From Paracoccaceae bacterium (GTDB lineage Bacteria; Pseudomonadota; Alphaproteobacteria; Rhodobacterales; Rhodobacteraceae), in the NCBI GenBank assembly GCA_021741245.1, contig JAIOYF010000006.1:62001-126000 (forward strand): a stretch of 64,000 nucleotides of DNA, read 5' to 3'. The position numbers were made by a program, and so were the translations under genes. The stretch's first letter is position 1, and each line of letters begins with the position of its first letter. This document shows, piece after piece, positions 1-64,000 of this stretch. The notes below the pieces were generated by a model. The model worked only from the letters and a program-made list of their open reading frames with translations. It was not told the DNA's origin and ran no database searches.

Positions 1-2
1 TG

Positions 3-209
3 ACCGCGGATCACGGGCAAGACGCGCGGGGCCATCATGGCGGGACGGGCGATCTGCAGCAGGAGTTCGCCTTTTACTATTTTGGCGACAGTGCGATGCC
101 GCCTGCCGACGTTGTTCTGGATCAACTGGCCCTCGCACCTTCGATCCTGACGCGTCTGGGTGTGCCTGTGCCGGACACGATGAAGGCTGCGCCGTTTTTC
201 ACGGGGTGA
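3..209 (+). CDS. C-terminal end of an alkaline phosphatase/phosphodiesterase-superfamily protein (5' truncated)
   Basis: Only the last 68 codons are inside the window; reading frame 3 is open from the left edge to a TGA. The visible peptide starts with a TADHG motif followed by HHGGTG, which resembles the metal-binding Asp-His of the alkaline phosphatase/sulfatase/type I phosphodiesterase superfamily. The end of the fragment (SILTRLGVPVPDTMK..PFF) resembles the family's usual C-terminus, where a leucine-rich segment precedes a LG-PVP turn. The metal residues of the N-terminal half lie outside the window, so the substrate (phosphodiester, nucleotide or sulfate ester) cannot be assigned. The gene runs towards the class II aldolase gene, with a hairpin repeat between them. 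Confidence 0.6.
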   Translation, partial: TADHGQDARGHHGGTGDLQQEFAFYYFGDSAMPPADVVLDQLALAPSILTRLGVPVPDTMKAAPFFTG

Positions 210-267
210 TGGGGGGCTTTGCCCCCCGCGCTGACGCGCTCCCCCCAGGATATTTGGAAACAGATGA
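210..267 (+). repeat. Extragenic hairpin element, copy A
   Basis: A GC-rich hairpin (GGGGGGCTTTGCCCCCC) is followed after a short C-rich stretch by AGGATATTTGGAAACAGATGA. The same architecture occurs at two other places in the window. It starts right after the stop of the upstream plus-strand gene and ends two bases before the stop of the convergent minus-strand gene. It probably serves as a transcription terminator for one or both genes, but its conserved second half is more than a terminator needs. Confidence 0.6.
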
Positions 268-269
268 CG

Positions 270-1016
270 TCAGTGGGCGTAGTCGGGGGCGTCTGAGTCG
301 AGCAGGGCCTTGATCTCGCGCAGGTGGTCGTCGGCGAATGCGGGATAGGTTTCCCATTCTTGCGCCGTCTTTTCGGCGACGTCATCGGGAAGATATCGCA
401 GCGGCTGACCTGTTTGCAGGGCGCGGATATAGGTCTCGGCGGCGCGTTCAAAGTAGTAGAGGCGGTTGAAGGTCTCTGCGACCGTGCGCCCGATGATCAG
501 CACGCCATGGTTGCCCATGACCATCGTTGTGATCTTTGGATCAGACAAAAGTTGCACGCAACGCGCGGCCTCTTCCTCGAACGCCATGCCGCCATAGTGA
601 TCATCGACCACGACGCGGTTGTGGAACATGGCGCTGTTTTGATCGATCGCGGGCAGGCGGCTGTCGGCAAGGCTTGCCAGAACGGTGGCATGGATGGAAT
701 GCACGTGCATCGCGCAGCGCGCATGGGGGCAGGCGCGGTGCAGCGCCCCATGCAGGCCCCATGCGGTCGGGTCCGGTGCATCGGGGCGGTTCATGGTGGC
801 GGGATCATTGGCATCAATCTCGATCAGACCCGAGGCGTTGATCCGTGAAAAATGCCGCCCAGCCGGGTTGATCAAAAAACGCGAGCCGCTGTCATTTACA
901 GCAAGGCTGAAGTGGTTGGCCACCGCCTCATGCATGTTCAGCCGTGCCGACCAGCGAAAGGCGGCTGACATATCAACGCGTTCGGCCCAATGGGTGATAT
1001 TGGCATGCTGGTTCAT
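270..1016 (-). CDS. Class II aldolase/adducin family protein
   Basis: A 248-residue protein of the class II aldolase/adducin N-terminal family: zinc enzymes that cleave or epimerise sugar phosphates, or decarboxylate small hydroxy acids. The expected zinc ligands are visible as His104-Val-His106 and a later His170 in the MGNHGV segment. The usual N-terminal Asn/Gly substrate-phosphate loop is only weakly recognisable, so this belongs to the broad non-fuculose branch whose substrates are mostly unknown. The start is supported by GAGGAA five bases upstream of ATG. A short ORF ends two bases upstream and may be co-transcribed. The family is secure; the reaction is not. Confidence 0.8.
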   Translation of the reverse strand: MNQHANITHWAERVDMSAAFRWSARLNMHEAVANHFSLAVNDSGSRFLINPAGRHFSRINASGLIEIDANDPATMNRPDAPDPTAWGLHGALHRACPHARCAMHVHSIHATVLASLADSRLPAIDQNSAMFHNRVVVDDHYGGMAFEEEAARCVQLLSDPKITTMVMGNHGVLIIGRTVAETFNRLYYFERAAETYIRALQTGQPLRYLPDDVAEKTAQEWETYPAFADDHLREIKALLDSDAPDYAH

Positions 1017-1018
1017 GG

Positions 1019-1171
1019 CTATTCCTCGACGGGTCGGTGTTTGGGGGCGGGGCCTTCAAGGATCCGGACACGCGACCTTTGTGCGCGGTCCGCAAGGATG
1101 GTCTCTTCGGTTGCGCGCAGAAAAGGGCGGATCGGCATGGCAATAAGTGTTTGGTAATCAGCGCCTGTCAT
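1019..1171 (-). CDS. Possible 50-aa protein upstream of the aldolase gene
   Basis: A short open frame that can start at an ATG about 50 codons before its stop and ends two bases ahead of the aldolase start, which suggests translational coupling: its last codons contain the aldolase ribosome-binding site. The peptide is basic and polar, contains a MPIRPF..ATEETILADRAQR segment, and has no signal peptide or membrane helix. A longer version reading upstream is possible. No convincing ribosome-binding site precedes the ATG. I do not recognise a family, and it could be non-coding leader sequence. Confidence 0.35.
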   Translation of the reverse strand: MTGADYQTLIAMPIRPFLRATEETILADRAQRSRVRILEGPAPKHRPVEE

Positions 1172-1332
1172 GATGCCCAAAGGATTGTGACCCTGATCTT
1201 TGACAGTGTCTGACAATCCAAGGTGGAACAAGCGGATAATACGTATAGTTCCGGGGCAAGAATGCCTGAATCCCTCAAATGAACGCAGATATCTCCGTCC
1301 ATATCATTGGTGCGGAACATGGAGGAAATACC

Positions 1333-1767
1333 ATGCAGTTGTTCAAGAAGATCGAGTTCGAAAACAGTTCCCAAGTCGGCTGGGGGATTGAAGCCATGGT
1401 GGCCTCCCATGAAGGGGCGAATGGGAACACGGGAAAACGGATAAGCAGCCTTGGCGGGCGCGTTACTTGCCATGATCAGCTTTATGATGCCCTGTCTGCC
1501 TTGATGGATGATCCAAGGGCGGCGCATGTTCTTGTCGTCGATTGCGACAGCTTTGGCGGGCTGAGTGTTGGCCGGCGGGCCTTTGCGATGCTGTCAGAAG
1601 ACGTGGAGCGTTTCCCGGTCATCCTGATTTCGAAGGAATGCGGCGAACAGACCTTTCCGTTTTCGCGTGAGGCGCCGATTGTCTTGCGCGGGCCTGTCTC
1701 ATCGCTCGCATTGCGGGTGGCGTTTGAAAAAAGCTTTCGTGGCCAAGTATTGCATTCGTGCAGTTAG
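1333..1767 (+). CDS. Hypothetical protein, receiver-like fold possible
   Basis: A 144-residue protein. The start is set at ATG 1333 because GGAGGAA lies seven bases upstream; an in-frame ATG 18 codons earlier has no such site. The middle contains a hydrophobic strand ending in VVDCDSFGG, then a helix, then a strand PVILISKE and a final AFEKSF helix. That order resembles a degenerate response-regulator receiver domain, with VVDCD as the phosphorylation strand and the ILIS-K strand near the expected conserved Lys. The acidic pocket at the N-terminus of a normal receiver is not visible. No kinase or output domain is nearby. Function unknown. Confidence 0.6.
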   Translation: MQLFKKIEFENSSQVGWGIEAMVASHEGANGNTGKRISSLGGRVTCHDQLYDALSALMDDPRAAHVLVVDCDSFGGLSVGRRAFAMLSEDVERFPVILISKECGEQTFPFSREAPIVLRGPVSSLALRVAFEKSFRGQVLHSCS

Positions 1768-1843
1768 GTCGCCGTTGGGCCCGACAGCGGCAAGCGGTCG
1801 ACATACACAAATGGTCTGTTTCGACGGACCACTTCCCAATATT

Positions 1844-1871
1844 TAAAAAGGCGCATCACCAAAGATGCGCC
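1844..1871 (-). terminator. Rho-independent terminator downstream of the cold-shock gene
   Basis: Read on the minus strand, GGCGCATC-TTTGGT-GATGCGCC forms a perfect 8-bp stem followed by TTTTT. It lies about 77 bases after the cold-shock gene stop. On the plus strand the hairpin is also located after the hypothetical gene ending at 1767, but the T-tract there is weak. Confidence 0.75.
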
Positions 1872-1948
1872 TCACATTCATTTTAAGGACCTTTGGACCA
1901 CTAGAAACCCTGCAGCGGCGCGTTCCGGCTTAGGCCAGCGCCAGGTTC

Positions 1949-2155
1949 TTATGACAGTGCGAGGTTCGTTGCCGACTCGCGGCCGTCACGACCTGCTTCG
2001 ATGTCGAAGGTGACTGGCTGGCCGTCTTTCAGGCTGCGCAGGCCTGCACGTTCCAAAGCGGTGATATGAACAAATACGTCCTTCTTGCCGCCCTCTGGGG
2101 CAATGAAGCCGTAGCCTTTGGTTTCATTAAACCATTTCACGGTGCCCTTGGCCAT
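1949..2155 (-). CDS. Cold-shock domain protein
   Basis: A 68-residue single cold-shock domain of normal length for the CspA family. RNP1-like KGYGFI and RNP2-like DVFVHI motifs, which bind single-stranded RNA or DNA, are both present, as is the typical N-terminus MAKGTVKWFNETKG. Members act as RNA chaperones that melt secondary structure in the cytoplasm. The start is supported by AGGAG nine bases upstream. A leader of more than 100 bases separates it from the gene upstream, consistent with the long 5' untranslated regions of cold-shock mRNAs, and a strong terminator follows. Whether this copy is cold-induced cannot be told from sequence. Confidence 0.95.
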   Translation of the reverse strand: MAKGTVKWFNETKGYGFIAPEGGKKDVFVHITALERAGLRSLKDGQPVTFDIEAGRDGRESATNLALS

Positions 2156-2327
2156 CGTGAAGTCTCCTGTAGCATTGCCGCCCGCGGGATTGCGGCGGCC
2201 CGGCGCAGTCAGCTGATAGTCGATTGCTGTGGCCGTAAGGCGTAGACAGTGGTCGAAAAAGATAACGTCGCCTTTCATTTATGGGGTCGCAGCACCCAAA
2301 AAGCAAGGATTTTCGCAAAAGGTATCG

Positions 2328-2528
2328 TCAGGCGGCCTGTACGTCTGGTTGGGACGAGGAGGCTTGGCGTGGGGCCAAGGCGATCGCAAAGACGACAAAG
2401 GCAGCCAGCAGGCCAACCCCGGACCAGATCGCCAGCGCCATCAGAAGGCTGGTTTTAAGCACGGTAAATGATACGATCGCTGATATACATCCGACGATCC
2501 CACCCATCAGTACGAAAATCGCGGCCAT
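2328..2528 (-). CDS. Small two-helix membrane protein
   Basis: A 66-residue protein with two hydrophobic segments (about residues 3–23 and 30–52) joined by a short polar turn and followed by a short polar C-terminal tail. GGGGAGAA six bases upstream of the ATG supports the start. It lies 71 bases downstream of the DMT transporter gene on the same strand and may be in its transcript. I do not recognise a family, and it carries no catalytic or metal motif. Confidence 0.65.
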   Translation of the reverse strand: MAAIFVLMGGIVGCISAIVSFTVLKTSLLMALAIWSGVGLLAAFVVFAIALAPRQASSSQPDVQAA

Positions 2529-2599
2529 TTGGTTTCTCCCCTGTGCTGCCAGTCCAAGCTGTTCCCGAAATCGGGCGCGAATGTGGCAACTCTGAGGAT

Positions 2600-3538
2600 T
2601 TAAGAGGTTATACCTTTCGCTTCTTTTAAGGGTGCGGCCCCATCTTCCAGCAATAGCCACAAGGCGGCCACCGTCAGGCTTAATCCCGCCAAGACCGCCA
2701 CAGGGGGCGCGGCATTGCCAAATCCCAGTTCCCACAAGATCACCCAAGACGGCGTCAGATAGGTATAGGCCATGACTTTCGCCGCTGGCAGACGCAAAGA
2801 GGCATACTGCAACAGCACGAAAGTCAGGGCACTGGCGATCACGGCAATATAGGCCAGCGTTACCCAGACAATCGTGGGCAGCGCGGCCCAATCTGTCGCC
2901 AGAATGGCGGGCCAGCTCCACCCCGTCAGGATCAGGCACCCTGCCATCATCATGCCAAAGGAAAACACCACCGCAGGTTCGCCGCGGTTCAGTTTGCGCA
3001 CCATTGGCGCATAGATCGCGTGGGCAACGCAGCCCCAGAAATAGATAACCTCTCCACTGCCGATGTGAAAGTTCAAGATGGCGTGCCAATCGGCGCGAAA
3101 GATCACCCAGACTGCCCCTGCCGCCCCGAGCGCCAAGGCGAAAGCCATCCGTCGGGTCAACCGCTGCCGCATCAAAAGCCAGCCAAAACCGGCCGCCATA
3201 ACGGGCGTCAGTGTAAATACGGCTGCCGCTGAGACTGGTTTTGCGGTGCGCAGCCCCTCAAACATCAAGACGAAATAAAGCGCCATCAGCAGGCCAAGGA
3301 TCCCATAACGCCAAGGGGCCCGAAAATCAGCGACCCTGAGTTTGCCCATGGCCAATGCCGCGACCCCAACAAGGATCGAGGCCAAAAGAAACCGCAGGGC
3401 CGTCAACGCCGCCGCATCCACAAAAGGCGAGGCCTGCGCGCCAAGGCTGAACGAGCCCGCGACAAGCGCGGAAAAGGCCAGCATGGCCAGATGGCCCTTG
3501 TGGCCTTCGCTCAGGCCCCTCGCGTGCTGTGCTGTCAT
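2600..3538 (-). CDS. DMT-superfamily transporter (EamA family)
   Basis: A 312-residue integral inner-membrane protein with ten predicted hydrophobic helices arranged as two EamA repeats of five, the standard architecture of drug/metabolite transporters such as RhaT and YdcZ relatives. A conserved feature is the proline-containing segment FTLTPVMAAGFGWLL at the end of the first repeat, mirrored by YLTPSWVILWE in the second. Such proteins export or import small organic metabolites; the substrate cannot be predicted. The ATG is four bases after the stop of the LysR gene, so the two are almost surely one operon, suggesting that the regulator controls this transporter. Confidence 0.85.
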   Translation of the reverse strand: MTAQHARGLSEGHKGHLAMLAFSALVAGSFSLGAQASPFVDAAALTALRFLLASILVGVAALAMGKLRVADFRAPWRYGILGLLMALYFVLMFEGLRTAKPVSAAAVFTLTPVMAAGFGWLLMRQRLTRRMAFALALGAAGAVWVIFRADWHAILNFHIGSGEVIYFWGCVAHAIYAPMVRKLNRGEPAVVFSFGMMMAGCLILTGWSWPAILATDWAALPTIVWVTLAYIAVIASALTFVLLQYASLRLPAAKVMAYTYLTPSWVILWELGFGNAAPPVAVLAGLSLTVAALWLLLEDGAAPLKEAKGITS

Positions 3539-3542
3539 GGCT

Positions 3543-4427
3543 TCAAACGGTCCAGTCAGATGCGGCTTCTTTGATGTGGCTCAGAAAGGCCTGTACCTTG
3601 CGCGTGCGGTGCAGATCAACATGGGTTACCAGCCACAAGGGCGCTTCCCATTCGGGGAGTGGGGCCATCACCTCGACCAAATCTGGATTGTTCTTCGCCT
3701 TGTAGGCCGACAGGAACCCGATCCCCATGCCCTGATGAACCGCGTCCTCCATCGTTGCAAGCTCGCTGCAGCGAAAGGTGATCCGCTCGGGCGAGACGCG
3801 GGACGCAAGCCAGCGAAAGAACGGCGCGCGCGTCTGCGTGTTGTCATTGGCAATAAAGCGATGCGCCTCGAACTCTGCCACGCCTGCGGGCAGGCCATGC
3901 GCCTCGGCATAGCTGCGGGAGGCGTAAAGCCCGGTGCTGATCCGGGCGAGGGGTTGAACCACATTGTCAGGCTCTTCCGGGGCCGCCCCCGCCCGCAAGG
4001 CGACATGAGCTTCGCCATAATCCAGTCTGAAAACCCGCATATCCGTCAAGAACCGCAACTGGATCAGCGGATAGGTTTTTTGAAAGCTGCTGAGAACCGG
4101 GGTCAAAAGGCCGGAAAGGCCGGTGATGGAGGTAAAGACCAATTCACCGCTGACGGTTTCGCCCTGACCCTTGATCCGGCTGGCAAGCTGGGCGAACTGC
4201 TCTTCGGTGGTTTGCGCCACCAAGAGCAGATCGCGACCGGATTCCGTTGGCGTGTATCCGCGGGCATGCCGCTGGAACAGCTTTGTCCCCAACGATTTTT
4301 CAAGTGCATCGATATGCCGGATCACCGTGGCGTGATGCACACCAAGCACATCTGCTGCCCCCGACACAGTCCCAAGTCTTGCTACCTGAAATGCCGTTCT
4401 GATCTCGTCCCAATTGGCCAGTGACAT
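3543..4427 (-). CDS. LysR-family transcriptional regulator
   Basis: A 294-residue protein with an N-terminal winged helix-turn-helix (WDEIRTAFQVARLGTVSGAA, then HHATVIRHIDALEKSLG and the wing residues TESG) and a C-terminal periplasmic-binding-like effector domain. The HTH has the less common HHATVIRHI recognition helix seen in the group of alphaproteobacterial LysR proteins adjacent to transporters. The ATG chosen follows GGGGAT; a GTG eight codons upstream with GGTGAGA in front is an alternative. Its stop is four bases from the DMT transporter start, so it is an operon partner rather than the usual divergent arrangement. Confidence 0.85.
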   Translation of the reverse strand: MSLANWDEIRTAFQVARLGTVSGAADVLGVHHATVIRHIDALEKSLGTKLFQRHARGYTPTESGRDLLLVAQTTEEQFAQLASRIKGQGETVSGELVFTSITGLSGLLTPVLSSFQKTYPLIQLRFLTDMRVFRLDYGEAHVALRAGAAPEEPDNVVQPLARISTGLYASRSYAEAHGLPAGVAEFEAHRFIANDNTQTRAPFFRWLASRVSPERITFRCSELATMEDAVHQGMGIGFLSAYKAKNNPDLVEVMAPLPEWEAPLWLVTHVDLHRTRKVQAFLSHIKEAASDWTV

Positions 4428-4601
4428 TGCCAAATCCCCAGTCCGGTTCACGATTTCTCACCGGATTTTGTTGTGCGTAAGCGCACAGATTGACACCAAA
4501 ACTTTGTAATGAAAAGAAAAATTTTATCCCCATCTGTCATTCATCGAACGACGCAGCGGCACTGGCCATCCTTTGGTGCAGTCGCTGATCTGTCCGAGAT
4601 T

Positions 4602-4646
4602 ATGGCTGCCCTGCGCAGCACCAACCCATGGCTGCCCTGTGCAGCA
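4602..4646 (+). repeat. 19-bp direct repeat, two copies
   Basis: ATGGCTGCCCTGCGCAGCA and ATGGCTGCCCTGTGCAGCA are repeated 26 bases apart with a single C/T difference, immediately upstream of the secreted repeat-protein gene. Each copy contains an ATG but neither is the likely start. It may be a recent small duplication in the leader or a pair of protein-binding sites. Confidence 0.6.
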
Positions 4647-4666
4647 AGCAAAGACCGGAGCATATT

Positions 4667-5188
4667 ATGCGTAAATTGAGCCTCACCATTGCTGTCCTTT
4701 CAACCGCCCTGTCTGCGGGGCTTGTATCTGCACAAAGCATCAACCCCGGCGTCGCCCAACTTGCGGCTTCGGTTGGCGTCTCGCCGACGGCGTTCACCCA
4801 AGGCCAGATGATCCAGCTGGAGCGAGCGCAACGGGAAAATGACCGTCAGGCAATCGACTTCATCCTGTCGCAAGCACAAGACGAGGTGTCACGGGCCGAC
4901 AACAGCATGGACATGGTCAACGGGGGCGGGCAGCTGGCCCTAACGGCAGGGGTGGAACCGGGCCAGTTTACGACCAATGAACTTGTTCGCCTGATTGCCG
5001 CGCAGCGCGACAACGACCAGCAGGCAATTGACTTCATCTTGTCAGGCACGAACCGTTCGCCTGCCAATCCGGCATCGGTCGTGACCCCGGCCGAGGCCTC
5101 TCTTGCGGCCCAACTGGGTGTGAACCCCGCTGATTATACGCTCGCAGAGCTTGCGCTGCTGTCGGCCCAATCGGTTTCAGGCAGCTAA
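4667..5188 (+). CDS. Secreted protein with three helical repeats, function unknown
   Basis: A 173-residue protein with a Sec signal peptide (MRKLSLTIAVLSTALSAG ending at VSA-Q) and three internal repeats. Repeats 1 and 2 share the pattern QLA-(S/T)-GV-P-F-T--(Q/E)----A-QR-ND-QAIDFILS; the third is a shortened copy, SLAAQLGVNPADYTLAELALLSAQ, abbreviated here as LGVNPADYTLAEL. Each unit looks like a helix, a GV-P turn and a second helix, so the mature protein is likely a small repeat bundle in the periplasm or outside the cell. GGAG before ATG fixes the start. No homologous family is recognised, and no catalytic residues stand out. A strong terminator follows. Confidence 0.75.
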   Translation: MRKLSLTIAVLSTALSAGLVSAQSINPGVAQLAASVGVSPTAFTQGQMIQLERAQRENDRQAIDFILSQAQDEVSRADNSMDMVNGGGQLALTAGVEPGQFTTNELVRLIAAQRDNDQQAIDFILSGTNRSPANPASVVTPAEASLAAQLGVNPADYTLAELALLSAQSVSGS

Positions 5189-5248
5189 GGTCTGACCAAA
5201 GCAGAGGGCGCCATCGCGGCCATTGCAACCTGAGTGCCCTTTATCAAG

Positions 5249-5290
5249 CGCCCGCCGACATCCTTGCCCGGCGGGCGTTTCGTTGTTTAT
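5249..5290 (+). terminator. Rho-independent terminator
   Basis: CGCCCGCCG and CGGCGGGCG form a 9-bp stem around an 11-base loop, followed by TTTCGTTGTTT. It ends transcription of the secreted repeat-protein gene, 60 bases after its stop. Confidence 0.75.
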
Positions 5291-5523
5291 AAAGACCTGC
5301 GTCGAAGTCTGGTGCTGCGCAAGCAGTCTTGACTCATCGCCCGTCCGCGCGTAAGCGCAACCCAATTCCCGGAGGTTTACAGCTTCCGGTCCCTTGGCAC
5401 ATATGCCGGGATCGACATCTGCCAGCGCGTTGCGCCCGCAGGTGACGTTTCGCATTGCGTCTTGGGAACCCCGCCCCTCGGCCCCATATCAAGGCCGAAC
5501 CCGACGATCAGGAGAGACGCGCC
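5291..5523. other. Intergenic region upstream of ffh
   Basis: No gene is supported here. I looked for the small SRP RNA, whose conserved GGAAG tetraloop region would be recognisable, and did not see it. The stretch must carry the ffh promoter; a TTGACT hexamer near 5329 is present but has no convincing -10 partner. An AGGAGA ribosome-binding site precedes the ffh start. Confidence 0.4.
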
Positions 5524-7020
5524 ATGTTCGAAAGCCTATCAGAACGCCTTGGAAGCGTCTTTGACCGCCTGACGAAACAGGGTGCGCTGTCCGAGGCGGA
5601 TGTGATCACGGCACTGCGTGAGGTGCGGGTCGCGTTGCTGGAGGCGGACGTTTCCTTGCCGGTTGCGCGCGATTTCATGAAGCGTGTGCAAGACAAGGCA
5701 ACCGGGGCTGCGGTGACAAAATCGGTCACGCCGGGCCAGATGGTCGTCAAGATCGTCCATGATGAATTGATCCGGGTCTTGGCCGGGGATGGTCCTTCGG
5801 ACGCCCTCAAGATCGACAATCCGCCTGCGACGATCCTTATGGTCGGTCTGCAAGGTTCGGGCAAAACCACGACCACGGCCAAACTGGCCAAACGGCTGAA
5901 AGAGCGGAACGGCAAGCGGGTGCTGCTGGCCTCGCTTGACACCAACCGCCCCGCCGCGATGGAACAGCTTGCCATCCTTGGCTTGCAGATCGGCGTGGAC
6001 AGCCTGCCCATCGTCAAGGGCGAGTCGGCGGTTCAAATCGCCAAACGCGCCAAGACACAGGCCGCCATGGGCGGCTATGACGTCTTGTTCCTTGATACCG
6101 CAGGCCGTTTGCACATCGACGAAGTGCTGATGGATGAGGTGCAGTCGGTTCGCGACATCGCCAACCCGCGCGAAACCCTGCTGGTGGTTGATGGCCTGAC
6201 AGGTCAGGATGCGGTGAACGTCGCCACCGAATTCGATGGCAAAGTCGGTATTTCCGGCGTCGTCCTGACTCGAATGGATGGCGACGGGCGTGGCGGTGCG
6301 GCCCTGTCGATGCGGGCCGTTACGGGCAAGCCCATTCGCTTTGTCGGTCTTGGCGAAAAGATGGATGCGATCGAGACCTTCGAGGCCGAACGCGTCGCGG
6401 GTCGCATTCTGGGCATGGGCGATATCGTCGCCTTGGTCGAAAAGGCGCAAGAAACCTTTGAGGCCGAACAGGCCGAGCGGATGGCCAAGCGCTTTGCCAA
6501 GGGTCTGTTCAATATGAACGACCTTCGGTCGCAGCTTGAACAGATGATCAAGATGGGTGGCATGCAGGGCCTGATGGGCATGTTGCCGGGCATGGGTAAG
6601 ATGGCCAAAGCTGCCGAAGAGGCTGGCTTTGACGACAAGATGTTGCGCCGTCAGATCGCCTTGATCAATTCGATGACCAAGCGCGAACGCGCGAACCCCG
6701 ATCTTTTGCAAGCCAGCCGCAAAAAGCGCATCGCTGCCGGGGCGGGGCTGGAGGTGCAGGATCTGAACCGTCTGCTGAAACAGCACAAGCAGATGGCGGA
6801 TATGATGAAAAAGATGGGCAAGGGTGGCGGCATGAAGGCCGCGATCAAGCAGATGATGGGCAAGGGTGGCTTGCCAGACCCCGCCAAAATGACGCCCGAT
6901 CAGTTGGAAGAGGCCGCGCGCGGCATGAAGCAAGGCTTGGGGCAGGGCGGTGGCTTTCCCGGCATGCCAAAAGGCCTGACGTTGCCATCGGGTCTGTCGG
7001 GGTTGATGAAAAAGAAATGA
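5524..7020 (+). CDS. ffh: Signal recognition particle protein Ffh
   Basis: A 498-residue SRP54-type GTPase. The N domain (about residues 1–85) is followed by the G domain with the P-loop GLQGSGKTTT near residue 108, the DTAGR motif near 192 and the TRMDGDGRGGAA closing motif; the C-terminal M domain is rich in methionine (MGGMQGLMGMLPGMGKM) and binds signal sequences and SRP RNA. It delivers nascent inner-membrane proteins to FtsY. Length is slightly above the family's usual 450 residues because of a Gly/Met-rich tail. AGGAGA before ATG supports the start. It opens an operon-like run with four acetyltransferases, a chorismate mutase and ribosomal genes. Confidence 0.98.
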   Translation: MFESLSERLGSVFDRLTKQGALSEADVITALREVRVALLEADVSLPVARDFMKRVQDKATGAAVTKSVTPGQMVVKIVHDELIRVLAGDGPSDALKIDNPPATILMVGLQGSGKTTTTAKLAKRLKERNGKRVLLASLDTNRPAAMEQLAILGLQIGVDSLPIVKGESAVQIAKRAKTQAAMGGYDVLFLDTAGRLHIDEVLMDEVQSVRDIANPRETLLVVDGLTGQDAVNVATEFDGKVGISGVVLTRMDGDGRGGAALSMRAVTGKPIRFVGLGEKMDAIETFEAERVAGRILGMGDIVALVEKAQETFEAEQAERMAKRFAKGLFNMNDLRSQLEQMIKMGGMQGLMGMLPGMGKMAKAAEEAGFDDKMLRRQIALINSMTKRERANPDLLQASRKKRIAAGAGLEVQDLNRLLKQHKQMADMMKKMGKGGGMKAAIKQMMGKGGLPDPAKMTPDQLEEAARGMKQGLGQGGGFPGMPKGLTLPSGLSGLMKKK

Positions 7021-7559
7021 CCCAAGCCATGCGCCCGCAATTGATCGGCCTGCCCGTTCTGGAAACAGAACGGCTGATCTTGCGTGCGCCTGCGGCAACG
7101 GATTGGCCCGCATTTTTGTCCTTTCGGCAATCGGCCCGCACTGCGTTTGTGGGGGGCATCAAGAAAGAGCATCAGGCCGCAGAACAGTTTGCCAGCTTTT
7201 TTGGCCATTGGGTCATGCGTGGCTTTGGTCGCCTGATCGCGCAGGATCGCGCAACCGGGGCACCGATTGGCCATTTTGGCCCGATGCAATGGCAAGACGA
7301 TGCTGAGGTTGAGTTTACATGGTCGCTCTGGTCTGCGGCGGCCGAAGGCAAGGGCCTTGCGCTGGAGGCGGCTCGCGCCATGCGCGATTGGGTCTTTGGC
7401 CCGCTGGGCCTAACCCAAGCCCGCGCCGAGGTGCATCGCGACAATGCCGCGTCGCATGCCATTGCAAGGCGTTTGGGTGGTCAGGTGCAGGCGGATGCGT
7501 CGCCCAATTGGGTGGATGCGGGCAGCGTTTACCGCTTTGCCACGGCGGGGGCAGCATGA
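7017..7559 (+). CDS. GNAT acetyltransferase, RimJ/RimL-like (1 of 4)
   Basis: A 180-residue protein of the Acetyltransf_3 (RimJ/RimL) branch: N-terminal LETERLILRAP strand, central EVEFTWSLWSAAAEGKGLALEA segment carrying the acetyl-CoA pyrophosphate loop (A-EGKGLA in place of Q/RxxGxG/A), and a C-terminal DNAASHAIARRLG motif typical of the family. It overlaps the ffh stop by four bases (ATGA), so it is translationally coupled to ffh. Substrate unknown; N-terminal amino groups of ribosomal proteins or small molecules are both possible. It is the first of four adjacent paralogues. Confidence 0.85.
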   Translation: MTQAMRPQLIGLPVLETERLILRAPAATDWPAFLSFRQSARTAFVGGIKKEHQAAEQFASFFGHWVMRGFGRLIAQDRATGAPIGHFGPMQWQDDAEVEFTWSLWSAAAEGKGLALEAARAMRDWVFGPLGLTQARAEVHRDNAASHAIARRLGGQVQADASPNWVDAGSVYRFATAGAA

Positions 7560-8059
7560 TCCCGACCCTGCACACCGAACGCCTGACGCTGCGCCCGATG
7601 GCATGGGATGATTATTCCGCCTATGCGGAGCTCATGGCCTCTCCACGCTCGGGCGGGATGGGTGGCCCGTTTGACACGCTTGGCACGTGGGGCATGTTTT
7701 GCCATGACGTTGCGGGCTGGGCGCTGTTTGGCATCGGGGCCTTGATGGTGGACCGGCAAGCGGATGGTGTGACGGTGGGTCAGGTCGGCGTGAACCACGG
7801 CCCTCTGTTCCCTGAACCGGAACTTGGCTGGCAGCTTTATCTTGGCCATGAAGGTCAGGGCTATGCGACCGAGGCCGCCCGCTGCATGCGTGATTGGGCG
7901 TTTGACGTGGCGGACCTGTCAACGCTAGTAAGCTATATTGACCCCGACAATCACGCCTCGATCCGCGTGGCGCAGCGTTTGGATGCTGTGCCGGATGCGA
8001 TCGCCGCCCGTCCCGCCCCCGGCGATCTGGTCTGGCGTCACGCAAGGAGGGCCGCATGA
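7556..8059 (+). CDS. GNAT acetyltransferase, RimJ/RimL-like (2 of 4)
   Basis: A 167-residue paralogue of the preceding gene. It opens with LHTERLTLRPM, has the cofactor segment ELGWQLYLGHEGQGYATEAA, in which EGQGYA forms the pyrophosphate loop, and ends with the SYIDPDNHASIRVAQRL motif characteristic of RimJ/RimL enzymes. The start overlaps the previous stop by four bases (ATGA). Pairwise similarity to genes 3 and 4 is higher around the SYIDP motif than to gene 1, suggesting successive duplications. Its substrate cannot be inferred. Confidence 0.85.
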   Translation: MIPTLHTERLTLRPMAWDDYSAYAELMASPRSGGMGGPFDTLGTWGMFCHDVAGWALFGIGALMVDRQADGVTVGQVGVNHGPLFPEPELGWQLYLGHEGQGYATEAARCMRDWAFDVADLSTLVSYIDPDNHASIRVAQRLDAVPDAIAARPAPGDLVWRHARRAA

Positions 8060-8592
8060 TCACCCTTGGCAATGCACCGATCTTGCACACATCCCGCCTG
8101 ACGCTGCGCGCGCCCGGCCCCCAAGACTGGCCCGCGTTTCGGGATTTCATCGCGCACCCGCGCTCGGCCTTTATTCGGGGCGATGATATGGATGAAGGCA
8201 AGGCGTGGCGCGCCTTTTGCCACTTGATCGGCACATGGGTCGCGCGCGGCTATGGATCGTTTGTCTTTACCCTGAAGGACAAGGATCAGGCCCTTGGTTT
8301 GACCGGGCCTTGGCATCCTATTGACTGGCCCGAAGCGGAACTGGGTTGGACTGTCTGGTCACCGGAAGCCGAAGGCAAGGGTCTTGCCTTTGAGGCCGCG
8401 TCTGCCGCACGCGATCACGCCTTTGGCGATCTGGGCTGGACCACCGCCGTCAGCTATATTGATCCTGCCAATTCCCGGTCCATCGCGCTTGCCAAACGTC
8501 TGGGCGCGACACGCGACGCGGCTGCGGCACCACCGCCGGGTGACAAAGAGACGCTCGTTTTTCGCCACCCTCGGCCCGAGGTGCGCCCATGA
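8056..8592 (+). CDS. GNAT acetyltransferase, RimJ/RimL-like (3 of 4)
   Basis: A 178-residue member of the tandem set: LHTSRLTLRAPG at the N-terminus, ELGWTVWSPEAEGKGLAFEAA as cofactor-binding strand and loop, and SYIDPANSRSIALAKRLGA near the C-terminus. GGAGG twelve bases upstream of the ATG and an ATGA overlap with gene 2 support the start. The N-terminal PAFRDFIAHPRSAFIRG segment lines up with PAFLSFRQSARTAFVGG of gene 1, showing common descent. Cytoplasmic, soluble, substrate unknown. Confidence 0.85.
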   Translation: MITLGNAPILHTSRLTLRAPGPQDWPAFRDFIAHPRSAFIRGDDMDEGKAWRAFCHLIGTWVARGYGSFVFTLKDKDQALGLTGPWHPIDWPEAELGWTVWSPEAEGKGLAFEAASAARDHAFGDLGWTTAVSYIDPANSRSIALAKRLGATRDAAAAPPPGDKETLVFRHPRPEVRP

Positions 8593-9143
8593 TCACCGAG
8601 ACTTGGCCCCTGACCGATGCGATGGCGACACAGGCTGCCGCCACCGGGGCAGCCCTTCCCCAGTTGCGGACCGCGCGCACCGTGCTGTGCGCACCCAGCC
8701 TTGTCGATTTCACGGCTTACCGCGCAATCGCCTGTTCCGATCGGGGGCAATACTTGGGTGGACCGATGACCCAGCCCGAGGCATGGGATGATTTTTGCCG
8801 GATGGTTGCGACTTGGGTTTTGCGCGGACATGGGGTCTGGAGCGTCAAGGGCGTTGAGGGCACGACTTTGGGGTTTGTCCTTGTTGGTCTGGAACCGGGC
8901 GATCTTGAGCCAGAGTTGGGCTTTTTGTTCCTTGCCTGCCATGAAGGCCGCGGCCTTGCCCATGAGGCAGCCAGTGCCGCGCGAGACCATGCCTTTGGGG
9001 TGCTCGGTCTGACCACATTGGTCAGCTACATCGACCCCGCCAACAGCCGTGCCCAGAGCTTGGCCGCACGCCTTGGCGCTGTGCAAGAGGGAAGGGCCGA
9101 TGGCTCGAATGTTTGGCGCTACACGCATGGGGGCGCAAAATGA
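8589..9143 (+). CDS. GNAT acetyltransferase, RimJ/RimL-like (4 of 4)
   Basis: A 184-residue last member of the set. It carries about 20 extra N-terminal residues before the LRTARTVLCAPS strand, then ELGFLFLACHEGRGLAHEAA as the acetyl-CoA strand and loop and SYIDPANSRAQSLAARLGA at the C-terminus. The start overlaps gene 3 by four bases, and its own stop overlaps the ATG of the chorismate mutase gene, so the six genes from ffh to the mutase form an unbroken coupled series. The Arg/Cys-rich second strand differs from its siblings and may reflect a different substrate. Confidence 0.85.
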   Translation: MITETWPLTDAMATQAAATGAALPQLRTARTVLCAPSLVDFTAYRAIACSDRGQYLGGPMTQPEAWDDFCRMVATWVLRGHGVWSVKGVEGTTLGFVLVGLEPGDLEPELGFLFLACHEGRGLAHEAASAARDHAFGVLGLTTLVSYIDPANSRAQSLAARLGAVQEGRADGSNVWRYTHGGAK

Positions 9144-9457
9144 ACAAACCTGAGGATAGCATGACAGATGCCGCAACCCGCGCCGCCGGGATACTGAAGG
9201 AACACCGCGAGTCGATCGACCGGCTGGATGCGATCCTTGTCTACACGCTTGCCGAACGCTTCAAGCACACGCAGGCCGTTGGGCAGCTTAAGGCAGAGCA
9301 TGACCTGCCGCCCTCTGACCCCAGCCGCGAATCCCGCCAGATCGAGCGTCTGGAGCGGCTGTCAAGCGAGGCTGATCTTGACCCTGATTTTGCCAAGAAA
9401 TTCCTGAACTTCATCATCTCTGAAGTGATCAGGCATCACGAGAAACTACAGAAATAA
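9140..9457 (+). CDS. Chorismate mutase, AroQ class
   Basis: A 105-residue all-helical AroQ-type chorismate mutase. The first helix has the signature RESIDRLDAILVYTLAERF, with the catalytic Arg, and is followed by QAVGQLK, whose Lys lies in the active site; R-IERLERLS and the final ISEVIRHHEKLQ helix complete the fold. It converts chorismate to prephenate for Phe and Tyr synthesis. The ATG overlaps the preceding stop; an ATG seven codons later, preceded by GAGGAT, is an alternative start. Its position between acetyltransferases and rpsP gives no metabolic clue. No fused dehydratase or dehydrogenase is present. Confidence 0.85.
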   Translation: MNKPEDSMTDAATRAAGILKEHRESIDRLDAILVYTLAERFKHTQAVGQLKAEHDLPPSDPSRESRQIERLERLSSEADLDPDFAKKFLNFIISEVIRHHEKLQK

Positions 9458-9505
9458 CAGGCGCTTGTTGCGTCGTTACACGCCATCGAAAAAGGAGAAC
9501 TTGAT

Positions 9506-9859
9506 ATGGCTACGAAAATCCGTCTTGCCCGTGGTGGTTCCAAAAAGCGCCCCCACTATTCCATCGTTCTGGCCGACAGCCGCATGCCACGCGACGGTCG
9601 TTTTCTGGAAAAGCTGGGCGTCTATGACCCGATGCTGGCCAAAGACAACGAAAACCGCGTTGTCATGAACATTGATCGGATCAAGGAACTGCTGGCCACC
9701 GGTGCACAGCCGACAGACCGTGTGACCCGCTTCCTCGAAGCAGCCGGCATCTTGGCTAAAAACGCCCGTAACAACCCGAAAGCCGCCGTCCCAGGCAAGC
9801 AAATGACCGAGCGTGCAGCCAAGAAAGCCGCGCGCGCAGCGGCACCTGCCGAAGAATAA
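9506..9859 (+). CDS. rpsP: 30S ribosomal protein S16
   Basis: A 117-residue bS16, recognisable from [15 protein letters not shown] and the [19 protein letters not shown] segment, with an Ala/Lys-rich C-terminal extension typical of alphaproteobacteria. It helps assembly of the 30S body and is the first gene of the widely conserved rpsP–rimM–trmD–rplS order. AAGGAGA upstream of the ATG is a strong ribosome-binding site. A strong hairpin terminator lies between this gene and rimM, so the downstream genes may be expressed at a lower level. Confidence 0.98.
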
Positions 9860-9884
9860 ATCCCGGCTTCACGGGATAAATCAG

Positions 9885-9918
9885 GCAGCCCCCCAGTGTT
9901 TTGGGGGGCCGCTTTTTT
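9885..9918 (+). terminator. Terminator or attenuator between rpsP and rimM
   Basis: A stem of GCAGCCCCCC against GGGGGGCCGC (one mismatch), with loop AGTGTTTT, followed by six T residues, starts 26 bases after the rpsP stop and 50 bases before rimM. It has all features of an intrinsic terminator, so read-through or a separate promoter must supply rimM. Confidence 0.8.
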
Positions 9919-9934
9919 CGCAAATGGGGGAAAC

Positions 9935-10444
9935 ATGGCACAGGCTGACCGCATCTGCGTTGGCACCATCGCGGGCGCTTTTGGCGTTCAAGGCGAGGTG
10001 CGCGTTAAATCATTCTGCGCGGATCCAGAGGCAATCGCGACCTACGGCCCGCTTTATTCCGAAGATGGCGCGCGCAGTTTCAGCCTCAAATTGACACGAC
10101 CGGTTGCGGGCGGGTTGGGGGCGCGGCTTTCGGGCGTGACCACAAAGGATCAGGCCGATGCCCTGCGCGGAATTGATCTGTTTGCAGATCGCGAAAAACT
10201 CCCCTCTTTGCCTGATGACGAGTTCTACCACACCGATCTGATCGGGCTGGAAGTGCGCGATACGGGCGGTGTCCTTTTGGGGACGATCCGTGCCGTTCAC
10301 AATCATGGCGCGGGCGATTTGCTGGAGGTGATGGGGCAGGGGCGCAAGCAACCTTTGCTGATCCCCTTCACCCTTGCCACGGTGCCGACGGTTGATTTGA
10401 CCGCCGGACGCGCCGTCGTGGACCTGCCCGAAGGGCTGGAGTAG
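9935..10444 (+). CDS. rimM: Ribosome maturation factor RimM
   Basis: A 169-residue protein with the RimM N-terminal beta-barrel ([20 protein letters not shown]) and a C-terminal PRC-barrel ([18 protein letters not shown] and ending VVDLPEGLE). It binds ribosomal protein S19 and assists late maturation of the 30S head. The ATG is chosen because GGGGGAAAC lies directly in front and the barrel starts 6 residues later; longer in-frame starts fall inside the terminator hairpin. Confidence 0.95.
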
Positions 10445-10553
10445 CCCTTACCCCATCGGCAGGCTTTGTCTGACAGCCCAGCATCACGTTTTTCTGGGGG
10501 GTGGACTAACGCGCATACTTTCGTCAGTCTGCTTGGCAAAAAGGCTGGAAAGC

Positions 10554-11441
10554 ATGCTGGGCAGAACACAACTACTCATGGCGGCATCGACACTTTTGTA
10601 TCTGGGGCCCTTGCTCGCGGGTATGTCCGGTATGGGATGGGCGGCCGTGCCGGTTTTCGTCGCGCTTTCCGCTTTGTGGCTTGTGGTGATGCGCCCCGCC
10701 CAATGGCCTCGTGATGTGGCAAAATGGACCTCCGCAATTGTTTTGACAGCCGGGGCTCAGGTCGCCGTCAATACGCTGATCGTGGTTTTGCTGTTTGCCA
10801 TAGGGCGTGGTCTTGCGGGCATTCAGGCCTTTCGCCTTGATATCTCCCCGATGATCCCCGTCGCCTTATCGTTTCTATCCACGCCTTTGTCGCGGCTGGT
10901 GTGGGACCCCATCAAGGCTGACGCCGTCGATGGGGTCGTGGATGATGCGCTGCGCCAGATCGACCAACCGGGACCACAAATTGCGGCGACCCAGCAAGAT
11001 GACATGGTGAAAACCCTTTTGGCGCTGGCGCCTGATGCAGACCCGTTGCTGATGGTTGATGCCATCGATGTGGCCCTGCGGCCGCCGCATGGGGAAACGC
11101 GCTTGCAGGCATTGGAAGAGGCGCTGGACGCGCCGGATGCCGACCACCGCGCCCTGCGTGAGGCACTGATCTTGTGGGCCACAGACCTGCGCAGAACGGT
11201 TGAGGATGGGGTGGCAGGTGCCCAGGAAAGCGCCTTTGCCATCGCAGGTCACGATCCGGCTCTGCTGACCCTTTTTGCTGACCGTGCACTGGCGCTGATC
11301 CGGGCAAAGCCCGCACTTTGGACCTATTATCCGGATGCGGTTGACGTGTCTTGCATGATCGAGGCCGCATCCCCGGCGGATTTGCAGGCAGCACTGACCG
11401 CTTTGGCCACGGCAATTGAGGCGGCCAGCGAAGCGGCCTGA
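10554..11441 (+). CDS. Hypothetical membrane protein
   Basis: A 295-residue protein. The N-terminal 115 residues contain about four hydrophobic helices (LLMAASTLLYLGPLLAGM, AAVPVFVALSALWLVVM, then two more around residues 55–105), while the remaining 180 residues are soluble, acidic and helix-rich. I do not recognise a family or catalytic motif. It sits between rimM and trmD, where most bacteria have nothing, but transcription in the same direction suggests it travels with the operon. ATG 10554 is chosen because GGAAAGC precedes it; a TTG seven codons earlier is possible. Confidence 0.7.
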   Translation: MLGRTQLLMAASTLLYLGPLLAGMSGMGWAAVPVFVALSALWLVVMRPAQWPRDVAKWTSAIVLTAGAQVAVNTLIVVLLFAIGRGLAGIQAFRLDISPMIPVALSFLSTPLSRLVWDPIKADAVDGVVDDALRQIDQPGPQIAATQQDDMVKTLLALAPDADPLLMVDAIDVALRPPHGETRLQALEEALDAPDADHRALREALILWATDLRRTVEDGVAGAQESAFAIAGHDPALLTLFADRALALIRAKPALWTYYPDAVDVSCMIEAASPADLQAALTALATAIEAASEAA

Positions 11442-11492
11442 TCTTGGCGAAATCCCTTTGCACAGGGGCGTTACTAGGGCTAGAACCCCGCT

Positions 11493-12323
11493 ATGTCAGA
11501 CAGCACCCCTCCCAATCCCGCCGCAAAATCCCACGGTCGCCTGTCTATGCGCCCGACGCTAAAGCCGCGTGATCTGATGGAGGAGGCGCGTCTTGTACGG
11601 GGCGCTTGGGTGGCGCGTATCATCACCTTGTTTCCAGATGCGTTTCCGGGCGTCTTGGGCCAATCCTTAACGGGCAAGGCGTTGGATTTTGGGCTTTGGC
11701 GCCTCGAAACCACCGACCTGCGCCCCTTTGGCGAGGGCAAGCACCGCAATGTCGATGACACACCTGCCGGGGGCGGGGCTGGGATGGTGCTGCGCGCCGA
11801 TGTGGTGGACCGCGCAATTCAATCCGCAATGGTGGGCGCGCCAATGGACCGGGCCCGTTGGCCCTTGGTCTATCTGTCGCCGCGCGGTCAAAGGTTCGAT
11901 CAAGCCATGGCCCATCGGTTTTCCCGCTGTGAAGGGTTGACCCTGCTGTGCGGCCGCTTTGAAGGCGTCGATCAACGGCTTTTGGACCATCATCAGATTG
12001 AAGAGGTCAGCCTTGGCGATTTCGTTCTGACGGGGGGCGAGATTGCGGCACAGGCCATGCTGGATGCAACAGTGCGCCTGTTGCCGGGCGTTTTGGGCAA
12101 TGCGGAAAGCATCGAAGAGGAAAGCCACTCAAATGGCCTTCTGGAACATCCGCAATATACCAAACCCCCCGTGTGGGAAGGGCGTGAAATCCCCGCGGTC
12201 TTACTGTCGGGAAATCACGCCGAGATTGCCAAATGGCGACGCGCACAATCCGAAGAGATCACCGCCGCACGTAGGCCCGATCTTTGGGCCGCACATCAGG
12301 CAAAGCCTAAGCCAAAGCGCTGA
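11493..12323 (+). CDS. trmD: tRNA (guanine37-N1)-methyltransferase
   Basis: A 276-residue SPOUT-class methyltransferase that makes m1G37 next to the anticodon and prevents frameshifting. The trefoil-knot motifs LCGRFEGVDQRLL and SLGDFVLTGGEIAA are intact, as is the RNA-binding C-terminal part (KPPVWEGREIP..LLSGNHAEI..WR). Compared with the E. coli protein, the conserved RIITLFPDAFPG start is preceded by about 40 extra residues, so a later start such as the ATG at codon 29 cannot be excluded. Gene order places it between rimM and rplS as expected. Confidence 0.96.
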   Translation: MSDSTPPNPAAKSHGRLSMRPTLKPRDLMEEARLVRGAWVARIITLFPDAFPGVLGQSLTGKALDFGLWRLETTDLRPFGEGKHRNVDDTPAGGGAGMVLRADVVDRAIQSAMVGAPMDRARWPLVYLSPRGQRFDQAMAHRFSRCEGLTLLCGRFEGVDQRLLDHHQIEEVSLGDFVLTGGEIAAQAMLDATVRLLPGVLGNAESIEEESHSNGLLEHPQYTKPPVWEGREIPAVLLSGNHAEIAKWRRAQSEEITAARRPDLWAAHQAKPKPKR

Positions 12324-12365
12324 GGGAAAACGCGGGCTGCCCCCGCCAAATCCCGCAGCTTGTCC

Positions 12366-12394
12366 TTGACCGGACACACCGCAGCCCCTATACG
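12366..12394 (+). promoter_or_regulatory. Sigma70-type promoter for rplS–rpmE
   Basis: TTGACC and TATACG are separated by 17 bases, close to the consensus for the housekeeping sigma factor. It lies in the non-coding region after trmD and points at rplS, giving a predicted transcription start near 12401. Confidence 0.55.
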
Positions 12395-12615
12395 CGCCGA
12401 TGTTCGGGGCTGAATCAGTCTGCCGGATACGTTGCCTATTGGCTGATGCTCCCAAGATCTTCGTCGGGATGCGGGCGAGCAGGAGCGTTGATAAAGAAGC
12501 AGGCCTGAAACTCTGGCGGGCGGTGCATGCAGATGCCCCGGACCCGATCGAAGACCAAGAGCTCTGGGGCGGCATCACCTCTGCGGAAAACCGCAGGATA
12601 TGAAAGGACCAGGGC
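12395..12615 (+). promoter_or_regulatory. Long 5' leader of rplS
   Basis: About 215 non-coding bases separate the predicted promoter from the rplS start. The stretch ends with a perfect hairpin CTGCGG-AAAA-CCGCAG followed by AAAGGACC and the ATG, so the ribosome-binding site is directly next to a stable stem. That layout is what an autoregulatory ribosomal-protein leader would look like, but no known leader family is recognised. No open frame of merit is present. Confidence 0.4.
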
Positions 12616-12990
12616 ATGAACCTGATCGCCCAAATCGAAGCCGAGCAGATCGCTGCGCTTGGCAAAACCATTCCGGATTTCAAGGCCGGGGACACCGTTC
12701 GCGTCGGTTACAAAGTGACCGAAGGCACCCGCTCGCGCGTTCAGAACTACGAAGGCGTTTGCATTGCGCGCAACGGCGGGGCCACGATCGCGGCCTCGTT
12801 CACCGTGCGCAAGATTTCGTTTGGCGAAGGTGTGGAACGCGTTTTCCCGCTGTACTCGACCAACATCGACACTATCGAAGTGGTCCGTCGCGGCAAAGTC
12901 CGTCGCGCCAAGCTGTACTATCTGCGCACTCGTCGCGGCAAGTCGGCCCGCATCGCCGAAAACACCACCTACAAAGCGAAATCCGAGTAA
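12616..12990 (+). CDS. rplS: 50S ribosomal protein L19
   Basis: A 124-residue bL19 starting [13 protein letters not shown], with the SH3-like core [18 protein letters not shown], the segment [11 protein letters not shown] and a basic C-terminus [19 protein letters not shown]. It sits at the 30S–50S interface. AAAGGA precedes the ATG. It is followed 11 bases later by rpmE, with TAAGGAG serving as stop and ribosome-binding site. Confidence 0.98.
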
Positions 12991-13001
12991 GGAGCCCGGC
13001 C

Positions 13002-13223
13002 ATGAGAGATGGTATTCACCCCGACTATCACTTCATCGAAGTGAAGATGACCGATGGCAGCACCTACACCACCCGGTCGACCTATGGCAAAGACGGCGAC
13101 AAGATGTCGCTCGACATCGATCCGCTGGCGCACCCGGCATGGACCGGCCAGTCGGCCAAACTGATGGACACCGGCGGCCGCGTGTCGAAGTTCAAGAACA
13201 AATACGCCGGCCTCGGGTTCTAA
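13002..13223 (+). CDS. rpmE: 50S ribosomal protein L31 (cysteine-free type)
   Basis: A 73-residue bL31 recognised by [19 protein letters not shown] and the C-terminal [16 protein letters not shown]. There is no cysteine in the protein, so it belongs to the zinc-independent (C-minus) class rather than the zinc-ribbon class. GGAG precedes the ATG, and the gene is co-transcribed with rplS. A bidirectional terminator follows. Confidence 0.96.
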
Positions 13224-13250
13224 GACCCAAGCGCCATATGGCACAGGAAA

Positions 13251-13276
13251 ACGCCGCCCCATGGGGCGTCGTTTTT
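13251..13276. terminator. Bidirectional terminator between rpmE and the rhomboid gene
   Basis: ACGCCGCCCC-AT-GGGGCGTCGT forms a near-perfect stem with TTTTT on the plus side and TTTTCC on the minus side. It lies between two convergent stop codons, only a few bases from the rhomboid stop, and can serve both genes. Confidence 0.75.
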
Positions 13277-13279
13277 CGT

Positions 13280-13945
13280 TCATGGGTCCCCATAGCCAAA
13301 GGCGGGCACTGCAATGGCCTGACGCGCCCGAAACAAGGGCGCCATCGCCATCCCCGCGATCACCCCCGTCGCATGCAACTCCCATGCAACGCGGCCTTCC
13401 ATCGACCGATAGAGGTAAAGGTTCACCGCGATGATTAGGCCCAACCACAAAAAAGAGGGCAGGGCGCGCCACGGCTGCCCGGCCCGGTCTGTCCAAGCCC
13501 AGATCACCCATGCCCCGCCAAGCGCATGAACCGCCCCCGAGGCCCCGCCCATGTTGATAAAACTGTTGACCACAGACACATAGCCAAAAACTGCAAGGAC
13601 CATGCCCCCGAAATAGGCCAGCAAAAAGCCCCTTACCCCACTGCGCCGCATCGTCAGCCAGCCCAGAACGGACAGCGGCACCATATTGAAGGCCAGATGT
13701 TCCCACCCGAAATGCACAAAGCTGTGGCTGATCACCTGATGCAGTTGATCCATGGGCACTTGCCTGTCCTTCAGCGACTGATGGATCGGTCCCGCCTCCA
13801 ATACCCAAGTCTCAAGGGCTGATGCCGCAAAGATCGGGTCCGCAAAATCGCCATACATGCGCAGACCCAGCCATATCGTCAGCACAATCAGACCCGCCAG
13901 CACCAAGCGGCCAAGATGGGTCATTTTGGGATAAGGCAATCGCAT
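13280..13945 (-). CDS. Rhomboid-family intramembrane serine protease
   Basis: A 221-residue polytopic membrane protein with about six transmembrane helices. The rhomboid catalytic elements are present: Asn87 in HLAFNM on the second helix, Ser136 in the GGASG motif (GASG variant of GxSG), and His191 in ELHATGVIAGM with its helix-packing glycines. Rhomboids cleave transmembrane segments of other proteins. GAGG five bases before ATG 13945 fixes the start and gives the standard architecture; upstream in-frame sequence has no ribosome-binding site. It ends a few bases from a shared terminator with rpmE. Substrate unknown. Confidence 0.85.
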   Translation of the reverse strand: MRLPYPKMTHLGRLVLAGLIVLTIWLGLRMYGDFADPIFAASALETWVLEAGPIHQSLKDRQVPMDQLHQVISHSFVHFGWEHLAFNMVPLSVLGWLTMRRSGVRGFLLAYFGGMVLAVFGYVSVVNSFINMGGASGAVHALGGAWVIWAWTDRAGQPWRALPSFLWLGLIIAVNLYLYRSMEGRVAWELHATGVIAGMAMAPLFRARQAIAVPAFGYGDP

Positions 13946-14034
13946 GGGGCCTCGGTCGATCGTCGGATTAGCCAAGTCTGCGGAACCGCGCGACCCTTGA
14001 CCAGCCCCTTCTCGAAGGGCTGAAAAGGCCAACG

Positions 14035-14391
14035 ATGGGTCTGTTTGGCAGCCTTGCGTCGGAAAGCCCCAATACCTGCAAAACAAATCCGTACCACATC
14101 CGCTTTAGCAGTGCCCCGGACCACGCCATTTTCGAATGGGACCATCCGGTGACCGTCTATGACGGCACCACCAAAAGCCGCGTCGTCTATGATGTTCTTG
14201 GCGCGGATGACAGGGGCATCACCATGCGGCTGGAGGGCGAGACGCGCCGCGCCGATGATGGCAGCACCGTGATCTGGATCTTGCGTCCGGCCATCGGGGG
14301 CGAGGGATATTGCTGGTCGCGGACCGATTGGCCCCTGATGCGATGCCAAAACGCCCAAGCCCGTTGCCCAGATGACATCCCGACGTCATGA
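14035..14391 (+). CDS. Hypothetical protein
   Basis: A 118-residue soluble protein with alternating hydrophobic positions suggesting beta strands (HAIFEWDHPVTVYDG, SRVVYDVLGADDRGITMRL, STVIWILRPA). AAAAGG precedes the ATG. A CxxxxA tail with two cysteines occurs near the end. No signal peptide and no family recognised. It is divergent from the rhomboid gene and upstream of mipZ on the same strand; the 83-base spacer to mipZ contains a good -10 hexamer (TATAGT), so mipZ probably has its own promoter. Confidence 0.6.
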   Translation: MGLFGSLASESPNTCKTNPYHIRFSSAPDHAIFEWDHPVTVYDGTTKSRVVYDVLGADDRGITMRLEGETRRADDGSTVIWILRPAIGGEGYCWSRTDWPLMRCQNAQARCPDDIPTS

Positions 14392-14474
14392 CGCGAGTTT
14401 TCCCCTTGCTCCGAACACTTTCCTTGGTTAGCCCCATTTTTCTATAGTTCGGGCGCGTTAAAGGGGACGAACAC

Positions 14475-15284
14475 GTGGCATATATTATCGTGGTGGGCAA
14501 CGAAAAGGGCGGGTCGGGCAAATCGACCACCTGCATGCATGTGGCCACCGCATTGTGCCGGATGGGTTTTCGTGTCGGCGGGCTTGACCTCGATCTGCGG
14601 CAAAAAAGCTTTGGCCGCTATGTCGAGAACCGCCAAGCCTATCTGGCGCGCTCGGGTCTGACATTGCCAACCCCCAACTACCAAGACTTGCCCGAGGTGG
14701 ACCCAGCGACCCTTACCCCGGGCGAAAACCCCTATGATGCGCGCCTCTCGGCCGCCATTGCGGCGCTCGACCCGGTGTCGGATTTTATCATCATCGATTG
14801 CCCCGGCTCACACACGCGCCTGTCGCAGGTGGCCCATAGCCTTGCCGATACGCTGATCACGCCCCTCAATGACAGTTTCATCGATTTCGACCTGTTGGCC
14901 AGAACCGATCCGGAAACGGGCAAGGTCAAGGGGCCGTCGATCTATTCCGAAATGGTCTGGAATGCGCGCCAGCTGCGGGCACAGGCCGGGCTAAAGCCGA
15001 TTGATTGGATCGTGTTGCGCAATCGCTTGGGCGCGCAGCAGATGCATAACAAGAAAAAGGTCGGCGCTGCGCTGGAAGAGTTGTCAAAGCGGATCGGGTT
15101 TCGCGTGGCGGCAGGGTTTTCCGAGCGGGTGATCTTTCGCGAACTCTTTCCACGCGGCATCACCCTACTGGATCTGAAAGATACAGGCGTTGATCAACTC
15201 AACATCTCAAACATCGCCGCGCGTCAAGAAGTGCGCGACCTGATGAAGGAATTGCACTTGCCCGGCGTCACGTTGGACTTCTAA
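14475..15284 (+). CDS. mipZ: Division-plane positioning ATPase MipZ
   Basis: A 269-residue ParA/MinD-type ATPase. The deviant Walker A motif KGGSGKST (residues 11–18, with both lysines) follows the VVGNE strand typical of MipZ, and DLDLRQKSFGRY and IIIDCPGS correspond to the switch and Walker B regions. The extended C-terminal half with FRELFPRGITLLDL is diagnostic of MipZ rather than chromosome or plasmid ParA. In alphaproteobacteria MipZ forms a gradient from ParB at the poles and restricts FtsZ to midcell. A GTG start is used, with AAGGGGAC in front. No parB is nearby, as is normal. Confidence 0.9.
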   Translation: MAYIIVVGNEKGGSGKSTTCMHVATALCRMGFRVGGLDLDLRQKSFGRYVENRQAYLARSGLTLPTPNYQDLPEVDPATLTPGENPYDARLSAAIAALDPVSDFIIIDCPGSHTRLSQVAHSLADTLITPLNDSFIDFDLLARTDPETGKVKGPSIYSEMVWNARQLRAQAGLKPIDWIVLRNRLGAQQMHNKKKVGAALEELSKRIGFRVAAGFSERVIFRELFPRGITLLDLKDTGVDQLNISNIAARQEVRDLMKELHLPGVTLDF

Positions 15285-15432
15285 GCGTATCCTTGCCAAA
15301 GGCCGATGTGCGCACCTCGCGGCGTCCCTCCCGGATTTCAAGACGGTCAAGCCGATGGCCAAAGATTTCTGACGTGTCGACCGAAGGGGCGAAAAACCCG
15401 TAACGTTGCAGCAAAGTCTTTACAAAGGTCAT
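15268..15432 (-). CDS. Small hypothetical protein (54 aa)
   Basis: A short frame beginning MTFVKTLLQRYGFF and ending about 17 bases inside the 3' end of mipZ on the opposite strand. The start is preceded by GAGGAGG at ideal spacing, one of the best ribosome-binding sites in the window, and the peptide is amphipathic then strongly charged (DRLEIREGRREV). It has no signal peptide and I do not recognise a family. The strong ribosome-binding site is the main argument that it is real. Confidence 0.5.
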   Translation of the reverse strand: MTFVKTLLQRYGFFAPSVDTSEIFGHRLDRLEIREGRREVRTSAFGKDTLRSPT

Positions 15433-15641
15433 CCGGGCCTCCTCATCTTGGCCATTTGGGTAAGGGCACGATGCGCTTGGCTTATGACCAAATCGGGGCG
15501 GTCAAAAGTCCGTTCAGGGGCAGCTTGGAAACGAAGTGTTGCCGGGGTTGAGGTCAATCTTGCGCGGTGGCACAAAAGGCTGTCTGGTCGCGCGCAGCCC
15601 TTGTTTCTTGCGCCCGACGCCTTTGCCATGGAATGCCCCTC

Positions 15642-17150
15642 ATGACCAACCCGCTTTTCGATGCCCTCTTCGCCCCTCTGGCAGGGCAAACCCGGACATT
15701 GCTTCATCTGGCCGATGGCCGGGAGATCTCGGCAGGGGCGTTTCATGCACTGACCGCAAGGCTGGCCCATGCGCTGCACCGGGCAGGGGTGCAACCGGGG
15801 GACCGGGTCGCGGTGCAGGTCACCAAATCGCCCGAGGCCCTTGCCGTCTATGGCGCGACTGTTGCCCTTGGGGCAATCTTCTTGCCGCTCAACACCGCCT
15901 ATACCGCGACCGAAGTTGACTATTTTCTTGGCAATGCGACCCCACGCATTTTCCTTTGCGATCCGGCCAAAGAGGCAACCCTTGCCCCTGTCGCAGAGCG
16001 CCATGGCGCGCGCCTGCTCAGCCTGTCGGGTGCGGGAGAGGGCAGTTTGATCGATCTGGCCGCAGGGCAGGCCGAGACATTGGCCCCTGTCGACCGCCAA
16101 GGCAGCGATCTGGCGGCAATCCTCTACACTTCTGGCACCACGGGGCGGTCCAAGGGTGCGATGCTCAGCCATGACAATCTGCTGTCCAATGCCACGGTTC
16201 TTGCCGATCATTGGCGCTTTACCGATCATGATGTCTTGCTGCATGCCCTGCCGATCTTTCACACCCACGGCCTTTTCGTCGCCTCAAATGTCAGTCTGCT
16301 GACAGGCGGGCAGATGATTTTTCTGCCGGGCTTTGATCTTGAACAGGTCATCACCGCCTTGCCACGCGCCACGACGATGATGGGGGTGCCCACCTTTTAC
16401 ACCCGGCTGTTGGATGATCAGCGCCTGACCCGTGATCTGGTGGGCCATATGCGCCTGTTCATCTCCGGCTCTGCGCCGCTTCTGTCCGAAACCCACACCG
16501 CCTTTGAAGATCGCACAGGCCAGCGCATTCTTGAACGCTATGGGATGACAGAAACCAATATGAACACCTCAAACCCCTATGCGAGGGAACGCCGTGCGGG
16601 CACCGTGGGCCAGCCCCTGCCGGGGGTCGAGGTGCGGATCATGTCCCATGACAGGCCAGTGGCACCAGGGGATGTCGGCATGATCGAGGTGCGCGGCCCC
16701 AATGTCTTTCAGGGCTATTGGCAGATGCCGGAAAAAACCCGGGAAGATCTGCGCGAGGATGGCTGGTTCCTGACCGGCGATCTGGCCACTCAAGATGCAC
16801 AGGGCTATGTCACCATCGTCGGCCGGGCCAAGGATCTGATCATCACGGGCGGCTACAACGTCTATCCAAAAGAGGTCGAAGAGGTTCTGGACGAGGTGCC
16901 GGGTGTCTTGGAAAGTGCTGTCATCGGCCTGCCGCACCCCGACTTTGGCGAGGCGGTCTTTGCCGTGCTGGCGCGCGCCAAGGGGCAAGAGCCGGATCTT
17001 GACGCAGCGCGGGCAGCTGTGGCCGAACGCCTTGCCCGCTTCAAACATCCAAAGGCAATGATCGTGGTGGATGCCCTGCCGCGCAACACCATGGGCAAAG
17101 TGCAAAAAGCCGAACTGCGCAATATCCATGGCGCCATGTTCCAAGGCTGA
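15642..17150 (+). CDS. matB: Malonyl-CoA synthetase (acyl-CoA synthetase family)
   Basis: A 502-residue AMP-forming ligase. The P-loop-like LYTSGTTGRSKGAMLSH, the GMTETNMN adenine motif, the WFLTGDLA hinge and the C-terminal PRNTMGKVQK lysine are all intact. Length and local sequence (HALPIFHTHGLF, YNVYPKEVEEVLDE) match alphaproteobacterial MatB, which activates malonate or methylmalonate to the CoA ester. The start is uncertain: ATG 15642 begins the conserved NPLFDALFAPL stretch, and ATG 15633 is three codons upstream; neither has a strong ribosome-binding site. No decarboxylase or malonate transporter is nearby, so assignment to malonate rests on family resemblance. Confidence 0.8.
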   Translation: MTNPLFDALFAPLAGQTRTLLHLADGREISAGAFHALTARLAHALHRAGVQPGDRVAVQVTKSPEALAVYGATVALGAIFLPLNTAYTATEVDYFLGNATPRIFLCDPAKEATLAPVAERHGARLLSLSGAGEGSLIDLAAGQAETLAPVDRQGSDLAAILYTSGTTGRSKGAMLSHDNLLSNATVLADHWRFTDHDVLLHALPIFHTHGLFVASNVSLLTGGQMIFLPGFDLEQVITALPRATTMMGVPTFYTRLLDDQRLTRDLVGHMRLFISGSAPLLSETHTAFEDRTGQRILERYGMTETNMNTSNPYARERRAGTVGQPLPGVEVRIMSHDRPVAPGDVGMIEVRGPNVFQGYWQMPEKTREDLREDGWFLTGDLATQDAQGYVTIVGRAKDLIITGGYNVYPKEVEEVLDEVPGVLESAVIGLPHPDFGEAVFAVLARAKGQEPDLDAARAAVAERLARFKHPKAMIVVDALPRNTMGKVQKAELRNIHGAMFQG

Positions 17151-17155
17151 CGCCC

Positions 17156-17200
17156 ATTCATCTGTTCATAAATATCCCGGGGTCCGGGGCAGAGCCCCGG
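17156..17200 (-). repeat. Extragenic hairpin element, copy C
   Basis: Read on the minus strand: GGGGCTCTGCCCC hairpin, GGACCCCGGGATATTT, then ATGAACAGATGAA. It matches copies A and B in both halves. It lies between convergent matB and the ArsR gene; the ArsR reading frame continues through the hairpin and stops inside the ATGAACAGATGA part, so the element encodes the last residues of that protein. Confidence 0.6.
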
Positions 17201-17543
17201 CGCTCTCCTCTTGCTCGGATGCCTCTGCCAACTCGCCTTCCAGAAACCGCTCAAAGGCATCAAGGTCCACGGGTTCAAACTGACCAAACCCCTGCATCCA
17301 GACGGAGGCAGCCTTCATTGCGTCGGGTTCCAGCTTGCACCAGATCAAGCGTCCGCGTTTTTCGCGGCTGATCAGGCGGGCCTCTGCCAAAACCGTCAAA
17401 TGTTTGGAGATGGCGGCCAGACTCATCGCAAAGGGTTCCGCCACATCCGTCACCGCCATGTCGTCTTCAAGCAACATGGTCAGGATCGCCCGGCGTGTCG
17501 GGTCGGCAAGGGCAAAGAACACGGTCGAAATCGGATCTGTCAT
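17166..17543 (-). CDS. ArsR-family transcriptional regulator
   Basis: A 125-residue winged-helix repressor. DPTRRAILTMLLEDDMAVTD and LAAISKHLTVLAEARLISREKRGR form the ArsR DNA-binding domain and wing. The CxC metal-binding motif of arsenic or cadmium sensors is absent, so it is of the metal-independent kind that often controls transporters or SRPBCC-type genes. AGGATT precedes the ATG. The last ten or so residues (AGALPRTPGYL) are encoded by a repeated extragenic element and are probably a non-functional tail. There is no obvious target gene next to it. Confidence 0.85.
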   Translation of the reverse strand: MTDPISTVFFALADPTRRAILTMLLEDDMAVTDVAEPFAMSLAAISKHLTVLAEARLISREKRGRLIWCKLEPDAMKAASVWMQGFGQFEPVDLDAFERFLEGELAEASEQEESAGALPRTPGYL

Positions 17544-17743
17544 GCGGCAATCCTAGGCCATGACGGCGACCAAAGGTCAACCACCCGGTTAAGGGTTTGG
17601 GATCATTCTTGCCGCATTGCGGAATATCAACTGATTGGTTGAATGACCGATTTGCCCGATCTGCATGGAAATCCGGCTTTACGCCGAAAAGGACGTCTCG
17701 CAAGGCACTGATATCCTTTAACTAAACCATTTGCCCGCGTGGC

Positions 17744-17772
17744 TTGACTCGGGCGGGCGCAGCCTTTAGCAC
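17744..17772 (+). promoter_or_regulatory. Possible promoter of the F0 ATP synthase operon
   Basis: TTGACT followed 17 bases later by TAGCAC, 17 bases before the atpI start. The -35 hexamer is good and the -10 is weak. It is the best candidate in the 245-base spacer between the ArsR gene and atpI. Confidence 0.3.
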
Positions 17773-17788
17773 CCGGTCTAACGTTTTC

Positions 17789-18142
17789 ATGGGGGATCGT
17801 TCGTTGCCCGACCCGCATCAAGTGCCTGACGATGCTCGACTGAAAGAGCTTGAGGCGCGGATTGCGAAGCTGAAGGTTGCAAAGGACGAGTCTGCCCACA
17901 TGAAAAAAGACTATTCTCAGGCGCAGCTTGCCTGGCGAATGGTGATAGAGTTGGTTGCCGGTCTTGGGATCGGTTTTGGCATCGGCTACGGGTTGGATAC
18001 CTTGCTTGGGACCATTCCGCTGTTTCTGGTGCTGTTCATAGGGTTTGGCTTTGCCGCAGGGGTGAAAACCATGATGCGCTCGGCCAATGAAGTGCAAGAA
18101 CGCCGGATGGCCCAAGAGGCCGCCGAAAAAGGGGAAGACTGA
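17789..18142 (+). CDS. atpI: ATP synthase accessory protein AtpI
   Basis: A 117-residue small membrane protein with an N-terminal coiled region ([14 protein letters not shown]) and two C-terminal transmembrane helices with the glycine-rich [11 protein letters not shown] and [19 protein letters not shown] segments of the AtpI/F0-ATPase assembly family. It assists c-ring assembly. The ATG follows the sequence ACGTTTTC and begins [11 protein letters not shown]; upstream residues lack support. It starts the F0 operon, and its stop touches the GTG of atpB. Confidence 0.9.
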
Positions 18143-18143
18143 C

Positions 18144-18899
18144 GTGGCGGAAGAAGCGCACAGCGAAGGATCGGGGCTGGTTTTCCACCCGCTGGACCAG
18201 TTCATCGTGAAGCCTTTGTTCGGGGAAGGCCCGATCCATTGGTACACGCCAACGAACGTGACATTGTGGATGACGATTGCAGTTCTGTGCATCGTCGCCG
18301 TGTTTGTGTTCGGAACCCGTGGTCGAGCGATCATCCCGACGCGCGTGCAGTCGGTGGCTGAGGTCATTTACGGTTTCATCTACAAGATGATCGAAGATGT
18401 AACGGGTCATGACGGGGTAAAATACTTCCCCTACATCATGACGCTGTTCCTGTTCATCTTGTTCTCGAACTACCTTGGCCTGCTGCCAACATCCTTCACG
18501 CCGACCTCGCACATCGCCGTGACAGCCGTCTTGGGCTTTGGCGTCTTCATCATCGTGACGTTGATCGGTTTTGTGAAAAATGGCGCGTCCTTCCTTGGGC
18601 TGTTCTGGATGGCGGATTCGCCCGCCATTCTGCGCCCAGTGATCGCCGTGATCGAGTTGATCTCGTACTTTGTTCGTCCCGTCAGCCATTCCATTCGTCT
18701 TGCAGGCAACATCATGGCGGGTCACGCTGTGATCAAGGTGTTTGCTGGATTTGCCGCGATCGCGGCGATCTCTCCGGTGTCGATCCTTGCGATCGTCGCC
18801 ATCTACGGTCTGGAGGTGCTTGTCGCCGGGATCCAGGCCTATGTCTTCACCATTCTGACCTGCGTCTACCTCAAGGATGCGCTGCATCCGCACCACTGA
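18144..18899 (+). CDS. atpB: ATP synthase F0 subunit a
   Basis: A 251-residue subunit a with five to six transmembrane helices. The essential proton-path arginine is Arg185 in [12 protein letters not shown], and [14 protein letters not shown] is the conserved helix-2 boundary. It forms the half-channels facing the c-ring. A GTG start, with GGGGAAG upstream, is one base after the atpI stop. Gene order a–c–b'–b is that of alphaproteobacterial F0 operons, which lie apart from the F1 genes. Confidence 0.97.
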
Positions 18900-18949
18900 C
18901 GCAAGGCCAGTCTCTACATCTTAAGCATTCCATCGTAAGGAGAAAAATC

Positions 18950-19186
18950 ATGGAAGGCGATATCGCAAGCATGGGTCAGTTCATCGGTGCCGGCCTCGCC
19001 GCCATCGGTTCGGGCGCTGCCGCAATCGGTGTTGGCCATGTGGCTGGCAACTTCTTGGCTGGTGCCCTGCGCAACCCGTCGGCAGCCGCTTCGCAGACTG
19101 CAACGCTGTTCATCGGTCTGGCCTTTGCAGAAGCTTTGGGGATCTTCTCGTTCCTCGTCGCTCTGCTGCTGATGTTCGCAGTCTGA
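18950..19186 (+). CDS. atpE: ATP synthase F0 subunit c
   Basis: A 78-residue hairpin of two glycine/alanine-rich transmembrane helices joined by the polar loop RNPSAA. The proton-binding carboxylate is Glu61 in [10 protein letters not shown]. It forms the rotor ring. GTAAGGAG precedes the ATG. Between this gene and the next is a short inverted repeat, GGGGGTGCGCCGCTGAGCGG, which may adjust the relative expression of the abundant c subunit. Confidence 0.98.
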
Positions 19187-19268
19187 TCCACAATCGTATC
19201 CTTACGTGAGGGGGGTGCGCCGCTGAGCGGCGCCCCTTCGAAGTTCAAAGGGTCCGGTGGAGGACAAC

Positions 19269-19814
19269 ATGGCAACTGAAACTATAGCAGCTGGTGCTGC
19301 TCACGGGGCGACAGAGACAGCCAAGGCAGGAATGCCGCAGCTTGATTTTTCGACCTTCCCGAACCAGATCTTCTGGCTTCTGGTCGCGCTTGTTGTGATC
19401 TACCTTGTGCTGTCGCGCATCGCGCTGCCGCGCATCGGGTCTGTTCTGGCTGAACGTCAGGGCACGATCACCAACGACATCGCGGCAGCAGAAGGCCTAC
19501 GGCAAAAGGCGCTTAACGCCGAAAAAGCCTACAATGATGCGCTGATTCAGGCACGTGCCGAGGCCCACAAGATCGTGGCCGAAGCCAAGGCAGAGATTCA
19601 AAAGACGCTGGATGCCGCTACGGCAAAGGCTGATATTGATATCGCTGCAAAAGCCGCCGAGTCCTCGGCGCGGATCGCAGAAATCCGTGCTGGTGCTATG
19701 GATGCGGTGACCGAAGTTGCCAATGATACCGCCAAGGAACTCATTGCGGCATTTGGGGGCAAGGCGGATTCGCGTGCTGTTACTTCGGCAGTCGCAGCCC
19801 GGCTGAAAGGGTAG
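19269..19814 (+). CDS. atpF': ATP synthase F0 subunit b' (peripheral stalk)
   Basis: A 181-residue protein with one transmembrane helix ([18 protein letters not shown]) after a short alanine-rich N-terminus, followed by a long alanine/glutamate-rich coiled coil. This is the b' form found in photosynthetic and alphaproteobacterial F0, pairing with subunit b to make the stator stalk. GGTGGAGGA before the ATG supports the start. It lies three bases from atpF, and both must be expressed in equal amounts. Confidence 0.93.
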
Positions 19815-19817
19815 ATC

Positions 19818-20375
19818 ATGACCAGACTCACCACCGTTCTGTTCGCTCTTGCTGCAAGCCCTGCCTTTGCTGCAACCGGTCCGTTCTTTTCGCTGCGTAA
19901 CACTGACTTCGTGGTTACGATTGCGTTCATCGTCTTTGTGGGCGTTCTGATCTACTTCAAGGTGCCCGGTAAGGTTGCCGAGTTGTTGGACAAACGCTCG
20001 GCCACGATCAAGGCTGAACTGGAAGAGGCGCGCGCCCTGCGCGAGGAAGCCAAGGCCTTGCTTGCCTCGTATGAGCGCAAGCAAAAAGAGGTCAAGGACC
20101 AGTCTGACCGCATCGTTGCTGGTGCCAAGGCTGAGGCCGAAGCGGCTGCTGCCCAAGCTCGGGTTGATCTGGACGTGTCGATTGCGCGCCGTCTTGCCGC
20201 AGCCGAAGACCAGATCACCGCTGCCGAAGGCGCTGCTCTGCGGGCTGTGCGTGAACAGGCAATCACGGTTGCCGTTGCCGCCGCCACTGAAGTGCTGGCC
20301 AAGCAAATGACGCCGGAAAACACCGCAAGCTCGATTGATGCGGCGATTGCACAGGTTGAAGCAAAGCTGCACTGA
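19818..20375 (+). CDS. atpF: ATP synthase F0 subunit b (peripheral stalk)
   Basis: A 185-residue stalk subunit: a short hydrophobic N-terminal stretch resembling a signal sequence (LTTVLFALAASPAFAA), then one membrane helix (FVVTIAFIVFVGVLIYF) and a long charged coiled coil rich in EE/AK pairs. It pairs with b' and holds the F1 hexamer still against rotation. The gene ends the F0 operon and is followed by a strong terminator. The F1 genes are not in this window. Confidence 0.95.
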   Translation: MTRLTTVLFALAASPAFAATGPFFSLRNTDFVVTIAFIVFVGVLIYFKVPGKVAELLDKRSATIKAELEEARALREEAKALLASYERKQKEVKDQSDRIVAGAKAEAEAAAAQARVDLDVSIARRLAAAEDQITAAEGAALRAVREQAITVAVAAATEVLAKQMTPENTASSIDAAIAQVEAKLH

Positions 20376-20402
20376 TCTGTATCTTCGATCAAAAATGTGA
20401 AG

Positions 20403-20426
20403 AACCGGCCTCATGGGCCGGTTTTT
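20403..20426. terminator. Bidirectional terminator between atpF and the GntR gene
   Basis: AACCGGCC-TCATG-GGCCGGTT forms an 8-bp stem, followed on the plus side by TTT and further T-rich sequence, and on the minus side by TTCTTCAC. It ends the atp operon and lies 20 bases from the GntR stop. Confidence 0.8.
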
Positions 20427-20445
20427 CATTTTCCAAGCCATTGTC

Positions 20446-21213
20446 TCAGCGGGTTTGTTCGTGCTGGAATCTTTGACGGGCAATGGCCTCGTTCTTTTCC
20501 GATTTCACCTGTTCATTCAGCGACTTCTCGACATAGGTCAGATGCGCCTCAACCGCCTGCCGTGCCAAGACCGGGTTGCGCGCCTGAAGCCCATCATTGA
20601 TGGCGCGGTGCTGATCCAACAGCACATCCCGGGTCGTGCGGTTTTTGAACATCATTTGCCGATTGTAGAAAACGCCTTGGCGCAGCAGATCATACATCGA
20701 CCGCATCATATGAAGCATGATGACGTTATGGCTTGCTTCGATGATCGACAGGTGGAATTCGGCGTCCAGCGTTGCCTCATCCGTCGGATCCCGCTTTGCA
20801 TGCGCGGCTTCCATTTTGCGAAAGATCGCATCCACCACCATCAGATCGGTTTCAGAGGCGAGTTTCGCCGCACGTTCGGCTGCTAGCCCCTCCATATCCC
20901 GTCGAAAAGAGATGTAGTCAAACACGGCCTCATCGTGGCTTGCAAAAAGGGCAACCAATGCGGGCGCGAAGGCAGAACCAAGCACTTCGGCCACATAGAT
21001 CCCTGCACCCGCCCGGCTGACCAAAAGACCCTTGTCTTGCAGATCGGCCACGGCATCGCGCAGACTGGGGCGCGACACACCCAAGCGGTCTGACAATTCG
21101 CGTTCGGACGGCAGACGCTCGCCCGGTCGCAAAATACCACGCAAGATCAGTTGCTCAATCTGTTTGACAACAGATTGGGAGAGTTTTTCAGTTTGAATTT
21201 TCGTAAAAGGCAT
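20446..21213 (-). CDS. GntR-family regulator, FadR subfamily
   Basis: A 255-residue regulator: N-terminal winged helix (QIEQLILRGILRPGERLPSERELSDRLGVSRPSLRDA) and a helical FCD ligand-binding domain with the metal/acid-binding residues D, H, H (AEFHLSII, LDQHRAI, EAHLTYVE). FCD proteins usually sense carboxylates such as pyruvate, lactate or glycolate; the exact ligand is not deducible. The start is the ATG beginning MPFTKIQTEKL; nine upstream codons read from a TTG are less likely. A palindromic candidate operator precedes the gene, suggesting autoregulation. It is convergent with atpF, and no target gene is adjacent. Confidence 0.85.
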   Translation of the reverse strand: MPFTKIQTEKLSQSVVKQIEQLILRGILRPGERLPSERELSDRLGVSRPSLRDAVADLQDKGLLVSRAGAGIYVAEVLGSAFAPALVALFASHDEAVFDYISFRRDMEGLAAERAAKLASETDLMVVDAIFRKMEAAHAKRDPTDEATLDAEFHLSIIEASHNVIMLHMMRSMYDLLRQGVFYNRQMMFKNRTTRDVLLDQHRAINDGLQARNPVLARQAVEAHLTYVEKSLNEQVKSEKNEAIARQRFQHEQTR

Positions 21214-21233
21214 GTGCGCGCACTCATGGATAT

Positions 21234-21252
21234 TGGTCAAAACCTATGACCA
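21234..21252. promoter_or_regulatory. Candidate operator of the GntR/FadR regulator
   Basis: TGGTCA-AAACCTA-TGACCA is a perfect 6+6 bp palindrome with a 7-base centre, about 20 bases upstream of the regulator start. FadR-subfamily operators have this general TGGT…ACCA form, so autoregulation is plausible. Confidence 0.5.
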
Positions 21253-21269
21253 CATCGGGCGCTTCTCAA

Positions 21270-21301
21270 GGCAAAAAGAAAGGGGCCGAAAGATCGGCCC
21301 C
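21270..21301 (-). terminator. Terminator of the OmpA-like lipoprotein gene
   Basis: Minus-strand GGGGCCGA-TCTT-TCGGCCCC gives a perfect 8-bp stem with a tetraloop, followed by TTTCTTTTT. It starts about 22 bases after the stop of the OmpA-family gene. Confidence 0.85.
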
Positions 21302-21323
21302 TTGTTTGGTTTCAGATCGGGGA

Positions 21324-21980
21324 TCAGTTCGTGGGCCGGATGATGATTTCGACCCGACGGTTGCTGGCCCGGCCCTGAGGGGTAAGGTTCGTGGCAATCG
21401 GCTGATCCTCCCCCCGGCCATAGGCGGCAAGCCTGCCGCCCGGCACGCCAGAGTTCAACAAGACGTTCAGCACGGACACGGCACGGCGCTGCGACAGGTC
21501 TTGGTTATAGGCGGCGGCGCCTGTGTTATCGGTATGTCCGATCACTTCAATTCGGCTGTTAGGATAGCGCAACAGGCTGCCCGCAACTGCCTGAATGTCA
21601 GAAACGAGGGCCGGGCGCAGGGCGGCGCTGTCGGTCTCAAACAGCAGGTCTTGTGGCATGTTCACGACCAGATATTGGCCATTATTGGTGACGGTGACAT
21701 TGCTGTTGCCGATAGAGCCGCGCAGATCCGCAGCCTGCCGGTCCAAGTTCTGCCCAATCGCCCCGCCGATTGCGGCCCCGATGGCACCGCCGACAACAGC
21801 CTTGGCCAGTCGGTCTTCATTGGACGATGCCCCAAGCGCCGCGCCCAAAAGGCCACCCGCAACCGCGCCCGTGCGGGTCCGCGCATTGGGGTCATTTGGA
21901 TAGGCGTTCGGGTCCACCACGCAGGCCGAAAGGGCCAAGAGGGCAACAGTGGAAAGAAGAAGGGGGGTTTTCAATGTCAT
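21324..21980 (-). CDS. OmpA-family outer-membrane lipoprotein
   Basis: A 218-residue lipoprotein. The start chosen gives a signal with lipobox LLALSAC; a glycine-zipper region (GAVAGGLLGAALGA and GGAIGAAIGGAIGQNLD) follows, and the C-terminal 110 residues form an OmpA-like peptidoglycan-binding domain with EVIGHTDNTG, NQDLSQRRAVSVLNVL and RASNRRVEI. It resembles YiaD/Pal-type proteins that anchor the outer membrane to the cell wall. Longer in-frame starts upstream would bury the lipobox. A clean terminator follows. Confidence 0.88.
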   Translation of the reverse strand: MTLKTPLLLSTVALLALSACVVDPNAYPNDPNARTRTGAVAGGLLGAALGASSNEDRLAKAVVGGAIGAAIGGAIGQNLDRQAADLRGSIGNSNVTVTNNGQYLVVNMPQDLLFETDSAALRPALVSDIQAVAGSLLRYPNSRIEVIGHTDNTGAAAYNQDLSQRRAVSVLNVLLNSGVPGGRLAAYGRGEDQPIATNLTPQGRASNRRVEIIIRPTN

Positions 21981-22118
21981 GTTTGTCGCCTTTGTTCTGC
22001 TCATCGCAGCATCGTGCTGGCTGCGCTTGGTATTAAGTATAGCAGGGGTTGCATGCGCCATACAGGGCCGTTGGTTCCTGCGCTGGTTTCCGCGCATCAC
22101 CTTGCGGTGAAAGGGGCG

Positions 22119-22970
22119 TCAGTCCGCAGCCTCGGCGCGGGCCGCTTCATAGGCAAGCAGGGCGCGCTTGACGGGCAATCCCCAATGATAGCCCCCCAAG
22201 GCTCCGCCCTTGCGCAAGGCACGGTGGCAGGGGATCAGCCAACTGATCGGATTGCGCCCGATGGCCGTTCCAACGGCGCGTACGGCCTTTGGGTGGCCGA
22301 TCACGCGGGCGATGTCGCCATAAGTTGTCACCTCGCCCGAGGGGATGCGCAACAGCGCCTCCCAGACCTTGATCTGGAACGGTGCCCCGATCAGATAAAG
22401 GGGCGTTGCGGCATTGCGCCCCTCGGCCGCGCCAAAGGCGGCCAGCACCCAAGGGCGGAGCATCATCGGGTCCTCAACAAATTCCGCCATTGGCCAGCGG
22501 CGCAGTAAGTCCTCCATCGCGGGGGCTTCGCCCAACTCGGCGGCAAATCCGATGCCGCAAATGCCCCGCTGGGTGCCCATCACAATGGCCGGGCCAAAGG
22601 GGCTTTCGAACCAGCCCCAGTAAATCGTCAGGCCCGCGCCGCGCCGGGCGTAATCGCCGGGGGTCATGGCCTCCCACGTCAGGAACAGATCATGCAGCCG
22701 CCCGGTGCCCGAAAGGCCGGTATCAAGGGCCACGTCCAGCACGGTGGCCCGATCTGCCAACATGCGTCGCGCCTGATCCAGCGTCAGATATTGCTGATAG
22801 CGTTTGGGGCTGACACCCACCCATTGCGAAAAGGTGCGCTGAAAATGGGCGGGCGACATGGCCATGCGCTGCGCCAGATCCTCCAGCGTCAGACCGGGAC
22901 CCGCCTCATCAATCAGCCGGATCGCGCGTGCGATAACGTTGTAATGATAGGCAGGTGATTGGTCGGTCAT
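22119..22970 (-). CDS. AraC-HTH/methylated-DNA cysteine methyltransferase fusion (Ada-like)
   Basis: A 283-residue protein: an N-terminal AraC-type double helix-turn-helix (LTLEDLAQRMAMSPAHFQRTF, then SPKRYQQYLTLDQARRML) fused to an O6-alkylguanine transferase domain with the active-site Cys248 in IPCHR and the GEVTTYGDIA DNA-binding helix. The Ada N-terminal zinc domain with its methyl-acceptor cysteine is missing, so this is the two-domain form that repairs O6-methylguanine and may regulate by AraC-type binding. AAGGAG before ATG 22970 fixes the start. It is divergent from nth, a second repair gene. Confidence 0.9.
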   Translation of the reverse strand: MTDQSPAYHYNVIARAIRLIDEAGPGLTLEDLAQRMAMSPAHFQRTFSQWVGVSPKRYQQYLTLDQARRMLADRATVLDVALDTGLSGTGRLHDLFLTWEAMTPGDYARRGAGLTIYWGWFESPFGPAIVMGTQRGICGIGFAAELGEAPAMEDLLRRWPMAEFVEDPMMLRPWVLAAFGAAEGRNAATPLYLIGAPFQIKVWEALLRIPSGEVTTYGDIARVIGHPKAVRAVGTAIGRNPISWLIPCHRALRKGGALGGYHWGLPVKRALLAYEAARAEAAD

Positions 22971-23078
22971 GGCTTGGCACTCCTTGAGCCTAACCATAGG
23001 CGGCATCGGGCCGCACCGCGACCCGTTTCCTGCGCCTTAAACGCTTGTTATGGCCGCGCGATTGTGGTGCAAAGTGCC

Positions 23079-23723
23079 ATGGTCAAGCAACTCGATTACC
23101 ACGCGATGCACGCGATCTTCTCCCGCTTTCAGGACGCCGAGCCTGAACCGAAGGGGGAGTTGGAGCATCTGAACGCCTTTACCCTGCTGGTGGCCGTCGC
23201 TTTGTCGGCGCAGGCGACCGATGTTGGGGTGAACAAGGCTACGCGGGCGCTGTTTCCCATCGCGGACACGCCCGAAAAAATGCTGGAATTGGGCGAAGAG
23301 GGGCTGATTGCGCATATCAAGACCATTGGCCTGTTTCGAAACAAGGCCAAGAATGTCATCAAGCTAAGCCAGATTTTGCACGATCATTACGGCGGTCAGG
23401 TCCCCAGCAGCCGCGCCGCCCTGCAATCCCTCCCCGGTGTTGGGCGCAAGACCGCGAATGTGGTTTTGAACATGTGGTTTGGCCAACCCTCACAGGCGGT
23501 CGATACCCATATCTTTCGCCTTGGCAACCGGTCGGGGATTTGCCCGGGCCGCGATGTCGATCACGTGGAGCGGGCCATTGAGGATAATGTTCCGGCTGAA
23601 TTCCAACTGCATGCCCACCACTGGCTTATCTTGCACGGCCGCTATATCTGCGTCGCGCGTAAACCCAAATGCGGTATCTGTCCGATCCGGGACTGGTGCC
23701 TTTTCGAGGACAAGACAGAATGA
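23079..23723 (+). CDS. nth: Endonuclease III
   Basis: A 214-residue DNA glycosylase/AP lyase for oxidised pyrimidines. The helix-hairpin-helix LPGVGRKTANVVL contains catalytic Lys124, Asp142 is in VDTHIFR, and the C-terminal [4Fe-4S] ligands Cys191-x6-Cys198-x2-Cys201-x5-Cys207 are complete. The ATG beginning MVKQLDYHAM is the natural start; the frame is open 40 codons further but without family similarity. The stop overlaps the ATG of the next gene (ATGA), so the two are coupled. Confidence 0.96.
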   Translation: MVKQLDYHAMHAIFSRFQDAEPEPKGELEHLNAFTLLVAVALSAQATDVGVNKATRALFPIADTPEKMLELGEEGLIAHIKTIGLFRNKAKNVIKLSQILHDHYGGQVPSSRAALQSLPGVGRKTANVVLNMWFGQPSQAVDTHIFRLGNRSGICPGRDVDHVERAIEDNVPAEFQLHAHHWLILHGRYICVARKPKCGICPIRDWCLFEDKTE

Positions 23724-24712
23724 AGAAATTTCAGGTCGTGGGGATCGGCAATGCCATGGTCGATGTGCTGGCCCGTGCAGAGGACTCCTTTTTGACGGAG
23801 GCCGGGATCGGCAAGGGGATCATGCAGTTGATCGACATGCCGCGCGCGGTTGACCTTTATTCCCGCATCGGTCCGGCCAAGGAAATCTCAGGCGGGTCTG
23901 CCGCCAATACCATCGCAGGCGTGGCACATCTGGGCGGGCGAACGGCCTATGTTGGCAAGGTCAAGGATGACCAGCTTGGCGCGATTTTCGCCCATGATCT
24001 GCGGGCCCAAGGGGCCGTCTATGAGACCGCGCTCGCCCCAAAGGATGCGCCACAAGAGACCGGCCGCTGCATCGTGGTGGTCACACCTGATGGCGAACGG
24101 TCGATGAACACCTATCTTGGCGTGACCGAGTTTCTGGAGCCGTCGGATATTGATCCCGACATGATGTCTCAGGCCGAGTGGATCTATCTTGAAGGCTATC
24201 GCTTTGACGGCCCCCAAAGCCATGCCGCCTTTGCCAAGGCGATTGCCGCGTGCAAGGGCGCGGGGGGGCGCGTCTCGATCACCTTGTCAGACCCTTTCTG
24301 TGTCGAACGCCACCGCGATGCGTTTCGCCGCATGATCCGCGATGACGTTGATCTGCTGTTCTGCAACCGCGCCGAGATGTTGTCGATGTATCAGACGGCG
24401 GATTTTGATGCCGCCCTGACGCAGGCCGCTGCCGAGGTGGCTATCGTCGCCTGCACCGATAGTGAGCATGGCGCGCATATCTTGTCTGACGGGCAGCGCT
24501 GGCACGCCCCCGCCGTGCCCACCAAGATCGTCGATGCAACCGGGGCAGGGGACCTGTTTGCAGGGGCTTTCCTTTGGGCACTGACGCAGGGCTATGATCT
24601 GGAGACCTGTGGCAAGATGGGCAACGTGGCCGCGTCGGAAATCATCAGCCATATCGGCGCACGGCCCGAAGCGGATCTGAAGGCGCTGTTCCAAAAGGCT
24701 GGCCTGATCTAA
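23720..24712 (+). CDS. PfkB-family carbohydrate/adenosine kinase
   Basis: A 330-residue PfkB (ribokinase-like) sugar kinase. It begins with the GIGNAMVDVLA strand, has the GGSAANTIAGVAHLGG substrate-binding glycine motif and the C-terminal DATGAGDLFAGAF signature with the catalytic base Asp278. Alphaproteobacterial members of this branch are annotated as adenosine kinases, phosphorylating adenosine or a related nucleoside with ATP, but the specificity is not proven by sequence alone. It is translationally coupled to nth. A perfect 15-bp hairpin follows. Confidence 0.85.
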   Translation: MKKFQVVGIGNAMVDVLARAEDSFLTEAGIGKGIMQLIDMPRAVDLYSRIGPAKEISGGSAANTIAGVAHLGGRTAYVGKVKDDQLGAIFAHDLRAQGAVYETALAPKDAPQETGRCIVVVTPDGERSMNTYLGVTEFLEPSDIDPDMMSQAEWIYLEGYRFDGPQSHAAFAKAIAACKGAGGRVSITLSDPFCVERHRDAFRRMIRDDVDLLFCNRAEMLSMYQTADFDAALTQAAAEVAIVACTDSEHGAHILSDGQRWHAPAVPTKIVDATGAGDLFAGAFLWALTQGYDLETCGKMGNVAASEIISHIGARPEADLKALFQKAGLI

Positions 24713-24721
24713 GCGCTTGGT

Positions 24722-24755
24722 GGCCTTTCTTCGTTTGCCGAAACGAAGAAAGGCC
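24722..24755. terminator. Perfect 15-bp stem-loop between convergent genes
   Basis: GGCCTTTCTTCGTTT and its exact complement surround a GCCG loop. It starts nine bases after the PfkB kinase stop and 16 bases from the stop of the convergent minus-strand gene. There is no U-tract on either side, so it may act as a mRNA 3'-end stabiliser, a Rho-assisted terminator or a bidirectional barrier. Confidence 0.55.
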
Positions 24756-24771
24756 CCAGCAATCTGTGTCA

Positions 24772-25515
24772 TCAGCCCAAAAGGCGGGGCTCGGACGCGG
24801 TCAGCCGCCCTTTCGTCGCCGCAGCCAGCCAAAGCGCATCGATCTGATCGATCACTGCTGGGTCAAAGCGGCTTTCCTCTTCCCAATAGCGTCCGGACGG
24901 CACCTGATATCCTGCGGCCTCTTCGGCGCTGAGGGCCGCGTCCACCGCTTGCTGCAGGAACTGGCCGGGGACGACCGCCGCCAAGGCGCCACGCTGCGCA
25001 CGGGGATAAATCAGCCTGCTTTCATCGGCCTCTGACAGATTGACCATCGCACACCCGGTCTGGGCCGCCAGCACCATCAATCGTGCCGATTTCGCCTCAA
25101 GCGTGCGCAGGGTGATATCCGGGCGCAATGGGTCAGCCTCGCCCGTCCCATAAAAATGGGTATGGCCCGTCTTGGGATAAACCATGTCACAGCCCACCAT
25201 TGCGATTACGCGCGGCTTCAGGGCGCCCAGTGCCCAATAGGCAGCGGTAAACGCCATGGTGCCGCCGCCATAAACGAAGCCGCCAAACTGGTTCTGAATG
25301 GGCACGTAGTCTGCAGCCGTTGCTATCTGCTGTTGCGCGCCAAGGTCAGATGGGTGCCGGTCGTCGGGGAAATCTTCGGGGTGGATCAGCCAGTCCCAGT
25401 CCGGGCGCACTTGCCAGGCATTGTTGATAACAACCAAGGTCTGGTCTGGTTCTTTGTCCCAACCCTGTGCCTTTAGAACGCCGGGCCCAGACCCCATGAC
25501 GATGACGATGCTCAT
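24772..25515 (-). CDS. Hypothetical protein, possibly MptE/DUF115-like
   Basis: A 247-residue soluble protein. The N-terminal MSIVIVMGSGPG is a Rossmann-type glycine motif; a central VIAMVGCDMVYPKTGHTH strand-loop resembles the GxDxxY…H motif of the DUF115/MptE-like domain found in glycosylation-associated proteins. The rest, rich in Ala/Asp/Glu, is not recognised. GGAG eight bases upstream of ATG supports the start. It is followed by a sulfotransferase gene on the same strand upstream and lies in a small cluster with a glycosyltransferase, so a role in nucleotide-linked sugar or glycan modification is a reasonable guess, not a demonstration. Confidence 0.5.
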   Translation of the reverse strand: MSIVIVMGSGPGVLKAQGWDKEPDQTLVVINNAWQVRPDWDWLIHPEDFPDDRHPSDLGAQQQIATAADYVPIQNQFGGFVYGGGTMAFTAAYWALGALKPRVIAMVGCDMVYPKTGHTHFYGTGEADPLRPDITLRTLEAKSARLMVLAAQTGCAMVNLSEADESRLIYPRAQRGALAAVVPGQFLQQAVDAALSAEEAAGYQVPSGRYWEEESRFDPAVIDQIDALWLAAATKGRLTASEPRLLG

Positions 25516-25602
25516 AAGGCCGCTCCTTTCCAGCGCCTTCTATCGCAAGCGCGTCTTCCAAATCCTGAAGCTAGGGCTGTGGGGCCTCAGGGCAACGGAT
25601 TT

Positions 25603-26436
25603 TCAGTCGCCAAGTTTGGCGTGAACCTCATCAAGGTCGATTTCGCCCAAAGGCAACTTATTGGCAGGGTTCTCAAAATCATATTTGAACAGCTGGAAAT
25701 CCCTTTTGTAGATTTCCCAGACCAGATGCTTCGACAGATCGTCGAAGTAATCCTCAACCGGGTGGCTGCGCGTCGGCCCATGGCCTTCGCTTTCATTGAA
25801 ACGGGGGATCTTGGTCAGGTCAACGGGGTGCTTTTGTTGCGTGTTCCCCAAAACGTTCAGCATGCCGTCGTTGAAATGTTCGGTAAAGAAAATCTGGTCA
25901 TAACGCCCGCCGTTGACAATGAACGTCGAGATATGCCCCGCCATGGCTGACCAGTGAATATCGGGCTCCATCGGTTTTTTCCAACGGATGGTGTCACGTG
26001 CGAACAGCAAAAAGCGGCGAAAGCTTTTGATCTGATCAAAGTCTTGCTTGCCGTCATCTCCCCCAACCTCGACCCCGTATTTTTGCACCAGCATGGGCAC
26101 AAGATTGCCGCGATAGCGTTTGCCGTTGCGTTGAATGCCGCAGATTTTGTCAAAAAAACTGGAAAGGATGCGGGTATAAGGGTTTCGGACGCAGGTGAAG
26201 GAATAGGATTTATGCTGCTTTACGTTCGTCTCAATCAGCAGTTGGCTTTCCTCTTGGGCCCATTTGTGCAGACCTGTCTTGCTGTCATGGATGTCACCGT
26301 CAAAGAACCGGCCGTGATCGGAGTAGAACATGATCTGACCGATGGTGGAGCAGGCGCATTTGGGCACCACGCGATACACCATACTTTCGCTTTCCGTCAT
26401 CCAAGTGCCGGGAAAACCCATCGCTTTCTGCTCCAT
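25603..26436 (-). CDS. Carbohydrate-type sulfotransferase
   Basis: A 277-residue cytoplasmic or membrane-associated enzyme of the sulfotransferase family 2 (HNK-1ST/chondroitin type). The PAPS-binding 5'-phosphosulfate loop is VVPKCACST (residues 23–31) and the 3'-phosphate loop is CVRNPYTRILSSFFDK (82–97), with Arg84, Arg89 and Ser92 in the expected positions. It would transfer sulfate from PAPS to a sugar, but the acceptor is unknown. A weak ribosome-binding site precedes the ATG; a start five codons later is possible. It is divergent from the GT14 gene, with an AT-rich 127-base promoter region between them. Confidence 0.8.
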   Translation of the reverse strand: MEQKAMGFPGTWMTESESMVYRVVPKCACSTIGQIMFYSDHGRFFDGDIHDSKTGLHKWAQEESQLLIETNVKQHKSYSFTCVRNPYTRILSSFFDKICGIQRNGKRYRGNLVPMLVQKYGVEVGGDDGKQDFDQIKSFRRFLLFARDTIRWKKPMEPDIHWSAMAGHISTFIVNGGRYDQIFFTEHFNDGMLNVLGNTQQKHPVDLTKIPRFNESEGHGPTRSHPVEDYFDDLSKHLVWEIYKRDFQLFKYDFENPANKLPLGEIDLDEVHAKLGD

Positions 26437-26563
26437 TTACTGCCGGGCTTGGCCGCCCAGTCCTGACTTATCAACAAATTTGCAAATAAACTCTGTCGTT
26501 TCAATGTCTGATAAAGCTAATTAAGGAAACAGTGACTCGTAAACTGCGGGAAATGTCCATCAG

Positions 26564-28141
26564 ATGGCCAGAATCGCCTATATTTTGCTGACCCATAAGG
26601 ACCCAGATGGGGTCATCGCCCAGGCAGAGCGTCTGACGGCGGGCGGTGATTTCGTGTCGATCCATTTTGACGGACGTGCTGCACAGAAAGATTTCGACCG
26701 GATCAGCAATGCCTTGGCCGAAAATTCCGGGGTCACCTTTGCCAAACGTCGCGTGAGATGTGGTTGGGGCGAGTGGAGCCTTGTCGAGGCGACCTTGCTT
26801 GCCCTGCGGGCCGCGGTTGATCAATTTCCGCGCGCCACGCATTTCTACATGATGTCTGGCGATTGCATGCCGATCAAATCGGCGGAATATGCACATAGTT
26901 TTCTGGATCGCGACGATGTCGATTACATCGAAAGTGTAGATTTCTTCAATTCAGACTGGATCAAGACCGGGATCAAGGAAGAGCGGCTGATCTTTCGCCA
27001 TTTCTTCAACGAACGCAGCCACAAGGAATGGTTCTACCGCTCCATGCGATTGCAGCGCCGTTTGGGTCTGACGCGAAAGGTGCCGGCGGATATTCAGATG
27101 CAGATCGGCTCACAATGGTGGTGCCTGCGCAGGCGCACTGTGGAATGGGTGCTGGATTTCGCAGACAGGCGCACCGATGTGATGCGCTTTTTCCGCACGA
27201 CATGGATTCCCGATGAAACCTTTTTCCAGACCATCGTGCGCCATCTGGTGCCCGAGCATGAGATACGGACACGCACGCTGACATTTCTGATGTTCACCGA
27301 TTACGGGATGCCGGTGACATTCTACAACGACAACTATGATCTCTTGCTGTCGCAGGATTATCTTTTCGCCCGCAAGATCAGCCCCGATGCCAAGGACCTG
27401 AAAGATCGGCTTGGAAAGCTTTACACGACCAAGGGCGTGCGCTTTCAAATCTCGAATGAAGGACCAAGCCTGTTCAAGTTTCTCTCCGGCCGTGGCCGGA
27501 TGGGCAGACGCTTTGCCCCCCGGTTCTGGGAGCGTGAGGCCTCCGTCGGGCGTGAACGTCAGTTGATGATGGTCACTTGCAAAAAGTGGCACGTGGCAAA
27601 GCGCTTGGTCGAGAGGGTGCGGACGGTGACGAATATGCCCGCCATCGATTATCTGTTCAACGAAGGCGCGACCGAATTGCCCGATCTGGGCGGCATTCAG
27701 TCAACACTGGAAAAACGCACACGCCATCGTCGTGCCTTGGTGCGGATGCTGTTTGATTACTGGCAGACAGATAAGCTGATCTTTTGCATCGACCCGGCCA
27801 ACGTCGATTTGATGCAGGATTTCTACAATGACAAGGCCTCGGTCCGGCTGTTGGAAATCGAATGTGACTTCACCGACGACTACCTGATTGGCCATGCAAA
27901 ACGTGTGGGTCTGGCGGGTGACCGCACGCCACAAGAAACCATCAATCGGCTTTTGCCCACGATCCGCTATGATGTGAAGTTTGAATCCGATCGCATACGG
28001 GATGCGGGATTTGCCAGTCTGAGCCGGATCAGACAATCGGCCAGCGTTGATGAAAACACGATGCCACTTGCCGAGTTTCTTGATATCCCGGTTGAGAAAG
28101 CGCGTGAGATCGCGGCGACAGAATACCTCTTTGTGGACTAG
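26564..28141 (+). CDS. GT14-type beta-1,6-N-acetylglucosaminyltransferase with C-terminal extension
   Basis: A 525-residue protein. The N-terminal 300 residues show the core-2/I-branching (GT14) pattern: LTHKDPDG strand, GWGEWSLVEATLLAL, MMSGDCMPIKS and SQWWCLRRRTVEW followed by PDETFFQTI. The C-terminal 220 residues are a separate helical domain seen attached to bacterial GT14 enzymes. It would add N-acetylglucosamine branches to an unknown acceptor. It is transcribed divergently from the sulfotransferase, and together with the DUF115-like gene this suggests a small glycan-decoration cluster. The HIT gene follows after five bases. Confidence 0.75.
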   Translation: MARIAYILLTHKDPDGVIAQAERLTAGGDFVSIHFDGRAAQKDFDRISNALAENSGVTFAKRRVRCGWGEWSLVEATLLALRAAVDQFPRATHFYMMSGDCMPIKSAEYAHSFLDRDDVDYIESVDFFNSDWIKTGIKEERLIFRHFFNERSHKEWFYRSMRLQRRLGLTRKVPADIQMQIGSQWWCLRRRTVEWVLDFADRRTDVMRFFRTTWIPDETFFQTIVRHLVPEHEIRTRTLTFLMFTDYGMPVTFYNDNYDLLLSQDYLFARKISPDAKDLKDRLGKLYTTKGVRFQISNEGPSLFKFLSGRGRMGRRFAPRFWEREASVGRERQLMMVTCKKWHVAKRLVERVRTVTNMPAIDYLFNEGATELPDLGGIQSTLEKRTRHRRALVRMLFDYWQTDKLIFCIDPANVDLMQDFYNDKASVRLLEIECDFTDDYLIGHAKRVGLAGDRTPQETINRLLPTIRYDVKFESDRIRDAGFASLSRIRQSASVDENTMPLAEFLDIPVEKAREIAATEYLFVD

Positions 28142-28146
28142 GACCA

Positions 28147-28521
28147 ATGCCCAAGACATATGACCCGACAAACATCTTCGCCCGTATCTTGCGGGGCGAA
28201 ATTCCGAACAAGACTGTGCTGGAAACCCCGCACTCCCTTGCTTTTCATGATATAAATCCATTGGCCCCGGTGCATGTTCTTGTCATTCCCAAAGGGGCCT
28301 ATGTGGATTTTGACGATTTCGCCCGCAATGCGACGGATGCCGAGATTGTCGATTTCAACCGCGCCTGCGCCAAGGTGTGTGAGGTGACGGGCTGTTCGCC
28401 GGGCGAGGGGTATCGGGCCATCACGAATGCAGGCGCACATGGGATGCAAGAGGTGCCGCATTACCACCTCCACATTCTGGGGGGCCGTGTCTTGGGCCGC
28501 ATGATCGCACGGGCTGACTGA
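28147..28521 (+). CDS. HIT-family nucleotide-binding protein
   Basis: A 124-residue histidine-triad protein of the HINT branch. The triad HxHxHxx is His105-Tyr-His107-Leu-His109, preceded by HDINPLAPVHVLVIPKG, the standard nucleotide-binding region. Members hydrolyse AMP-linked amines or bind nucleotides; the in vivo role is generally unknown. AGGA is four bases before the ATG, and the gene follows the glycosyltransferase by five bases, so it shares that transcript, which may be coincidence of packing. Confidence 0.9.
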   Translation: MPKTYDPTNIFARILRGEIPNKTVLETPHSLAFHDINPLAPVHVLVIPKGAYVDFDDFARNATDAEIVDFNRACAKVCEVTGCSPGEGYRAITNAGAHGMQEVPHYHLHILGGRVLGRMIARAD

Positions 28522-28590
28522 TCCCGCATCTTTCGCGTCGCGCGGGCGGCGGTGCGGGGTGCAAATGGGGCCACCATATAGGAGGGTCCC

Positions 28591-29052
28591 ATGGTTCGTT
28601 TCATTCCCATCTCAACCCAGATTGCGCGCCACTATCAGGCGGGGGGGCCTGACGCGAATGGCCAGTCCCCCGAACGACAAATATGCGATGGCCCCGGCAA
28701 CCCTTGCCGTCATTGCCTGCAGATGATTCCTGTTGGTGCGCAGATGCTGGTGCTGGCACATCGCCCGTTTCCCGCGCTTCAGCCCTATGCGGAAACAGGC
28801 CCTATTTTTCTGTGTGCTGATCCTTGCCTTTCAGGTGGTGGTGCGCAGTTGCCTGAAATGCTGGCCTCTTCTGACTATATCGTTCGTGGCTATGGACCGG
28901 ACGACCGCATCGTTTATGGCACCGGCGGGGTCATTGCGACTTCACAGATCGCAGAGCGCGCGGACCAATTGCTGAGCGATCCCGATATTGCCTATGTGCA
29001 TGTGCGCAGCGCCCGGAACAATTGTTTTCAATGCCGGATCGACCGCGCTTAG
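28591..29052 (+). CDS. DUF1203-family protein
   Basis: A 153-residue small cytoplasmic protein with the family-typical GNPCRHCLQMIPVGAQMLVLAHRPF and ETGPIFLCAD segments and conserved Cys residues (CRHC, FLCADPC) near the N-terminus and a C-terminal NNCFQCRID. The CxxC pairs suggest a bound metal or disulfide. The family has no established function. TAGGAGGG before the ATG is a strong ribosome-binding site. It converges on the MmcQ/YjbR gene with only 19 bases between stops. Confidence 0.75.
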   Translation: MVRFIPISTQIARHYQAGGPDANGQSPERQICDGPGNPCRHCLQMIPVGAQMLVLAHRPFPALQPYAETGPIFLCADPCLSGGGAQLPEMLASSDYIVRGYGPDDRIVYGTGGVIATSQIAERADQLLSDPDIAYVHVRSARNNCFQCRIDRA

Positions 29053-29071
29053 GGTGCCGTCAAACTACCGG

Positions 29072-29431
29072 TCATCCGTGGCCCTGCTCCGCCTCCCACG
29101 CCTTTAGCCAGCGTTTGGGGGCGGCGTCGCGCCATTGCCGGATCAGTCGCGGACGCGCCCAATCGGGGTCAATCCGTCCGGCCCGGACCAAGACGAGCGG
29201 GTGATTGGCGTAATGTGGATGCAAGAAATAGGTGTCCGGCGCGGCCTGCATCAGCATTTCGCGTTCGTCTATGTCAGCACGAAACACGGCGGCATCTGCA
29301 TATGGTGACCACCAGCACCACATCTTGCCATGTGCCTTCAGCGCTTCATGCCCCCAAGGATGCGCCAGCGTCACGCCGGGCAGGTTGAGGGAGAGGGCAA
29401 AGGCTTTCAGCGTTTCCCAATCCCCGATCAT
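29072..29431 (-). CDS. MmcQ/YjbR-family protein
   Basis: A 119-residue protein of the MmcQ/YjbR (CyaY-like fold) family: LPGVTLAHPWGHEALKAHGKMWC, KMW and a basic C-terminus WRDAAPKRWLKAWEA. These proteins have a DNA-binding-like fold with unproven function. The chosen ATG starts MIGDWETLKAF one base past the stop of polA on the same strand, with GAGGCGC in the polA tail as ribosome-binding site; an upstream frame reading inside polA is not needed. Confidence 0.8.
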   Translation of the reverse strand: MIGDWETLKAFALSLNLPGVTLAHPWGHEALKAHGKMWCWWSPYADAAVFRADIDEREMLMQAAPDTYFLHPHYANHPLVLVRAGRIDPDWARPRLIRQWRDAAPKRWLKAWEAEQGHG

Positions 29432-29432
29432 C

Positions 29433-32264
29433 TTAATGCGCCTCGGCCCAGTTTTTGCCACGGCCCGCCTCGACATTCAGATGCACCTGCAAATGCACCG
29501 CCGGGTCTGCGGCCCCCTCCATCACATCGCGGGCGATGGTTGTCAGGGCATCGGCCTCATCCTCGGCCACCTCGAACAAAAGTTCGTCATGGACTTGCAG
29601 CAGCATCTTGGCATCCATGCCCTTGATGGCCGCGGGCATCCGGATCATGGCGCGGCGGATCACATCGGCGGCAGTGCCCTGAATAGGGGCGTTGATGGCT
29701 GCACGTTTGGCAAATCCTGCACCGGGGCCTTTTGCGTTGATCTCGGGAGTGTTGATTTTCCGACCAAACAAGGTTTGAACATAGCCCTTTGCCTGCGCAA
29801 ACTTGACAGTTTCGGACATATACTCTTTGATCCCGGGAAACCGTTCAAAATACCGGTCGATAAAGCCCTGTGCCTCGGCCCGTGGAATGCGCAGGTTGCG
29901 GGCAAGGCCAAAGCCGGAAATTCCATAGATGACGCCAAAGTTGATCGCCTTGGCCTGACGGCGAATATCGGGCGTCATCTGATCAAGCGGCACGTTGAAC
30001 ATCTCGGACGCGGTCATGGCGTGAATGTCGATGCCATCCTTGAAGGCCTGACGCAACGCCGGGATATCGGCGATATGGGCCAGAATGCGCAATTCGATCT
30101 GGCTGTAGTCGAGGCTGACCAGAACCCGGCCCTTGGGTGCGACAAAGGCCTCGCGGATGCGACGGCCCTCCTCACTGCGCACCGGGATGTTTTGCAGGTT
30201 TGGATCCGTCGAGGCCAAGCGCCCCGTATTCGCCCCCGCGATGGAGTAAGAGGTATGCACCCGCCCGGTTTCGGGGTTGATATGGTCTTGCAGCGCATCG
30301 GTATAGGTGGATTTCAGCTTGGAAAGCTGCCGCCAATCCAGCACCCGCGCGGCCAAGGTGGCCCCCTGCGGATGGCTGTCTTCCAGCGTCGTGATATCCT
30401 CAAGCACATCCGCGCCAGTGGCATAGGCCCCGGTCTTGCCCTTTTCACCGCCCGGAACACCCATGCGGTCAAACAAGATCTCGCCGATCTGCTTGGGGGA
30501 TCCTACGTTGAATTTCTCGCCCGCCAGTGTTTGGATTTCATCCTCCAGCCCGGCCATCTTTTGGGCAAAGGCGTTTGACATGCGGCTCAGCGTGTCGCGG
30601 TCCACCTGAATGCCATGCATCTCCATCTCGGCCAACACGGGCACAAGCGGGCGCTCCAACGTTTCATAAACTGTGGTGACCGCCGCGCGGTGCAGTTGCG
30701 GCTTGAAGGTTTGCCACAGGCGCAGGGTCACATCGGCATCTTCGGCGGCATATTTCACCGCATCATCCACCGCGACCCGGTCAAAGGTGATGGCAGATTT
30801 GCCCGACCCCAAGAGCGGTTTGATCGGGATTGGCACATGGGCCAGATAGGTTTCCGACAGGTTGTCCATGCCATGACCATGCAGACCCGCATGCATGGCA
30901 TAAGACATCAGCATGGTGTCATCGAACGGGGCCACATGCACGCCGTGGCGGGCAAAGATCTTCCAGTCATATTTCATGTTCTGGCCGATCTTGAGCACCG
31001 CCGCATCCTCTAGCACGGGCTTGAGTGCGGCCAGCACCTGATCCATCGGCAATTGCCCGGCCACCAGATCGGTCGAGCCAAAAAGGTCCCCCCCGCCTTG
31101 CTTGTGGCCCAGCGGGATATAGCAGGCCCGACCCGGATCGACCGAAAGGGAAATTCCCACCAACTCGGCCCGCATTTCATCCAGACTTGTGGTCTCGGTG
31201 TCCACAGCAACATGACCCACATCGCGGATGCGGTCGATCCACGTGGCAAGCTGCGCCATGCTGTCCACCCGCTCATAGGCATCGTGGTCAAAGGGCAGAC
31301 GTTCAGGCGCCGGGCCGGGTTCGTCATGTGCGGCGTCGCCGCCGCCAAAACCTGCGCCCTCGGGCACGGCAGGGGCCTCGACCTTCAGCCGCTCTGCCAC
31401 CCGGCGCGTCAGGGTGCGGAACTCCATCTCTTGCAAAAAGCCAAGCAGCTTTTCCGGATCAGGGTCTGTCACCTCAAGGCTGTCGAGCCCGAAATCCAAG
31501 GGCACTTGCCCATCCAGCGACACAAGTTGACGTGAGACGCGGATCTGATCGGCGTTGTCGAGCAGGGCCTCACGTCGTTTGGGTTGCTTGATCTCGGACG
31601 CGCGGGCCAGCAGCGTATCCAGATCGCCATATTCGTTGATCAAGAGTGCTGCGGTTTTCAACCCGATTCCCGGTGCGCCGGGCACGTTGTCAACGGAATC
31701 GCCCGCCAGCGATTGCACATCGACAACCCGGTCTGGCCCCACACCGAATTTCTCGAACACCTCATCCACGCCGATCATCTTGTCTTTCATCGGATCACGC
31801 ATCCGCACGCCCCCGCCGACAAGCTGCATCAGATCCTTGTCAGAGGAAATGATGGTGCATTCGCCGCCCGCTTCGGTGGCCTGCCGAGCAAGGGTGGCGA
31901 TGATGTCATCGGCCTCAAACCCCTCGATCTCGATGCAGCTGACGTTAAAGGCGCGCGTGGCATCCCGTGTCAGGGGAAATTGCGGGCGCAGATCTTCGGG
32001 TGGTGGCGGGCGGTTGGCCTTGTAGGCGGGATAGATGTCATTGCGAAAGGTCTTGGAGGAAAAGTCGAAAATCACTGCGATATGGGTCGGCACCTCGCGC
32101 CCCGATTTCGTGATCTCGTTCCACAAGATGTTGCAAAACCCTGCCACAGCCCCGACAGGCAAGCCATCGGATTTCCGCGTCAGCGGTGGCAGCGCGTGAT
32201 AGGCCCGGAAAATATAGGCCGATCCGTCGATCAGATGCAGATGATGCCCCTTGCCAAATGCCAT
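29433..32264 (-). CDS. polA: DNA polymerase I
   Basis: A 943-residue three-domain enzyme. The 5'-3' exonuclease domain (residues 1 to about 300) contains IDGSAYIFRAYHALPPL, IIEGFEADDIIATLA and SSDKDLMQLV; the 3'-5' exonuclease domain keeps its DTETTSLD acid pair; and the polymerase has DYSQIELRILAHI, KAINFGVIYGISGFGLA and the C-terminal QVHDELLFEV. All catalytic acids appear intact, so it is a full-function repair and Okazaki-maturation polymerase. The start begins MAFGKGHHLHLIDG; a further 267 upstream codons are open but overlap another gene. The next gene downstream is the MmcQ/YjbR gene. Confidence 0.97.
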   Translation of the reverse strand: MAFGKGHHLHLIDGSAYIFRAYHALPPLTRKSDGLPVGAVAGFCNILWNEITKSGREVPTHIAVIFDFSSKTFRNDIYPAYKANRPPPPEDLRPQFPLTRDATRAFNVSCIEIEGFEADDIIATLARQATEAGGECTIISSDKDLMQLVGGGVRMRDPMKDKMIGVDEVFEKFGVGPDRVVDVQSLAGDSVDNVPGAPGIGLKTAALLINEYGDLDTLLARASEIKQPKRREALLDNADQIRVSRQLVSLDGQVPLDFGLDSLEVTDPDPEKLLGFLQEMEFRTLTRRVAERLKVEAPAVPEGAGFGGGDAAHDEPGPAPERLPFDHDAYERVDSMAQLATWIDRIRDVGHVAVDTETTSLDEMRAELVGISLSVDPGRACYIPLGHKQGGGDLFGSTDLVAGQLPMDQVLAALKPVLEDAAVLKIGQNMKYDWKIFARHGVHVAPFDDTMLMSYAMHAGLHGHGMDNLSETYLAHVPIPIKPLLGSGKSAITFDRVAVDDAVKYAAEDADVTLRLWQTFKPQLHRAAVTTVYETLERPLVPVLAEMEMHGIQVDRDTLSRMSNAFAQKMAGLEDEIQTLAGEKFNVGSPKQIGEILFDRMGVPGGEKGKTGAYATGADVLEDITTLEDSHPQGATLAARVLDWRQLSKLKSTYTDALQDHINPETGRVHTSYSIAGANTGRLASTDPNLQNIPVRSEEGRRIREAFVAPKGRVLVSLDYSQIELRILAHIADIPALRQAFKDGIDIHAMTASEMFNVPLDQMTPDIRRQAKAINFGVIYGISGFGLARNLRIPRAEAQGFIDRYFERFPGIKEYMSETVKFAQAKGYVQTLFGRKINTPEINAKGPGAGFAKRAAINAPIQGTAADVIRRAMIRMPAAIKGMDAKMLLQVHDELLFEVAEDEADALTTIARDVMEGAADPAVHLQVHLNVEAGRGKNWAEAH

Positions 32265-32564
32265 GTTCCCGCCCCCATTTTGACCTTGCCCGAAGTATTG
32301 CCACGAACTGCGCGGCGCTTCCACCCACCAAAGGCAGCTTGGTGCCGTGGACAGATCTGCCTTGACGGAATCGCACGCGCGCCGCATGGTACCGGCGTGC
32401 TGACCCGTATCGTCCCCCTCTTGGCGCAAGCCTCGTTTTATTATCCCGACGCCACATAGGCGGTCGGTCGGCTTTTCATGAAAGTCTGAACCATATGGCC
32501 GCCCGCGACGGGCAGGCCAATGGAAGCGGTTCCCCTCGCGGGCCAAAGCGAAGGAAACCGGAAA
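32265..32564. other. Intergenic region between polA and a GNAT gene
   Basis: The 300 bases between the divergent polA and acetyltransferase genes contain no supported gene, tRNA or repeat. They must hold both promoters, but I do not see a pair of hexamers good enough to mark. The only clear signal is AAGGAAACC just before the GNAT start. Confidence 0.4.
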
Positions 32565-33035
32565 ATGTCTCGAAAACACGTCACTATCCAGCTTGCAGCG
32601 CCCAAGCATCTGCCCGAGGTGCACCGTATGCTGATTGCCCTTGCCGCATTCCATGGCGATCAGGCGACGATCACGCCGCAGGCCCTGCGTCGCCTTGCCT
32701 TTCAGGGGCCGGGGGCGCGGCTTTTGGTGGCTACGCTGGATGACAGCCCGCAAGAGCATCCCGTCGGCTACGCCTTGTTGGTGCTGCGGGCCAATATGGT
32801 GACGGGGGGGCAAAGCTATGTGATTGACCACCTCTACGTGCAAGAACCCCTGCGCAGGCAAGGGATTGGCCGGGCATTGATCAAAGGGGCCCGGATTCTG
32901 GCAAGGGATGAGGGGCGGGCAGGTCTGGTGATCGGGGCGCATCCGAGCAATGATACAGCAGCCCAAGCCTACCGCGCCATGGGCTTGGCCGAACTGCCCG
33001 CGTCCGGGCCGCGCTTTGCGGTGGAACTCGCCTAA
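32565..33035 (+). CDS. GNAT-family N-acetyltransferase
   Basis: A 156-residue single GNAT domain of the Acetyltransf_1 type, distinct from the four RimJ/RimL-like proteins elsewhere in the window. The cofactor motif is RRQGIGRALIKGA (R/QxxGxG/A), preceded by the YVIDHLYVQEPL strand. It begins with a short beta strand HVTIQLAAPKHL. Substrate unknown; amino sugars, antibiotics or polyamines are all common in this branch. AAGGAAACCGGAAA upstream supports the ATG. It converges on the zinc-finger gene. Confidence 0.8.
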   Translation: MSRKHVTIQLAAPKHLPEVHRMLIALAAFHGDQATITPQALRRLAFQGPGARLLVATLDDSPQEHPVGYALLVLRANMVTGGQSYVIDHLYVQEPLRRQGIGRALIKGARILARDEGRAGLVIGAHPSNDTAAQAYRAMGLAELPASGPRFAVELA

Positions 33036-33067
33036 GAGGGCGCAGGGCGGCCCCGGGGTGATCAAAA

Positions 33068-33091
33068 GGCGGGAGGGAGAAGCCCCCCGCC
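33068..33091. terminator. GC-rich hairpin between convergent genes
   Basis: GGCGGG…CCCGCC, with inner GG/CC pairs, forms a stem around AGAAG. It lies 33 bases after the GNAT stop and seven bases before the zinc-finger gene stop. No clear T-tract on either strand. Confidence 0.4.
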
Positions 33092-33097
33092 AGTCCT

Positions 33098-33283
33098 TCA
33101 GTGATCGTCGTGGGCGTGTTCGCGGTCAATCTCATAGCGTTTGTCGCAATAGCCGCACTCGACCCAACCGGTATCTTGCGGGATCGTCAGCCAGACCCGC
33201 GGATGGCCCAAAGCGCCCTCACCGCCATCACAGGCGACTTTCCAACTGGTCACGATTTGGGTTTCTGGCGCATCGATGGGCAT
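33098..33283 (-). CDS. Zinc-finger protein, CHCC (NDUFS6-like) type
   Basis: A 61-residue protein. The zinc ligands of the CHCC family are Cys18, His27 (GHP), Cys43 and Cys46 (ECGYCDKRY), matching the bacterial counterpart of the mitochondrial complex I accessory subunit NDUFS6. The histidine-rich tail HAHDDH is extra. AAGGAA seven bases upstream of ATG 33283 defines the start; a longer in-frame version has no support. In alphaproteobacteria such proteins are thought to bind complex I or iron-sulfur assembly partners. It follows lpdA on the same strand after a hairpin. Confidence 0.85.
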
Positions 33284-33349
33284 GGGGGGATTCCTTGGGT
33301 CAGTCTTGGGGCGCATATTACGGAAAACACGGGCACGGGCAAGGGAGGG

Positions 33350-33373
33350 CCCGGCCCGATAAAGGGGGCCGGG
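33350..33373. terminator. Hairpin downstream of lpdA
   Basis: CCCGGCCC and GGGCCGGG pair around an 8-base loop, 17 bases after the lpdA stop on the minus strand. No U-tract, so it may be Rho-assisted or an mRNA stabiliser. Confidence 0.4.
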
Positions 33374-33389
33374 GTGCCGGTTTGCCTGA

Positions 33390-34778
33390 TCAGGCGTGGA
33401 TTGCCCCATCGCCACAGGCGAGGGCAGCCTCACGCACGGCTTCGCTATAGGTCGGGTGTGCATGGCAGGTCATGGCAAGGTCCTGAGCAGATGCGCCAAA
33501 TTCCATCGCCACGCAGATCTCGTGGATCAGATCGCCTGCCATGGGCCCGATGATGTGGGCCCCAAGAATGCGGTCGGTGTCTTTGTCGGCAAGGATTTTG
33601 ACAAAGCCCTCGCCCTGAAACACGGCCTTGGCGCGGCCATTGCCCATGAAGCTGAACTTGCCAACCTTGTAGGCGCGGCCCTGTTCTGTGAGTTGCTCTT
33701 CGGTGGCCCCTACAGAGGACACTTCTGGCGTGGTGTAGACGACGCCGGGGATCACCCCATAATTCACGTGCCCGTGCTTGCCCGCCATGATCTCGGCCAA
33801 TGCCATGCCCTCATCTTCGGCCTTATGGGCCAGCATCGGGCCGATGATTGCATCACCTATGGCGTATAGACCCTTGATATTGGTGGCATAATGCGCGTCG
33901 GTCTTGACTTGGCCGCGTGGCAGCATCTCAACCCCCAAAGCCTCAAGCCCCAGACCCGCGACATAGGGTTTGCGGCCAGTGGCGACGAGGACGACATCGG
34001 CGTCAAGGCTGGCCTCGGAGTCATCCTTGCGCAGTTTATAGCTGACCTTTGCGCCTGCTTTCGTGACTTCTGCCCCCTGAACGGCGGCCCCCAAGATGAA
34101 CTTAAGGCCCTGTTTTGTCAGGATTCTTTGGAATGCCTTGGCCACCTCGGCATCCATTCCGGGGGTGATGGCGTCGAGGTATTCCACCACCGTGACCTGC
34201 GTGCCCAGACGGGCATAGACCGAGCCCATTTCCAGCCCGATCACGCCCGCGCCGATTACCACCATGGATTTGGGAATGGATTTCAGGGTGAGCGCCCCGG
34301 TGGAGGTGACGATTGTCTCCTCATCCACAGTGACGTTGGGAAGGCTTGATGCCTCGGAACCCGTTGCAATCACAATGTTTTTTGCGCTGTGAACCTCATC
34401 TCCGACCTTGACCTTGCCAGCCTCGGGGATCGTGGCCCAGCCTTTGAGCCAAGTCACCTTGTTCTTTTTGAACAAAAACTCGATGCCCTTGGTGTTCTGG
34501 CCGATCACATCGTCCTTGTAGCCCAGCATCTTGGCCCAATCGACGGTGGGCTTGGCCCCCATGATCCCCATTTTCTCAAAGTTCTCATGCACTTCGTGGA
34601 GTTGATGGGTGGCGTTCAACAGCGCCTTCGACGGAATGCAGCCCACATTGAGGCAGGTGCCGCCGAGCGTCTCGCGACCCTCCACCACAGCCGTTTTCAG
34701 GCCCAGCTGGGCGCAGCGAATGGCACAGACATAGCCGCCGGGGCCTGCGCCGATGATGATGACGTCAAATTCTGCCAT
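33390..34778 (-). CDS. lpdA: Dihydrolipoyl dehydrogenase (E3)
   Basis: A 462-residue FAD flavoprotein. The redox pair Cys42-x4-Cys47 lies in [16 protein letters not shown], the FAD motif is [10 protein letters not shown], and the C-terminal [14 protein letters not shown] holds the His-Glu catalytic pair. It re-oxidises the lipoyl groups of 2-oxoglutarate dehydrogenase and can serve pyruvate dehydrogenase and the glycine cleavage system. It is the last gene of the suc run, separated from sucB by a MAPEG gene, a secreted protein gene and a small hypothetical gene; the GGAAACGACCC before ATG is a modest ribosome-binding site. Confidence 0.96.
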
Positions 34779-34858
34779 GGGTCGTTTCCTTCGGTTTTCG
34801 GGGTGAACCGGGTGTCACCTGCTGTACACCCCCCGTACACCCCCTGTGCATACGAAAT

Positions 34859-35254
34859 TCAGATCAGCGCGGCCACGATCATGGTGAGGGTGGCAAAGAA
34901 GCCCACGCCCCAGATGACCGAGCGCCAAGGGCGCAGGCCCGCGGCATAGGCGGGGATATAGAGGATGCGGGCCGCGAGGTAGGTATAGGCGGCATATTGG
35001 GTGGTGGGGGTCGATTGATCGCCCAAGGTGACGACCACGACCGCGAGGGTAAAGAGGATCAGCCCCTCAAAATGGTTGTTCAGCGCGCGCTGAAGCCGCC
35101 CGGTGATAGCGGACAACTGGCGGCTGGGCGGCTTGTCGCGCGCCGAGGAGGTGTAGCCGGGGGTGAGTTCCCTATTCGCAGGCACCGCGAAGAGGATAAA
35201 CTGCACGGCTTGCAGGAGACCTGCGAGGGCGAGGGCGGTGAGTTCGGGGGTCAT
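34859..35254 (-). CDS. MAPEG-family membrane protein
   Basis: A 131-residue protein with four hydrophobic helices, matching the size of the MAPEG superfamily (microsomal glutathione transferase-like). The conserved segment RLQRALNNHFEGLILFTLAVVVV and the later AARILYIPAYAAGLRPWRS fit the family, including the Asn/His/Glu of helix 2. The exact activity in bacteria is unknown. Its ATG overlaps the stop of the upstream secreted-protein gene by four bases. It lies downstream of sucB within the suc run. Confidence 0.8.
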   Translation of the reverse strand: MTPELTALALAGLLQAVQFILFAVPANRELTPGYTSSARDKPPSRQLSAITGRLQRALNNHFEGLILFTLAVVVVTLGDQSTPTTQYAAYTYLAARILYIPAYAAGLRPWRSVIWGVGFFATLTMIVAALI

Positions 35255-35703
35255 TCGGGCAGAGCGCCTTTCAGGTCACGGATCAGGCCAATCGTGGAAA
35301 ACGCACTGCTGTTCATCATCCAGTCGGGGTTTGCGGTGCAGAGGGCGCGCACCTCGCCAAAGGGGGTGCTATCGGGCAAGGTCAGGGCCTGCGATTGACC
35401 GGCAGCGGTGAGGGTTGCGATCCGTTCTGCCGCGATGCCGCCGTCTTGCAACGTCTTTGCGACGCGGTCCATGGTCTTGGCCCATGTGTCAGAAACAAAG
35501 GCATAATCATTGGGCGATATGGCCGCGCAGGTGTGGAAAACCGTTTGCGCGGCAAAGGCCGGGTCAAGGACGGCGTCGATGGCATCCTTGGCCGGGGCCT
35601 GTGGAGCGGGGGCCTGTGGAGCGGGGGCCTGTGGGGCGGGGGCCTCTTGGGCGGTGGCAGTCAGAGTGAACAGAACAAGAGCGAGGGGCAAAAAACGGGT
35701 CAT
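35251..35703 (-). CDS. Secreted hypothetical protein with APAPQ repeats
   Basis: A 150-residue protein with a signal peptide MTRFLPLALVLFTLTATA, then a low-complexity APAPQ repeat of three units coded by a 15-bp minisatellite, and a C-terminal soluble domain of about 110 residues with two Cys (HTCAAI and ALCTAN). No family is recognised. It overlaps the MAPEG gene by four bases. The disulfide-forming cysteines and the Ala-Pro linker suggest a periplasmic protein. Repeat number probably varies between strains. Confidence 0.7.
   Translation of the reverse strand: MTRFLPLALVLFTLTATAQEAPAPQAPAPQAPAPQAPAKDAIDAVLDPAFAAQTVFHTCAAISPNDYAFVSDTWAKTMDRVAKTLQDGGIAAERIATLTAAGQSQALTLPDSTPFGEVRALCTANPDWMMNSSAFSTIGLIRDLKGALPE
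35596..35640 (+). repeat. 15-bp minisatellite in a coding region
   Basis: Three consecutive 15-base units of the form GGCCTGTGGAGCGGG (the third with one change, GAG to GGG) lie inside the preceding gene and code for Ala-Pro-Ala-Pro-Gln on the minus strand. Copy number may vary between strains through slippage. Confidence 0.8.
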
Positions 35704-35860
35704 TGAGCTATCTCTTTGTTGAAAATGCAGGTTGGTACGCTGTCGCGCATCCTACGGGAAAACATCCCGATCTGACCAGATTTTTGCAAAAGGAGGGTCG
35801 CTGCACGATGACCTTTGCGGTTTGGAGCGCGCGCGAGGGCGCGGGCTGTGGGTGGGCAGG

Positions 35861-36214
35861 TCATTGTCTGACCTCTTTGGCGAGGGCAATGTCGTCGTCT
35901 AGACTGCGGCCGCGAATTGCGAGGTAGTTCGCGTGGAGCGCTGCCCCTTTGGCCGGATTATCCTTTGGCAAGATGCGCATGGTCCGCACACAATCACTGA
36001 GGGCCGAGCGGACGCCCGCCAAGATTTGGGAGGGCGTATGCCCGTTTTCCAGCCAGCCCAGCATCTGGGCGCGGGTGATGACAGTGGACTGCCATAATTT
36101 TTGGTATTCTTCGCCTTCAAGGGGGCCATGGGCAGCGTGAAACGCCTCAAAACAATCATAAAGCCAATGAAACTCGGCCAAGACCTGTTCTTTGCTGCGT
36201 CGCGCGCCGCCCAC
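35861..36214 (-). CDS. Hypothetical protein between sucB and the MAPEG genes
   Basis: A 117-residue soluble, helix-rich protein (LYDCFEAFHAAHGP, LEGEEYQKLWQ, then an ARG-rich end). GTG is the start codon, five bases after the sucB stop, with no good ribosome-binding site, so translation is probably coupled to sucB. A single cysteine pair is present (DCFEAF and DCVRTM). No family is recognised. Its conserved-looking position in the suc operon hints at a role with the 2-oxoglutarate dehydrogenase complex, which is an inference only. Confidence 0.55.
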   Translation of the reverse strand: MGGARRSKEQVLAEFHWLYDCFEAFHAAHGPLEGEEYQKLWQSTVITRAQMLGWLENGHTPSQILAGVRSALSDCVRTMRILPKDNPAKGAALHANYLAIRGRSLDDDIALAKEVRQ

Positions 36215-36219
36215 GGAAT

Positions 36220-37419
36220 TTACAGATCCATCAGCAACCGGCGTGGGTCTTCCAATGCTTCTTTGACGCGCACGAGGAAGGTCACAGCGCCCTTGCCGTC
36301 GACGATGCGGTGATCGTAGCTGAGCGCCAGATACATCATCGGGCGGATGACGATCTGACCATTGACGACGACTGGGCGGTCCTGAATCTTGTGCATGCCA
36401 AGGATGCCCGATTGCGGCGGGTTCAGGATGGGCGAGGACATGAGGCTGCCATAGACACCACCGTTCGAGATGGTGAAGGAGCCGCCCTGCATTTCGGCCA
36501 TGCTCAGCTTGCCATCACGGGCGCGCAGGCCCAACTCGCTGATTTTCTTTTCGATTTGCGCGAAACCCATCTGGTCGGCGTCGCGCACGACCGGAACAAC
36601 GAGGCCATTTGGTGTGCCGACCGCCACGCCCATGTGGACGTAGTTCTTGTAGATCACGTCGCCGCCATCAATCTCGGCGTTGACTTCGGGCACTTCTTTC
36701 AGCGCATGGGTGCAGGCCTTGACGAAGAAGGACATGAAGCCAAGCTTGACGCCGTGCTTTTTCTCGAACGCGTCCTTGTATTCGTTGCGCAAGGACATGA
36801 TGCCGGACATGTCCACCTCGTTATAGGTGGTCAGCATGGCGGCGGTGTTTTGCGCGTCTTTCAGGCGGCGGGCGATGGTGGCGCGCAGGCGCGTCATCTT
36901 GACTCGCTCTTCGCGGGCGGCGTCATCGGCGGCCACGGGGCCGCGGGGCACCGAAATCGGGGCCGGAGCCGGTGTTGGGGGCGGGGCAGACGGCGCGGAG
37001 GCGCGTGCCACGTCTTCTTTCATGATGCGGCCATCGCGGCCCGTGCCGGTGACCTGATCGGCGGTCAGACCAGCCTCGGCCATGGCTTTCTTGGCGGAAG
37101 GGGCGTCTTCGACGGATTTTGCAGCGGGGGCTTCGGTTTTTGCCTCTGGTTTTGCGGCCTCAGCCTTTGGCGCGGCAGCGGTGGCCCCTTCGGAGATGAT
37201 GCCAAGGCGCGCATTTGCGGCGACCGTCGCCCCCTCGGGGGCGAGGATTTCGGCCAGCACGCCTGAGACGGGCGCGGGAACTTCGACCGAGACCTTGTCG
37301 GTTTCAAGTTCACACAGCATTTCGTCTTGCTTGACCACATCGCCGGGTTTTTTGAACCAGGTCGATACGGTGGCTTCGGATACGGATTCGCCCAGGGCAG
37401 GCACCATCACATCGGTCAT
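36220..37419 (-). CDS. sucB: Dihydrolipoyllysine succinyltransferase (E2 of 2-oxoglutarate dehydrogenase)
   Basis: A 399-residue E2. The N-terminal lipoyl domain carries the lipoylated Lys in [14 protein letters not shown], a Pro/Ala-rich linker follows ([13 protein letters not shown] and PPTPAPAP), then a peripheral-subunit-binding domain ([21 protein letters not shown]) and the catalytic domain with the His-Asp pair in [12 protein letters not shown]. It forms the 24-mer core that passes succinyl groups to CoA. GGAGG nine bases upstream of ATG. It is 97 bases from sucA with a hairpin terminator between. Confidence 0.97.
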
Positions 37420-37481
37420 TTCTTAATCCTCCACGCCGTTCGGGGCGTCATGTCATATCGGTCAGGCGGGGGGCCGCCGGC

Positions 37482-37512
37482 AAAAGGGGAAAAGGGGCCG
37501 GGACGCGGCCCC
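37482..37512 (-). terminator. Terminator-like hairpin between sucA and sucB
   Basis: Minus-strand GGGGCC-GCGTCCC-GGCCCC, followed by TTTTCCCCTTTTG, starts six bases after the sucA stop. It would let part of the sucA transcript end before sucB, or stabilise the upstream mRNA segment. Confidence 0.5.
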
Positions 37513-37516
37513 TGTA

Positions 37517-40477
<2,961 letters not shown>

Positions 40478-40545
40478 GTCGTGCACCTCTCCTCGGGTGG
40501 CGCCAAAGTCTTTGTGGCGAAAGGGGGCGCCCTTTCGCCTGCGTG

Positions 40546-40704
40546 TCAGTTCATCAATCCCAAAACAACGACCGAAAGCGTGGTGTTGGTTCGAGCGTTC
40601 TCAAAAGTAAGTCCGGCGGCGAGGGCCAAAAGAACCGTCAGAGCAAAAAAACTTACCATGGCCAATTGGCTGCGGCGGTCGGTTCTTGCGGCTGATTGGT
40701 CCAT
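40546..40704 (-). CDS. Small membrane peptide (52 aa) between sucD and sucA
   Basis: A 52-residue protein with a polar N-terminus containing two arginines (RTDRRSQ), one hydrophobic helix (MVSFFALTVLLALAAGLTF) and a short tail ending in a second hydrophobic stretch (LSVVVLGLM). The ATG is preceded by AAGGGGAGGGG, a strong ribosome-binding site, and lies 13 bases after the sucD stop. It sits 68 bases before sucA on the same strand, so it must be co-transcribed with them. No family is recognised. Its length and position suggest a small membrane anchor or regulator. Confidence 0.6.
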   Translation of the reverse strand: MDQSAARTDRRSQLAMVSFFALTVLLALAAGLTFENARTNTTLSVVVLGLMN

Positions 40705-40717
40705 TTGGCCCCTCCCC

Positions 40718-41602
40718 TTATTTTCCCAAGGCTTTCATGACGGCCTCGCCCAACGAGGCGGGGCTGTCGGCAACGATGATCCCTGCCGCTTTCATCGCCT
40801 CGATCTTCGATTCCGCGTCGCCCTTGCCACCGGCCACGATGGCCCCGGCATGGCCCATGCGGCGGCCGGGGGGGGCGGTGCGGCCCGCGATGAAACCAGC
40901 GGTTGGTTTCCAGCGGCCCTTTTTACGCTCATCCGCAAGGAATTGTGCAGCCTCTTCCTCCGCCGCGCCACCGATTTCGCCGATCATGATGATCGAATGG
41001 GTTTCGGGGTCGGCAAGGAACAGTTCCAGCACGTCGATATGCTCGGTGCCCTTGATCGGGTCGCCGCCGATGCCAACAGCCGAGGACTGGCCAAGGCCAA
41101 GGTCGGTTGTTTGCTTGACCGCCTCATAGGTCAGCGTGCCGGATCGGGAGACAACACCGACAGACCCGCGACGATGGATATGGCCGGGCATGATGCCGAT
41201 CTTGCAAGCGTCTGGTGTGATGACACCGGGGCAGTTCGGCCCGATCAGGCGGGATTTGGACCCTTGCAAGGCGCGCTTGACCTTCATCATGTCAAGCACA
41301 GGGATGCCTTCGGTGATGCACACGATCAACTCCATCTCGGCGTCGATCGCCTCAAGGATGCTGTCGGCGGCAAAGGGTGGCGGGACGTAGATCACAGAGG
41401 CATTCGCTTCGGTCATGGCTTTCGCTTCATGCACGGAATTGAATACCGGAAGGTTAAGGTGCGATGTGCCGCCTTTGCCGGGCGTCACGCCGCCAACCAT
41501 CTTGGTGCCATAAGCGATGGCCTGTTCCGAGTGGAACGTGCCTTGGCTGCCGGTAAAGCCTTGGCAGATGACGCGGGTGTTTTCGTTGACGAGTACGGCC
41601 AT
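40718..41602 (-). CDS. sucD: Succinyl-CoA synthetase subunit alpha
   Basis: A 294-residue subunit with an N-terminal CoA-binding Rossmann domain ([31 protein letters not shown]) and the phosphorylated His251 in [15 protein letters not shown]. With SucC it makes succinate, CoA and ATP or GTP from succinyl-CoA. AGGAGG precedes the ATG. The two subunit genes are not adjacent as usual: a lipoprotein gene lies between them. Confidence 0.97.
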
Positions 41603-41683
41603 CGGGGCCTCCTGAAAAACATCTATCTTGTCGGGCGTCCGAATGGTCGCCCGTTTTGGGTTGGTTCACCCCGACCTCGGGCC

Positions 41684-41887
41684 TTAGTGGCCGTAGTCAC
41701 CGATCCCATGATCGGGGCAGGAAATTGCGATCTCGCCGGTCGGAACCTTGCCGTTGCGTGCCAGATCGGATTGCTCCTGACACACGGGGACATGGTCATC
41801 GGGGGCACGGACATTGCTGCCTATGCCGCCGCCACAGGCCGCAAGGGCCATGAGGCTGATCAGACCAGAGACGAGAGAGATGCGCAT
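41684..41887 (-). CDS. Small lipoprotein between sucC and sucD
   Basis: A 67-residue protein with a lipoprotein signal MRISLVSGLISLMALAAC, lipobox LMALAAC, followed by a 49-residue mature part with two more cysteines (VPVCQEQ and IAISCPDHG), possibly disulfide-linked. The ATG is five bases after the sucC stop, with AAAGGG eight bases upstream. It is co-transcribed with the two synthetase subunits. I do not recognise a family or a link to succinyl-CoA metabolism. Confidence 0.7.
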   Translation of the reverse strand: MRISLVSGLISLMALAACGGGIGSNVRAPDDHVPVCQEQSDLARNGKVPTGEIAISCPDHGIGDYGH

Positions 41888-41892
41888 AAAGT

Positions 41893-43086
<1,194 letters not shown>

Positions 43087-43196
43087 GGCAATAGCGTCCC
43101 TTGGGTCGTGGAATTTCCGGCGTGATGCCATGGAAAACGCCGCAAACAAACACAGAAGTAGGTTGAATGCCCAATAACGGAAGGAAATCCGACATT

Positions 43197-43248
43197 TGTG
43201 ATCACAGGATTTCGAAGTGTGATCACACTTTCGATTCCCGTGATCACC
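43197..43248. promoter_or_regulatory. Triple palindromic operator array upstream of sucC
   Basis: Two perfect TGTGATCACA palindromes (43197–43206 and 43218–43227) and a third, CGTGATCACC (43239–43248), are centred exactly 21 bases apart, that is two helical turns. The nearest site is about 115 bases upstream of the sucC start; the farthest overlaps the end of the neighbouring methyltransferase gene. TGTGA and TCACA directly abut, without the six-base spacer of CRP/FNR sites. The same palindrome with the same 21-base spacing occurs before sdhC, so this looks like the operator of a shared dimeric regulator. Confidence 0.7.
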
Positions 43249-43987
43249 TTGCCTGACTCTCTGCCTCTGAGCCGGGTGCAAGGGGTGATTCGTCTTGCCG
43301 ACGGGCCAAGATGGGGCGGGCGAGAAACAGGATCTGACCGCGGGGCAGCATCCCTTGCCCGATGTCCACCGCAAAGCCTGCCGCATGGGCCGCCGCAATC
43401 ACCTGATCGCGGCCAAAGTGATAGGGGGGGCGGTTTGGGTGGGTGACGACACCATCGGCTTGACGCCATGGACCAGAGTGCCCATCGGGTGCCACGAACA
43501 CGGTAAACAGCAAACATGAAAGCCGGGAAAGCCGCTGACGCGCCGAGATGAGCGCGCTTTGCAGATCAGCAAGGGGCAGGTGCGTAAAGACGCCAAAGGC
43601 GATGGCATAGTCGATCTGATCGCCCGGAACACCGGGAAAGGTGAAATCGGCATCAGCAATCAGATGATCCATCGGCAGGCGGTCCCTGTCGGGCAATTCG
43701 ACCTCATGCCCGCGCAGCATCAACGCATGGCTTGCGTCGGTGGCCCAATAGTGGCCGGGATCAAGATAGGGCACGGCCTTGCAGCCAAGGCGCAGTGACC
43801 CCGCGCCGATATCAAGCAAACGGTGGTGCGGCTGCAACCCTGCGTCCAGCAAGGCCAGCATCTGCAGCCTGCCCGTCTCGTCCCAGCGGCCACCCACGAT
43901 GTCACGATGACGCCCCGCAGCAAGCGCACGATCATAAAAGCCGGGCACCAGATAGGGCGATTTGGGGGGGGACTCAGGGGCAACCAT
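43244..43987 (-). CDS. Class I SAM-dependent methyltransferase
   Basis: A 247-residue methyltransferase. Motif I is [16 protein letters not shown], followed by YWATDAS as the acidic loop and the [17 protein letters not shown] motif IV region. It has a short N-terminal extension and a C-terminal beta extension. The ATG beginning MVAPESPPK is chosen; 34 upstream codons would run into the opposite gene's leader. It is divergent from an FkbM-type methyltransferase, and its stop lies inside the sucC operator array. Substrate unknown. Confidence 0.75.
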
Positions 43988-44090
43988 TGGCGGCTTTCTT
44001 CGAGGATCTGCGTTCAGTGCGGTAGAAATTGCGGCATTTATGTGGTTCAGTTTTGGAAAGCAAATAATACAACAGAGCAGTTTGGGCAAA

Positions 44091-44873
44091 ATGACAGAAG
44101 AAAATCGTCAACGACAGGCGCTTCGGACCCTGTGGAAAAAGACACGGGGCCAACCGCAACTTCGCCGTTTGGTCAAGGAAGCCGTGGGCGTGACGCAGGT
44201 GGATTACCTTGGGTCAAAGTATGAGATCCATGCGGTCGACAATCACACGGAATTTGTGCTGTGGCTGCATGATGTGCCGCCCGAGCATGAGGCGACGATC
44301 TGGCTGCGGGAGGCCTATGCCGGCAAGTCCGCCACGATTGTGGATGTGGGGGCGAATGCCGGGTTGTTTACCCTGCCCATCGTGGCCGTTCTGGGCGCGC
44401 GCTCAAAGGTCTTGATGTTTGAGCCAAACCCCAGAATGCGTCTGCGCTTGGCGCGTAACATCACCTTGAACAAATTTACCGGGATTTCGGTTGACCCATC
44501 GGCCATTGGCGATCGTGAGGGGGCGGCGGTTCTGAACCTGTCGCCGGCCAATAACTTGGGGGCAGGGCGGGTCGATGTCGCCTATAAGGGGGGCGAGCAG
44601 ATTGACGTTGCGATTTGCCCGCTGCTGGACCGAGTGCGCGCCGCGAAACTGAAGGAAATCGACCTGCTGAAGGTCGATATCGAGGGGCTGGAGGATCGGG
44701 CGATCATGCCGTTTTTGCGCGATGCGCCGACCGCACTTTTGCCCAAGCGGGTGTATTTTGAGGATGCCCATAGCGAGCATTGGCAAGAAAACCTGACCGA
44801 GGCGCTGGTTGAAAAAGGCTATGGCCTGCTGCGCCGGTTTGGGGAAAACGCCCTGTATGAACGCGCGGCCTAA
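44091..44873 (+). CDS. FkbM-family methyltransferase
   Basis: A 260-residue FkbM-type SAM methyltransferase: TIVDVGANAGLFTLPIVAVLG is motif I, LMFEPNPRMRLRLARNI the acidic loop and DLLKVDIEGLEDRAIMPF the post-I catalytic region. FkbM enzymes O-methylate polyketides, lipids or sugars; in bacterial glycan loci they often methylate polysaccharide residues. ATG 44091 is preceded by a weak AAA-rich leader. It is divergent from another methyltransferase and convergent with a glycosyltransferase. Confidence 0.8.
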   Translation: MTEENRQRQALRTLWKKTRGQPQLRRLVKEAVGVTQVDYLGSKYEIHAVDNHTEFVLWLHDVPPEHEATIWLREAYAGKSATIVDVGANAGLFTLPIVAVLGARSKVLMFEPNPRMRLRLARNITLNKFTGISVDPSAIGDREGAAVLNLSPANNLGAGRVDVAYKGGEQIDVAICPLLDRVRAAKLKEIDLLKVDIEGLEDRAIMPFLRDAPTALLPKRVYFEDAHSEHWQENLTEALVEKGYGLLRRFGENALYERAA

Positions 44874-44876
44874 GAT

Positions 44877-44932
44877 GTGTTGCGCGGTATAACGCGTTCG
44901 GGGTGCAGACTGAACGCGATTATGCGCAACAC
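44877..44932. repeat. 56-bp imperfect inverted repeat between convergent genes
   Basis: The outer arms GTGTTGCGC and GCGCAACAC are perfect, and inside them ATAACGCGTTC pairs with GAACGCGATTAT (one bulged A) around a 12-base loop, giving a stem of about 20 base pairs. The spacing and size are unlike a simple terminator and there is no T-tract. It separates the FkbM gene from the GT2 gene, so it could be a bidirectional transcription barrier or a repeated palindromic unit. Confidence 0.6.
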
Positions 44933-44935
44933 GCC

Positions 44936-45889
44936 CTAGGCGCGGGCCAGATCGCCAAGCCGCGCGAGCGCCGTCGCGCGGCAGATGGCATGGGCGGATG
45001 CCGTGGCGGGGTCGTCAAGCAGGGCCGTCATCTGGGCCGCCGTGCCCGCAACCATCCGCTGAATCTTGGTGTCTTCGCGGTGGTTGGTGTTGTGACGGCT
45101 GTAAAAGTCATCATCGTGACGAATGGCCGTATCGCCCGCTGCGGCAAAGCCGCGTCCGCGCAGTTTCTTTAACTCATAAAGCTGGCGGGTGCGCACGGCA
45201 TAGTGGTTGATCTGCCCCAGTCGATAACGGTTCTCGACGACGTCCGTTCGCGCGACAGGATCGCCGTTGCGATGGGTGCCGTGGATAAAATCATCCCCCA
45301 GACGCTTGCCCCCGCCGTTCAGAACCAAGGGCGTGCTGCCCTCAACCCAAAGGGGGCGGTGAAGTTGCAGGCCGCGAATACGCTCATCAAAGCGAAACAG
45401 CGTCTTGGTCAGAAAGCAGGGCTGATAAAACGGTTTGGAGGCCTGCGTAAACGCCGGGTCCACGAACCGTTCGGGCAGGCCAGTTTTGCCGCTGTCGCCC
45501 ATCAAAACCCAATTGAGCGCAAGGGCATCTGCCTTTGCCCCTTGCAGTTTTTCGATCAGAAAATCGATGGTCAGATCACGGAAACCGGGCACAAAAAACT
45601 CGTCCAGATCCAGCCAGATCACCCAATCGCCGGGGCGAAACCGTTTTTCGCGCAGCACAATCTCGGCGGCGTTAAGTTGCGGTGGCACCCCTGCGGGCAC
45701 AGTTTGGCGGATGTGCTGCACCGCCCCCTGTGCCGCAAGCGCATCGAGCAAAAGGTCAGAGCCATCGGTGCAATTGTTCGACACCACGATGATATCCGTC
45801 ATGCCGATGGCGCGATGATAGGCGACCCATTCCAAAAGAAAGGGTCCCTCATTGCGTTGCGCGGAAAAGACGATGCGACGGTCCGTCAT
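44936..45889 (-). CDS. Glycosyltransferase family 2-like protein
   Basis: A 317-residue glycosyltransferase of the type related to PF13704. The N-terminus EGPFLLEWVAYHRAIGMTDIIVVSNNCTDGS and the DxD-like motif WLDLDEFFVP define the nucleotide-sugar binding site; the C-terminal half is helical. It has no transmembrane helix, so it is probably cytoplasmic. AAGGCC precedes the ATG. Adjacent FkbM and SAM methyltransferases suggest polysaccharide modification. The donor and acceptor are not predictable. Confidence 0.75.
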   Translation of the reverse strand: MTDRRIVFSAQRNEGPFLLEWVAYHRAIGMTDIIVVSNNCTDGSDLLLDALAAQGAVQHIRQTVPAGVPPQLNAAEIVLREKRFRPGDWVIWLDLDEFFVPGFRDLTIDFLIEKLQGAKADALALNWVLMGDSGKTGLPERFVDPAFTQASKPFYQPCFLTKTLFRFDERIRGLQLHRPLWVEGSTPLVLNGGGKRLGDDFIHGTHRNGDPVARTDVVENRYRLGQINHYAVRTRQLYELKKLRGRGFAAAGDTAIRHDDDFYSRHNTNHREDTKIQRMVAGTAAQMTALLDDPATASAHAICRATALARLGDLARA

Positions 45890-45985
45890 CTGGCCTTGTC
45901 ATGAAGTATTGTGTCGAATTTCTTGACAATGACCTTGGAAAGCCAAGGATGCCGCGTCAATCGGTTTTCGGATTTTGTTACAAGA

Positions 45986-47224
45986 TCATGGCTTAACCGT
46001 GGCCTCTTGCACCAAGGCCAGACACAGGTCGGTCGCCACAGCCATGTCTTGCGCCGAAATCCATTCCAGCGGGCCGTGGATGTTTTGCATGCCCGTGAAC
46101 AGGTTCGGGGTGGGGATGCCCATTTCCGTGAGGCGAGAGCCGTCGGTGCCGCCGCGAATGGGCACAGAGACAGGCGAGACGCCAATCCGCGCGCAGGCGC
46201 GTCGGGCCAGATCAACGGGGGTCATGTCGGTTTCCAACCAATAGCGCATGTTGCGGTATTGCGGGCGGATGGTGCAGGTGATGCGGGCGCGGGGTTCGCT
46301 GGCCTGCACGGCGGCGCAGACCTGTTCGACCAAGGCCCCCTTGGCGGCAAGCCCGTCACGTTCAAAGTCGCGCAAGATGAACTTGATGGTCATTTCGGCG
46401 GCGTCGCCCGTCATCTCGGTCGCGTGAATGAACCCTTCACGATCATCGGTCACTTCGGGCGTCATGGTGGCCTGCGGCAGGGTGGCGATGATCTTTGAGG
46501 CAAGGTGAATGGCGTTCACCATTTTGCCCTTGGCCAATCCGGGGTGGATAGAGACACCCGTGATCTTGACCACGGCCCCATCGGCGGAAAAGCTTTCATA
46601 CTCCACCTCACCCACAGCGCCCCCATCGAAGGTATAGGCGAAATCGGCGGCAAGATCCTTTGGCAGACGGCTGTTGACGCCCCGGCCGATTTCCTCATCC
46701 GGGGTAAAAGCCACGCGGATTGTCGGGCGTGCGATCTGCGGATTTTCCAGCAAATGGCGCGCGGCGGTCATGATGATGGCAACACCTGCCTTGTCGTCCG
46801 CACCCAAAAGCGTGGTGCCAGAGGCGGTGATGATGTCATGCCCCTGTTTGGTGGCAAGATAGGGGAACTCTTCTGGGGACAGGCTTAGGTCGGGCGCATC
46901 AGGAAAGGTGATCGTGCCGCCGTTATAGCCCTTTATCACCCGCGGCTTGACCCCGGTCGCGTTGAACTGCGGCGCGGTATCGACATGGGCCAGAAAGCCG
47001 ACAACGGGGCCGGGTGTGGTGCCGGGAAGGGTGGCCAGAACGGTGCCATAGTCGGTCAACTGCACGTCCGTGGCGCCGATTTCTTCAAGCTCGGTCTTCA
47101 GCAGGCGCAAGATATCCCACTGAATGGCCGTGGAGGGGGAAGAGGGGCTATCCTCATCACTTTGGCTGTCGATGGCGGCGTAACGGATCAGGCGGTTCGT
47201 GAGTTCGTCGGTGAATTGGGACAT
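45986..47224 (-). CDS. pepT: Peptidase T (tripeptide aminopeptidase)
   Basis: A 412-residue M20-family zinc peptidase. Metal ligands and catalytic residues appear in LAHVDTAP, GADDKAGVAI, DEEIGRGVNSR and the C-terminal NIHGPLEW. IRGGTDGSRLTEMGIPTPNLFTG is the M20B dimer-bridging motif. It removes the N-terminal residue of tripeptides in the cytoplasm. ATG 47224 is chosen because GGAGG lies six bases upstream. Length matches PepT. Confidence 0.93.
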   Translation of the reverse strand: MSQFTDELTNRLIRYAAIDSQSDEDSPSSPSTAIQWDILRLLKTELEEIGATDVQLTDYGTVLATLPGTTPGPVVGFLAHVDTAPQFNATGVKPRVIKGYNGGTITFPDAPDLSLSPEEFPYLATKQGHDIITASGTTLLGADDKAGVAIIMTAARHLLENPQIARPTIRVAFTPDEEIGRGVNSRLPKDLAADFAYTFDGGAVGEVEYESFSADGAVVKITGVSIHPGLAKGKMVNAIHLASKIIATLPQATMTPEVTDDREGFIHATEMTGDAAEMTIKFILRDFERDGLAAKGALVEQVCAAVQASEPRARITCTIRPQYRNMRYWLETDMTPVDLARRACARIGVSPVSVPIRGGTDGSRLTEMGIPTPNLFTGMQNIHGPLEWISAQDMAVATDLCLALVQEATVKP

Positions 47225-47300
47225 CTTGGCCTCCGGCATGTCGGGCTGATCTGGTCCCGTTGGGGCGGCGCTGTCAATGGGGAGCGGGTCACAGAGGCGG

Positions 47301-47783
47301 TCAACCGCGCCGGGCGGCCTCGATTGCGGCCACGTCGATCTTGGTCATGGTCATCATCGCCTCAAACGCCCGCTGTGAGGCACCGCCGCCCATGGCCAGC
47401 GCCTCGATCAGAACGCGGGGCGTGATTTGCCATGACAGACCCCAACGGTCCTTGCACCACCCGCAGGCGCTTTCTTGCCCGCCATTGCCAACGATGGCGG
47501 CCCAGTAACGGTCGGTTTCTTCCTGATCCTCGGTCGCGATCTGAAAGGAAAACGCCTCTGACTGTCGAAAAGCGGGCCCGCCGTTCAGGCCAAGGCAGGG
47601 AATGCCCATCACCGTAAATCCAACGGTCAGCACATCCCCCGCCTTGCCCGAGGGGAAATCGGACGGGGCGCGATAGATGGCCCCAACGGTGCTGTCGGGA
47701 AAGGTCTGGGCGTAAAAGGTGGCGGCCGCTTCGGCGTCACGATCAAACCACAGGCAGATTGTGTTCTTGGCTATGTGCATCAT
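47301..47783 (-). CDS. VOC-family protein (PhnB-like)
   Basis: A 160-residue vicinal-oxygen-chelate protein. The segment NTICLWFDRDAEAAATFYAQTFPDS and the second half with DRWGLSWQITPRVL match the 3-demethylubiquinone-9 3-methyltransferase/PhnB-like branch, which is not itself a methyltransferase. GAGGATGAC precedes two adjacent ATGs; the first is used. The function of this branch is unknown. It lies between mdh and pepT on the same strand. Confidence 0.8.
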   Translation of the reverse strand: MMHIAKNTICLWFDRDAEAAATFYAQTFPDSTVGAIYRAPSDFPSGKAGDVLTVGFTVMGIPCLGLNGGPAFRQSEAFSFQIATEDQEETDRYWAAIVGNGGQESACGWCKDRWGLSWQITPRVLIEALAMGGGASQRAFEAMMTMTKIDVAAIEAARRG

Positions 47784-47875
47784 GTCATCCTCTTGCACGG
47801 GCGATAGCTGGGCCACGCTGCCAGCCTGTGCGAGATGATACCATGGGATCCAAGGCTTCCCTAGCCGATCAGAAA

Positions 47876-47904
47876 CAAAAACGCGCGCCCCGATGGGACG
47901 CGCG
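47876..47904 (-). terminator. Terminator of mdh
   Basis: Minus-strand CGCGCG-T-CCC-ATC-GGG-G-CGCGCG (one opposed T/G pair) is followed by TTTTTGTTTC. It lies 22 bases after the mdh stop. Confidence 0.8.
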
Positions 47905-47926
47905 CCTGTCGTGTTGTTCTGGGCGA

Positions 47927-49801
<1,875 letters not shown>

Positions 49802-49849
49802 TCTGGGCGGCGATTGGTGCGCGGGTTTTCGGCGCCTGCATCCGGCCAA

Positions 49850-50161
49850 TCAGGCCGGTTTGCCCTTGGCGGGCAATTCATCAGCCATCGTTTCAAACCC
49901 CTGACCCGAGGCGACAAGGCACATCCTCCCATCGGGCAGGGTGACTGTGATCGTCCATGTCCCGGTTTCAGGCGCTGCAAAAACCTCCATCACCGAATTG
50001 TTGGCCGCAATCCCCATGCCTCGGCGGGTTTCGCCATAGCGGTCCGCCAGTTGGGACAAGACGACATCGCGTTTGGCGCATTGGCTCTGCGCCTGCGCCG
50101 CCATCGGCGCAAGGATCATCCCGGCGAGGCCGAGCGAGAGGGGAAAAAACTTCTCAATCAT
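49850..50161 (-). CDS. Secreted hypothetical protein
   Basis: A 103-residue protein with a signal peptide (LSLGLAGMILAPMAAQA-Q), two cysteines (SQCAKRD and RMCLVA) that may form a disulfide, and a beta-rich middle (MEVFAAPETGTWTITVTLPDG). AAAGGC precedes the ATG. No family recognised; the GTWTITVTLPDG pattern is common in small periplasmic proteins of marine alphaproteobacteria. It is convergent with the TauE gene and divergent from mcl2. Confidence 0.65.
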   Translation of the reverse strand: MIEKFFPLSLGLAGMILAPMAAQAQSQCAKRDVVLSQLADRYGETRRGMGIAANNSVMEVFAAPETGTWTITVTLPDGRMCLVASGQGFETMADELPAKGKPA

Positions 50162-50405
50162 GATCTGCCTTTCCGGGCGCGGTGGCCCTGTGGGTTGGGG
50201 TATTCTCCTGCCTTGGGTCGTCTGGGCTTTGCCCTTTGGTGGGGGCCAGTGACCCGCATGTGCAAACTCTGCGCCCCGAATCACGCAAAATCGGTTAACG
50301 GCCCGCCCGGATCGGGATGAAAATGCTGCGATGCGGCAATTTTGGGCTTGTGGATTGTGATGAAATTATGACTTCTGGCGCAACTTTATTACCAAGGGAC
50401 GAATC

Positions 50406-51260
50406 ATGACCCAGCCCGCCCGCCTTTACCGATCGGTCCTCTATATTCCCGCCTCAAAAGAGCGGGCGTTGGAAAAGGCGATGAGCCTGCCTGCCGATGC
50501 GATCATTTTCGATCTGGAAGATGCGGTTGCACCCGACGAAAAGGCGCAGGCCCGTCTGATTTTGGATGCCGCGCTGTATGATGATTTTGGGCACAGGGCG
50601 CGGATCGTGCGGGTCAATGCGCTGGACACCGCATGGGGGCGTGACGATATCGCGGCTTTTGCCAACCATGACCGGGTTGATGCCCTGTTGATCCCAAAGG
50701 TCAACAGCCCCGCGGATCTGGAGGCTGTGGTGGCGCTTGCGCCTGCAAAACCGCTTTGGGCCATGATGGAAACGGCGCAGGCCATGTTGAACGCGGCCGC
50801 GATCGCGGGCCATCCGGCGCTGCAGGGCATGGTGATGGGCACCAATGATCTGGCCAAGGAAATCGGCAGCCGCTTTCGCGCGGATCGTTTGCCGATGCAG
50901 GCGGGGTTGGGTCTGTGTCTGCTGGCGGCCAAGGCCTATGGCAAGATCATCATTGATGGGGTCTTCAACGCCTTCAAGGATGAGCAGGGGCTTTTGGCCG
51001 AATGTGAGCAAGGCCGCGACATGGGCTTTGATGGCAAAACGGTGATTCATCCGGCACAGGTGCAGATCGCCAATGCTGCCTTTGCCCCAAGCGAGGCCGA
51101 ACTGGATCTGGCCCGCCGACAGATCGAAGCCTTTGAGGCCGCCGTGGGTGCGGGGCAGGGTGTTGCGGTGCTTGATGGCAAGATCGTTGAAAATCTGCAT
51201 GTTGTTATGGCCCAAAGGACCCTTGCCAAGGCAGAAGCGATTGCGGCCATGGCCGATTAA
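50406..51260 (+). CDS. mcl2: CitE/HpcH family, probable (3S)-malyl-CoA thioesterase
   Basis: A 284-residue CitE-like TIM-barrel protein. RSVLYIPASKERALEKA binds CoA, IIFDLEDAVAPDEKAQAR carries the metal-binding acid, and GFDGKTVIHPAQVQIAN is the C-terminal signature. It is shorter than malyl-CoA lyase Mcl1 and resembles Mcl2, which hydrolyses (3S)-malyl-CoA to malate and CoA in the ethylmalonyl-CoA pathway. The mesaconyl-CoA hydratase gene two genes downstream supports this. Catalytic details differ from the lyase; a citrate lyase beta-subunit function is excluded by context. GGGACG precedes the ATG. Confidence 0.75.
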   Translation: MTQPARLYRSVLYIPASKERALEKAMSLPADAIIFDLEDAVAPDEKAQARLILDAALYDDFGHRARIVRVNALDTAWGRDDIAAFANHDRVDALLIPKVNSPADLEAVVALAPAKPLWAMMETAQAMLNAAAIAGHPALQGMVMGTNDLAKEIGSRFRADRLPMQAGLGLCLLAAKAYGKIIIDGVFNAFKDEQGLLAECEQGRDMGFDGKTVIHPAQVQIANAAFAPSEAELDLARRQIEAFEAAVGAGQGVAVLDGKIVENLHVVMAQRTLAKAEAIAAMAD

Positions 51261-51296
51261 GGCCAAGCTGCGGCGCAAACAGGCGGAGGCTTTGCA

Positions 51297-51842
51297 ATGA
51301 CACTTCTGATACTTGGCGTGGTCCTATGGTGGGCGGCGCATCTTTTCAAACGGGTGATGCCTGCGCAGCGCGCAGCCTTGGGTGACAAGGGCAAAGGGAT
51401 TGCGGCGGTCCTTGTTCTGCTGTCGGTGGTTTTGATGGTGATCGGCTATCGCGCGGCCCCCTATATCGAATACTGGCCGCGCATGACGCCGCTGGTCGGG
51501 ATCAACAACCTTTTGATGGTCTTCGCGTTTTATCTCTACGCGGCCAGCGGGGCAAAGACCGCCATCGCGCGCAAGATCCGCCACCCGCAGCTGACGGCTG
51601 TTAAGGTTTGGGCGATTGCGCATTTGCTGGTAAATGGGGACCTGGCCTCCATCATCTTGTTTGGTGGGATTTTGGCCTGGGCCGTGGTGAGTGTGATTGT
51701 GATCAATCGTGCGGAACCAAACTGGGTGCCGCCGGCACCGGGACCTGTACGCAAAGAGTTCACAGCCATTATTGCGACCGTTGTTGTGGTGGGCATCGTG
51801 ATGATGATCCACAACTGGCTTGGCATACAGCCCTGGGGCTGA
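51297..51842 (+). CDS. NnrU-family membrane protein
   Basis: A 181-residue protein with about five hydrophobic helices and the family motif HPQLTAVKVWAIAHLLVNGDLA. NnrU was named for involvement in nitric oxide and nitrite reduction in denitrifiers, but many members sit elsewhere; a relation to carotenoid isomerase Z-ISO is also known for the fold. No denitrification genes are nearby, so the function here is open. GGAGG supports the ATG. It lies between mcl2 and mch. Confidence 0.8.
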   Translation: MTLLILGVVLWWAAHLFKRVMPAQRAALGDKGKGIAAVLVLLSVVLMVIGYRAAPYIEYWPRMTPLVGINNLLMVFAFYLYAASGAKTAIARKIRHPQLTAVKVWAIAHLLVNGDLASIILFGGILAWAVVSVIVINRAEPNWVPPAPGPVRKEFTAIIATVVVVGIVMMIHNWLGIQPWG

Positions 51843-51853
51843 TGGGGGGAATG

Positions 51854-52057
51854 ATGAAGCTTTACCGCTTTTTGTCCGAAGACGACACCTCGGCGTTTTG
51901 CCACAAGGTGACGGCGGCCCTGAACAAGGGGTGGGAGCTGCATGGCCCCCCCACCTATGCTTTTGACGCAGCGCGCGGCGTGATGCGCTGCGGGCAGTCC
52001 GTGGTCAAGGATGTGCCCGGCATCTATGCGCCAGACATCAAGCTGAGCGAACATTAA
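51854..52057 (+). CDS. DUF1737-family protein
   Basis: A 67-residue protein beginning MKLYRFLSEDDTSAFCHKV and containing ALNKGWELHG, the hallmark of the small DUF1737 family; function unknown. Three in-frame ATGs compete (51842, 51851 and 51854); the last gives the family-typical N-terminus and follows GGGGGA. The first overlaps the NnrU stop (TGATG), suggesting coupled translation. Confidence 0.75.
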   Translation: MKLYRFLSEDDTSAFCHKVTAALNKGWELHGPPTYAFDAARGVMRCGQSVVKDVPGIYAPDIKLSEH

Positions 52058-52108
52058 GGGGCAGGGGGGCCATATGTTGCCCCCCTGCCAAGACAAGGAA
52101 GACCGACC

Positions 52109-53134
52109 ATGAAGACCAATCCGGGCCGCTTTTTTGAGGATTACCGGCTGGGCGAAACCATTGTCCATGCGGTTCCGCGCACGGTTTCGGGGGGTGAACG
52201 GGCGATGTATCACGCCCTTTATCCGGCCCGGCACGCGCTTTATTCCTCGGACAAGTTCGCGCGCGCCTGTGGGTTGCAACAATCCCCGCTTGATGACCTT
52301 GCGGCCTTTCACATCGTGTTTGGCAAAACCGTGCCCGATATCAGCCTGAATGCCGTCGCGAACCTTGGCTATGCCGAGGGGCGATGGCTGCGGCAGGTTT
52401 ACCCCGGCGACACGCTGCGCGCTGAAAGCACGGTGATTGGTCTGAAGGAAAACTCCAGCGGCACCTCGGGTGTGGTTTATGTGCGGACCAAGGGGCTGAA
52501 CCAAGACGATGAAGAGGTGCTGGAATATGTGCGCTGGGTCATGGTCAAAAAGCGTGACCTGAGCTTGCCCGCCCCTGCGGCGGTCTTGCCGCAACTGGCG
52601 CCTGTTGTTGTGCCCGAGGCGTTGGTTTTCCCCAAGCGGTTGGATTTTTCGCGCTATGACTTTGCCTTGGCAGGCGAACGTCATCGTTGGGGCGACTATG
52701 AGGTGGGCGAGACGATTGACCACGTCGATGGTGTGACGATCGAAGAGGCCGACCATATGCAGGCCACCCGGTTATGGCAAAATACCTCCAAGGTGCATTT
52801 CGATGTGACCCAACGTCCGGATGGGCGGCGGCTGGTTTATGGCGGCCATATCATCAGCCTTGCGCGCAGCCTGTCATTCAACGGCTTGGCCAATGCGCAA
52901 ATGATTGTCGCCCTGAACGCGGGCGCGCATGCCAATCCCTGTTTCGCAGGCGATACGGTCAGGGCGTGGTCCGAGGTTTTGGACAAGGCTGAGACGCCGA
53001 TGCCCGGCGTGGGGGCGCTGCGGTTGCGGCTTGTGGCCACCAAAGGGCCAGCGTTTGAACTGCGCGGCGAGGATGGAAAATATCTGCCGCACGTCTTGCT
53101 GGACCTTGATTACTGGGCGCTGATACCTTTGTAG
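52109..53134 (+). CDS. mch: Mesaconyl-CoA hydratase (beta-methylmalyl-CoA dehydratase)
   Basis: A 341-residue double hot-dog (MaoC-type) hydratase: the first domain opens FFEDYRLGETIVHAVPRTV and has AYHALYP and NLGYAEGRW; the second repeats with RWGDYEVGETIDHVDG and VYGGHIISLARSLSFNGL. It interconverts mesaconyl-CoA and beta-methylmalyl-CoA in the ethylmalonyl-CoA pathway for acetate assimilation. Length and context with mcl2 support the assignment. AAGGAAGACC precedes the ATG. Confidence 0.87.
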   Translation: MKTNPGRFFEDYRLGETIVHAVPRTVSGGERAMYHALYPARHALYSSDKFARACGLQQSPLDDLAAFHIVFGKTVPDISLNAVANLGYAEGRWLRQVYPGDTLRAESTVIGLKENSSGTSGVVYVRTKGLNQDDEEVLEYVRWVMVKKRDLSLPAPAAVLPQLAPVVVPEALVFPKRLDFSRYDFALAGERHRWGDYEVGETIDHVDGVTIEEADHMQATRLWQNTSKVHFDVTQRPDGRRLVYGGHIISLARSLSFNGLANAQMIVALNAGAHANPCFAGDTVRAWSEVLDKAETPMPGVGALRLRLVATKGPAFELRGEDGKYLPHVLLDLDYWALIPL

Positions 53135-53209
53135 TGTTTCGGGTATTGCAACAATGCCGTCTGGCTGCTTGGGGTTTGGCGGATTGGCACACGGAAAGTC
53201 AGTGAATAG

Positions 53210-53995
53210 ATGAGTCCCTTTGAATTGAACGAAAGTTTGGGCTGGTTTCCGGAATTGCCCAAGATGTTCCGGGCCGACTATCAGCTTGGCAATTACTCCC
53301 AAGAACAGATCGAAAAGATCATGTGGAAGTATCTGGTGCGCTTGCAAAATTCGTCGCGCGCCTGGGTTCGGATCCATCAGCACGCGCCAGAGACTTTGAC
53401 CGCCGCCCCGCTGGATATTCTGGAATTGTCGACAGCACATGGTGCGCAGTTGGAGATCTGGCGCAGCCTTGGTCACCGCGTGCACGGCACCGATTTCAAC
53501 TGGGCCACCGAAGACAGCATGGCGCAGAGCAAGCCGGCAACCCAACCTTGGCAGCGCAAGCTTATGACCAATCTGCGCGCCATTGCGCATGAGAATACGA
53601 CCGCGCCCTTGATCAACGGCTGGCCCTATCAACCCATCATCGAGTCGCTTGGCCTTGACGTGACGCTGCACAATGGCGCGATCCTGCCCTATCCCTTTGC
53701 CGATAAAAGTTATGACTATGTGTTTTGCTATCAGGCGATTGAGGCCTATGGCCCCCCCGCAGAATGGGGCCGTTTTGTGGATGAGTTTTGCCGGATCGCG
53801 CGCAAGCGGGTGATCATCGGCTTTAACCCAATCGCGGTCACAAAGCGCAATAAGGACGTTTACCGTCAGGCCGAAAAGCAGGCGTTGCTGGACATCATGA
53901 ACTATAATCGCAACGGTTTTCGCACCGAGGCCTTTACCATGGGCACCACGCGGGCCGGGGTGCATCCCACGGCTTGCAAGCTGGTCGCGGTCTGA
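53210..53995 (+). CDS. Putative SAM-dependent methyltransferase-like protein
   Basis: A 261-residue protein. LDILELSTAHGAQLEIW resembles a degenerate motif I of class I methyltransferases, followed by HRVHGTDFNWATE as the acidic loop and SYDYVFCYQAIEAYGPPAEW as the catalytic region. The glycine-rich GxGxG is replaced by STAHG, so cofactor binding is uncertain. No clear ribosome-binding site. It lies between mch and the sdh promoter. Function unknown. Confidence 0.55.
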   Translation: MSPFELNESLGWFPELPKMFRADYQLGNYSQEQIEKIMWKYLVRLQNSSRAWVRIHQHAPETLTAAPLDILELSTAHGAQLEIWRSLGHRVHGTDFNWATEDSMAQSKPATQPWQRKLMTNLRAIAHENTTAPLINGWPYQPIIESLGLDVTLHNGAILPYPFADKSYDYVFCYQAIEAYGPPAEWGRFVDEFCRIARKRVIIGFNPIAVTKRNKDVYRQAEKQALLDIMNYNRNGFRTEAFTMGTTRAGVHPTACKLVAV

Positions 53996-54326
53996 CCCCT
54001 TTGGTCTTTGATGACCCGCGGCGCTGACGCAAAGGCCCGCAAGGCAACCCTGCTTTGCGCCGCCTGTGCCAGACCATGATCTCGGTCACGAACTATTTGG
54101 TATTTTGCGATTACCTTGGTTCAGCTGAGTCGCGCCAAATGTGATCACAGCCAGAAAATTTGTGATCACATCGGTGGGAATTTTGAATAATTGACGCGGA
54201 ATTGCCAAATATGCGGCATCGCAGCACGTGACAGGTCTGAAAAATCCGTTATTCAGGGCATCATAGATCGAAGCGGGCCCGGACCGATCATTGCGCCGGG
54301 ATACCACAGCGACGAAGGGAACCGAT
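53996..54326 (+). promoter_or_regulatory. Intergenic region upstream of sdhC with two TGTGATCACA operators
   Basis: Two perfect TGTGATCACA palindromes lie at 54140–54149 and 54161–54170, spaced exactly 21 bases, as in the sucC array. About 160 bases separate the closer site from the sdhC start. Downstream, TTGAAT-18-AAATAT (54183–54212) could be the promoter, placing the sites 13–43 bases upstream of its -35, where either activation or repression is possible. No gene is supported in this 331-base region. Confidence 0.6.
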
Positions 54327-54713
54327 ATGGCTGAAGCAAAGCGGGTCGAGCGGCCCCTGTCTCCGCATCTGCAAATCTACCGCATCCAATTGACATCCGT
54401 CACCTCCATCCTGACGCGCATCACCGGAAACGCGTTGATCGTCGGGGTTATCCTTGCGGTTTGGTGGTTGCTGGCCGCGGCGACATCGGATGCCTATTTC
54501 GCAACGGCAAATGCCGTGGCCACAAGCTGGTTTGGCGATCTGGTCTTTACCGGCTCGCTTTGGGCGGCTTGGTATCACTACCTCGCCGGGATGCGGCATC
54601 TTTACTACGATGCTGGCAAGGGCCTTGATCTTCCGACGGCGGAGAAACTGGGTTGGGCCGTCATCGGCGGGTCGGTCGTCTTGACGATCATCACCATCAT
54701 TTTGGTTCAGTGA
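54327..54713 (+). CDS. sdhC: Succinate dehydrogenase cytochrome b556 subunit
   Basis: A 128-residue membrane anchor of three transmembrane helices. LSPHLQIYRIQLTSVTSILTRITG is the family N-terminal signature with quinone-site residues, and YHYLAGMRHLYYD carries the heme b ligand His84. Together with SdhD it anchors SdhAB and reduces ubiquinone. GAAGGG precedes the ATG. It opens the sdh operon. Confidence 0.95.
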   Translation: MAEAKRVERPLSPHLQIYRIQLTSVTSILTRITGNALIVGVILAVWWLLAAATSDAYFATANAVATSWFGDLVFTGSLWAAWYHYLAGMRHLYYDAGKGLDLPTAEKLGWAVIGGSVVLTIITIILVQ

Positions 54714-54720
54714 GGGCAAC

Positions 54721-55092
54721 ATGCGGTATCTGACCGATCGTAAGCGCGCCATCGGCAAAGGCGCATCTGGCACGGGCACGGAACATCATTGGGCCATGCA
54801 GGTTTCTGCTGTGGGTCTGGCTTTCCTTCTGCCCGCATGGCTCTACGTGTTCGGCAAGGCGCTTGGCCAATCGCGCGAGGCGGTCGTGGCCACCTTTGGC
54901 CATCCCTTTCCAGCAATTCTGACGGGATTGTTGCTGGTTGTGGGAATGCGACACTTCGCCAAGGGCGCGACTATGATGATAGAAGATTATGCGCATGGGT
55001 CGGCGCGCAAGATTGCGGTGATGTCGGTCACCAGCCTGTCTTGGGTGATCGCGGCCACGGGGCTTTATGCTCTGGCCCGTATGGCGCTTTGA
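54721..55092 (+). CDS. sdhD: Succinate dehydrogenase membrane anchor SdhD
   Basis: A 123-residue anchor with three helices. The [19 protein letters not shown] stretch carries the second heme ligand region (His78) and a quinone-site Tyr90, as in other alphaproteobacterial SdhD proteins. It is seven bases after sdhC and ends ten bases before the sdhA start. Confidence 0.93.
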
Positions 55093-55102
55093 AGGAACGA
55101 AC

Positions 55103-56905
55103 ATGACTGCTTATCCATACGAAGTGCATGATTACGACGTGGTTGTGGTGGGTGCCGGCGGCGCGGGCCTTCGGGCCACGCTAGGCATGGCCGAACAGGG
55201 CCTGCGCACCGCCTGTGTGACCAAGGTGTTTCCAACCCGCAGCCATACCGTGGCGGCGCAAGGCGGCATTGCAGCCAGCCTTGGCAATATGGGCCCGGAT
55301 TCATGGCAATGGCACATGTACGACACCGTCAAGGGGTCTGACTGGCTGGGCGATACTGACGCGATGGAATATCTGGCGCGTGAGGCACCAAAGGCGGTTT
55401 ATGAGTTGGAGCATTACGGCGTGCCCTTCTCGCGCACCGAAGAAGGCAAGATCTATCAGCGTCCCTTTGGTGGCCACACCACCGAATATGGCGAGGGCCC
55501 CCCGGTGCAGCGCACCTGTGCCGCAGCCGACCGCACGGGCCACGCGATCTTGCATACGCTTTACGGCCAAAGCCTGAAGAACAACGCTGAATTCTACATC
55601 GAATACTTCGCCCTTGATCTTGTGATCACAGACGGTCGCTGCACGGGCGTTGTGGCATGGAAGCTTGATGACGGCACCATGCATGTGTTCAACGCCAAGA
55701 TGGTGGTCCTGGCCACCGGTGGCTACGGCCGCGCCTATTTCAGCGCGACCAGCGCCCATACCTGCACCGGCGATGGCGGCGGCATGGTGGCGCGGGCTGG
55801 CCTGCCGCTGCAAGACATGGAGTTTGTGCAATTCCACCCGACGGGCATCTATGGCTCCGGCTGTCTGATCACCGAAGGCGCGCGGGGGGAGGGTGGATAC
55901 CTGACCAACTCCAACGGTGAGCGGTTCATGGAACGCTATGCGCCGCATTACAAAGACCTTGCACCCCGCGATTACGTCTCGCGCTGCATGACATTGGAAA
56001 TCCGCGAAGGGCGTGGCGTGGGCGCGAATGGCGACCACATCCATCTGCACCTGAACCACCTGCCCAAAGAAACGCTGGACCTGCGTCTGCCGGGCATCTC
56101 GGAATCGGCACGGATTTTTGCCGGCGTGGACCTGACCAAGGAACCGATCCCGGTTCTGCCAACGGTGCACTACAACATGGGCGGCATTCCCACCAACTAT
56201 TGGGGCGAGGTGCTGAACCCCACGGCAGATAATCCTGACGCCACTTTCCCCGGCCTGATGGCTGTGGGTGAGGCGGGCTGCGCCTCTGTGCATGGGGCGA
56301 ACCGTCTGGGGTCAAACTCGCTGATCGACCTTGTGGTGTTTGGCCGGGCTGCGGCCATTCGCGCGGGCCAGATTGTTGACCCCAAAGCATCCAACGCCCC
56401 CGTCAATACCGCCGAGGTCGACAAGGCGCTTGCCCGCTTTGACGGGCTGCGCCATGCCTCGGGCGCGATTGGCACGTCGGACCTGCGGCTTGAGATGCAG
56501 CGCACGATGCAGGCTGATGCCGCCGTGTTCCGCACCGAAAAGACGCTGGCCGAGGGTGAGGTGAAGATGACCGCAATCGCGGGCAAGATGGCTGATCTAA
56601 AGGTCACCGACCGCAGCATGGTCTGGAACAGCGATCTGATGGAAACGCTGGAACTGACCAACCTGATGCCAAACGCGCTGGCCACGATCTATGGCGCGCA
56701 TGCCCGCACCGAAAGCCGTGGCGCCCACGCGCATGAGGATCACCCCACCCGCGATGACGCCAACTGGCGCAAGCATTCGCTGGCCTATGTCGATGGGGCA
56801 AAAGTGCGTCTGGACTATCGCGCTGTGCATGTGGACCCGCTGACGACCGAGGCCGAGGGCGGCATTTCGTTGAAGAAAATCGCCCCTGCTGAGCGGAAGT
56901 TCTGA
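55103..56905 (+). CDS. sdhA: Succinate dehydrogenase flavoprotein subunit
   Basis: A 600-residue FAD protein. The dinucleotide motif GAGGAG is near residues 17–22, FAD is covalently bound at His48 in SHTVAAQGG, and the substrate Arg/His residues are in HPTGIYG and the [14 protein letters not shown] end of the FAD domain. It oxidises succinate to fumarate. AAGGAACGAAC precedes the ATG. The sdhB gene does not follow directly; two small lipoprotein genes are inserted. Confidence 0.98.
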
Positions 56906-57027
56906 TGCAGGATGCGCCGGCATATGGGCCGCTTTCCGCCTCTGCACAGGTTTGTGCGGGGCGGGGGGCTTTTCATCGCCGGGGCCGCGGCTCTTACTAT
57001 GGGGTCAACCCATACAGGAGAGCCGTG

Positions 57028-57339
57028 ATGCATCGAATTGGTCCTATGGCCTTGATCTTGTTGGCTGGCTGCTCGCCGCAGGATATGGCTGATCAGCTGG
57101 GTCGCCGCGCCGCCGAGTCGGTGGTGATGCCAGTGATGGCAACCCGTATGCCAAGTGGTCGCGCGCAGGCCGCAACCACCTGCATCGTCCAGAACGCCAC
57201 AGCGGCCGAAGTGCAGGCCCTTGCGCGCGATGTGGGCGTGGTGGCAGGCACCTTGACCACGTCGAACATCGCAACAATTGCCGCGCGTCCCGAAACACAA
57301 GCCTGCTTTGCCGCCGCTGGCGTGCCGATGGTGGGGTAG
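57028..57339 (+). CDS. Small lipoprotein between sdhA and sdhB (1)
   Basis: A 103-residue lipoprotein: signal MHRIGPMALILLAGC with lipobox LLAGC, then a mature part with two cysteines (TTCIVQN and QACFAA) and an alanine-rich helix. GGAGAGCC precedes the ATG at good spacing. It lies inside the sdh operon. From memory, a gene pair in this position occurs in Rhodobacter. Function unknown. Confidence 0.7.
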   Translation: MHRIGPMALILLAGCSPQDMADQLGRRAAESVVMPVMATRMPSGRAQAATTCIVQNATAAEVQALARDVGVVAGTLTTSNIATIAARPETQACFAAAGVPMVG

Positions 57340-57343
57340 GGTG

Positions 57344-57637
57344 ATGAAGAAACTTGTCCTTCTTGCCCCGATCGCGCTGCTGTCCTGCGGGCCGATCCCT
57401 TTGGCGCAGGCGGAACGTCAATGTCTGGAACGCGCCCGTCTGGCGCAGCAACCGCGTGGAGAAGTCGCCTTGGGCGCAAACTCGAACGGCAAGGCGGTTG
57501 GCAGTTTTGAAGTGAACATCAGTTCCGACTTCATCCTTGGGCGTGATCCGTCTGCCGTTTATGACATCTGCGTTCAACAGAAATCCGGGCAGGCCCCCAG
57601 CCGCCCACTCTACTCATTCCCGGAATGGAAGGGATAA
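57344..57637 (+). CDS. Small lipoprotein or secreted protein between sdhA and sdhB (2)
   Basis: A 97-residue protein with an N-terminal signal that contains a lipobox-like LLSC (Cys15) followed by GPIPLAQA, so processing could be by either lipoprotein or ordinary signal peptidase. The mature part has two cysteines (RQCLERA and DICVQQ) and a VGSFEVNISSDFILGRDP segment. It starts four bases after the preceding stop with weak GTAGGG upstream, and ends three bases before sdhB. No family recognised. Confidence 0.65.
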   Translation: MKKLVLLAPIALLSCGPIPLAQAERQCLERARLAQQPRGEVALGANSNGKAVGSFEVNISSDFILGRDPSAVYDICVQQKSGQAPSRPLYSFPEWKG

Positions 57638-57640
57638 GAT

Positions 57641-58417
57641 ATGGTCCAGTTTACGCTTCCCAAGAACTCAACAATCCGCACTGGCAAGACATGGCCAAAG
57701 CCGGATGGCAAGAATGTGCGGAAATTCCAGATCTACCGCTGGAACCCCGACGATGGCAAAAACCCGCAGGTTGATACCTATTTCATCGACATGGACAAAT
57801 GCGGTCCCATGGTTCTGGACGCGCTGATCAAGATCAAGAATGAGATTGATCCAACGCTGACCTTCCGCCGGTCGTGCCGTGAGGGGATCTGCGGATCTTG
57901 TGCGATGAACATCGACGGCATCAACACCTTGGCCTGTATCTATGGGCTGGACGAGGTGAAGGGCGATGTCAAAATCTACCCGCTGCCGCACATGCCGGTG
58001 ATCAAGGACCTGATCCCCGACCTGACCCATTTCTATGCCCAGCATGCATCCATCATGCCGTGGCTGGAAACCAAAACCAATCGCCCGGCCAAGGAATGGC
58101 GTCAGTCGATTGAAGACCGCGAAAAGCTGGATGGTCTGTATGAATGCGTCATGTGCGCCTCGTGCAGCACCTCTTGCCCAAGCTATTGGTGGAACAGCGA
58201 CAAATACCTTGGGCCCGCAGCCCTTTTGCACGCCTATCGCTGGATCATCGACAGCCGGGATGAGGCAACGGGCGAGCGTCTGGATGATCTGGAAGATCCG
58301 TTCAAGCTTTATCGGTGCCACACCATCATGAACTGCGCCAAGACCTGCCCCAAAGGGTTGAACCCGGCCAAGGCGATTGCCGAGATCAAGAAGATGATGG
58401 TCAGCCGGGTGGTCTGA
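57641..58417 (+). CDS. sdhB: Succinate dehydrogenase iron-sulfur subunit
   Basis: A 258-residue subunit with three clusters: [2Fe-2S] ligands Cys79, Cys84, Cys87 and Cys99 (CREGICGSC…C), and [4Fe-4S] and [3Fe-4S] ligands in [12 protein letters not shown] and in [12 protein letters not shown]. It passes electrons from FAD to the membrane quinone site. It ends the operon, followed by a strong terminator. Confidence 0.98.
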
Positions 58418-58446
58418 CGCCGCTCTGCACTGACGCACAGCCTTTG

Positions 58447-58480
58447 CGCCCCCCGGACAGGTGTTCCGGGGGGCGTTTTG
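58447..58480 (+). terminator. Terminator of the sdh operon
   Basis: CGCCCCCCGGA and TCCGGGGGGCG form a perfect 11-bp stem with a seven-base loop, followed by TTTTGC. It starts 30 bases after the sdhB stop. Confidence 0.85.
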
Positions 58481-58513
58481 CTATAGTCTTGGGTCAGTAT
58501 GAAAGGGAGGACG

Positions 58514-59500
58514 ATGGGACAGCTGGTCAAAGGCGAATGGCACGACGAATGGTATGATACCTCAAAGACGGGGGGGGCGTTTGTGCGCACCGATGCGGCT
58601 TTTCGCAACTGGGTCACCCCGGATGGTGCGGCAGGCCCGTCGGGAAAGTCTGGCTTCAAGGCGGAGAGCGGGCGCTATCATCTTTATGTCTCTTACGCTT
58701 GCCCATGGGCGCATCGGACGCTGATCTTTCGCGCGCTCAAGGGGCTGACGGATCATATCGACATCTCGGTCGTGCATCCCGATATGCTGTCGGACGGCTG
58801 GACCTTTGCCACCGATTTTCCCGGCACCACCGGGGATCGGCAATTCGGCCTGCCGTTTTTGCGCGATATCTATATCCGCGCTCTGCCCGATGTGTCTGGC
58901 CGGGTGACGGTGCCGATCTTGTGGGACAAGGCCAGCGGACAGATCGTGTCCAACGAATCCTCCGAGATCATTCGCATGTTCAACAGTGCCTTTGACGGGG
59001 TAACGGGCAATAGCGATGATTACTGGCCCGAGGACCTGCGCCACGCCATGGAGCCTGTGAACGCCCGGATTTATGACACTGTGAACAACGGCGTCTACAA
59101 GGCGGGGTTTGCAACGACCCAAGCGGCCTATGACAAAGCGGTTGAGGCGCTGTTTGACAGCCTTGATTGGCTGGAAGACCGCCTGTCGCACACTCGCTAT
59201 CTGATGGGCGCGCGCGTGACCGAGGCGGATTGGCGGCTGTTCCCCACGTTGATCCGCTTTGACCCAGTCTATCACGGGCATTTCAAATGCAACCGCCGCC
59301 GGATCGTGGATTACCCCCATCTCTGGGCCTATACGCGCGAGTTGTATCAATGGCCGGGCGTCGCAGGGACGGTGTTCTTTGATCATTTCATCCGCCACTA
59401 TCACTATAGCCATGAGACGATTAACCCCCATCGCATCGTGCCGATCGGCCCCGTGATCGACTATGATGCGCCCCATGGGCGGGCGAATATGGTGCCATAG
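58514..59500 (+). CDS. Glutathionyl-hydroquinone reductase (Xi-class GST)
   Basis: A 328-residue Xi-class glutathione transferase of the YqjG/ECM4 type. The catalytic Cys63 is in YACPWAHRTL, and a GST C-terminal helical domain with conserved Tyr/Trp residues (YNRRR-like CNRRRIVDYPHLW) follows. It reduces glutathionyl-hydroquinones, helping recycle quinones. GGGAGG precedes the ATG. Confidence 0.9.
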   Translation: MGQLVKGEWHDEWYDTSKTGGAFVRTDAAFRNWVTPDGAAGPSGKSGFKAESGRYHLYVSYACPWAHRTLIFRALKGLTDHIDISVVHPDMLSDGWTFATDFPGTTGDRQFGLPFLRDIYIRALPDVSGRVTVPILWDKASGQIVSNESSEIIRMFNSAFDGVTGNSDDYWPEDLRHAMEPVNARIYDTVNNGVYKAGFATTQAAYDKAVEALFDSLDWLEDRLSHTRYLMGARVTEADWRLFPTLIRFDPVYHGHFKCNRRRIVDYPHLWAYTRELYQWPGVAGTVFFDHFIRHYHYSHETINPHRIVPIGPVIDYDAPHGRANMVP

Positions 59501-59508
59501 GGCCTGTC

Positions 59509-59697
59509 ATGCCGCTGCTTTTGTTGATCCTTTTGGGGGCTGTGCTTGCCTATCTTTGGTGGGAGCGTCGTCAGTCCGGCCTGACGCGCGCCTGCCGTTG
59601 GCGGCAAGAGCGGGCGGCGGGTCAATGGCGTTGTGCGGCCTGCGGGGCGGTCAAAAAGGGCAAGTTGGCCCCCAATCAATGCCAAGCGCGGGATTGA
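59509..59697 (+). CDS. Small membrane protein with Cys-rich tail
   Basis: A 62-residue protein with one N-terminal helix (LLLLILLGAVLAYLWW) and a basic tail holding CAACG and another Cys (Cys42, Cys45, Cys58, plus Cys29), possibly a zinc-ribbon-like knuckle. It follows the GST gene by eight bases and precedes the DUF1989 gene. No good ribosome-binding site is evident. Function unknown. Confidence 0.6.
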   Translation: MPLLLLILLGAVLAYLWWERRQSGLTRACRWRQERAAGQWRCAACGAVKKGKLAPNQCQARD

Positions 59698-59740
59698 CGC
59701 CACCCCACCCTAAAGGAATGGTGGCAAGCAGAGGTGCCCC

Positions 59741-60604
59741 ATGAAACCAGACCATCCCGCCCATTCCGCCCCAGATGATGCCGCCATGCGCCGTGCGATT
59801 GCGCCGGTGATCTGTTACCCGGTGGAGGGCCTGCCCGCGCCCGATCTTGCGCCCTTTCTGGCTGCGCGGGCCACGTGGGAAATGCTGTCTGAAACGCGGG
59901 TTCCGGCGCGGGAGGCGCGGTGTTTTGATGTGCCTGCGGGTTGTTTTTTCCGCATTTCGAGCATCGAGGGGCCACAGGTGGGCGATCTGAACCTGTGGAA
60001 CGCCAACAATCTGGGCGAACGCTTCTTTTCCGGCAAGGCCCGCGCCTTGCATGGCACACATCTGAGCGCGGGGGACAGGATGTGGTCAAACCTGCCCTAT
60101 CTGCGCTCCATGGCCCTGATCACCGAGGATACGCTGGATTGGTACGGGTTTGACGGCTTTGGTGGCAGCGTGCATGACGTGATTGGCACGCGCTGCGATC
60201 CCTATACCCATAATCTGCTGAGCCATGGCGGGCAGTATCATCACTGTTGCCATTCCAACCTGACCCGCGCGCTGAGTGACCGGACCGGCCTGTCGCTGCA
60301 TGAGGCGGAGGTGCATGTGCATGATGTGCTGAACGTTTTCATGTGCACCGGGTTCACGCGGGAGACGGGGCAATATTTCATGAAAGCCTCGCCCGTGCGG
60401 CCCGGCGATTTCATTGAATTCTTTGCGGATATGGATCTGATCGGGGCCTTGTCTGCCTGCCCCGGCGGGGATTGCTCGTCGGTGCATTCCTCGGATCAGG
60501 CGGTCTGTCATCCCTTGCTGGTCGAGGTGTTTCGGCCTCAAAGCCCGCCCGAGGGGTGGCGCGCATCGCCTGCCAACGGATATGATCGCACACATGGTCG
60601 ATAG
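59741..60604 (+). CDS. DUF1989/urea carboxylase-associated family protein
   Basis: A 287-residue protein of the DUF1989 family, related to the UAAP proteins next to urea carboxylase. The conserved GDLNLWNANN, GTRCDPYT and CCHSNLTRAL segments with their Cys/His residues are likely metal ligands. The activity is not established for this branch. GAGGTG precedes the ATG. No urea genes are nearby. A repeated hairpin element follows. Confidence 0.8.
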   Translation: MKPDHPAHSAPDDAAMRRAIAPVICYPVEGLPAPDLAPFLAARATWEMLSETRVPAREARCFDVPAGCFFRISSIEGPQVGDLNLWNANNLGERFFSGKARALHGTHLSAGDRMWSNLPYLRSMALITEDTLDWYGFDGFGGSVHDVIGTRCDPYTHNLLSHGGQYHHCCHSNLTRALSDRTGLSLHEAEVHVHDVLNVFMCTGFTRETGQYFMKASPVRPGDFIEFFADMDLIGALSACPGGDCSSVHSSDQAVCHPLLVEVFRPQSPPEGWRASPANGYDRTHGR

Positions 60605-60608
60605 AAAA

Positions 60609-60671
60609 GGGGGGCTGTCTGCCCCCCTCGGGCTACGCCCTCACCCCCCGAGGATATTTTTGAACAGATGA
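60609..60671 (+). repeat. Extragenic hairpin element, copy B
   Basis: GGGGGGCTGTCTGCCCCCC hairpin, then a C-rich stretch and CCCCCCGAGGATATTTTTG followed by AACAGATGA. It lies between convergent genes, starting five bases after the upstream stop and ending seven bases before the opposite stop, just like copies A and C. Confidence 0.65.
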
Positions 60672-60677
60672 AACGGC

Positions 60678-61661
60678 TTAGCTGAAGCGTTCCACCGATG
60701 CGGCCATGTCGTCATTGTAACGGTCACCATAGGCCCAGCCAACGGGCAAGACGGACTCGATGGCGGCCATATCCGCCGCTGTCAGGAGGATGTCTGAAGC
60801 CCCGGCCCAATCGGCGAGGTGTGACGCGCTGCGGGTGCCGGGAATGGGCAACAGATGATCCCCACGGTGCAGGCACCATGCGATGGCAAGGGCCGCAGGG
60901 TTATGCCCCATAGCGGCGGCAAGCGCGCGGTATTGCAGGATCTTGGCACGATTGTACGGCCAGTTTTCGGCGCTGAACCGGGGGATCTGGCTGCGGAACG
61001 GGCCAAGGTCATGCACCGCCGGGTCCAGCATCGGGTCGCCCAAGGCCCCACGGGCGAGGGGGGAGAAGGGCACGAAGGCCACGCCCAGTTCGGCGCAGGT
61101 CTGGATCAGGCCAAGGTCGGGTTGGCGGCTCCACAGGCTGTATTCGTTTTGCACGGCCATGACGGGATGCACCGCATGGGCGCGGCGCAGGGTATAGGGG
61201 GCGATTTCCGACAGGCCATAGCCGCCGATCTTTCCCTCGCGGATCAGTTCGGCCATGGTTTCGGCGACCTCTTCGATCGGGCGGGTCATCTCATGCCGGT
61301 GCATGTAGAACAGATCGACATAGTCGACACCAAGGCGGCGGAAGGAGCCTTCGAGTTCGCGGCGCAGATGCGCGCGGGAATTGTCGACGCCACGCACGGG
61401 CCCCGAAATGATGCTGGCCTTGGTCGCAATGGTCGGGCGATGTGGGCGGGTCTGCAGCCATGCGCCAATCACCTCTTCCGACAGGCCATTGCCGTAGATA
61501 TTGGCGACGTCGAGAAAGGTGATCCCGTGATCCCAAGCCGCATCAAGACAGGCAAGCGACTCGTCCCGGGTTGTGCTGCCGAAGATGCCGCCAAAGGACA
61601 GGCAGCCCAAACCGATGGCCGAGACGGTGGGGCCAATGGCCCCAAGTTTGCGCTGTTGCAT
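60678..61661 (-). CDS. Aldo/keto reductase
   Basis: A 327-residue AKR TIM barrel. The catalytic tetrad appears as Asp and Tyr in FLDVANIYGNG, Lys in IATKAS, and His in FYMHRHE. GLGCLSFGGIFG and the NADPH-binding GTRSASHL segment agree with the general-stress/voltage-gated K+ channel beta-type group. Substrate unknown. AAGGGAAG precedes ATG 61661. Confidence 0.88.
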   Translation of the reverse strand: MQQRKLGAIGPTVSAIGLGCLSFGGIFGSTTRDESLACLDAAWDHGITFLDVANIYGNGLSEEVIGAWLQTRPHRPTIATKASIISGPVRGVDNSRAHLRRELEGSFRRLGVDYVDLFYMHRHEMTRPIEEVAETMAELIREGKIGGYGLSEIAPYTLRRAHAVHPVMAVQNEYSLWSRQPDLGLIQTCAELGVAFVPFSPLARGALGDPMLDPAVHDLGPFRSQIPRFSAENWPYNRAKILQYRALAAAMGHNPAALAIAWCLHRGDHLLPIPGTRSASHLADWAGASDILLTAADMAAIESVLPVGWAYGDRYNDDMAASVERFS

Positions 61662-61728
61662 GGGCTTCCCTTTTTTGTTGATGGCGGCAGGGAAGCCCAA
61701 GACAGCAAGAGGGTCAAGGGCTTAACGG

Positions 61729-63042
61729 TCAGGGCGTGATGAAATGGACCCCTTGGAAGCCTGCCCGCATCGCGGCCGTGCGCGGCGCCACCGAGGCGGG
61801 GTCGTTTGAGCGCAGGCCCTCGGCAATCAGGGCGGCGAGGGCGGGGGCATCTGCAGGTGTCACACCCCGGCGCACCAGTTCGGGCGTGCCGATGCGCAGA
61901 CCGTTCATGTCCCCGGGCACAGCCGCGATGGGCAAGCCGATGCCAGAGGCCAGAAACCCGGCCTTGTGCAGGGTTTTGGAGGCCGCTTGACCGCCGCCGA
62001 AACCCGCCGCCTCAATGGCGAATTGATGCGAGCCGGTCAGGCCCCGTTCTGCGCCAAACACCGGAAGGCCAAGGTCAAGCAGCGCCCGTGCCAAAGCCTG
62101 CGACAGGGCCACCATGGCCTGCGCATAGGCCGCGCCATGATCGCGCCAGTCCAGCAGCGTGATGGCAAGGGCCGCAGATTTCCCGGCGTCAAAATTGGCC
62201 GTCATGCCCGGATAGGCGATGTGATCCAGACGTTCGGCAAGGCCCGCGTCATTCGTCACGATCAGGCCGCCCGCAGGCCCTCCCAGAGATTTATAGGTGC
62301 TCATCGTGACCAGATGGGCCCCCATGGCCAGCGGGTTGGGAAAACTGCCGCCCGCGATCATGCCGCATTGATGGGCCGCATCAAACAGCACCCATGCCCC
62401 CACCTCATCCGCAATGGCGCGGATTTCGGGCACCGGATGGGGGAAAAGGTTCAGGCTGCCGCCGATGGTGATGATCTTGGGGCGAACCTTTTGGGCAAGG
62501 GCGCGCAGGCCATCAAGGTCAACGGTATAGCCATCGGCGTTGATGGGCGAGGGATGGGTGATCAGCCCGTAAAGCCCGGCGCAGCCATCGGCGTGATGCG
62601 TCACATGGCCCCCGATGCTGCCGGGGGGCGCGATGATCGCATCGCCCGGTTTGGCCAGCGCCATAAAGGCGTAGAGATTGGCCATGGCTCCCGATCCAAC
62701 GCGAATTTCCGCATATTTTGCACCGAAAACCTCGGCCGCAAGTTCGGCGGCGATGACCTCGATCTCTTCGATCGCCTCCAGCCCCATCTCATATTTGTCG
62801 CCCGGATAACCAAGGCTGGGGCGCGAGCCAAGGCCGCGCGACAGGGCCGCTTCGGCCCTTGGGTTCATCACATTTGTAGCGGGGTTGAGGTTGAAACACT
62901 GTTGATCATGGATCGCAAGGTTCTGGGCGATCAAGGCTTCGATCCGGGCATTCACCTGCGCCGAGGGGACGGCGACCTGCGCTGCAAGGGTTTGGATGTA
63001 GCTTTCGGTCGGCACCCAAGGGCGCGGGGCAAGATGGGGCAT
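61729..63042 (-). CDS. SHMT-family PLP enzyme
   Basis: A 437-residue fold-type I PLP enzyme related to serine hydroxymethyltransferase: N-terminal NPATNVMNPR, SGAMANLYAFMAL, DAAHQCGMIAGG (Asp221 pairs with the pyridine nitrogen), and MSTYKSLGGPAGG with PLP Lys251. Housekeeping SHMT has THK at this position; here it is TYK, as in paralogues proposed to act on alpha-methylserine or related substrates. The divergent LysR gene suggests inducible metabolism. AAGGAG precedes ATG 63042. The reaction is not certain. Confidence 0.7.
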   Translation of the reverse strand: MPHLAPRPWVPTESYIQTLAAQVAVPSAQVNARIEALIAQNLAIHDQQCFNLNPATNVMNPRAEAALSRGLGSRPSLGYPGDKYEMGLEAIEEIEVIAAELAAEVFGAKYAEIRVGSGAMANLYAFMALAKPGDAIIAPPGSIGGHVTHHADGCAGLYGLITHPSPINADGYTVDLDGLRALAQKVRPKIITIGGSLNLFPHPVPEIRAIADEVGAWVLFDAAHQCGMIAGGSFPNPLAMGAHLVTMSTYKSLGGPAGGLIVTNDAGLAERLDHIAYPGMTANFDAGKSAALAITLLDWRDHGAAYAQAMVALSQALARALLDLGLPVFGAERGLTGSHQFAIEAAGFGGGQAASKTLHKAGFLASGIGLPIAAVPGDMNGLRIGTPELVRRGVTPADAPALAALIAEGLRSNDPASVAPRTAAMRAGFQGVHFITP

Positions 63043-63134
63043 GGTGATCTCCTTTTTGGACAAGGTGACCTGACTTTCGATTGCGCGCAAATCAGTTTTG
63101 CGAAATTCTAGGGTTAGAAATCCTGAGGGTTGAG

Positions 63135-64000
63135 ATGACCGTTTCCCCACCAAAGCCACGCGACATACCGCTCAATGCCCTGCGAGCGTTTGAGGCGGCG
63201 GCCCGGCTTGGCGGCTTTGCGGCGGCTGGCGCGGAGCTTGGAGTGACGCCGGGCGCGGTGACAGCGCATGTCAAGGCGTTGGAGGCCGAACTGGGGGTTG
63301 CGCTGTTTGAGCGGCAGGCCAAAGGCGTGGCGTTGACCGCGCTTGGGCAGCGCTGTTTGCCGCAACTGGTCGGGGCCTTTGACGCGTTGGCGGCGGCTGT
63401 GCAGCTTTTGCGGGCCGAGGCGGCACCACGGGTGGTGCACATTGCGACACTGCCCGCGATTGCGCAGCTTTGGCTGTCGCCGCGCCTGCCGCAGTTGCGC
63501 CTTGCCGCGCCCGAGATTTCCATCAGCATCACCGCGATGGAGGCCCCGCCCAACCTGAAACGCGCGCCCTTTGATCTGTGCCTGTTCTATGGACATGGGC
63601 AAGGGTCGCTGGCCGAGGATGTGATCTTTCCGGTGTGTTCCCCATCGGTTGCAGACCGTTTGCATGAGGTGGCGGATTTGGCCGATGTGCCGTGCCTGTC
63701 GGATGCGACATGGGCGCAAGATTGGCAGGTTTGGTTGGGGCAGGCCGCCCCGGAGGCATCTATTTTGCCGCGTGGTCCGGTGTTTTCGCTTTATGCGCTG
63801 GCGGTGGAAGAGGCGGTGAATGGCGCAGGCGTGTTGATGGGGCATGAGGCGCTGGTGGCCCGGCATCTGGAGCGCGGGGCTTTGGTGGCGCCGTTTGGCC
63901 CCCGGGTAACCTTGCCGCGTGGCCTGCGGCTTTGGGCGGCGCGCCCGGTTTTCAGGGGCAGCGCGGTGGAGGTGGTTCAGCGCTGGCTGAGCAAAGTCTA
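63135..64000 (+). CDS. LysR-family regulator, GcvA-like (3' end at window edge)
   Basis: The frame is open from ATG 63135 to the window edge, at least 288 residues. PLNALRAFEAAARLGGFAAAGAELGVTPGAVTAHV is the winged helix-turn-helix (quoted here across its helices) and the C-terminal effector domain is nearly complete. GcvA-type PLNALR start. The last two bases (TA) may be the start of the stop codon. It is divergent from the SHMT-like gene with 92 bases between, where its binding site would be expected, and probably controls that gene. Confidence 0.85.
   Translation, partial: MTVSPPKPRDIPLNALRAFEAAARLGGFAAAGAELGVTPGAVTAHVKALEAELGVALFERQAKGVALTALGQRCLPQLVGAFDALAAAVQLLRAEAAPRVVHIATLPAIAQLWLSPRLPQLRLAAPEISISITAMEAPPNLKRAPFDLCLFYGHGQGSLAEDVIFPVCSPSVADRLHEVADLADVPCLSDATWAQDWQVWLGQAAPEASILPRGPVFSLYALAVEEAVNGAGVLMGHEALVARHLERGALVAPFGPRVTLPRGLRLWAARPVFRGSAVEVVQRWLSKV

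Follow-up and report, generated by a model that had tools for sequence, protein, structure and literature searches.

Probable operators in front of sucC and sdhC

Within the window (the whole 64,000-nucleotide stretch of Paracoccaceae bacterium DNA analyzed here), sucC is followed on the minus strand by sucD, sucA, sucB and lpd, and three short palindromes lie upstream of it.

33390..34778, minus strand: lpd, dihydrolipoamide dehydrogenase (named from its translation)
36220..37419, minus strand: sucB/odhB (named from its translation)
37517..40486, minus strand: sucA/odhA, 2-oxoglutarate dehydrogenase E1 (named from its translation)
40718..41602, minus strand: sucD (named from its translation)
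41893..43086, minus strand: sucC (ATP-grasp_2 and Ligase_CoA domain matches)
43122..43150, minus strand: tentative sucC promoter, -35 at ~43150-43145 and -10 at ~43127-43122, placed by eye
43197..43206, unstranded: operator 1, TGTGATCACA, perfect copy, proximal to sucC; 111 bp from its 8-mer core to the ATG
43218..43227, unstranded: operator 2, TGTGATCACA, perfect copy, 21 bp upstream of operator 1
43239..43248, unstranded: operator 3, CGTGATCACC, matching TGTGATCACA at 8/10 positions; core GTGATCAC perfect at 43240-43247

The initial annotation had described two perfect and one near-perfect copies of a 10-bp palindrome at this place, with centers 21 bp apart, and both statements held: TGTGATCACA occurs twice and CGTGATCACC once, at 43197, 43218 and 43239. 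The core GTGATCAC is perfect in all three (starts 43198, 43219 and 43240), and the start-to-start step is 21 bp throughout. Operator 3 overlaps the end of an upstream methyltransferase-like ORF (43244-44089). The sucC promoter of the window was placed solely by offsets taken from some relatives, its own hexamers being weak by eye.

A second pair of the same spacing, which does not figure in the initial annotation, lies in front of sdhC.

54140..54149, unstranded: distal sdhC operator, TGTGATCACA, exact copy
54161..54170, unstranded: proximal sdhC operator, TGTGATCACA, exact copy, 21 bp from the distal one
54228..54255, plus strand: probable sdhC promoter, -35 GTGACA at 54228-54233, 16-bp spacer, -10 TATTCA at 54250-54255
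54327..58417, plus strand: sdhC-sdhD-sdhA-(two small ORFs)-sdhB (sdhC by its Sdh_cyt match; sdhD, sdhA and sdhB from translations)

The two cores GTGATCAC of this pair lie within 54141-54169, and the -35 hexamer begins 58 bases past the proximal one. The TGTGA and TCACA half-sites of the operators are those of CRP, and sites of CRP/FNR-type regulators read TGTGA-N6-TCACA or TTGAT-N4-ATCAA; here, however, the half-sites abut with zero gap in every sucC and sdhC copy, as the initial annotation had pointed out for those at sucC, which makes a regulator of that type highly improbable.

Frequency and conservation of the 21-bp pair

Allowing at most one mismatch, TGTGATCACA occurs seven times in the window; shuffled versions had a mean of 1.49, and none of 100 shuffles reached seven. 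The whole genome (4,196,036 bases) contains six exact copies, two in front of sucC, two in front of sdhC, one inside sdhA (55621) and the last within an ORF that is permease-like (L001). The core GTGATCAC is present seven times in the window, five times as the sucC and sdhC operators and twice inside coding sequence, at 55622 (sdhA) and at 5602 (an ffh-like gene, named from its translation). With 157 copies in the 4.2-Mb genome, against 3 for the reversed control, the core is not rare by itself, and it is therefore the spacing that carries the signal. A whole-genome search for pairs 21 bp apart, a check that the initial annotation had proposed, returned three exact pairs against the ~0.006 that we calculate for 157 randomly placed sites, and the pair pattern read backwards was found in none of 61 genomes. 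A text search of the literature for TGTGATCACA gave papers unrelated by title, the bacterial one carrying it, in the part of the text available, as a primer sequence (PMC12724174).

In those 61 genomes we scanned for pairs of GTGATCAC separated by 3 to 33 bases (31 possible spacings). Matches were obtained in 35 genomes, including 32 of the 37 from the window's own family, Rhodobacteraceae, and 56 of the 71 family matches listed had the 21-bp spacing (a hand count; forward matches over all family genomes total 87). The expectation that related genomes would keep the pair was thus borne out. For a wider view, the exact 21-bp pair was also sought in a public genome collection, which gave at least 120 stretches containing 127 pairs; 30 loci from the 61-genome scan contributed 29 further pairs, in 23 of them. 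Among the matches listed for these 150 loci fetched by pattern, 130 of 156 exact pairs precede sucC (79) or sdhC (51), a three-site array being scored as two pairs. Despite the abundance of the core, this conservation, together with the fixed spacing and the restriction to two operons, leaves chance palindromes as a vanishingly improbable explanation.

The remaining 26 listed pairs precede neither gene. Five are from Rhodobacteraceae: three lie next to mdh or close to the edge of their locus (L100, L127 and L131), where sucC would fall off the end, and two are in long ORFs (L125 and L183). The other 21 come from organisms that are not Alphaproteobacteria by title; 17 of these sit inside an ORF of at least 150 codons, and the TCA query proteins found no match beside any of the 21. 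One such locus (L166, Sphingobacterium) has seven copies of GTGATCAC at 2362-2684, placed at multiples of 21 (21, 42 and 84 bp), and no TCA gene was found beside them. By record title, two of the sucC pairs belong to other orders, one to a Robiginitomaculum MAG (L130, Maricaulales) and the other to a strain of Maritalea mobilis (L123, Hyphomicrobiales), which may reflect a layout that extends beyond Rhodobacterales, transfer, or a wrong title or bin.

Three-site arrays typify the source genus. By hand count among the matches listed, overlapping 21+21 arrays occur in 11 of its 13 members and in 0 of 12 from the rest of the family; three genomes of the genus and four others of the family have pairs whose matches fall outside this tally. 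Some arrays have a further site at 25, 26 or 36 bp. At L053, L056, L060 and L061, an extra operator flanks the 21-bp array of sucC at a distance of 26 or 36 bp, about half a turn off phase.

Promoter position at sdhC and sucC

At sdhC we measured the offset from the proximal operator to the -35 in 46 of 52 listed sequences, using a motif chosen after viewing the sequences (GTGAC[A/T] with a -10-like hexamer, judged by eye, 16-17 bases on); the other six had no such match at 40-90. The offsets fell into four classes, 46-47 (2 sequences), 57-60 (35), 68-70 (5) and 78-80 (4), with none in between. We discarded two additional matches, at 22 and 133, whose loci also contain one at 58. The steps between classes are near one helical turn (~10.5 bp), and the fit improves slightly with a period of 11.0. 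Four random classes would be equally concentrated with p ~0.014, a value to be read with the classes having been chosen from the data and the related genomes being non-independent.

At sucC, the main visible class among 74 listed sequences, which include the window twice (repeated as L057), has GTTTA at 44-46 (13 sequences) and TATA at 70-72 (10 sequences); single strays lie at 36, 59, 69 and 103.

Known regulators with related sites or targets

The core GTGATCAC has been identified, in the available text of PMC6365646, among the sites bound by AkgR, an activator in R. sphaeroides, and the GntR-family protein RSP_0981 is predicted, in the accessible part of PMC4344238, to regulate sucCD, sdh and sucAB-lpd. 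The window resembles this regulon on both counts, with three copies of the operator at 43198-43247 in front of sucC and two at 54141-54169 in front of sdhC. It differs in having three sites at sucC, and the source genome has no exact operator at its own regulator gene. We take AkgR and RSP_0981 to be the same protein, which was reportedly tested in an mBio study. In the literature searched, which did not extend to the primary AkgR study, we found no description of the phasing of these sites.

The LacI-family regulators CceR, GapR and PckR are likewise predicted to act on TCA genes (PMC4052901, PMC4344238, in the parts available), and the motif predicted there for RSP_1663 is [A/G/T]GTT-N6-8-AAC[A/C/T] (PMC4344238). 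Compared by eye, the GTT-N6-8-AAC inverted repeat of CceR is unlike the palindrome described here. RSP_1663 is presumably CceR.

Search for the regulator

The source genome contains 37 GntR matches. We clustered 31 of them with 50 of the 72 listed matches from seven small pair-bearing relatives, which left three widely shared groups, A, B and C. Protein C was the first candidate, since it is the sole GntR match within the window and the best in the genome; in NCBIfam it scores best against PdhR, without reaching the cut-off.

20446-21240, minus strand: protein C, PdhR-like GntR/FCD; adjoins ATP synthase F0 genes (names from translations)

Protein B is encoded on contig C9 of the source genome (L030:1456-2106) and has GntR and FCD domains, its nearest solved structure by sequence being E. 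coli McbR/YncC (PDB 4p9f, E 4.9e-20), a protein with a different regulon. Protein A is encoded on contig C26 of the source genome. Match cut-offs differed among the three: 1e-60 for C, 1e-30 for A and 1e-25 for B.

Protein B matched in the same 32 of 37 family genomes as the pairs, with at least 63% identity in 31 of them; in G034 (91% complete), the pair is present and the B match is a 37% paralogue. Four family genomes (G019, G023, G029 and G032) have sucC and sdhC, and in these B was not found and no exact operator occurred within 300 bp of sucC or in the 1500 bp before sdhA (G023 is 82% complete); G032 has one single-mismatch copy before sucC. Genome G036 had neither pair nor B, and it is uninformative because the sucC search gave a 54% paralogue alone, with no orthologue found, and sdhA is cut by a contig end. 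Its locus (L369) and a second G019 copy (L370) had no operator site. We then turned to 29 further genomes, reached via named loci (30 were hand-picked among the listed stretches and one was left out). Protein B was present at 71% identity or more in 18 of 19 genomes with TCA pairs and in none of 10 with other pairs. Allgaiera indica (G073; L138 and L362) has exact pairs at both sucC and sdhC and gave no B match at E 1e-20. This case counts against B as the regulator, and so does the paralogue-level match in G034.

A GntR gene was expected next to the sites, and none was found in loci L035-L184. Among 20 further stretches, GntR matches appeared in L203 and L204 alone; that in L204 is B, and the L203 protein (G050) has as its best match in the source genome the L031 protein, at 40%. 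The B gene lies at the lpd end of the suc genes in G018, G013 and Defluviimonas (L358), unlike RSP_0981, which is numbered on the sdh side; this counts against protein B being AkgR. In Fertoeibacter niger (L359), the B gene lies ~2 kb behind sdhB, and this position would suit the RSP_0981 numbering.

On these distributions protein B follows the pairs best in the genomes examined, with C close behind it and the discrimination between the two thin. It is unlikely, in our estimate, that another conserved GntR protein, the PdhR-like C or protein A, binds the sites. Protein A is present in all 32 pair-bearing family genomes, and C, which is encoded in the window and is near PdhR by NCBIfam, is nearly as good as B: it occurs in 30 of the 32 (missing from G007 and G033; 32 of 37 in the family overall) and is missing from three of the four operator-free genomes (G023, G029 and G032). 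Its absence from G007 proves little, since that genome is 82% complete. The separation of B from C thus depends mainly on G033, which is 99% complete and has two pairs and no C, and on G019, which has C and no operators. Protein A, for its part, is also present in the operator-free G019 and G032. Exact GTGATCAC was found upstream of none of the seven A and none of the six C orthologues examined, against 21 of 38 B genes. Candidates A and C were set aside on distribution and the lack of an own operator, C thinly.

Operator at the gene of the probable regulator

The exact GTGATCAC copies at B genes lie close before the start codon; all 21 are outside the source genus (21/28), and none of the ten B genes examined within it has one. 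A TTGAC stands ahead of the operator in 20 B genes, with a gap of N13 in 18 (one of them counted via a second TTGAC), N14 in one and N15 in one. This places the operator downstream of the -35, with its far end inside the expected -10, an arrangement that suits autorepression. In many Rhodobacteraceae outside the source genus, the regulator probably acts on its own gene as a repressor, using one site.

In the genus Pseudomonas, weak B homologues occur in 22 of 59 genomes (26 loci), and six of the 26 loci have an in-frame ATG with GTGATCAC 46 or 47 bases upstream; the homologues with the palindrome at this position are 33-37% identical to B. A matching site is placed at -47 to -40 of PS417_07240 in the available text of PMC6365646. 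That protein, a GntR regulator of a Pseudomonas deoxyribonate cluster, shares the palindrome and is 32% identical to AkgR according to the same text (PMC6365646); compared by this published description, it differs in that one site precedes its own gene and in having other target genes. In an alignment, two features of B recur in the Pseudomonas homologues: arginine R47 and, in the recognition region, the P-x-R-E core. A separate arrangement was seen in seven Pseudomonas loci (L334, L337, L341, L342, L344, L345 and L346), where two GTGATCAC copies stand 62-63 bp apart upstream of an AkgR-like gntR. This gap equals six helical turns, or three times 21; in L338 it is 75 bp. In several of these loci an ORF of ~17 codons, noted by eye, lies between the sites and gntR.

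Discussion

We propose, with a probability of roughly 0.82, that the sites serve as tandem operators for an AkgR-type GntR/FCD regulator that activates sucCDAB-lpd and sdhCDAB. The figure allows for protein C, which tracks the pairs nearly as well as B. The regulator is most likely an orthologue of AkgR, probably protein B, which has GntR and FCD domains; the assignment draws on the published motif, the predicted targets, the co-occurrence of B with the sites and the operators at B genes and Pseudomonas homologues, and RSP_0981 is known here by description rather than by sequence. The locus would thus be a further instance of a regulatory system already known, with binding and activation predicted. 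What we add are the near-helical steps between operator and -35 at sdhC and the three-site arrays of the source genus.

One dimer would bind each GTGATCAC palindrome, and two dimers at sdhC or three at sucC, 21 bp apart, may bind cooperatively. Because 21 bp is two turns, these dimers would lie on the same face of the helix. This agrees with the initial annotation, which had proposed a dimeric regulator on one face of the DNA controlling the sucC-lpd run: a dimer-type palindrome is repeated there on one helical face, and relatives conserve its spacing. Centered ~87 to 129 bp upstream of the putative start sites, the dimers would activate both operons in response to a metabolite, probably through contact with RNA polymerase, although the predicted positions, at about -87 and -97, are distant for such contact.

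The array could instead repress sucC and sdhC, as a single site probably does at the regulator gene; there the space between the -35 and -10 holds the operator, which runs into the expected -10 hexamer, so the protein can probably repress. We nevertheless regard repression of the two operons as improbable, since their operators are ~44 to 80 bases upstream of the predicted -35, in steps at sdhC, which suits activation, and since AkgR is termed an activator in the available text of PMC6365646.

Returning to activation by an AkgR-type protein, a stronger form of the proposal is that its array is helically registered: neighboring dimers would have to lie two turns apart and the array as a whole would have to face the polymerase, so that evolution could shift it only by whole turns. 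We give this form even odds. The layout lends itself to a simple test of whether activation by GntR/FCD proteins, most of which have been studied as repressors, depends on phase.

The analysis links a DNA array that had lacked an explanation to a probable regulator, and the layout is widely conserved in Rhodobacteraceae. These bacteria are common in the sea. If the registered form is true, their Krebs-cycle switch would be a face-of-helix device with strength graded by two versus three sites, and an autorepression loop would have been acquired in some lineages or lost in others.
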